In this document: positions 1-25,125 of the stretch, one piece after another | Layout: every line of letters starts with the position of its first letter | How positions within the stretch are numbered: the first letter of the stretch is position 1 | Virus record (IMG/VR): IMGVR_UViG_3300042557_000657 | Coordinates: 1 to 25,125 of that record | Length of the DNA stretch: 25,125 nucleotides | Source of the DNA: a virus | Direction: 5' to 3' (one strand) | The notes under the pieces: generated by a model | What the model saw: the letters and a program-made list of their open reading frames with translations, nothing else | Told to the model about the DNA's origin: nothing | The model's database searches: none | Position numbers and translations under genes: made by a program

Positions 1-18
1 TTCCGTAAGGCAGTTCAT
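1..18 (-). CDS. Start of a further phage gene, cut by the window edge
   Basis: An ATG at 18-16 overlaps the TGA stop of the preceding 26-codon gene as ATGA, the coupling used throughout this window. Only six codons (MNCLTE) are visible, so nothing can be said about function. Confidence 0.4.
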
Positions 19-95
19 CGTCCGCAGGTGCTACATGGTTTGGCAGGGCGTGGCTTGGTAACTGTTGTAGGGGTGTAAGTTTTTTTCGTGGCCAT
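15..95 (-). CDS. Very small CxxC protein (26 aa) after the capsid gene
   Basis: A 26-codon frame begins with ATG at 95 and encodes a Thr/Lys/Pro-rich peptide (starts MATKKTYTPTTV) ending in CSTCGR, so it carries one CxxC pair that might bind zinc or form a disulfide. It lies just after the terminator of the capsid gene and its TGA forms an ATGA overlap with the next ATG, which argues that it is translated. Function is unknown. It could instead be a leader peptide that delivers ribosomes to the next gene. Confidence 0.45.
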   Translation of the reverse strand: MATKKTYTPTTVTKPRPAKPCSTCGR

Positions 96-113
96 GATTT
101 CAGGATTACTTTG

Positions 114-121
114 CTAAGGTA
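114..121 (-). promoter_or_regulatory. Possible -7 box (TACCTTAG) for the unit at the left edge
   Basis: Read on the minus strand this is TACCTTAG, one mismatch from the Bacteroidota -7 box TAnnTTTG. It follows directly on the T-run of the capsid terminator, the same arrangement as at other unit borders here. No convincing -33 TTG was found, so the call is weak. Confidence 0.3.
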
Positions 122-152
122 CAAAAAAAATAGGGGCAGCCGAAGCCACCCC
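122..152 (-). terminator. Rho-independent terminator after the major capsid gene
   Basis: On the minus strand an 8-bp stem (GGGGTGGC with GCTGCCCC, two wobble pairs) closes a TTCG tetraloop and is followed by TA and eight T. It lies 26 bases after the capsid stop codon. Confidence 0.85.
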
Positions 153-177
153 CATTTAAACCGAACACACACGATTT

Positions 178-1239
178 TTAGATAACCTCGAATTTCAATA
201 GGCCGTTTACACCTTCCATGCGGTCGCCCACTTGGAACATATCGTTAGGCAAGAAAGCAGTGTCGAAGTTCAAAGCTAAACCGAAGTTCCACTGGCGGCT
301 GCTGCCTGAACAAGCATATTCAGCGTAGTAGTCAAACATGATAGGAAGTTCGGGGTGCATAATAACGCCTTGTTTAAGTGCGTTGTCGTCAATTACCCGT
401 GGGTTTCCGTCAGCACCTGCGAACTCGTTGAAGGACAACAACTGAATTGAACCTGGCATCATACCAAGGAAAAACTCTTTACCACCCAAAGCTGTAGCCA
501 TTTTGCGGCTGTAGCCATAGTTGATTCCAGCGTTTTGACGTAGGATTTCAGGTTGTACGCCAAGGTCGTTGTCGCTTGTGGAGGCTTGAAGCGCGTTGGC
601 ATATTTCCAAACGTCTTCTCCGCCTAAAGCAACGATAGGGCCGTTGTACTCGTTGGCGGTGAACTCATACTTCACGACATTGGAAAGGTCGTAAGAGATA
701 GTTCCGTTGGTGTTGAAAGCAGTACCTTGCTTCAATGGTGAAGTACCAGCAGGGTTACCAGCATCCACGTCCGAAGCGAAGAAACCAAGGTTAAGTGCGA
801 TTTGCGCAGCCACGTAGGTTTCGGCGCGCTCCAAAAGCACGTTCATGTTCTTGAGGATTTGGCGCGCTATGTAGTCTTGGTCAGCCTCACAACGCTCTTC
901 CAAGGTTTGCATATCCACACTCCACTTGATGTTGAAACCATCTGAAGGTGCTACGTCATAAGTTTTGGAAAGTTCGCCGGAAGTGCTACCACCACCACAA
1001 ACGATACGTCCACCGCTATCCACGATAGACTCCAAGAAACGCTGCTCATAGATAACTTCTACGGCGCGGCGTTTGCCATTGTTAGACACGATGCGCTGAA
1101 TGGTATCGCGGCGGTTGATTTCGGACAACAACACCTGCATAAGGGTTGTTTGGTCGGCCCTAAGGTTGTTATAGGCCCATGCGGATGCCAGTGATTCTTG
1201 CACTGCATTACACGCAATTAAAGTAGATGCGTATGACAT
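178..1239 (-). CDS. Major capsid protein
   Basis: A 353-residue protein starting MSYASTLIACNAVQ. It would form the icosahedral head shell. The call rests on its length, its even soluble composition, its place directly downstream of portal and scaffold genes, and its own strong promoter and terminator, as expected for the most abundant virion protein. I recognise the general look of a Bacteroidota-phage capsid but no named motif. The start is chosen at ATG 1239, preceded by an A/T-rich stretch; an in-frame ATG at 1296, still inside the likely transcript, would add 19 residues (MAVATAPKYAIRKILNSKS). The frame stays open to 1368, but that part lies upstream of the promoter. A different abundant head protein is possible but less likely. 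Confidence 0.78.
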   Translation of the reverse strand: MSYASTLIACNAVQESLASAWAYNNLRADQTTLMQVLLSEINRRDTIQRIVSNNGKRRAVEVIYEQRFLESIVDSGGRIVCGGGSTSGELSKTYDVAPSDGFNIKWSVDMQTLEERCEADQDYIARQILKNMNVLLERAETYVAAQIALNLGFFASDVDAGNPAGTSPLKQGTAFNTNGTISYDLSNVVKYEFTANEYNGPIVALGGEDVWKYANALQASTSDNDLGVQPEILRQNAGINYGYSRKMATALGGKEFFLGMMPGSIQLLSFNEFAGADGNPRVIDDNALKQGVIMHPELPIMFDYYAEYACSGSSRQWNFGLALNFDTAFLPNDMFQVGDRMEGVNGLLKFEVI

Positions 1240-1267
1240 TGATTTGGAATTTAAAATTTTACGGATT

Positions 1268-1323
1268 GCGTACTTGGGTGCGGTCGCCACCGCCATGCGT
1301 ATTTGGGCGCGGTCGCCACCGCC
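1268..1323 (-). repeat. Tandem 27-bp direct repeat forming two hairpins in the capsid leader
   Basis: Two copies of a 27-bp unit (1268-1294 and 1297-1323) differ at two positions and are separated by two bases. Each contains GCGGT-GGCG-ACCGC as read on the transcript, a 5-bp GC-rich stem with a 4-base loop. They lie between the capsid promoter and the capsid ATG. The copies are offset by 29 bases, not a multiple of three, so they do not encode the same peptide twice. Confidence 0.75.
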
Positions 1324-1327
1324 GCTA

Positions 1328-1356
1328 CAAATATAGTTAAAAAATGTTAAATCCAA
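1328..1356 (-). promoter_or_regulatory. Promoter of the major capsid gene
   Basis: On the minus strand: TTG (1356-1354), 18 bases, then TATATTTG (1335-1328). This fits the Bacteroidota vegetative pattern TTG-N-TAnnTTTG. It starts ten bases after the T-run of the previous terminator, and transcription should begin near 1320, giving a leader of about 80 bases. The spacer holds one of the five TTAA-N6-TTAA elements (1337-1350). Confidence 0.75.
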
Positions 1357-1366
1357 GTTTAGGTGC

Positions 1367-1392
1367 AAAAAAAAGCCTCCGGTTAGGGAGGC
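1367..1392 (-). terminator. Rho-independent terminator after the small gene 1417-1740
   Basis: Minus-strand hairpin GCCTCC-CTAACC-GGAGGC followed by eight T. It uses the same GCCTCC/GGAGGC stem as the terminator at 1820-1841, with a different loop. Confidence 0.88.
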
Positions 1393-1416
1393 TTGGTAAA
1401 GGTTGGGTGTGTTGGG

Positions 1417-1740
1417 TTAATTTTGATATTCAATGTCTGAAAGAAATTCAATGATTTCTTTTTTAGCTTGATTCCAATTTGTAACGCCCCAAATTTGTTT
1501 TTGAATAAATACAGCTTCGCGTGTTTCAACTTCAAAATAGCTATTCATGTTGCTTCCAGATGCTGGCACATTAACTAATGAAAGGTTGTGCATATCGTTG
1601 CTATCATTTCTTGAGTGATTTCTTGAATGATTTTTGTTCATTCTAAATTTCACATCCATACCCATATAATCAACTTTAAGATATTCGTGTCCGAAGGTGT
1701 AGGCTTCTTTGGCTGTTTTTAGAATTTCTTGAACTGTCAT
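1417..1740 (-). CDS. Small hypothetical protein between scaffold and capsid (moron-like)
   Basis: A 107-residue protein (starts MTVQEILKTAKEAYTF) with an N-terminal helix, a middle stretch rich in Asn, Ser, His and Arg with a short HSRN repeat (about residues 42-49), and a C-terminal part ending WNQAKKEIIEFLSDIEYQN. I do not recognise a family. The start is ATG 1740; TTG at 1764 lies within the -7 box and would precede the expected transcript start. The gene is visibly richer in A/T than the neighbouring head genes and is bracketed by its own promoter with a palindrome and its own terminator, so it looks like an independently expressed insertion between scaffold and capsid. Role unknown; a regulatory or host-directed protein would fit better than a virion part. 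Confidence 0.6.
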   Translation of the reverse strand: MTVQEILKTAKEAYTFGHEYLKVDYMGMDVKFRMNKNHSRNHSRNDSNDMHNLSLVNVPASGSNMNSYFEVETREAVFIQKQIWGVTNWNQAKKEIIEFLSDIEYQN

Positions 1741-1761
1741 GGCTGCTGCGTTTTGATATGT

Positions 1762-1791
1762 CAAAGGTACAGCGATTGTAACATTTTACAA
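1762..1791 (-). promoter_or_regulatory. Promoter of gene 1417-1740
   Basis: On the minus strand: TTG (1791-1789), 19 bases, then TACCTTTG (1769-1762), matching the Bacteroidota -33/-7 pattern. Transcription should start near 1756, about 15 bases before ATG 1740. Confidence 0.72.
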
Positions 1792-1792
1792 T
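1775..1792. promoter_or_regulatory. Perfect palindrome inside the promoter, operator candidate
   Basis: ATTGTAA-CATT-TTACAAT is a perfect 7-bp inverted repeat with a 4-base spacer (18 bp in total). It covers the -33 TTG and most of the spacer of the promoter of 1417-1740, where a dimeric repressor would block polymerase. Confidence 0.5.
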
Positions 1793-1819
1793 ACCCTAAA
1801 AGTTAAAAAGTGTTAAAAC

Positions 1820-1841
1820 AAAAAAGCCTCCCGAAGGAGGC
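1820..1841 (-). terminator. Rho-independent terminator after the scaffold gene
   Basis: Minus-strand hairpin GCCTCC-TTCG-GGAGGC followed by six T, 20 bases after the scaffold stop. A TTAA-N6-TTAA element (1803-1816) follows it. Confidence 0.88.
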
Positions 1842-1860
1842 TGTAAAATATGGCATAGGT

Positions 1861-2640
1861 TTACGCCTTAGGCTTCAACTTTTCCGCAAACGCCAGCCGC
1901 TCTGCTCGCTTGGCCGCGTGCTTGTCTGCGGGGTCAATGGTTACGCGCTGGCCTCCGGCAGCCTGCTGCACTTCTTTCCATAGCTTAGCAGCTTTGGCCT
2001 CCTGCTGGAAGATTTGGTCGGCCGTTGCATGGGATGTGCCAATCTTAACGATGTTGCCGTCTTTGTCGTACGCCATAAGTTTTCCAGCTTCCTCTTTAAA
2101 ATCGTACTTGGCGGAAATTTCAATGTACAGCCCTTTCTTAGCGTACTCGTTGGCCTGCTCGCTCCAATTGATCCGGTTATATGTTTCGGTGATTTTAGCG
2201 TTTAGCCGCTCTTTGCCAAGTTCCTCTAACGCTTTTTCGCGCGCGGTTGCCGCTTCAGTCTTGTACGCTTCGGCGGCAGCGTTGGCCTGCTCCAATAGCC
2301 CTGCAAGGTCATCCGCTTTCTTTTGAAGTTTAGCGATTTCCGCCGCGCTTGCACCATCCTTTTTTGCGGCATCCACCAAGGCGGCCATGTCGGCAAATTT
2401 GGCGGCTAACTTTTCTGCCATTTGCTCACCTTTAAGCCCTTTGGCGTCTTCGCCCAACAATGGTTTTAACTTGGTTTCCATTGTGCCCATAGCTTTCCCG
2501 AACGCGGCATCTACCTCTTTTTTGTGGAGGCTAACATCCACGTATTTTTCGCCCAGCTTGGTGGTCAATAAATCCGCGCTTAGAGTTTCGCCCTCGGCTA
2601 ATTCAATACCAAGGGTTTTTAAGATTTCGGTTGTTTCCAT
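1861..2640 (-). CDS. Capsid scaffolding protein
   Basis: A 259-residue, highly charged, Ala/Lys/Glu-rich protein (starts METTEILKTLGIEL). Residues about 50-145 are predicted almost entirely helical or coiled coil, with repeated AAK/KAE patterns; the C-terminal end is basic (KHAAKRAERLAFAEKLKPKA), as scaffolds need to bind the capsid. It would fill the procapsid during assembly and leave before DNA packaging. Position between portal and capsid supports this. No maturation protease is evident next to it. The ATG shares one base with the stop of the upstream gene (TAATG). Confidence 0.72.
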   Translation of the reverse strand: METTEILKTLGIELAEGETLSADLLTTKLGEKYVDVSLHKKEVDAAFGKAMGTMETKLKPLLGEDAKGLKGEQMAEKLAAKFADMAALVDAAKKDGASAAEIAKLQKKADDLAGLLEQANAAAEAYKTEAATAREKALEELGKERLNAKITETYNRINWSEQANEYAKKGLYIEISAKYDFKEEAGKLMAYDKDGNIVKIGTSHATADQIFQQEAKAAKLWKEVQQAAGGQRVTIDPADKHAAKRAERLAFAEKLKPKA

Positions 2641-3074
2641 TATTCGGCTGTGTTGGTTTGGTCGTAGCCTTGCGGCTCAATGATTTCCTGTTGGACTTTG
2701 GCTTTGCCTTTTTTTGTTTCGGCTGCTTCTGCAATTTTGCGAAGGCGTGCGATTTCGGCTTCCTTCTCCATAAGTTCAAGTTGCAGTTCCGCTTCGCGTG
2801 AAACGCCGCCACGTCTGCCGTCCTCGATGCTTTGGATGGTTGCAGGGTCAAAGCCATAGGGCGCATAATTGCCAGCCTCGTAATCGGCTTTAATCATGTA
2901 GCCGTTTCGGCCAAAATCCGCCAGCCATTTGTTAAAGGGCTGCGAACCTACTTGTTTTAACTCCATGTGAGAGAAGGTTTTTTCGCTTCCGAAGTCGCGG
3001 GGCCTAAGCCGCTCGGTTGGCCTTAAGGATTTCCGGTGTGCCACCCGTACCAAAATAACGCTTGGTGTGTTCAT
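2640..3074 (-). CDS. Hypothetical head-module protein with C-terminal coiled coil
   Basis: A 144-residue protein (starts MNTPSVILVRVAHRKSLRP). The first half is basic and mixed; residues about 92-125 are a charged helix (ELQLELMEKEAEIARLRKIA) likely to form a coiled coil. I do not recognise it. It lies 19 bases after the portal gene and overlaps the scaffold start by one base, so it probably works in head assembly, for example as a connector or accessory scaffold protein. A longer overlapping frame in the same stretch is a shadow. Confidence 0.55.
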   Translation of the reverse strand: MNTPSVILVRVAHRKSLRPTERLRPRDFGSEKTFSHMELKQVGSQPFNKWLADFGRNGYMIKADYEAGNYAPYGFDPATIQSIEDGRRGGVSREAELQLELMEKEAEIARLRKIAEAAETKKGKAKVQQEIIEPQGYDQTNTAE

Positions 3075-3093
3075 ATATGTGTATTAAAGGTTA

Positions 3094-4941
3094 CTAAAAA
3101 AGATTTGCCGTAATGTTCGGCGTTGGCCTTGCTGCCTCTATTTCGGCGTTATCCACTTGTGCCAATGCCAATAGTACCGCCCTTTTAGCCGTGGTGTCAA
3201 GTTCATCAAACCCCTCATCTTCGATTCGCGCTTGTTCCAAATAGGTTGTAAAATTTTGGTGCAGTAGTGCCTCCGGCGTGGATATAGTTACACCAAGCCC
3301 TGCGCGGACTTGCAGCGCGTCCATGTACCACAGCTTGTCGATTGCCATTTGCAATTCAATGTCGGACATGGTTACTTTATCTGAACCAAACCGCGTTTCA
3401 ACCGCCTCCAAGGTTAATGCCTTTTGGTAAGTAGCAGGCAGTCCCTCTTTTTTAGCCGTGGCAATTTCGGCGGTAATGCTTTCCGGTGTACGGAAGTTAA
3501 ATGTCTTGGGATATGATATTTCTACCTGTGCAAAATCCGACCCAAAACGCATAAAGCCAATGGCTTCAATTGCAAAACCTAACAATCCAAACAACTCCCG
3601 CGCAAATCCCGACATGAATGTCTGCCACTCTTCTTTTTCAAGTTGCTTTCCTGTTGCCGTTTCGCTGGTGGCCTTGTCGGTGTCGAAAAACATCGAAAAC
3701 GCTTTGTTCCGGTGTTTCTCAATTCGCTGGTCAAGGTATTCCAAAATAGTAGGGTCAGGTGCAACGAATTTTAAAGGGTCTGTTGGCAGTTCGGTTGGCC
3801 CTGCGCCGGGCCTTGGGTCGCGCGCCAGCACCTCAATGACGGATGTTGGCCCTAATGATTTTTTGCCACTTCCTTTGCAGGAAGGGCACGATACATTGGT
3901 TTTTTCGAGAGGCGACCAAACACTACCACCGCTGCAAGCATTTCCCTGCCCGTCATTATAATCGCAAGGGTCTACCACCATAATCCTTACAGGAAAGGCT
4001 TGAGTGTGGATAGACACCTGCGCAGTAGAGTTAATGCGTATGACTTCGTTTAAATCCGGTATAGCGGATGCAAACGCAGATTCATAAACTACTTCGCCAC
4101 CAATAATCTTAGACGGGCCTTTTAGTTTGGTGCAAGGTAGCCAGCCCCAGCCGTGAACGTATGCGGGCAAAAATTCATAAACCGGGTTTTTCTTTTCGTC
4201 TTCGCCTACTTGCACAATGTCCATAATCATGTTAGTGTCGAAATAGCGAAATCTTAGCCCGTCATGCTTTTCGTTTTTGAGGGTGTCTTGGTAGTGTTCA
4301 TCCATGCTAACCAAAACCAAAGCATGGCTGCGCTCTTTGAAGTAAATCGTTTGATATTCCTCGTAGATGCGGACAACTGGAGAAACTGCCTCGGTGTCGT
4401 CAATATACAACACACTTCCGGTTTCAACATCCCGCAAATACGTAAGCCCCTCCGGCTCAACCACCATTAACTTGTTTGGATAGTTGATTTTTTCTTCACG
4501 GACAATATCCATGAAAAACGCCTCTACACTTTGGTAGATGGGGTAGTCCTCGTAAAAGTATTTTTTTTGGTCAGGATTTGACCACTTAATGTTGTAGTTC
4601 TGCTTGTTTCCTACGGCCTTGGTTTTGTTAAGCGCACGCCCCCAATCGCTGTTGGTAACCGATTCGTAAAGGTGCATTTGATACTCCCATTCCTTCTCGT
4701 CTTGGTTGGGTGCTTTGGACTTTAGTATGCCATACGGGAAATAGTCTGCCTCCGCGTGGGGTGCGACCTTTTCGTGTTCCAAAATAGCTGCCTTATACCC
4801 TTCGGAAAAATCGGGCAAAGCTGCAATCCATTGACTGGTTTTGAACTTGGGGTCATAGGTTTGCGGACGCGCCCACGCCTTAGATGCTTTCCACTTTTTT
4901 ATTTTGGAAGTGGCAGCAGCCACCAATGAAACGACATCCAT
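3094..4941 (-). CDS. Portal protein with a Cys cluster
   Basis: A 615-residue protein of portal length, located directly upstream of the scaffold and capsid genes. It would form the dodecameric ring through which DNA enters the head. Features seen: a mixed N-terminal half, a Cys-rich insert at residues 326-355 (C326, C336, then C352-P-S-C355-KGSG, resembling a zinc-ribbon or DnaJ-type CxxCxGxG half), and a long helical C-terminal third (from about residue 408) that would form the stem and crown. The start is ATG 4941, one base after the holin stop; a TTG start at 4974 would lie inside the holin gene. The portal call comes mainly from size, fold impression and context. Confidence 0.72.
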   Translation of the reverse strand: MDVVSLVAAATSKIKKWKASKAWARPQTYDPKFKTSQWIAALPDFSEGYKAAILEHEKVAPHAEADYFPYGILKSKAPNQDEKEWEYQMHLYESVTNSDWGRALNKTKAVGNKQNYNIKWSNPDQKKYFYEDYPIYQSVEAFFMDIVREEKINYPNKLMVVEPEGLTYLRDVETGSVLYIDDTEAVSPVVRIYEEYQTIYFKERSHALVLVSMDEHYQDTLKNEKHDGLRFRYFDTNMIMDIVQVGEDEKKNPVYEFLPAYVHGWGWLPCTKLKGPSKIIGGEVVYESAFASAIPDLNEVIRINSTAQVSIHTQAFPVRIMVVDPCDYNDGQGNACSGGSVWSPLEKTNVSCPSCKGSGKKSLGPTSVIEVLARDPRPGAGPTELPTDPLKFVAPDPTILEYLDQRIEKHRNKAFSMFFDTDKATSETATGKQLEKEEWQTFMSGFARELFGLLGFAIEAIGFMRFGSDFAQVEISYPKTFNFRTPESITAEIATAKKEGLPATYQKALTLEAVETRFGSDKVTMSDIELQMAIDKLWYMDALQVRAGLGVTISTPEALLHQNFTTYLEQARIEDEGFDELDTTAKRAVLLALAQVDNAEIEAARPTPNITANLF

Positions 4942-4942
4942 G

Positions 4943-5380
4943 TTATGCTTTTTTGATTTCTTGAACTTGGCCAACGACTGACTTCACGCGCTTAATGATT
5001 AGCTTAAACCGCTCCCACAAAGATACGCCATAAACTGCCTCGAAATTTTCGTCTATTGACTTCGCTTCAATGCTGCAAAGTATAAGCCCCATTGCTTTGG
5101 TCAGGACATACGGCGTAGGAATGAAGCCTATAAGCACTTCGTTGAACATAGCCTTGTCCAACAAGAAAAAAACCAACACGCTCCCGCAATAAACGAGGTT
5201 TTTCGTGGCTACGCGTGCCAACTTTGCCGACTTAATCGACCGCCAGCCATGTAGTTTTATGGATTTTAGGATGCCAGTTAGCGTGTCAAGGGCTATAAAT
5301 CCCCCAACTGCAAGCAAAACGGGTGCAACAGGTGCGAAAAACGCTATAAGGAAAGCCGAAGCAGTGGCCATTGTTTTCAT
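4943..5380 (-). CDS. Holin (Phage_holin_4 type)
   Basis: A 145-residue inner-membrane protein with about three hydrophobic segments: residues 6-30, 61-75 and 80-103. The motif ALDTLTGILKSIKLHGWRSIKS after the first segment matches the D-xx-TG-xx-K/A...S-K pattern of the Bacteroidota/Firmicutes holin family PF05105. Holins make the membrane lesions that time lysis. The C-terminal end is basic and cytoplasmic (RFKLIIKRVKSVV). The gene sits between a metallophosphoesterase and the portal gene and ends one base before the portal ATG, so lysis and head genes share a transcript. A TAACTTTG box at 5393-5386 may give it an internal promoter. M4 is an alternative start. Confidence 0.78.
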   Translation of the reverse strand: MKTMATASAFLIAFFAPVAPVLLAVGGFIALDTLTGILKSIKLHGWRSIKSAKLARVATKNLVYCGSVLVFFLLDKAMFNEVLIGFIPTPYVLTKAMGLILCSIEAKSIDENFEAVYGVSLWERFKLIIKRVKSVVGQVQEIKKA

Positions 5381-5390
5381 AATTACAAAG

Positions 5391-6419
5391 TTAATAAATA
5401 ATTTGACCCTGATTTATCTCAAAGTTATACACTTGGAAGGTTTTGTCAGGGTTTACCTCCACGATTGCCGCGCCATGCTTCCATTTTGTGAAGGCAAATG
5501 GGCGGTATTTTGGCGTAAGGTCGCATAGGCATCCAGTAGAATAGCAGCGGGTTTCTTCACCCATGATGTTTGCCTCACCATGCTGGCTTCTTTGGTGGTA
5601 GTGGCCGGACAAAATCGAAGATTTAGCCCGCAAAAATAAACCGCGTGCAGGGTTTACCGGAGAAAACAGGGTTTCACCAAATTCATGCCCATGTATAACT
5701 GTCAAATTGCCAAACTGCGCACGCGTGCCGGATGCAATTAGTTCAATCCCAAGGTCATTTAATCCCAGCACATTTTCAAGTTTGAGCGCGTCAAGTTTAG
5801 CGAACTCCGGCGCATCCCGCATAATCTTTTTTTGCCACCTATCCTCGTGGTTTCCTAATTTATAGAAAACAGGCAGTCCAATACCAGCCAGCCCTTGCAA
5901 AAATTCGCGCACCATGTCTATTTCATCGTGCAGCCTGATAGCATCCGGCTCTTTGTCCCAACGTGAAATATCCTTAAAGTCCACAATATCGCCGTTGAGG
6001 TAAATAGCATCCACACCCTGTTGCATCCCGTAGTCTAACGCGGCCATTACGGCGTCGTAAACGTGGTATGGTATATGTATGTCCGACAAGATTAAAACCT
6101 TGTTTAGATGCGGCGGCAGATACCAAATTGAGGGCGTGTCGTTTTCCTCGCCTTTGGCTAAGTAGTCGGCCATGTACTCGCTGACCTTCTTTTCCTCTCG
6201 CACCCAATATTTTGTTTTAAAATCTCGGCGGTCTAGTTCCCCTGACGCTCCCCTGTATTGCCTAATTCTGTTCCTAACTCTTTCTATTTCGTTTTCGGTT
6301 TGCTCGAAGACGTGCGGATTTTCCTGCACTATTTTACGCGCTAAGGTTCGGTTGTTAAAATCTGAAGTCATGGACTTGATGTAGTCCACGACTATTTCCC
6401 CTATTTGGCTTTTTGGCAT
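5391..6419 (-). CDS. Calcineurin-like metallophosphoesterase
   Basis: A 342-residue protein with the complete metal-binding motif set of the calcineurin-like superfamily: D-x-H (D113, H115 in SDIHIPYH), GD (D144 in NGDIVDF), GNH-E/D (N190, H191 in KLGNHEDR), H243/H245 in IHGHEFG and GHxH (H273, H275). It should hydrolyse a phosphoester with two metal ions; the substrate (nucleotide, DNA or nucleic-acid end) cannot be told. Residues 1-100 form a separate helical N-terminal region that could bind DNA. No signal peptide, so cytoplasmic. The start is ATG 6419, since TTG 6446 lies within the -7 box of the promoter. It heads a unit that runs into holin and portal. Confidence 0.85.
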   Translation of the reverse strand: MPKSQIGEIVVDYIKSMTSDFNNRTLARKIVQENPHVFEQTENEIERVRNRIRQYRGASGELDRRDFKTKYWVREEKKVSEYMADYLAKGEENDTPSIWYLPPHLNKVLILSDIHIPYHVYDAVMAALDYGMQQGVDAIYLNGDIVDFKDISRWDKEPDAIRLHDEIDMVREFLQGLAGIGLPVFYKLGNHEDRWQKKIMRDAPEFAKLDALKLENVLGLNDLGIELIASGTRAQFGNLTVIHGHEFGETLFSPVNPARGLFLRAKSSILSGHYHQRSQHGEANIMGEETRCYSTGCLCDLTPKYRPFAFTKWKHGAAIVEVNPDKTFQVYNFEINQGQIIY

Positions 6420-6443
6420 GGTATGTTGATATTGATTCCCGAC

Positions 6444-6451
6444 CAAATGTA
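6444..6451 (-). promoter_or_regulatory. -7 box (TACATTTG) upstream of the metallophosphoesterase gene
   Basis: TACATTTG on the minus strand matches TAnnTTTG and follows the T-run of the preceding terminator by two bases, leaving a leader of about 20 bases. The -33 position falls inside the terminator hairpin and shows no clear TTG, so the site may be weak or activator-dependent. Confidence 0.45.
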
Positions 6452-6453
6452 AC

Positions 6454-6481
6454 CAAAAAAAGAAAGCCCCTAAAACGGGGC
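6454..6481 (-). terminator. Rho-independent terminator after gene 6488-6742
   Basis: Minus-strand hairpin GCCCC-GTTTTA-GGGGC followed by TTTCTTTTTTT. It ends the lysis/accessory unit. Confidence 0.85.
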
Positions 6482-6487
6482 TAAAAC

Positions 6488-6742
6488 TTATGGGGTGTGT
6501 GGTTCTCGGAACAAGTCTTTAATGGCGGCAATCGGTATCGGGAAAATATGCCATGTGTCGCTTTCTCTTTTTTTGATGTAAAGGTTTGGCTCGTTTAGGT
6601 TTGGATATGCGACCTCCACCATAATGTTTTCGTTTAGCTTTTTGGTGAGCGCAAAGCCGCCATATCCGGTTTGCTTAAATTCTACGCCGTCGTCTAAATC
6701 AATGCGCTGAAAGCCTAAGTCGATGTAATCTTGGTAAGTCAT
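6488..6742 (-). CDS. Small hypothetical phage protein
   Basis: An 84-residue protein (starts MTYQDYIDLGFQRIDLDDGV) with alternating beta-type segments (GGFALTKKL, IMVEVAYP, LYIKKR) and no membrane segment. It resembles the short acidic proteins common in Bacteroidota phages, but I cannot name a function. It is the last gene before the terminator at 6454-6481. The 51 bases between it and the upstream small gene show no further signal. Confidence 0.6.
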   Translation of the reverse strand: MTYQDYIDLGFQRIDLDDGVEFKQTGYGGFALTKKLNENIMVEVAYPNLNEPNLYIKKRESDTWHIFPIPIAAIKDLFREPHTP

Positions 6743-6793
6743 AGTTGGTTTGTATTTATAGTTGTGTTTCGTTTGTTTCGGTGTTAGGGGAAA

Positions 6794-6955
6794 TTAAAAA
6801 TGAAAGCATACGTGCCACCATATCAGCATTATTCTTATTCCCCAATCTTGTATTTGAAAACCTAAGTTCCAGTGTCTGTGTCCTACCATTATCAGGAACT
6901 TCTCGCTGTTGTGGCAAACTGTTCTTGATTTAAGTATGTGCATATCCATTTTCAT
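6794..6955 (-). CDS. Small hydrophobic Trp-rich protein (53 aa) behind the spanin
   Basis: A 53-codon frame whose ATG lies two bases after the spanin stop codon. Its C-terminal half is rich in Trp, His and hydrophobic residues (HRHWNLGFQIQDWGIRIML, then WWHVCFHF), suggesting an amphipathic or membrane-associated peptide. The close spacing to the spanin supports translational coupling and a link to lysis or the envelope. Family unknown. An opposite-strand frame over part of the same region looks like a shadow. Confidence 0.5.
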   Translation of the reverse strand: MKMDMHILKSRTVCHNSEKFLIMVGHRHWNLGFQIQDWGIRIMLIWWHVCFHF

Positions 6956-6957
6956 AT

Positions 6958-7389
6958 TTAACTTTTGTATTTCGCAATTAAAAAGAAAGCTGCAATTACT
7001 ATCCCCGCAAACAAAAGCACTTTCCACATAGGCATATCCATTTCCCGCCTTGTTTCGGTAGTATTCGTTGCCACGTGCCTTTCTACCCATTTGATAGCTG
7101 CATCCTTCGCGGTACACTCCATGTTAAGGCGGCCAGCTTCATCCATCCAGTACCTAAGTTCCGCGCGGCCGCTTGTGTCCTGTTTCACGAAAACGCGGTT
7201 GGTCTGCATAAAGATAGTGTCGCGGTTGGTTATAGTGTGCGTAATTGTAGCACCTTGAATAACGCTATCCCGTTGGATTACATTGGTAATCGTTTCCGTT
7301 TTGGTAGTTGGTGGAAACATCTTGCTGCACTGGCTTTCGGTGTAGCAGCTGGCAAGGACAAGGGGTAAAAATAAGATTAGGTTTTTCAT
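6958..7389 (-). CDS. Unimolecular spanin (u-spanin) candidate
   Basis: A 143-residue protein with a lipoprotein signal (MKNLILFLPLVLASC, lipobox LASC, lipidated Cys15) and a C-terminal transmembrane helix (about residues 122-139, WKVLLFAGIVIAAFFLIAK). Between them lies a soluble periplasmic part of about 105 residues. An outer-membrane lipid anchor and an inner-membrane anchor on one chain is the defining architecture of u-spanins, which fuse the two membranes in the last lysis step. The start ATG 7389 is chosen because it yields the signal; the frame extends 43 codons upstream without one. A C-terminal paralogue lies at 24664-24933. Confidence 0.72.
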   Translation of the reverse strand: MKNLILFLPLVLASCYTESQCSKMFPPTTKTETITNVIQRDSVIQGATITHTITNRDTIFMQTNRVFVKQDTSGRAELRYWMDEAGRLNMECTAKDAAIKWVERHVATNTTETRREMDMPMWKVLLFAGIVIAAFFLIAKYKS

Positions 7390-7432
7390 AAAGTTGGGGT
7401 TTGGTTCGTTTATATTGTAGTTGGCGGCAAGG

Positions 7433-7714
7433 CTAAGACACGACATCATAAGTCTGTTCAAAGATGGACTGTTTACAAGGATATAGTTTACGCCAATCTG
7501 TTGGAAACGGTTCGACAATTAAGTAATCACCAATTGAACATTCCATTTCACCTTCAAGCGTTGGTATTTTCAAAATTGGCTGTTTGTTTTCGTCCCAATC
7601 GTGCAATACGTTGCCTTGAATTGATTTTGCCCAATTGTAAACCATATCCTTGTTTTGGTTAGTGAATTGAACAGCCTCTATTTCAATAGGCTTTTTTCTA
7701 AATTTCTGTATCAT
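7433..7714 (-). CDS. Small phage protein of the RKKPI-EA / GDY-YPCK type
   Basis: A 93-residue protein with the order of motifs seen in a widespread uncharacterised phage family: FRKKPIEIEAVQF at the N-terminus, TLEGEMECSIGDYLIVEP in the middle and YPCKQSIFEQTYDVV at the C-terminus. Compact beta-rich fold expected; function unknown. It is richer in A/T than neighbouring genes. It lies three bases after a possible 24-codon frame and 43 bases before the spanin gene. Confidence 0.7.
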   Translation of the reverse strand: MIQKFRKKPIEIEAVQFTNQNKDMVYNWAKSIQGNVLHDWDENKQPILKIPTLEGEMECSIGDYLIVEPFPTDWRKLYPCKQSIFEQTYDVVS

Positions 7715-7717
7715 AAT

Positions 7718-7792
7718 TTAATCATTTCCACAAAAAAACCACGCCACCAAAAAGTGTTTAGCTTTATTCAAGGTTTCTCCTTCGTTTTTCAT
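7718..7792 (-). CDS. Possible 24-residue peptide gene
   Basis: An ATG at 7792, eleven bases after the stop of the upstream gene, opens a 24-codon frame (MKNEGETLNKAKHFLV..., ending FFCGND) whose stop lies three bases before the ATG of 7433-7714. Tight packing suggests translation, but the frame is short enough to arise by chance. Confidence 0.25.
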   Translation of the reverse strand: MKNEGETLNKAKHFLVAWFFCGND

Positions 7793-7803
7793 AATGTTGT
7801 GCG

Positions 7804-8154
7804 TTATCGTTTTTCCTTCTTTTCCCGCTCCACAAAAAACACCACACCCTTTAACTCGGCTTTTTCCAACAAGCCATTGGTTAGCTTCATGTATGCCATG
7901 ATGTTGGCTACCCGTTCCAAAATAAAGTCAATGGTCAGGGCTTGTTCCACAGTTAGGTCATGCTTACGTCCATACTGCCCCGCCTCTTCAATGACGCTAT
8001 TTCCCGCAATTAAAAACGCGTCATGTACTAAGTTGTAACCCCACTTGGTGGAGTTGAGATAATCCGTTGCATCCTTCATTGGCGGGTCGGCCACCCATTT
8101 CTTAGCCGTTGCCGCCTTGTGCAATTCAACAACTATGTCGTTTATGTGTTTCAT
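7804..8154 (-). CDS. Hypothetical helical protein, last of the coupled operon
   Basis: A 116-residue, mostly helical soluble protein (starts MKHINDIVVELHKAATAKKW) with a charged C-terminus (VEREKKEKR). Not recognised. The start is ATG 8154, which overlaps the stop of the glycosyltransferase as ATGA; an in-frame ATG at 8211 would overlap that gene by 61 bases and is less likely. Confidence 0.6.
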   Translation of the reverse strand: MKHINDIVVELHKAATAKKWVADPPMKDATDYLNSTKWGYNLVHDAFLIAGNSVIEEAGQYGRKHDLTVEQALTIDFILERVANIMAYMKLTNGLLEKAELKGVVFFVEREKKEKR

Positions 8155-9014
8155 TTGTTCAACCGAATAAATTTTGACTTCATTAATTGGTGCGACTTTA
8201 ACGGCGGCCATGTGCCATGCACCGCTTTATGTGCTGCGCTTAATACCGCGTCATAGGCTTGGTACTGCCGCTTGAATGCCGCGTTGGTTTCGCCATATAA
8301 CCCCAACACGCGCACGCCTGCGTTAATGGCTTCGCCTGCAGTAGACCAACCCTTCCACCCAATGTTAAATACAATCGGTTCGGGTGTTCCCGCAGCTTCG
8401 CATGGCAGCAAGCCCAACTGCGCAAAGGCTACGTTAAAAGCTAATTCATCGGGGAAGGTGTTGCCCCAAACTCTGCCTTTGAAAGCGGGTATAAAGTTCT
8501 CCCGCGCTTGCTCAAAAAACTTGTCTGTGGTTTCGCTTTTGGTCCAAACCAAAAGCGATGAGTTTATTTCTGGAAGTAGCGCGCCTTCGGGAATGGTATA
8601 GGTTTTGCGGACGTCCGGCAAAGCCATCCATTGGCATTTCCATTTCTCCGCTTCCACGGGCGTAAATTCGTTGGACACCGCGCCGATTTCCCCAAACATG
8701 GCAGCCACGTCTTCCAATGGGCCACAAGCGATGCCGTCAACGTCCAAGTAAATAGTGCGCTCGTATGGCGTGTAAAGGTTTAGGTGCAGCTTGGCTTTGC
8801 CAGGTGCGAATTTGCCGTTGTCGGTGTAATGGTCGGCGGGGCAGGTAATGTAGCTAACGCCCTTTGAGTACATAGGCTGCAAGTACATCCCCGACGTAAC
8901 AATGGTGATAGGCAGGTCATGGGAGTAGTGGCGTATGCTGGTAACAAGGTTTTCTGCCCAATGTTGGTAGGTTCGGTTACTGCCAACCAAAAGTAAAAGT
9001 ATTCCGGTGGTCAT
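8151..9014 (-). CDS. GT-A type glycosyltransferase (GT8-like)
   Basis: A 287-residue protein that reads as a metal-dependent nucleotide-sugar transferase: an N-terminal Rossmann-like strand (GILLLLVGSNRTYQHW), a conserved-type Lys segment (GKAKLHLNLYTPY, about residues 72-84) and the DxD motif at D91-V-D93-G (TIYLDVDGIACGPL), which binds Mn and the sugar nucleotide. Later segments (LPEINSSLLVWTKS; FPDELAFNVAFAQLGLLPC) match the acceptor side of GT8-like enzymes. It has no membrane segment. In a phage it could glycosylate virion proteins, DNA or host surface material; the sequence does not say which. Both ends overlap neighbours as ATGA. Confidence 0.75.
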   Translation of the reverse strand: MTTGILLLLVGSNRTYQHWAENLVTSIRHYSHDLPITIVTSGMYLQPMYSKGVSYITCPADHYTDNGKFAPGKAKLHLNLYTPYERTIYLDVDGIACGPLEDVAAMFGEIGAVSNEFTPVEAEKWKCQWMALPDVRKTYTIPEGALLPEINSSLLVWTKSETTDKFFEQARENFIPAFKGRVWGNTFPDELAFNVAFAQLGLLPCEAAGTPEPIVFNIGWKGWSTAGEAINAGVRVLGLYGETNAAFKRQYQAYDAVLSAAHKAVHGTWPPLKSHQLMKSKFIRLNK

Positions 9015-9340
9015 AATATCGGTTTTGCTTGTTTTGCAGTTGCGCCCGTAACGCTGTAAACGTGGGCGTTTGCGTGTATGTCAAGTAGCTTTATCATCAC
9101 ATCGTTGTGCGTGGAATAGTGGCTAAGATATGCCATTTCCTCGTTATCTACCAACCATTTAACATTCTTTAATACTTCGCTTATGTAGATTGAAATTGCC
9201 TGTTTTGACTGCCGTAACATTTGGTCAGGTTCACCAACGCCTGGCGGTAGTATCCCAAGCGATGCGTTATAGATTTCGCTAATGCACATATCAAAAGCGA
9301 GCGCATGGCGGGTGGTTAGTTTGGTTAGTTGGTGTTTCAT
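9011..9340 (-). CDS. Hypothetical helical protein upstream of the glycosyltransferase
   Basis: A 109-residue soluble protein (starts MKHQLTKLTTRHALAFDMCI), predicted mainly helical, not recognised. It is linked by ATGA overlaps to genes on both sides, so it should be made in fixed ratio with the glycosyltransferase and may act with it. Confidence 0.6.
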   Translation of the reverse strand: MKHQLTKLTTRHALAFDMCISEIYNASLGILPPGVGEPDQMLRQSKQAISIYISEVLKNVKWLVDNEEMAYLSHYSTHNDVMIKLLDIHANAHVYSVTGATAKQAKPIL

Positions 9341-9579
9341 GGTAGTGGGGGTAGGGGTGTAATAAAGTAATCGTAATCTTCTCTATTATTCACGATACAA
9401 AGTTCTCCTGTTTTATGGCACTTTAAAGTAAGTCCACAATGGTCTTCTAATACTGTAAACTTATCTACATAATGTTGCCCATTTGGCCCGCATATTACAA
9501 TATCACCTGCGTTAAAAGCACCTTGACTAACTGCCTTTTTGCAAGATTTAGTCTTTTCCATATTGCTCATTTTACTCAT
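9337..9579 (-). CDS. Small Cys-containing beta protein
   Basis: An 80-residue protein beginning MSKMSNMEKTKSCKKAVSQG, followed by a beta-rich part (GDIVICGPNGQHYVDKFTVL; HKTGELCIVNNR) with five cysteines in all. Not recognised; the fold impression is a small SH3-like barrel. The start is ATG 9579, whose ATGAGTAA overlaps the upstream stop. In-frame ATGs further upstream would overlap the neighbour by more than 100 bases. The core is A/T-rich. Confidence 0.5.
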   Translation of the reverse strand: MSKMSNMEKTKSCKKAVSQGAFNAGDIVICGPNGQHYVDKFTVLEDHCGLTLKCHKTGELCIVNNREDYDYFITPLPPLP

Positions 9580-9883
9580 TCCAAAACATTGACATTTCGC
9601 GCTTTGGTGCATCCATATCCTTTTGAGATATAAACGCCCTGCCATATACTTCAATCGGTGGCCATGCACTTTCTTCGCCCATGAAATAAAGAACATCATT
9701 CCAAAACTTTCTTTTTTGGAGGTTGTCTATGCACAAGACAGAACACTCAAACGCATCCCGCATGGTGGTTACGTCTTCGTCAGGTTCGCCGCTTGCCTCC
9801 AATATGGGTGCATATTCCTTAAGCGCAAGTTCCGCGTAGGGCTGGGGCATTTCCGCTAGCCATTGTGTGATTGGTTTTTTCAT
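9572..9883 (-). CDS. Hypothetical protein, first gene of the glycosyltransferase operon
   Basis: A 103-residue acidic protein (starts MKKPITQWLAEMPQPYAELA), predicted helical, with several Trp and Met. Not recognised. Its ATG lies only four bases after the -7 box, so the message may be leaderless or nearly so. If the true transcript starts further in, no other in-frame ATG is available before residue 12. Confidence 0.6.
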   Translation of the reverse strand: MKKPITQWLAEMPQPYAELALKEYAPILEASGEPDEDVTTMRDAFECSVLCIDNLQKRKFWNDVLYFMGEESAWPPIEVYGRAFISQKDMDAPKREMSMFWNE

Positions 9884-9887
9884 GAAG

Positions 9888-9917
9888 CAAAGTTACACCA
9901 CCGCCCCTTCCCTCCAA
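9888..9917 (-). promoter_or_regulatory. Promoter of the glycosyltransferase operon
   Basis: Minus strand: TTTG with TTG at 9917-9915, 19 bases, then TAACTTTG (9895-9888). One of the best matches in the window to the Bacteroidota pattern. The spacer is unusually G-rich. The start codon follows four bases after the -7 box. Confidence 0.72.
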
Positions 9918-9938
9918 ACTCCTTAACTTTTTTTAACG

Positions 9939-9961
9939 AAAAAAGGGGGCATTAAACCCCC
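9939..9961 (-). terminator. Rho-independent terminator after the structural gene 9989-10519
   Basis: Minus-strand hairpin GGGGG-TTTAATG-CCCCC followed by six T. A TTAA-N6-TTAA element (9923-9936) follows at once. Confidence 0.88.
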
Positions 9962-9988
9962 TTATTCGTGTGTGTCCGTTATTCCTAA

Positions 9989-10519
9989 TTAGGAGAAAAC
10001 CCCAGCAGGTGCGTTGTATAGTGTGGGGAAGTCGTTAGGGTTACTCTCCCACATAAACGACACATTGTAAAGCTGAAACTCAGCGTCAATGTTAGACGCT
10101 GGCATAGCCATTGCCCGCACGTCAGCGTAAGCCAAACGGATTTCGCTTTCGTTAGGGTTGTGCCACCCGATACCGCCGAAGGTCTGCGTGTTTAGGATTT
10201 CATAGAAGCTGTCGTTAGACGCGTTCACGTTGGCATCTGTCAACGCCAAAGTGTGGTTGAGCTTCATGAGGATTTCCTCTGGGCCTCTTTCGCGTGGGTT
10301 AGCCGCGTTTTCGGCTTCGGGATTGGCATATTGACCTTTGATGTTTTTAATGATAACAACATCGTTGGCCGCCAGTTTCGCTGCCCATTCTGCGGGGTCG
10401 GTGGGGTCAATAAAGGTTACGCCTTGCGCTAAAACGAAGACATCACCGATGCCGCGTACGCGCAATTCACCACATTGGTTCTCGCTGTAGGCGGGGAGTG
10501 CATTTAAACAATAAGACAT
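9989..10519 (-). CDS. Probable major tail (tube) or other abundant structural protein
   Basis: A 176-residue protein starting MSYCLNALPAYSENQCGELR and ending LYNAPAGVFS, with a middle segment MKLNHTLALTDANVNASNDSFYE. This layout resembles a family common in Bacteroidota siphophages that I associate with virion structure. It has its own promoter region and terminator, as expected for a protein needed in many copies, and is encoded apart from the other tail genes. No clear tail-tube candidate is present in the usual place before the chaperones, which makes major tail protein the first choice; a head decoration protein is the main alternative. Confidence 0.55.
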   Translation of the reverse strand: MSYCLNALPAYSENQCGELRVRGIGDVFVLAQGVTFIDPTDPAEWAAKLAANDVVIIKNIKGQYANPEAENAANPRERGPEEILMKLNHTLALTDANVNASNDSFYEILNTQTFGGIGWHNPNESEIRLAYADVRAMAMPASNIDAEFQLYNVSFMWESNPNDFPTLYNAPAGVFS

Positions 10520-10557
10520 TTTTTTTGATTTTAAGGATTAACGTTAAACACTAAGGA

Positions 10558-10590
10558 CAAATTTAACATTTTTTAAGATACAAATTACAA
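10558..10590 (-). promoter_or_regulatory. Promoter region of gene 9989-10519
   Basis: Minus strand: TAAATTTG (10565-10558) fits the -7 box. Upstream TTGs lie 15 or 22 bases away, neither ideal. The box is fused to a TTAA-N6-TTAA element, giving TTAAAAAATGTTAAATTTG; nearly the same 19 bases precede the tape measure gene. Confidence 0.55.
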
Positions 10591-11484
10591 TTACGCGTCG
10601 GGGGCGTCATCGGTAATATACCCCTTCCTGCGCGCGCGCGTAAGCACGTCTTCCGGAACTAACGCCGTAGCAATCGGAACAAGTAAGTGGTTGCAGTTGT
10701 AGCCACCTCGCAGCGAAAATATAGTGTCCGCCGTAGTCGCTCTGTTTTTCCCGTCCCAATCCAAAGTGGCCCATTGCCGAATTTCCTCGGTATGGTACAC
10801 CTTGCCTTTCCTGTGCAAACAAAATTCGCGGGAATCCAAAGTGTTCACGCCGGCATACTCATAAAATTCAAAGCCCATTGCATCACCTACTGCAGTCATG
10901 TACTGCGCATGGCCAACCGCGAAAATGTCCTTGGCGTTTTGCTTGGCGTAGCGCTCCATCCTGCCCTGAAAATCCTCGCTCCCTTCAATGTTTTGCCGTA
11001 CGTTTCGGATCACATCTGTGAATTTTTCTGAACGCGCCACCGCATTGTTTAGGATTTCGCGGAAGCTGGGTAATGCTGTGTCTACCGCGCCTTGGGTAAG
11101 TAGCCTTGTTGCGTTTGTTTTTGCGTTGGCTAAGATAGCGTTGGCGGCGTCTGTAATGTTTGGAGTTATGCCGTAGGTGTCAAAAAGCCTTATGGTCATT
11201 TCCGCCATGAGGTCATATCCTCCAAGGTACTCCCGCAAAAATTCGCGGTATTTTGGGGATAGGTAGGCCGCGCGTAGGTCGTTGATAATAGTTTCAATCT
11301 GCCCAAAGTTTGCCGTGCTGGTTATTACGCTTCCGTCTGGGTTTAGCGCAAGGCTTGACAGGCTGCCAATAATGCGGTCGAACGCTTCACGCTGCACGCG
11401 CATAGTGCCCTTGGACAAGGCAGCAGGAAAGTTGTCAATACCTTCCTGCAAGTCCTTAATTATTTGGTTTTGCTCCCGCGTCAT
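10591..11484 (-). CDS. MuF/SPP1 gp7-like minor head protein
   Basis: A 297-residue protein with a long helical N-terminal region and a C-terminal MuF-type domain: residues about 190-275 include EYAGVNTLDSREFCLHRKGK, HTEEIRQWATLDWDG and TIFSLRGGYNCNHLLVPI, the Cys/His pattern typical of the phage head morphogenesis (SPP1 gp7 / Mu F) family. Such proteins sit inside or at the neck of the head in few copies. Here it is encoded after the tail-tip genes rather than beside the portal, about 5.6 kb away. Its ATG overlaps the previous stop as ATGA. No extra toxin domain is visible beyond the MuF region. Confidence 0.8.
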   Translation of the reverse strand: MTREQNQIIKDLQEGIDNFPAALSKGTMRVQREAFDRIIGSLSSLALNPDGSVITSTANFGQIETIINDLRAAYLSPKYREFLREYLGGYDLMAEMTIRLFDTYGITPNITDAANAILANAKTNATRLLTQGAVDTALPSFREILNNAVARSEKFTDVIRNVRQNIEGSEDFQGRMERYAKQNAKDIFAVGHAQYMTAVGDAMGFEFYEYAGVNTLDSREFCLHRKGKVYHTEEIRQWATLDWDGKNRATTADTIFSLRGGYNCNHLLVPIATALVPEDVLTRARRKGYITDDAPDA

Positions 11485-13358
11485 CGCGTGTTACGTAGGT
11501 TATCTTGATTGCGGAATTGCACCTCGGTTGTTGCGCGCGCTAATTCGTAGCTGTCCGACCAATCCGGTTGATACTCGGATATCCGCATCACGCGTACACC
11601 ATCAACTCGGCAGTCGCTGTGGGCTAAGGCTGTGCTTAACACCATGTGGTAGTAAGCTGGGGCTGGCCCTTGGTTGAAGTCCGCCACTCTTAAGCCGTCA
11701 TGGTATGGGTTGTTTCCGATACCGCGACCTGATTTGAACACGGACAAGCTGTTGTCGCGTAGCGTTTGGTTAATTATCCGCGCCGTGTTCCGCGTGAAGT
11801 TTCGGTATAGCGGGTCAAACTCATAGTTTAATCCGTAGGCGTTGGAATCGTTCCGGTAGGAAATCTCCGTAGTACATCCTTGTGGGCATAACTTGAAACA
11901 CTCGCTAAGGGCGTAGTAAGGCGTAGACACCTCGCAAACCGACAAGGACACCGAAGTGATGCAGCCGTATAAGTTAAGATCGTTGAATGAAACCGAAAAC
12001 GTATCATATGCTTGGTCGGCCGTAAAGCTAAAGGTGTATGTTCCGCTGCTGCTGCTGGCGGGAATGTTGCCAATGGGGGTGTATGATACCTCAAATAAAC
12101 CCACCCCAATTTCGGCAAAATTTCCAATACCCGTTGTAACTCCGCAAACATCAATGCTTACGCAATATTCACGGCCAACTTCCAATGGACAAGCCAAAAG
12201 CGTAAACATTCCTGCAAACGGCCCTACCGCCTCGGTATAACAAGCCCCACAACACTCACCCTCGCACGGGTCAAAAAGCCCATCGCTGCCACTCCAATTT
12301 ACTTCGGGGTTCTCAAAGTTAGGGTCAAATATCAACTCCCCCTCACATTCGGGCGGGTTGCCCTCGTCAATTAAAGCCAAACGTACGCATCCACATTCCT
12401 CTGTAAAATCCGCCCATGTGCCTTGATAAACCACGTTCCCCGTAAACATAGCGGTGTCGCTGGCCGAATCGCCATAAGTTATAGTTTGGCCGCCTAACAC
12501 GTTGCCCGCAAGGTCAAGGGCTACCAAAGAATAGGAATCGTTTACTTCGTAGATTTCCAAAGCCGAAAAATCTATTGTGCCCGAAAAGTCCACGGACACG
12601 TCAATCTGAAAAATATTAAGCGGTGCAGTTGGCTCACCCCAAACGTAAAACTCAAAATCCCCTGCGCTGGCGATGGTATAGGTTGCTAATGGGCCACTCG
12701 GACCAGGTACTACAATGTCAAAACTACCATAGTTATACTGGCTTACCCTCAAGGTAACCCTGTTCCATTTTCCGCTCGCCAACATTGGTTGGGTAGCGTT
12801 CCTAAAGGTTATTGTGGTAGGGCCGCCACCAGCGTAAGTAGCGGTATTAATTAGTGGTGAGTTTTGCAAAAAGATTGACCAACCTGCCGTGGTGGCAAAC
12901 ACATAAGTAATTACATAGTTTTGGCCTATGCCCGTGAATATGTCCGCGTTTAAACTTAGCTGTGTTGCACTATCCCGCGCCGTAATCCATGCGCTTTGCC
13001 CCGTGTCGCTATTGAAAACTAATGCCTGTTGTGGTACAGCCCCAACACCCGCTGGGAAAGCCGCCCCGCTATCAATGAGTTTATTCGCTGCTACACCCGT
13101 AACCGCCGCCCCTCTGTATGCTTGTAGCAAATACCTATTTAATCCCACCTCACTCGCTTTCCATTGCACGTTGACAGGATCGTTCAACTCCGCCACCTGA
13201 CACCAGTTAGCGCCAAACACGCGGCACTTACCTAATATCTTGTCGTACAGCGTTACTTCCTCATCCGTGAAATTATCCGCTATGCTTTCGCGGTTAGGCT
13301 CTACCAACCGAAAAACAACAGGCTGGTAATCCAATAATCTTATGTCCCTACGTGGCAT
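11481..13358 (-). CDS. Large Cys-rich tail-tip/appendage protein
   Basis: A 625-residue, beta-rich protein (starts MPRRDIRLLDYQPVVFRLVE). Residues about 320-500 contain most of its cysteines, in runs such as FDPCEGECCGACYTEA and CPLEVGREYCVSIDVCG, alternating with segments like a carbohydrate-binding or jelly-roll module (LIFDPNFENPEVNWSGSDGL). It follows the tail hub gene by one base, which suggests a tip or fibre-like component contacting the host surface. The density of Cys is high for a cytoplasmically assembled virion protein. No chaperone or depolymerase motif seen. Receptor binding is an inference. Confidence 0.6.
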   Translation of the reverse strand: MPRRDIRLLDYQPVVFRLVEPNRESIADNFTDEEVTLYDKILGKCRVFGANWCQVAELNDPVNVQWKASEVGLNRYLLQAYRGAAVTGVAANKLIDSGAAFPAGVGAVPQQALVFNSDTGQSAWITARDSATQLSLNADIFTGIGQNYVITYVFATTAGWSIFLQNSPLINTATYAGGGPTTITFRNATQPMLASGKWNRVTLRVSQYNYGSFDIVVPGPSGPLATYTIASAGDFEFYVWGEPTAPLNIFQIDVSVDFSGTIDFSALEIYEVNDSYSLVALDLAGNVLGGQTITYGDSASDTAMFTGNVVYQGTWADFTEECGCVRLALIDEGNPPECEGELIFDPNFENPEVNWSGSDGLFDPCEGECCGACYTEAVGPFAGMFTLLACPLEVGREYCVSIDVCGVTTGIGNFAEIGVGLFEVSYTPIGNIPASSSSGTYTFSFTADQAYDTFSVSFNDLNLYGCITSVSLSVCEVSTPYYALSECFKLCPQGCTTEISYRNDSNAYGLNYEFDPLYRNFTRNTARIINQTLRDNSLSVFKSGRGIGNNPYHDGLRVADFNQGPAPAYYHMVLSTALAHSDCRVDGVRVMRISEYQPDWSDSYELARATTEVQFRNQDNLRNTR

Positions 13359-13359
13359 C

Positions 13360-15735
13360 TTATTCGTTTAGTAAGTTGTTACTTTGATTGTAATTTCTCT
13401 GAAATACCCCAGATGAATCCCCGCTGCTTATATTCCGCGTTATGTCCTTTGCCCTCGCGGTTATGTACTTGTTAGGGCCAAAGGATATGCGCACACCAAC
13501 ATAAGGATTGGACTTAATTAAATCCCATTGGTCTTGCTCAATATGTCCGGTGAAATCGTCTAAAACAGCTTCAACATTGTTGGGGTCTGATGTAGCAATA
13601 ACCTTATTATTTTCCGGCGTAGACATCACCCTAAAGAATGTTCTACTTGCAGCACGCCCAGCATCATTAAAAATATATGGACCTTGTTGGTATGGCGTAT
13701 CATAAAGCCTCCACCTCATTTGAGGTGTAAGTGGCGAAGCGGGATAGGTTATTGGGCTAAACGCATAAGAACACAACACCACCTGCACATAATCCCCAGA
13801 GGCCAAATTAAAGGTGGCATCTAAGACAATGGGAAAACTTACAAACGCACCGGGTGGGATTTGAAAAAGCCCTAATGAAACCTGATTAATGAAAACGTTT
13901 GAGCTGTCATATTGTTGCATTGCTATGCCAAATAAACCGGGGTTTACTTGTGAAAATTGACCCTGATTATACACGTTTAGCACGGCTCTAAATCCATAAA
14001 GCCCACCCGAGGCAGGCGGAACAGTAAACCTTCCATTGACTGGGTTATAATCCCCCGAGTTGCTTGCTGGCGTTTGTGCGTCTTCTGGAAACTTTATGAT
14101 TTCGTTGTGCCAATAACCCTGCGAAGAATTAAAAGGATTAACTGCTGGCTGGCCTCCGCCTGTCAGGTCGGGTGTTAAGTAATTGTTTACGCCTCCTGCC
14201 CAAGTTAGCCCTACATTGAAATCCACCGCCGTTGCAGCACCTATTGTTAGCACCGTGTTTGGTATTCTCATGATGTGGCTTTGCACCACCTTCATGTTTG
14301 AAATATCGGTATTATATGCCGCAATATTTGGAAATCCTGCTGCTGGGTTTGGCGCGTCAGTTAAAAAGTATCTCGCTTCGTTTAGCGTGTCAAAACAAAC
14401 GAAAAACACTTCTTGGTCAAGTTCATCGTCATTCTCAAAAATAGTGTAGTTATCACCACCAAAGAATATGTTTTGCTCTACGTTTATAATGTCATCTGGG
14501 ATAGCCACCGGACCTGTTGCACACGCCAATCCGGTAGTATAATTTACAGCCAGCATATTAGGCCCAACATTCTGTGAAGGAAATCCCCTGTTTGCATCAT
14601 CTTCGATAACAAAAGGCGTAGCCAAACCAGTTCGCCTACCGCGCATTAATGCAAAAGGATTTAACTCATGCCCGCCTCTTAATTGAATAGGCAGCACCCT
14701 TTTAATACTGTTGGAGGATATTATTAGGGTGTTCATTCTTAGGTCTAATGTTACATCCTCTTTCGCATCGCTTCCGGTTGTGTAACTTTCCCTAAGGTGG
14801 TATATAGCACCCTGCTGCGGAATAAATCCCCTGTCCTGTCTACTACAACCTACGTCAATCTTGTTGTAAAGTATAGATTTGTCCAGCCCCTCTACTAATT
14901 CCTCTGCCTCAATAATAGGGTTTTGACCTTGGCGGACAAAGAAGTCATAAGGCTCAATCCTAATAATGGGGTTAGCCCCGTCATCTTCTACGGAAAACCA
15001 AATGTTAAATATTTTGTGGAGGTCAGAAAACAAGTCATCCCAAGATATTCTTGGACTTTGCCCAACGCCCGGCAGCCTTATTTGGTGTCCAGAGAAAATA
15101 CCAGTAAACGCAAAGAAGTTAGCAGGGTTCGTATAGTCGAAAAAATCCGAACGAAAGCCAACCCTTCCATCCGTCATAAAGTCAATTAAAAACTTTAATA
15201 CGTCATAGGTATAATATCCCTGCGCGGGTGGTATTGTTATCGTTCCAAGTGGTCCGCCAGTGTAGCTATTATTCGTGTTAAGGTAATTTGTTACCTCAAA
15301 AAATGAAAAGTTATTTACAGGTAGTGCGGGAATCACAAATCCATTGATAGAGGTTTGCACTCCAAGTTGGGTTTCCACCTTTCTGTTAGCTTCGATTAAC
15401 CCAAAAAAACCAAGGTCCGTAAGTTCGCATACAGCCTCGCGCTTAATCATGTCAAACTGGATGTTTTCAGTTTTTATCTCGCCCGAAAATATCCGCGTCC
15501 AAACACCTGTTGTGGGGTCTTGTGTGCTAATTTGAACAGGAAGCCTTACATAAAGTGCGCTTCTATATGACCGCCTAACATAATCATGTGCATCTCCAAT
15601 TAGAGTTATGCTTCCGGTTATTTCGGTTAGAAATCCCTTTAGTTCATCACTTCGGAATATCCTTTCCTCTAATTCTGGAAGCCCCTGCGCTTCATTGGTA
15701 AACTCTTGATTGTCGATTATTATGCGGACGTTCAT
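13360..15735 (-). CDS. Tail-tip hub (distal tail / Tal-like) protein
   Basis: A 791-residue protein directly downstream of the tape measure gene, the usual position of the distal tail and hub proteins. The first 300 residues (starting MNVRIIIDNQEFTNEAQGLP) include a beta-rich domain with SALYVRLPVQISTQ and WTRIFSGEIKTENIQFD, like the hub domain that attaches to the tube end; the C-terminal half holds beta-sandwich material. The start is ATG 15735; the frame continues 104 codons upstream into the tape measure gene but that part is a shadow. Enzymatic cell-wall domains were not seen. Confidence 0.65.
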   Translation of the reverse strand: MNVRIIIDNQEFTNEAQGLPELEERIFRSDELKGFLTEITGSITLIGDAHDYVRRSYRSALYVRLPVQISTQDPTTGVWTRIFSGEIKTENIQFDMIKREAVCELTDLGFFGLIEANRKVETQLGVQTSINGFVIPALPVNNFSFFEVTNYLNTNNSYTGGPLGTITIPPAQGYYTYDVLKFLIDFMTDGRVGFRSDFFDYTNPANFFAFTGIFSGHQIRLPGVGQSPRISWDDLFSDLHKIFNIWFSVEDDGANPIIRIEPYDFFVRQGQNPIIEAEELVEGLDKSILYNKIDVGCSRQDRGFIPQQGAIYHLRESYTTGSDAKEDVTLDLRMNTLIISSNSIKRVLPIQLRGGHELNPFALMRGRRTGLATPFVIEDDANRGFPSQNVGPNMLAVNYTTGLACATGPVAIPDDIINVEQNIFFGGDNYTIFENDDELDQEVFFVCFDTLNEARYFLTDAPNPAAGFPNIAAYNTDISNMKVVQSHIMRIPNTVLTIGAATAVDFNVGLTWAGGVNNYLTPDLTGGGQPAVNPFNSSQGYWHNEIIKFPEDAQTPASNSGDYNPVNGRFTVPPASGGLYGFRAVLNVYNQGQFSQVNPGLFGIAMQQYDSSNVFINQVSLGLFQIPPGAFVSFPIVLDATFNLASGDYVQVVLCSYAFSPITYPASPLTPQMRWRLYDTPYQQGPYIFNDAGRAASRTFFRVMSTPENNKVIATSDPNNVEAVLDDFTGHIEQDQWDLIKSNPYVGVRISFGPNKYITARAKDITRNISSGDSSGVFQRNYNQSNNLLNE

Positions 15736-15745
15736 AGCCGCTAAG

Positions 15746-18349
15746 TTACGAATAATAACGCTTCCTGCTTTGCCGCTTGGGGTTGGTGTTTTCCACAATT
15801 GCCTCCAACGCGCCCGTCTGCCTGCGGGCTTGGGAGTACAACCTAAAGTCATCGAAGCCAGCCACACTTTGCCCCGTGATACCAAAGGCTTCCATGCGTG
15901 CTGCTGCTGCGCTCGCGGCTTGTTCCTCCAGCTGTGGGATAACGTAGTTTCTGAAGATATAGTCGTCCAAATTCCCGTCAATCCATGCCCGTGCCATGCC
16001 GGGGTACTTGGCGTTCTTGTCTGTTGGTATAATTGCCTCCCCCTCATTCGCCATGATTGGTATGGTGTCTATGCCGCGCGGGTTTCCTCCACGTTCCAAA
16101 TATGGCGTTCCAGTATTATAGCTTTCCATTTCTGGAACTTCGGGAGCTTGTGCCTGCGATATGGTTTGAGCCAACCCTGCAAAGATTGACGTTATAGAAG
16201 CGGTTATAGTTGCAATTTGAGCAATCAAAGCGATAGGTGATAGCGCAGGCCCGCTGCTTATTGCCTTAATAGCGTTTGCAATTGCCACGCCTTTTGATAT
16301 GGCAATTTCTGCAAGCCCAACAAACTTTTGAAACTCTACAAACGCCGAACTATTACGCCCTGTTATGGACATGATGTTTGTTAGGGTTTCGCCGAATAGT
16401 TGCGTGCTTTGGATAATGAGTTGTTGGCGCTCCTGTATTTGCCTTTCTCTTGACTCATCTAATGCTTTTTGCGCTTGGTCTGCCGCCTCAATCGCTGCAA
16501 GTTCTTTTTCAAACTCCGACTTTCTAAACGCTTCGGCTTCTTCAGCCGCCTTTCGGTTATCTTCTTCTTGCTTAATCCGTGCCAATTCCGCGTACTTGTC
16601 GCGTATGGCCTGCTCCTCCATGCCTTCGGCTTCCATTAGCGCACGCCGTGCCGCCGCAAAACGCCTACCCTCCTCGGTCATATCGTTTGCGTGCTGCTGC
16701 GCAAGTTCAATATCCTTCCTGTATTTTTCTTGAACCGCCAATAATTCGCGCTCCATTTCACCTAATGACGCCTCCAATAAATCCATGTTGGCCTGCCTTA
16801 CTGCCGCCTCTACATCGTCAAGCATTTTTAATCTTTCGTCGTGGGCTTTTTTAGCTTCCGCACTCACCGCCGCGCCTTCCTCTTTGGCAGCCTGCGCCGC
16901 CGCCTTAGCCATACGCGCGCGCACCGCCTTAATCTCATTCTCAAATACCTGCACCATTTGCATGTTCCCCGCAAACTGCTTTTTCCATTCTTCAAGCTGT
17001 TTGATTTGGTCTTCATCGCCCAACTTGGAAAGCTGTTCACGTAGGTTGCCGACAATGTCCACTACATTAGAATCATTGGACAATATCCCAATGGTTTCAA
17101 GTGCGCTTCCCACCATACGCGCCAAGCCGCCTACCGCGTTGGCAATTACGTTAAAGACTTCTGCGACAAATCCGCCACCGTCTCGCACCTCATTAAACCA
17201 CGCTATAAGGCGTTGGCCCGTTTGCACCGCCGGAATAATTGCATTATCAACAAGCAGCCTTAAAACCGCCGCAATGATTTTTATTGGAATAAGTGTCGCA
17301 TTAACCACGCCTCTAAGCACCGTAAACAAGCCCGTCATTTTACGCCCACCTTCCTCGGATTTTCCAAACGCGTTAAATAAATCCACCAACGCCGAACCAA
17401 TATCCATCAAAGGCTTGAAATTATCCCGCGCAATCTGCATAAGTTGCTCAAACACCGCGCCCCAATCAAACGCCTTTAGCAAATCACCACCCGCATCCAC
17501 AAGTTTCTCGTAGGTAGGTGCAAGTTTTTGGCCTAATAACACTTGGAAATTGGCAAATTGTGCGCTTAAAACCTTTTGCTTATTCGACAAGCTGTCAATG
17601 GTTCTACCCATATCACCCTGTTGAATACCCGTTTGCTTGTAAATCAAAGCCTGCGCCGCCAATACTTTGTTCTGCGGGGTAAGGGCTTCTTTGGTGCTGG
17701 ATATAATACCCATTTTAAACGCCTCCTGCCTCAATGATGCATCATCCAACATGACACCATAGGCGCGTATAGGCTCGGTTTCGCCGCGTAGGGCTGCACC
17801 TATCGCGTTAATCGCCTCCTCCGGCGAAGTGTTGTTAAACGATGAAAGGTCGGCGGCCAATTCAGTAAGCCCAATGCTAAAGCCTGACAAGTCATCCCCA
17901 CTTAGCCCCGCGCTCTTTCCGAAAATCGCAAAGGTGGAAGCCGCGTCTAATGCTTGTTGTTTACTTTGTCCAAGCCTTTCCGCTGCCGTGTCTGCCCATG
18001 CCTCCAATTCATCCGCGCTGCTTCCGAAAATAACCCCAACCTTACTAAGCGTTTCCCCCAAATCCGCCGCCGCGTCAATGCTGGCCTTTGTAAATTGTAT
18101 GATTTCCTGCGCTCCAAACGCTACTCCCATAGTAGCCGCAAATGATGTCAGCTGCGCCTTCATGCTACCAAACGCGCCGCCCGTTTGCTTTGCACCCTGC
18201 TGAATTTCGGAAAAGGCTTTTTTACCATCCTTTGCGGTAGTCTTCAACTCCTTATCCATCGCGTCTAACCGCGCGGTCAATTCACGTATTTCCGTTTGCG
18301 CTTGTCCGGTTTGGAGTTCAAACCGCGCTATAATATTATCTATGGCCAT
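15746..18349 (-). CDS. Tail tape measure protein
   Basis: An 867-residue protein, the longest in the window, with the expected order: an N-terminal helical region (ELTARLDAMDKELKTTAKDG), a tape-measure-type domain (SIDAAADLGETLSKVGVIFG, TELAADLSSF, GETEPIRAYGVML), hydrophobic segments at about 350-380 and 715-745, a long Ala/Glu/Lys coiled coil at about 540-670, and a short mixed C-terminus. It sets tail length; at the usual 1.5 angstrom per residue this predicts a tail near 130 nm. Start ATG 18349. Unusually, a plus-strand cassette separates it from the chaperone genes and it has its own -7 box. Confidence 0.9.
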   Translation of the reverse strand: MAIDNIIARFELQTGQAQTEIRELTARLDAMDKELKTTAKDGKKAFSEIQQGAKQTGGAFGSMKAQLTSFAATMGVAFGAQEIIQFTKASIDAAADLGETLSKVGVIFGSSADELEAWADTAAERLGQSKQQALDAASTFAIFGKSAGLSGDDLSGFSIGLTELAADLSSFNNTSPEEAINAIGAALRGETEPIRAYGVMLDDASLRQEAFKMGIISSTKEALTPQNKVLAAQALIYKQTGIQQGDMGRTIDSLSNKQKVLSAQFANFQVLLGQKLAPTYEKLVDAGGDLLKAFDWGAVFEQLMQIARDNFKPLMDIGSALVDLFNAFGKSEEGGRKMTGLFTVLRGVVNATLIPIKIIAAVLRLLVDNAIIPAVQTGQRLIAWFNEVRDGGGFVAEVFNVIANAVGGLARMVGSALETIGILSNDSNVVDIVGNLREQLSKLGDEDQIKQLEEWKKQFAGNMQMVQVFENEIKAVRARMAKAAAQAAKEEGAAVSAEAKKAHDERLKMLDDVEAAVRQANMDLLEASLGEMERELLAVQEKYRKDIELAQQHANDMTEEGRRFAAARRALMEAEGMEEQAIRDKYAELARIKQEEDNRKAAEEAEAFRKSEFEKELAAIEAADQAQKALDESRERQIQERQQLIIQSTQLFGETLTNIMSITGRNSSAFVEFQKFVGLAEIAISKGVAIANAIKAISSGPALSPIALIAQIATITASITSIFAGLAQTISQAQAPEVPEMESYNTGTPYLERGGNPRGIDTIPIMANEGEAIIPTDKNAKYPGMARAWIDGNLDDYIFRNYVIPQLEEQAASAAAARMEAFGITGQSVAGFDDFRLYSQARRQTGALEAIVENTNPKRQSRKRYYS

Positions 18350-18353
18350 ATAG

Positions 18354-18372
18354 CAAATTTAACGATTTTTAA
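18354..18372 (-). promoter_or_regulatory. -7 box fused to a TTAA element ahead of the tape measure gene
   Basis: Minus strand TTAAAAATCGTTAAATTTG: the last eight bases are TAAATTTG, a match to TAnnTTTG, ending five bases before the ATG. It matches the element before gene 9989-10519 at 17 of 19 positions. No TTG at -33 spacing was seen, so activation by a phage factor is conceivable. Confidence 0.45.
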
Positions 18373-18393
18373 CACATTACGGGGCGCGGGCTA

Positions 18394-18424
18394 TTGCACA
18401 GCAAGCCACTGCCATATACCTTTG
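18394..18424 (+). promoter_or_regulatory. Plus-strand promoter of the two-gene cassette
   Basis: TTG (18394-18396), 20 bases, TACCTTTG (18417-18424), in good agreement with the Bacteroidota pattern; the ATG at 18446 follows 21 bases later. It faces away from the tape measure promoter, about 22 bases between the two sites. Confidence 0.7.
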
Positions 18425-18445
18425 CTTAAACTAGAAACGAAAACC

Positions 18446-18760
18446 ATGAAAATCATATTGCCATTAATTAGCCCATCGTTTGATGATAATAGGCTATCAA
18501 AAAAAGTACAAGAAGATTTTGACAAGGGATGTCAAATTTATATCTATAAAGATGAACAAAGCTGGGAAATTGATGAAGAGTCTCACGCATTTTCGTTGTG
18601 GATTGAATACGGAAAAGACAAACAAAAAACTTTAATGTTTTGTGCTGATTTGAATGATTTAGAAATGTTTGCTAATTCATTGCTCAAAAGCATTGAAATG
18701 TTAAGACGTGATTATTCAGAAGTTTTAAAAGAGAAAATTAAAAGCGGTGCGCTTCTTTAG
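18446..18760 (+). CDS. Hypothetical plus-strand cassette protein 1
   Basis: A 104-residue, A/T-rich gene encoding a protein that starts MKIILPLISPSFDDNRLSKK and has a Trp/Phe-containing beta-rich middle (SWEIDEESHAFSLWIEYGKD) followed by helices rich in Leu, Met and Glu. Soluble; no family recognised. It is on the opposite strand to all flanking structural genes, has its own promoter and a base composition unlike theirs, so it is best read as a moron-type accessory gene. A role in lysogeny, host takeover, exclusion of other phages or anti-defence would fit the setting but none is shown by the sequence. Confidence 0.7.
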   Translation: MKIILPLISPSFDDNRLSKKVQEDFDKGCQIYIYKDEQSWEIDEESHAFSLWIEYGKDKQKTLMFCADLNDLEMFANSLLKSIEMLRRDYSEVLKEKIKSGALL

Positions 18761-18811
18761 GCTTTCATACAAACCCAATATAAACGAAACAATACTATAC
18801 ACCAAGTTCTC

Positions 18812-19147
18812 ATGGACTTAAAAACCCGCATTTACTACGCCGTGTGCGATGCCGCCGGAACCCTTGGTGGAGACACCCGCAAATACACCATTAAGGGCGC
18901 GGCCATGTACTTCATGAACCGCTACTTAGGTTGTAATAACCATTCACTTGTTACCCCACACACCTATCTACTGGGCGGCATTTGCCAATCTGAACTTCAA
19001 AAGTTTCGAAATAAATTAACCAACAACCCATACTTAATTTCCGATTTATGCACAGCCAATGAGTTGCTCTTCACTTTGGAAAAGCACTACCTGCAAAACG
19101 GCAGACGGCCATTATCGCCGTTTACTCCGAGCCTTCGCCTGCGCTAA
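18812..19147 (+). CDS. Hypothetical plus-strand cassette protein 2
   Basis: A 111-residue basic protein (starts MDLKTRIYYAVCDAAGTLGG), with four Cys and a helical middle (KFRNKLTNNPYLISDLCTAN). Not recognised. It starts 51 bases after the first cassette gene with no terminator between them, so the two likely share the promoter at 18394-18424. Its last 36 bases overlap the end of the converging chaperone extension frame. The final residues (about LSPFTPSLRLR) may therefore be poorly constrained. No terminator is visible in the overlap. Confidence 0.6.
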   Translation: MDLKTRIYYAVCDAAGTLGGDTRKYTIKGAAMYFMNRYLGCNNHSLVTPHTYLLGGICQSELQKFRNKLTNNPYLISDLCTANELLFTLEKHYLQNGRRPLSPFTPSLRLR

Positions 19148-19390
19148 TTCAGCCTCAGCTTTTTCGTTTTCTTTCGCCTTGCGCTTGTAGGCCACCAGCA
19201 CGTCATCAATAGTGCCGTCCAATAGCAATCGGTACGCACTTAAATCCCCGCCAGCCAGTATTAAGAGGAACTCTTTGTAGCTTTGTTCTTGGCGAAAAAT
19301 CCGCCCCCTGATTTCAACGTCTTGAAGTCGCTTAACCTTGCGTCGCTCTCCTGCAACATCCGCTCCGCCACCGCCGCCAATGCTTGCCAA
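19112..19390 (-). CDS. Tail assembly chaperone extension (T part), reached by -1 frameshift
   Basis: This frame is open in the -1 register relative to the chaperone gene 19261-19935. The plausible protein part begins around 19300 (IFRQEQSYKEFLLILAGG) and gives about 60 residues: a Leu-rich helix, LLDGTIDDVLVAYKRKAKEN and a charged helical tail. There is no ATG start in this frame near it; the upstream 80 or so bases read as a Gly-rich shadow of the other gene. That fits the lambda G/GT arrangement, in which a fraction of ribosomes shift -1 to make a longer chaperone that binds the tape measure protein. The shift probably occurs between 19294 and 19309. Confidence 0.65.
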   Translation of the reverse strand: MASIGGGGGADVAGERRKVKRLQDVEIRGRIFRQEQSYKEFLLILAGGDLSAYRLLLDGTIDDVLVAYKRKAKENEKAEAELAQAKARSKRR

Positions 19391-19935
19391 TGCGATGCTA
19401 ATTGCTCGAAGTTGGGAATATACGCTGCTAAGCCAATCTTCAAAAAAAAACCATGGTCTGTGATGTGGCCGCGCAAAACCGCCACCTTCTCCTCATGGAT
19501 TTGCTTGTCGAACTTAGCGGGGTCTTCGTCATCCCTAATTAGGCACACCGCCCCGATGTCGCATAGCACCCGCGTGTGGATAGGCAGTTCCTTATGGCGG
19601 AACTTAATCTCATCAATGAGGTAGCCTATCTCCTTTTTAGCCTGCACCTGCGTTGCCTCCCTTGGGCTTAACAGATCCGCGTAAGCCTTTTCCAACAATT
19701 CCACAAACACCCCTTGGTCTTCATCGCTTAACCGCGCTTGGTGTTCTTGAATGTGGGTTTGCAGTATTAAATAACGCTCGTTTGGTATGTCCTGCGCCAC
19801 AGGGAACTTATAGTACGCGTGCTCACCCTCTTTGAATAACAACTCCAGCTTATCCTTGTAGTTAGGAAAGCTAAAGTTTGGCATAGCCGCCGCATACGCG
19901 CGGGGGAATGCCCTGTAAAGCAACCGGAAAATCAT
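19261..19935 (-). CDS. Tail assembly chaperone (G part)
   Basis: A 224-residue protein, predicted mostly helical after a short beta-type N-terminus (KDKLELLFKEGEHAYYKF; then DIPNERYLILQ). It would coat the tape measure protein during tail assembly and is not part of the virion. Evidence is the position ahead of the tape measure and the overlapping -1 frame. The start is taken at ATG 19935, which overlaps the previous stop as ATGA; ATG 19884 (MPNFSFPNYKDK) is an alternative. Candidate slip sites near the 3' end are A_TTT_TTC (19300-19294) and A_GGG_GGC (19309-19303), neither a perfect XXXYYYZ heptamer. Confidence 0.68.
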   Translation of the reverse strand: MIFRLLYRAFPRAYAAAMPNFSFPNYKDKLELLFKEGEHAYYKFPVAQDIPNERYLILQTHIQEHQARLSDEDQGVFVELLEKAYADLLSPREATQVQAKKEIGYLIDEIKFRHKELPIHTRVLCDIGAVCLIRDDEDPAKFDKQIHEEKVAVLRGHITDHGFFLKIGLAAYIPNFEQLASHWQALAAVAERMLQESDARLSDFKTLKSGGGFFAKNKATKSSS

Positions 19936-20270
19936 TTGGCCGACACTCCAACCATTAACGCCGCCAGCACCATAGCCGCGCAGCCGTGCAGCACAATCGC
20001 CACCATACCAAACGGCAGCACCAGCGTACCCGCATCTTGAAATATCGCGTGCATCTGCCACACGCAATGCACAAACCCAGCAAGGACACCCCACCAAAAA
20101 GCATTGCAGTACACGCATCCAATCAAGGGCTTGTAAACATGCTTCGGCAGGGCTTCCCGCAGGTACCTATCCAATGGTTCTAAAATCATTCCCTCCCAGC
20201 GCGCAATGTAAACGGCCATAGCCATTATCGCAGCAGCCAAGGAAAACAATCCAATGTTCAGTAAAGTCAT
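19932..20270 (-). CDS. Small membrane protein with a CxxC motif
   Basis: A 112-residue protein with about three transmembrane segments: residues 5-22, 54-72 and 81-105. A CVYC motif (CxxC) sits at the entry of the second segment (KPLIGCVYCNAFWWGV), as in the DUF1360-like family of small membrane proteins found in phages. Its role is unknown; its place just before the tail chaperones is recurrent in Bacteroidota phages as far as I recall. Linked to both neighbours by ATGA overlaps. Confidence 0.65.
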   Translation of the reverse strand: MTLLNIGLFSLAAAIMAMAVYIARWEGMILEPLDRYLREALPKHVYKPLIGCVYCNAFWWGVLAGFVHCVWQMHAIFQDAGTLVLPFGMVAIVLHGCAAMVLAALMVGVSAK

Positions 20271-20641
20271 GTTAAAGGTGTTAGTGTTTGGTTATTCGGC
20301 GAAGTGTTCGTCCTAACAAAGTTAAGCAAAAAACAATCATACGAATTACCATCCACTTGAATAGGCTGCGTGTCATACAGGCTATCCCCATCCAACGTCA
20401 TCCATATTCGATACACGTTGGCAGGGTTTACGCGTTGCAGATCCGTTGGGTCTACCGCCACCACCAAGGTATTATCAACCACTACTTGCACGCTGCTTAC
20501 ATAACCCGTTGCAAGGTTTTCCAAGTAGACGCGGTATGTACCCGCGCCTGTGGCTAATCCTAAGGTTATTGTAGTACCCGCCGCGCAGCTTGGCATGGCC
20601 AAACATTCGGCGGGCGTACATGAGGCTAAGCAGCTACTCAT
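20267..20641 (-). CDS. Small Cys-containing structural protein
   Basis: A 124-residue protein with four closely spaced cysteines near the N-terminus (MSSCLASCTPAECLAMPSCA) followed by a beta-rich, Ig-like body (YRVYLENLATGYVSSVQVVV; ANVYRIWMTLDGDSLY). It reads as a virion protein, perhaps of the tail or a decoration domain. The start is ATG 20641, overlapping the stop of the 56-codon gene upstream; further upstream codons in this frame are shadow. Confidence 0.55.
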   Translation of the reverse strand: MSSCLASCTPAECLAMPSCAAGTTITLGLATGAGTYRVYLENLATGYVSSVQVVVDNTLVVAVDPTDLQRVNPANVYRIWMTLDGDSLYDTQPIQVDGNSYDCFLLNFVRTNTSPNNQTLTPLT

Positions 20642-20804
20642 TGGGCGGCGTGTTTGGCGTTTGGCTTGCCTCCAATGTGGCCACCGCTTGCACATACTCG
20701 CTTACGTCTTCGTAAGCCGTTCCGTTTTGGCCGTCGATAATGATTGGCCAACCGTTCGGAATTTCCGGACGGTTGGGTTCAGCCCATGTTATTTGTTTAG
20801 GCAT
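20634..20804 (-). CDS. Small protein (56 aa) in the tail operon
   Basis: A 56-codon frame from ATG 20804 to TAG 20634, encoding MPKQITWAEPNRPEIPNGWP followed by an acidic part and ending in TPNTPPNE. The start overlaps the end of the upstream structural gene by 16 bases and its end overlaps the next ATG (ATGAGTAG), which covers the gap between the two genes and supports real expression. Function unknown; perhaps a small tail component. Confidence 0.6.
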   Translation of the reverse strand: MPKQITWAEPNRPEIPNGWPIIIDGQNGTAYEDVSEYVQAVATLEASQTPNTPPNE

Positions 20805-22156
20805 AGCTTGGCAAATTGTAAGGTTTCGGATGACGTTGTTACGTTCATCTGGGTGGTAATGACGAAATAATAGGTCAGGTTAGGGTTAAAGGTTATAGGC
20901 GTAGTGCTAACCAATGATTGGGTGTTAAGGTTGCCTAAAACAGCACCCGCAGCATTTACATCCCTCGGAACAACCAAACCAACGCTGTTTCTGAAATACC
21001 TAAACATAAAAGGAAAGGACGTGTTGGAGTTAAACCCACTTCCATATTCCAGCACCTTAACCGGGCTTCCCGTCAAGTTGTTGGCCGTGTTTATGTAAAT
21101 TCGGATTGTAGACGAATGCCCCGCAGCCCCCTTGCTTAAATTAAAGTGCAATTCATACATCGCGCCAACCAAGTTTTTTGCCCCCTGCACCAGCAGGTTG
21201 GTGGGGTAAATAGTTTCCGCGCTTGTATTGATAATCGTTACAGGGCTTCCTTGGGTGGCCAAGGTTTCAAAATCTTGTGCTATAACGGGCGTTGGTACAA
21301 ATATCTTACCATCTGTACCTATTGTAGCATTGTTGCCGGGGTCGCTTGAAATAGGCGGAGCAATCACGCCAGCGGGAACAGGAAACAGCGTTGTTACAGG
21401 GTTAGCACCGCCAAACAAAAACTGATACACGGGGTTTGAACCGCCAGCGATGCGGTTGGCGAAGTATTTAATAACCAGCCTATCCGTCGCTAAAAAATCT
21501 CCGTTGTTTACGAGGCAGTTGGCCGTAAACTGCGTGTATGCGCTTGTGGAAATAGGCGGCGTTACATTGGAGGTCCCTATCAAGGTTTCCGTTCCGCCCG
21601 CATTCCTGTGGTAAACCTCAAAATAAAACTCGGCCGTTCCGCTTCCGCTTACGCGGCGTATTTCTCCCGTAGTCGTTATTGTTACAACACCCGGATTTCC
21701 CACAAACACGCCCGGCGCGCTGACCAATGCGCCCGCCGCTTGGCCAAAAGCCGTTATCGCACCCGTGCTTACATCAACCGCAGGGTTATCGTATGAAGGA
21801 TCAACCGTGCTTATCACCAGCTTGGTATAGCCCACCACGTCCGAAGCCGCGGTAGTTGCATAAAATGCCGCGTTCGCAGGCGCAGGCGGTACATATATTT
21901 TTAAATCGCTTCCAAGGGTGGCCGTGTTCAGCGCGTCCGTAGAAATCGGCGAAATAATCCAGTTTAAAACTTGGTTAAGCGGGGTTAGTATCCCTGCGAA
22001 AAAATCGCCAAAGTTGCTTACATAAGTTTTCCACCCTGTGTTGGTTTGAAGGTTTGGGTTTCCCTGCCCCTCCCACGTTTGCCTAACAAGGTAGTCATTC
22101 GTACTATTTGCCGCGTTTACGTTTTCGGGCAGTTGATTTATTCGTTTTTGGCTCAT
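20789..22156 (-). CDS. Virion protein, beta-rich, possible tail fibre or appendage
   Basis: A 455-residue protein. The N-terminus (MSQKRINQLPENVNAANSTN) resembles the short attachment segment found at the start of many phage appendage proteins. The rest is rich in Thr, Asn, Gly and Val with two internally similar linkers: PISTDALNTATLGSDLKIYVP and PISSDPGNNATIGTDGKIFVP, about 195 residues apart, which points to a duplicated module. It would be on the virion surface. Position between the neck protein and the tail chaperones is where a tail tube protein is often found, so that is the main alternative. Confidence 0.55.
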   Translation of the reverse strand: MSQKRINQLPENVNAANSTNDYLVRQTWEGQGNPNLQTNTGWKTYVSNFGDFFAGILTPLNQVLNWIISPISTDALNTATLGSDLKIYVPPAPANAAFYATTAASDVVGYTKLVISTVDPSYDNPAVDVSTGAITAFGQAAGALVSAPGVFVGNPGVVTITTTGEIRRVSGSGTAEFYFEVYHRNAGGTETLIGTSNVTPPISTSAYTQFTANCLVNNGDFLATDRLVIKYFANRIAGGSNPVYQFLFGGANPVTTLFPVPAGVIAPPISSDPGNNATIGTDGKIFVPTPVIAQDFETLATQGSPVTIINTSAETIYPTNLLVQGAKNLVGAMYELHFNLSKGAAGHSSTIRIYINTANNLTGSPVKVLEYGSGFNSNTSFPFMFRYFRNSVGLVVPRDVNAAGAVLGNLNTQSLVSTTPITFNPNLTYYFVITTQMNVTTSSETLQFAKLCLNK

Positions 22157-22818
22157 ATCGAAGGTAGTATGTAATCGCCACTTGGGCTAATTGTTAATGC
22201 TTCACCCAATGGGCTTGTGGTTAATATTCCTGCTGGCAAAATAACGCGGTTACGCGTCTTGCACGCGTACTGAACGAAACATTCCTCGCGCCCAATCAAC
22301 ACCACGTTTAGGTCTATGTAAACCGCCACGTGGTCTAACCGCTGCACGGGGATGTTTGCGTAGATTTCCAACACTTCGCGCGTGTTAGTGTTCACGGCGG
22401 TGGCCTCGGTAAACGCTCGGGAAATCCCCAACACTTGCCGAAGCTGTGGCATAGTAGCCCGTACTAATGCAGCCCGCATATTTTGCGCTAATATCTCTGG
22501 GCTTTGCGGCGCGTCATCATCGTAGACTTTTCGGCCACTCCACGCGTAAAAGCGCACGGGTATAGTTTGCCGGATGATGCGGTCGTTCTCGCGCGGGCTT
22601 TCAAGGTCTTCCGTGGTGGTTTCGCCGTTACGCATAAACCAAGCCACCCCGTTTTTAGGGTCTTGCTCGCTCACGCTGACGGCATTATCCCTGCCAATGT
22701 AGTAAACCGGAAACTCCCGCTCATCCTTGTTCACCAATTCGCATAAGCCATAGGCGTTGCTTATTAACCCCGTGGCCTCTACGCTTGGCAATAATTCGGA
22801 AATGACCTCTGCAATCAT
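22153..22818 (-). CDS. Neck or tail-terminator protein candidate
   Basis: A 221-residue protein (starts MIAEVISELLPSVEATGLIS) of mixed helix and strand, with IIRQTIPVRFYAWSGRKVYD and VLEIYANIPVQRLDHVAVYI as prominent beta segments. Proteins of this type close the tail or join it to the head. The call rests on size, position first in the tail run and general look. It couples to the next gene as ATGA. Confidence 0.45.
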   Translation of the reverse strand: MIAEVISELLPSVEATGLISNAYGLCELVNKDEREFPVYYIGRDNAVSVSEQDPKNGVAWFMRNGETTTEDLESPRENDRIIRQTIPVRFYAWSGRKVYDDDAPQSPEILAQNMRAALVRATMPQLRQVLGISRAFTEATAVNTNTREVLEIYANIPVQRLDHVAVYIDLNVVLIGREECFVQYACKTRNRVILPAGILTTSPLGEALTISPSGDYILPSI

Positions 22819-22834
22819 GGGTTAAAGGTACAAA

Positions 22835-23407
22835 TTATTTAAAGGCGTTGTTCCATAGCCGCGAAATCCTATCGCGGTGGTTTACCTTTTCGTTGATGCT
22901 TAGCTTAAACGCGTTGGGGTATCGTTCCAATAATCCCTGCACCTTCCCCGATGGATTGTCCACCCCTGCCTTAATTGCGAATAGTGCTACCATACGCGTC
23001 GGCTCGGTCAATAATGTTGGCCTAACTGCACCTGCCAAAAACGCGCGGTTAAAGTTTCCAAAAAGGAACAGGTTAAATTTACCCCCACGCCCTGCACGCT
23101 GCTTAAATTGCCGATAGCCCCCCGCAAAATACGTGGACTTATGCGGTTTGCCATTCTTAAACTTCTTTTGGCCTGTCTTTCCTATGGCTGGCAGCTTCTT
23201 TGGTGATGCCTCCATGGTGTTTATATATGTTGGCCTTGTGCTATAATTGCCAATGGGTCGGCCTCGGTCATCCAATCCATCCGTAAATATCCGGTCGGCC
23301 TGCTCGGTTATGGTTTGGCTCACCTGACTAACAAACGCACGCCCATTCTGCAAGTCTTCGGCGTTCTTCTTTAGTTTGTTTATATACTGCTGAATAGTCA
23401 TGGCCAT
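22835..23407 (-). CDS. Head-tail joining protein candidate
   Basis: A 190-residue basic protein (starts MAMTIQQYINKLKKNAEDLQ). It opens with a helix, then a segment DGLDDRGRPIGNYSTRPTYI and a basic, Gly-rich middle (KTGQKKFKNGKPHKSTYFAG). This layout resembles phage virion-morphogenesis or HK97 gp10-like neck proteins. The frame extends to 23485 upstream, but that part runs through a terminator hairpin, so translation should start at ATG 23407 or 23401. It is the first gene of the tail unit. Confidence 0.5.
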   Translation of the reverse strand: MAMTIQQYINKLKKNAEDLQNGRAFVSQVSQTITEQADRIFTDGLDDRGRPIGNYSTRPTYINTMEASPKKLPAIGKTGQKKFKNGKPHKSTYFAGGYRQFKQRAGRGGKFNLFLFGNFNRAFLAGAVRPTLLTEPTRMVALFAIKAGVDNPSGKVQGLLERYPNAFKLSINEKVNHRDRISRLWNNAFK

Positions 23408-23410
23408 ACC

Positions 23411-23418
23411 CAAAGGTA
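23411..23418 (-). promoter_or_regulatory. -7 box (TACCTTTG) of the tail unit
   Basis: TACCTTTG on the minus strand matches TAnnTTTG and overlaps the end of the T-run region of the preceding terminator. The -33 region lies inside the hairpin and shows no clean TTG. The start codon at 23407 follows three bases later, which would make a nearly leaderless message unless ATG 23401 is used. Confidence 0.45.
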
Positions 23419-23446
23419 CAAAAAAAGCGGGGCTGTTACACCCCGC
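23419..23446 (-). terminator. Rho-independent terminator before the tail unit
   Basis: Minus-strand hairpin GCGGGG-TGTAACAG-CCCCGC followed by seven T. It separates the accessory genes 23492-24588 from the neck and tail genes. Confidence 0.88.
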
Positions 23447-23491
23447 CAAAACGCATAAAACAAAACAAAAACCATGAACACCCAAAGGTAA

Positions 23492-23776
23492 CTATTTTTT
23501 TAATGCTGCCCTGCGACTTATGATTAGTTCGTTTTCCAAGAACAGGGTGTACTCAATAAAACAAAAGTCGTCCTGAATGTCCAGCCGCGATATACTTGAA
23601 AATAGCCGCCTAATTTGAGCGTTGCTTATCTTGGTTTCGGTCGTGGCTTTGTGTTCCAGCCATGCGCAATACACCACCAGCTTGTCCAGCGCACCTATCC
23701 GCGTTTCCTTATGGAAGTCCTGCCGCAGCTTCTTACGCTCGGCGTAGTTTTCGCTTAGCAAAGTGTACCTATTCAT
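23492..23776 (-). CDS. Hypothetical protein, last of the accessory unit
   Basis: A 94-residue protein (starts MNRYTLLSENYAERKKLRQD), predicted helical and basic, not recognised. Its ATG overlaps the stop of the DUF3310 gene as ATGAATAG. It ends about 45 bases before the terminator. Confidence 0.55.
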   Translation of the reverse strand: MNRYTLLSENYAERKKLRQDFHKETRIGALDKLVVYCAWLEHKATTETKISNAQIRRLFSSISRLDIQDDFCFIEYTLFLENELIISRRAALKK

Positions 23777-23978
23777 TTTCGCGGTTTTGAATTTCGCGAT
23801 TTAAATACCATGCAGCTTTGCGTAGGTCTTCCAGCGTTTCGCCCTTTTTTCCGGCACGGGAAAGGTACTTAACCACATTGCCAAGGTTAAAGCCTAAATC
23901 CCATGCTTCGATAACCTTAATCGCTTCGTATGGGTTTTCGCCGCCGCCGTAGTGGTTAGGGTGGTTTACTTGTTCCAT
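23769..23978 (-). CDS. DUF3310 family protein
   Basis: A 69-residue protein with the full pattern of DUF3310 (SaV-like): VNHPNHYGGGENPYEAIKVI, then WDLGFNLGNVVKYLSRAGKK and LEDLRKAAWYLNREI. The family is common in phages, often near nucleotide metabolism genes, and is usually called a hypothetical nucleotide-related protein; its biochemical role is not settled. Spacing of one base to the upstream stop (TAACATG). Confidence 0.85.
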   Translation of the reverse strand: MEQVNHPNHYGGGENPYEAIKVIEAWDLGFNLGNVVKYLSRAGKKGETLEDLRKAAWYLNREIQNRENE

Positions 23979-23979
23979 G

Positions 23980-24588
23980 TTAAAGGTTTTCGATTTCGGT
24001 TTTAACCTCGCTCCAATAAAAAATGTCTTCCAACTGGCTTGGGTTTAATGCCTCCAGCACTTCGTTAGCCGCTTGTCTTGCACAAGACTTAGCAATGGAA
24101 ATATCGGTGTCGGTGGTTAGCGTGTAAAACTTGGTGATTAATTGCTTTGCTTTTTCTTTCGGTGTCATGTTTTTGGTGTTGGGTTTGTATGAGGGTTGCG
24201 ATAAATTTTTTAAAATCAATTCAAACACTTCATGGCTTTCATTTTCTGCCCAACTAATTATTTCTTCTTCCAAGTCCATGTTGTAATTGTGCTTCTCTAA
24301 TGAATGGTGCATAAGTTCGTGAAATACACCTCCATAGGTTTCATAGTTATCTGCACACCTTTGAAGATTAATAAATACAAATCTTTCATCTCTAAACTTG
24401 TAGTCTTTGTCATCTTTAGGTACATAATTAGCCAATCCCCAAATGTAGGCATCATCCTTAGTATTTTGATAAATCATGCAGTCTTTGTTTTTCAACCCAT
24501 GCATTTCTTCAACACCAAAGTGTGCAAAGATTTCACAAGGATTTTCACCTAATAAAAGCGTATAAGTATCTCTTTTTATTTCTATCAT
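23980..24588 (-). CDS. HExxH metallopeptidase-like protein with a fused helical domain
   Basis: A 202-residue protein from ATG 24588. Residues about 1-135 are A/T-rich in coding sequence and contain GGVFHELMHHSLE: H90-E91-L-M-H94 is a zinc-binding HExxH motif, with EEE downstream (about 107-109) as possible third ligand. From M141 (MTPKEKAKQLITKFYTLTTD) a separate helical domain begins that looks like a stand-alone small protein common in Bacteroidota phages, ending YWSEVKTEIENL. The bases before M141 resemble a gene start, so the stop of the first gene may have been lost, or M141 may also serve as an internal start. Substrate unknown; a GTG start at 24645 is possible. Confidence 0.6.
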   Translation of the reverse strand: MIEIKRDTYTLLLGENPCEIFAHFGVEEMHGLKNKDCMIYQNTKDDAYIWGLANYVPKDDKDYKFRDERFVFINLQRCADNYETYGGVFHELMHHSLEKHNYNMDLEEEIISWAENESHEVFELILKNLSQPSYKPNTKNMTPKEKAKQLITKFYTLTTDTDISIAKSCARQAANEVLEALNPSQLEDIFYWSEVKTEIENL

Positions 24589-24634
24589 ATAATTAAAACA
24601 TGATATAACAGCACATACGCTCGATTTGTCAATA

Positions 24635-24654
24635 TTTTGTGTCACTTTTGTGTC
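24635..24654 (-). repeat. 9-bp direct repeat upstream of the HExxH gene
   Basis: TTTTGTGTC occurs twice (24635-24643 and 24646-24654), spaced by two bases, so the repeat period is 11 bp, about one helical turn. It lies between the spanin remnant and the HExxH gene and could bind a regulator. Confidence 0.45.
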
Positions 24655-24663
24655 TGCGGCACG

Positions 24664-24933
24664 TTACTTCGGATTCCACATCCACATTATACCTGCGACC
24701 ACGCCTGCAACTAAACAACACAAAGCCAACACAACCGCCTGCCAACCTAAGACCGCCGTGCGCTGCTCTATCGTGGCCTTGTTGCTGTGCTGCTCAACCC
24801 ACCTAACCACATTATCCGTAGCCGTGCAGCGCATCTGCAACCGCCCGTATTCATCTACCCAATACTTTAGCTGCGCTCTTCCGCTGGTGTCCTGCTTTAC
24901 CACAAAACGCTCGCGAAGTTCCTTAAAAACCAA
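24664..24933 (-). pseudogene. 5'-truncated paralogue of the u-spanin
   Basis: About 89-100 residues that align with the C-terminal two thirds of the spanin at 6958-7389: VVKQDTSGRAQLKYWVDEYG here against VFVKQDTSGRAELRYWMDEA there, then a matching CTA-x-D and WVE, and a C-terminal transmembrane helix. The N-terminal lipoprotein signal is missing. The only starts in frame are TTG 24933 or CTG codons; the frame is open to a TGA at 24969. An ATG at 24970 is in another frame and stops after 15 codons. So it is either a remnant or an inner-membrane protein made from a non-ATG start. Confidence 0.55.
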
Positions 24934-24989
24934 GGTATCGCGCAGGTGCAGTGTATCGCGTGTATTTCATGGTTTGCGTTTTTAAAAAG

Positions 24990-25081
24990 TAGTCAGGACA
25001 GGACTCGAACCTGTAGACAAGGCATCTCACCTATATGGGCTGGCGTTGCTACCATGCGTTTACCAATTTCGCCACCTGACT
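24990..25081 (-). tRNA. Class II tRNA-like gene (Leu-like body), anticodon uncertain
   Basis: Minus-strand 92-base cloverleaf: 7-bp acceptor AGTCAGG/CCTGACT, D arm GCG-AAATTGGTAAA-CGC, T arm ACAGG-TTCGAGT-CCTGT, discriminator A, no encoded CCA. The long variable arm (AGGT-GAGAT-GCCT) and D loop point to tRNA-Leu. The anticodon arm is abnormal: the best fold is TGG[TA]GC with GCCCA, a 5-bp stem with two extra bases, closing a 7-base loop AACGCCA without U33. Another fold puts CAA in an 8-base loop. It may be a degenerate tRNA. Confidence 0.7.
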
Positions 25082-25125
25082 ATGTAAACTCCACCATTGC
25101 TGGCAAAGTCAATCCAACAGTACTA

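Follow-up and report, generated by a model that had tools for sequence, protein, structure and literature searches.

The major capsid gene of an uncultured phage appears to have a dedicated mRNA, whose 5′ end, judging by sequence comparison, very probably folds into two tandem H-type pseudoknots. The window, by which we mean the whole stretch of DNA analysed, comprises 25,125 nucleotides (positions 1 to 25,125 of IMG/VR record IMGVR_UViG_3300042557_000657). Computation gives the position of the array, the promoter-like box before it and the start codon after it, and comparison among relatives gives its structure. The array quite probably has a cis-acting role in capsid expression. We also lean, with less assurance, towards the view that it exemplifies a tandem-pseudoknot leader of a capsid family, conserved in shape and not in letters, that would control capsid synthesis in cis whatever the identity of its partner. 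The capsid protein is among the most abundant products of a phage.

The Capsid Locus

The features of the locus are listed in Table 1. On the minus strand, the terminator is followed by TTG, an 18-nt spacer, TATATTTG, the two repeats and the capsid gene. A sequence-only reading of this DNA had proposed a dedicated capsid promoter, and all of its parts are found on the minus strand, placed after the terminator. In Bacteroidetes, the consensus of the -7 element is TAnnTTTG, while in Flavobacterium a -33 motif was not identified (PMC7366714). TATATTTG agrees with the TAnnTTTG pattern of the sigma-ABfr promoter; the -33 position differs from the expected TTTG in the window (CTTG) and agrees with it in two close relatives, L004 and L005.

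Table 1. Features of the capsid locus in the window
Feature	Position	Strand	Basis or remark
Intrinsic terminator, AAGCCTCCCTAACCGGAGGCTT followed by a T-run	1373..1394	minus	closes the upstream transcript; also present in L004/L005
TTG, candidate -33 element	1354..1356	minus	CTTG in the window; TTTG in L004/L005, offset by one base
TATATTTG, -7 box of the Bacteroidetes type TAnnTTTG	1328..1335	minus	comparison of the window with L004/L005; consensus from PMC7366714
Pseudoknot 1 (predicted)	1297..1322	minus	fold in the window and comparison with relatives
Pseudoknot 2 (predicted)	1268..1293	minus	fold in the window and comparison with L004/L005
A/U-rich unstructured linker, 28 nt, up to the start codon	1240..1267	minus	sequence and folding
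Major capsid protein, 353 aa, HK97 fold (modelled), start ATG 1239-1237	178..1239	minus	homologue alignment (start); structure model (fold)

No profile library names the capsid gene product. An AlphaFold2 model built from 29 relatives has a pLDDT of 82.5, compared to 29.8 when built from 3 sequences. It matches phage HK97-fold capsids and encapsulins (Foldseek E-values down to 6.3e-8), with Z up to 17.0 and 3.9 A over 261 residues in structural alignment. As modelled, the gene is that of an HK97-fold major capsid protein. A portal gene nearby is recognised by PHROGs. Named phages gave no DNA or protein match to the window. The only match in the host-genome collection (L182) is distant and lies in a MAG labelled Rickettsiales. 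The promoter-like box of L182, TACATTTG, looks Bacteroidetes-like despite this label, and either mis-binning or an unexpected host is possible.

Several other features of these genomes may be mentioned here. Window positions 1417-1850 (minus strand) carry a 115-aa ORF that is missing from the same site in L004 and L005. It is flanked by two similar terminators (1842-1825 and 1394-1373), and after the first of these comes TTTAACACTTTTTAAC, which is similar to the capsid promoter region. The whole looks like a moron-type inserted cassette. Whereas the capsid leader spans 83 nt, TAACTTTG boxes in L006 (168-220) and L008 (6303-6360) stand only about 6 nt before an ATG, so that transcripts from them would be almost leaderless. 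At 24989-25081 (minus strand) lies a tRNA-like gene whose variable region is long and to which no anticodon is assigned.

Are the repeats translated? In L005, AAG replaces ATG 1296; in both L004 and L005, a 1-nt deletion before ATG 1239 breaks the frame from ATG 1296; and the alignment of capsid homologues at 43-47% identity begins at M1239. The repeats are therefore an untranslated leader. On this comparative evidence we consider the start of translation settled at ATG 1239, with ATG 1296 not conserved, and the distance from the pseudoknots to the start is 83 nt in the window. The suggestion that the repeats set the choice between ATG 1296 and ATG 1239 thus falls, since the former is missing from one relative and not in frame in two. 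A repeated peptide, already discounted in the earlier reading from the 29-nt offset, is out given that offset and the homologue starts.

Fold and Conservation of the Repeat Units

The direct repeats lie at 1267-1294 and 1296-1323 (minus strand); they are 28 nt each, 93% identical and 29 nt apart. Their core, GCGGTGGCGACCGC, occurs at these two sites only in the window, where 0.23 matches would be expected within 2 mismatches. The sequence-only reading had described near-identical 27-bp units, each folding as GCGGT-GGCG-ACCGC. The near-identity, the place and the hairpin stem are all real, but the unit is 28 nt long and continues past the hairpin to a 3′ CGC. Pairing is possible between this CGC and the hairpin loop (GGCG), which makes the predicted element an H-type pseudoknot and not a plain hairpin: (GCGGU)g[GCG](ACCGC)-A-rich loop-[CGC]. 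The second strand of S2 closes the repeat, which accounts for the unit length of 28 nt. In pseudoknot 1, S1 joins 1322-1318 with 1313-1309 and S2 joins 1316-1314 with 1299-1297, with L3 at 1308-1300 (gcccaaata). In pseudoknot 2, S1 joins 1293-1289 with 1284-1280 and S2 joins 1287-1285 with 1270-1268, with L3 at 1279-1271 (acccaagta). In this lineage, one pseudoknot unit does seem to have been duplicated, given how nearly identical the two copies are.

S2 has only 3 bp in the window and is invariant among close relatives, which leaves homology as the basis for the pseudoknot in the window itself. The two copies can alternatively pair together in a nested fold of greater stability, and nested folding of the leaders gave no unusual stability (no z-score beyond -1.9). 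With a strict finder, the coding strand of the window has the capsid leader as its sole array; the other strand shows one chance-like array, and L020 likewise shows one further array.

L004 and L005 have capsids 97% identical to that of the window and keep the leader. Fourfold-degenerate capsid sites differ from the window by 33-36% in the two relatives (36% in L004), while both pseudoknots are unchanged in L004 except for one loop. In the -7 box with the bases immediately ahead of it, and in both units, the window and the two relatives differ solely in one loop and the lost ATG. The loop is L3 of pseudoknot 2, which is altered and one base longer in L004/L005; the CGC after it is kept. Because the pseudoknots are almost unchanged while the fourfold sites diverge to this extent, the leader is, judging from these sequences, conserved beyond drift.

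Leaders of Divergent Capsid Relatives

We gathered about a hundred relatives by portal search and capsid-profile searches. Capsid relatives at 20-47% identity mostly share the leader plan, i.e., tandem pseudoknots before the capsid gene (two to three in relatives, two in the window). Most of their leaders do not have the letters of the window: each unit has a hairpin, an A-rich stretch and then bases pairing with the hairpin loop. Examples are (GGUC)c[UGGUCA](GACC)aaaaa[UGACCA] in L126, (AGGU)[UGCCU](ACCU)aaua[AGGCA] in L147 and (UCGGC)[UGCGCU](GCCGA)accaaaau[GGCGCA] in L149, compared to (GCGGU)g[GCG](ACCGC)gcccaaaua[CGC] in L177 and the window. Stems and loops are nearly free in sequence among the leaders. 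The 75 tandem units found in 28 leaders have 45 distinct S1 and 50 distinct S2 sequences and a pitch of 28.8±3.1 nt; their L3 is 69% A, in a search that itself included an A-content filter. Where the upstream gene differs, the array still accompanies the capsid gene, as in the window with its extra 115-aa ORF, and in the L149 group the DNA upstream of the array reads, by eye, as a divergent gene.

The surroundings of the array fall into two groups. A TAnnTTTG box stands a few nucleotides before pseudoknot 1 in 23 of 72 leaders, including that of the window. In the group formed by the window and L149-L179, nearly all members have this box and no terminator follows the array; in such promoter-type leaders, pseudoknot 1 begins about 5 nt after the -7 box. 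A terminator between array and capsid gene was looked for in the window-type leader of L179 and none was present, the one found there preceding the promoter. In many leaders of the second group (L069-L147), the array ends in a hairpin resembling an intrinsic terminator, whose 5′ arm overlaps the last pseudoknot. Some of these leaders also have a promoter box; many have none, and their pseudoknot 1 lies a few nucleotides after the scaffold stop codon. By a strict rule, the last pseudoknot overlaps the terminator arm in 29 of 72 leaders; for one of them, L110, the terminator search probably hit the upstream gene by chance. Since both elements share a strand, pseudoknot and terminator should be mutually exclusive in the second group.

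The capsid homologues of L144, L145, L146 and L182 appear to have an extra N-terminal hydrophobic, signal-peptide-like stretch (e.g., MKKIISLFGKVTAVLFVSLLSATLLTALAG in L182). In L144 and L182, pseudoknot-like units precede this stretch.

Covariation and Controls

Tandem units were found in 67% of 36 divergent leaders, compared to 1.2% of dinucleotide shuffles and 4.4% of capsid-coding pieces given equal search freedom; about one third of these leaders were not scored as tandem by the strict finder. With S1 as the sole anchor and 19 loop classes, S2 pairing had a mean of -6.85, against -2.66±0.54 after partner swap (0/2000). An unanchored swap test, in which all hairpins were picked blind to S2, gave 0/300, and hairpins from coding DNA gave no signal; related sequences in these tests are not independent of one another. 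Two structure-blind MAFFT alignments, one with 19 sequences and one with 13 distinct sequences, have 88.5% and 98.3% of their cells paired and 10 and 3 pairs, respectively, changed on both sides, in counts that leave out alignments A8 (ten more divergent leaders) and A11 (the L074 group). Slid partners pair far worse than true partners in both. One S2 helix in alignment A7 is just 59% paired, the blind alignment misregistering it.

The controls thus comprised shuffles, strand swaps, slid partners and coding DNA. The finder by itself is not specific: permissive settings yield chance arrays elsewhere in other genomes. The claim therefore depends on leaders in homologous positions. Folding and covariation in related phages had been put forward as the check on the hairpins, and of the two it is covariation that came through, the nested-fold z-scores being modest. 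The earlier view that selection acts on RNA structure and not on a peptide agrees with these data, as the structure is kept in relatives with different stem letters and with compensatory changes. G-U pairs are tolerated in the aligned stems, which favours RNA over DNA.

Comparison with Known Leaders

The closest known tandem pseudoknot is the STAXI motif (Rfam RF01728), an element of unknown function in which two or three copies of a pseudoknot follow one another (PMC2864571). The present array likewise has at least two tandem pseudoknots. However, STAXI adjoins genes for DNA handling (ssb, integrase, topoisomerase or antirestriction) and not an HK97-fold capsid gene, and it frequently has UUCG tetraloops, whereas the loops here are variable (GGCG in the window). 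The STAXI covariance model matched none of nine phage records at E <= 10, window included, and gave nothing at the gathering threshold in the window. Rfam searches matched no family, with only sub-threshold, chance-like hits.

In anatomy, the closest leader is that of T4 gene 32, with a pseudoknot 67 nt upstream of the start followed by an A/U-rich unstructured linker (PMC3014915). The window also has a pseudoknot leader, 83 nt from the start, and an A/U-rich linker. The T4 leader has one pseudoknot before an SSB gene, in contrast to two or three before an HK97-fold capsid gene, and the gene 32 product binds its own leader and represses translation. A likeness to attenuators with mutually exclusive hairpins is seen in L126, L147 and L074, where the last pseudoknot shares a strand with a terminator-like hairpin. 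The alternative structure here differs in being a pseudoknot within an array with no known ligand, and the leader of the window has no terminator. In the open-access literature, most subscription papers lying outside it, we found neither a leader of this sort nor any description of leader-RNA control of a tailed-phage capsid gene.

Possible Function

What might the array do? We favour feedback-type control of capsid synthesis, with protection of the mRNA 5′ end close behind. A scheme like that of T4 gene 32 is preferred because the array belongs with a single gene and accompanies it through changes of neighbours. In this scheme, a protein accumulating in head assembly (capsid, scaffold or a host factor) would recognise the tandem pseudoknots and their A-rich loops by shape. 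Its target in the window would be translation or the lifetime of the mRNA, reached across the 28-nt linker; where relatives have a terminator, the partner would favour or disfavour the last pseudoknot over the terminator hairpin. The nearly free sequence of stems and loops argues against a partner that reads sequence. Protein-responsive control of any sort is a tentative reading, to which we give somewhat less than even chances.

The main rival is a passive one, in which pseudoknots with no partner form the very 5′ end of a plentiful late mRNA, where they block 5′-end-dependent decay or exonucleases and so raise capsid output. Such a shield is possible, if on balance doubtful. The start of pseudoknot 1 so soon after the -7 box in promoter-type leaders is in its favour, and sequence-free stems are what a mechanical role would lead one to expect. 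However, it fits poorly with the many second-group leaders that have no promoter box and begin the array just past the scaffold stop codon, it leaves the terminator overlap unexplained, and in the window and two relatives only a single gene has the array before it.

An array that acts on RNA polymerase during transcription and allows passage of terminators seems to us improbable. HK022 put RNA is a nascent-RNA antiterminator acting on polymerase, and the eps-associated RNA offers a similar model. The terminator-like hairpin between array and capsid gene in many relatives would suit this mechanism, but no terminator stands at that place in the window or the L149 group. It is very unlikely that the inverted repeats are a DNA operator binding a repressor or activator at the capsid promoter: they are short and directly downstream of the -7 box, as an operator might be, yet their letters differ between relatives while pairing persists, the conserved pairing crosses (S2) in a way that an operator does not need, G-U pairs are tolerated and some arrays have no adjacent promoter box. 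Functionless, neutral tandem duplication of a 29-nt stretch, to which the near-identity of the two window copies might point, deserves almost no credence and is refuted for the array as a whole by the almost unchanged elements against 33-36% fourfold divergence and by tandem structure in other letters in divergent relatives.

Returning to feedback-type control, it is tempting to hypothesize that the leader is a capsid-mRNA sensor, in which two to three tandem pseudoknots of nearly free sequence would gauge the supply of head proteins and switch capsid synthesis; some lineages would do so by attenuation, others through translation or decay. We regard this specific form as possible but rather unlikely. 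If this is true, the leader RNA would be read by its shape alone, something apparently unreported. Tandem pseudoknots with nearly free stems recur in about a hundred uncultured phage contigs, which makes shape recognition or a mechanical role directly testable. RNA families of this kind also escape sequence-based and nested covariance models.
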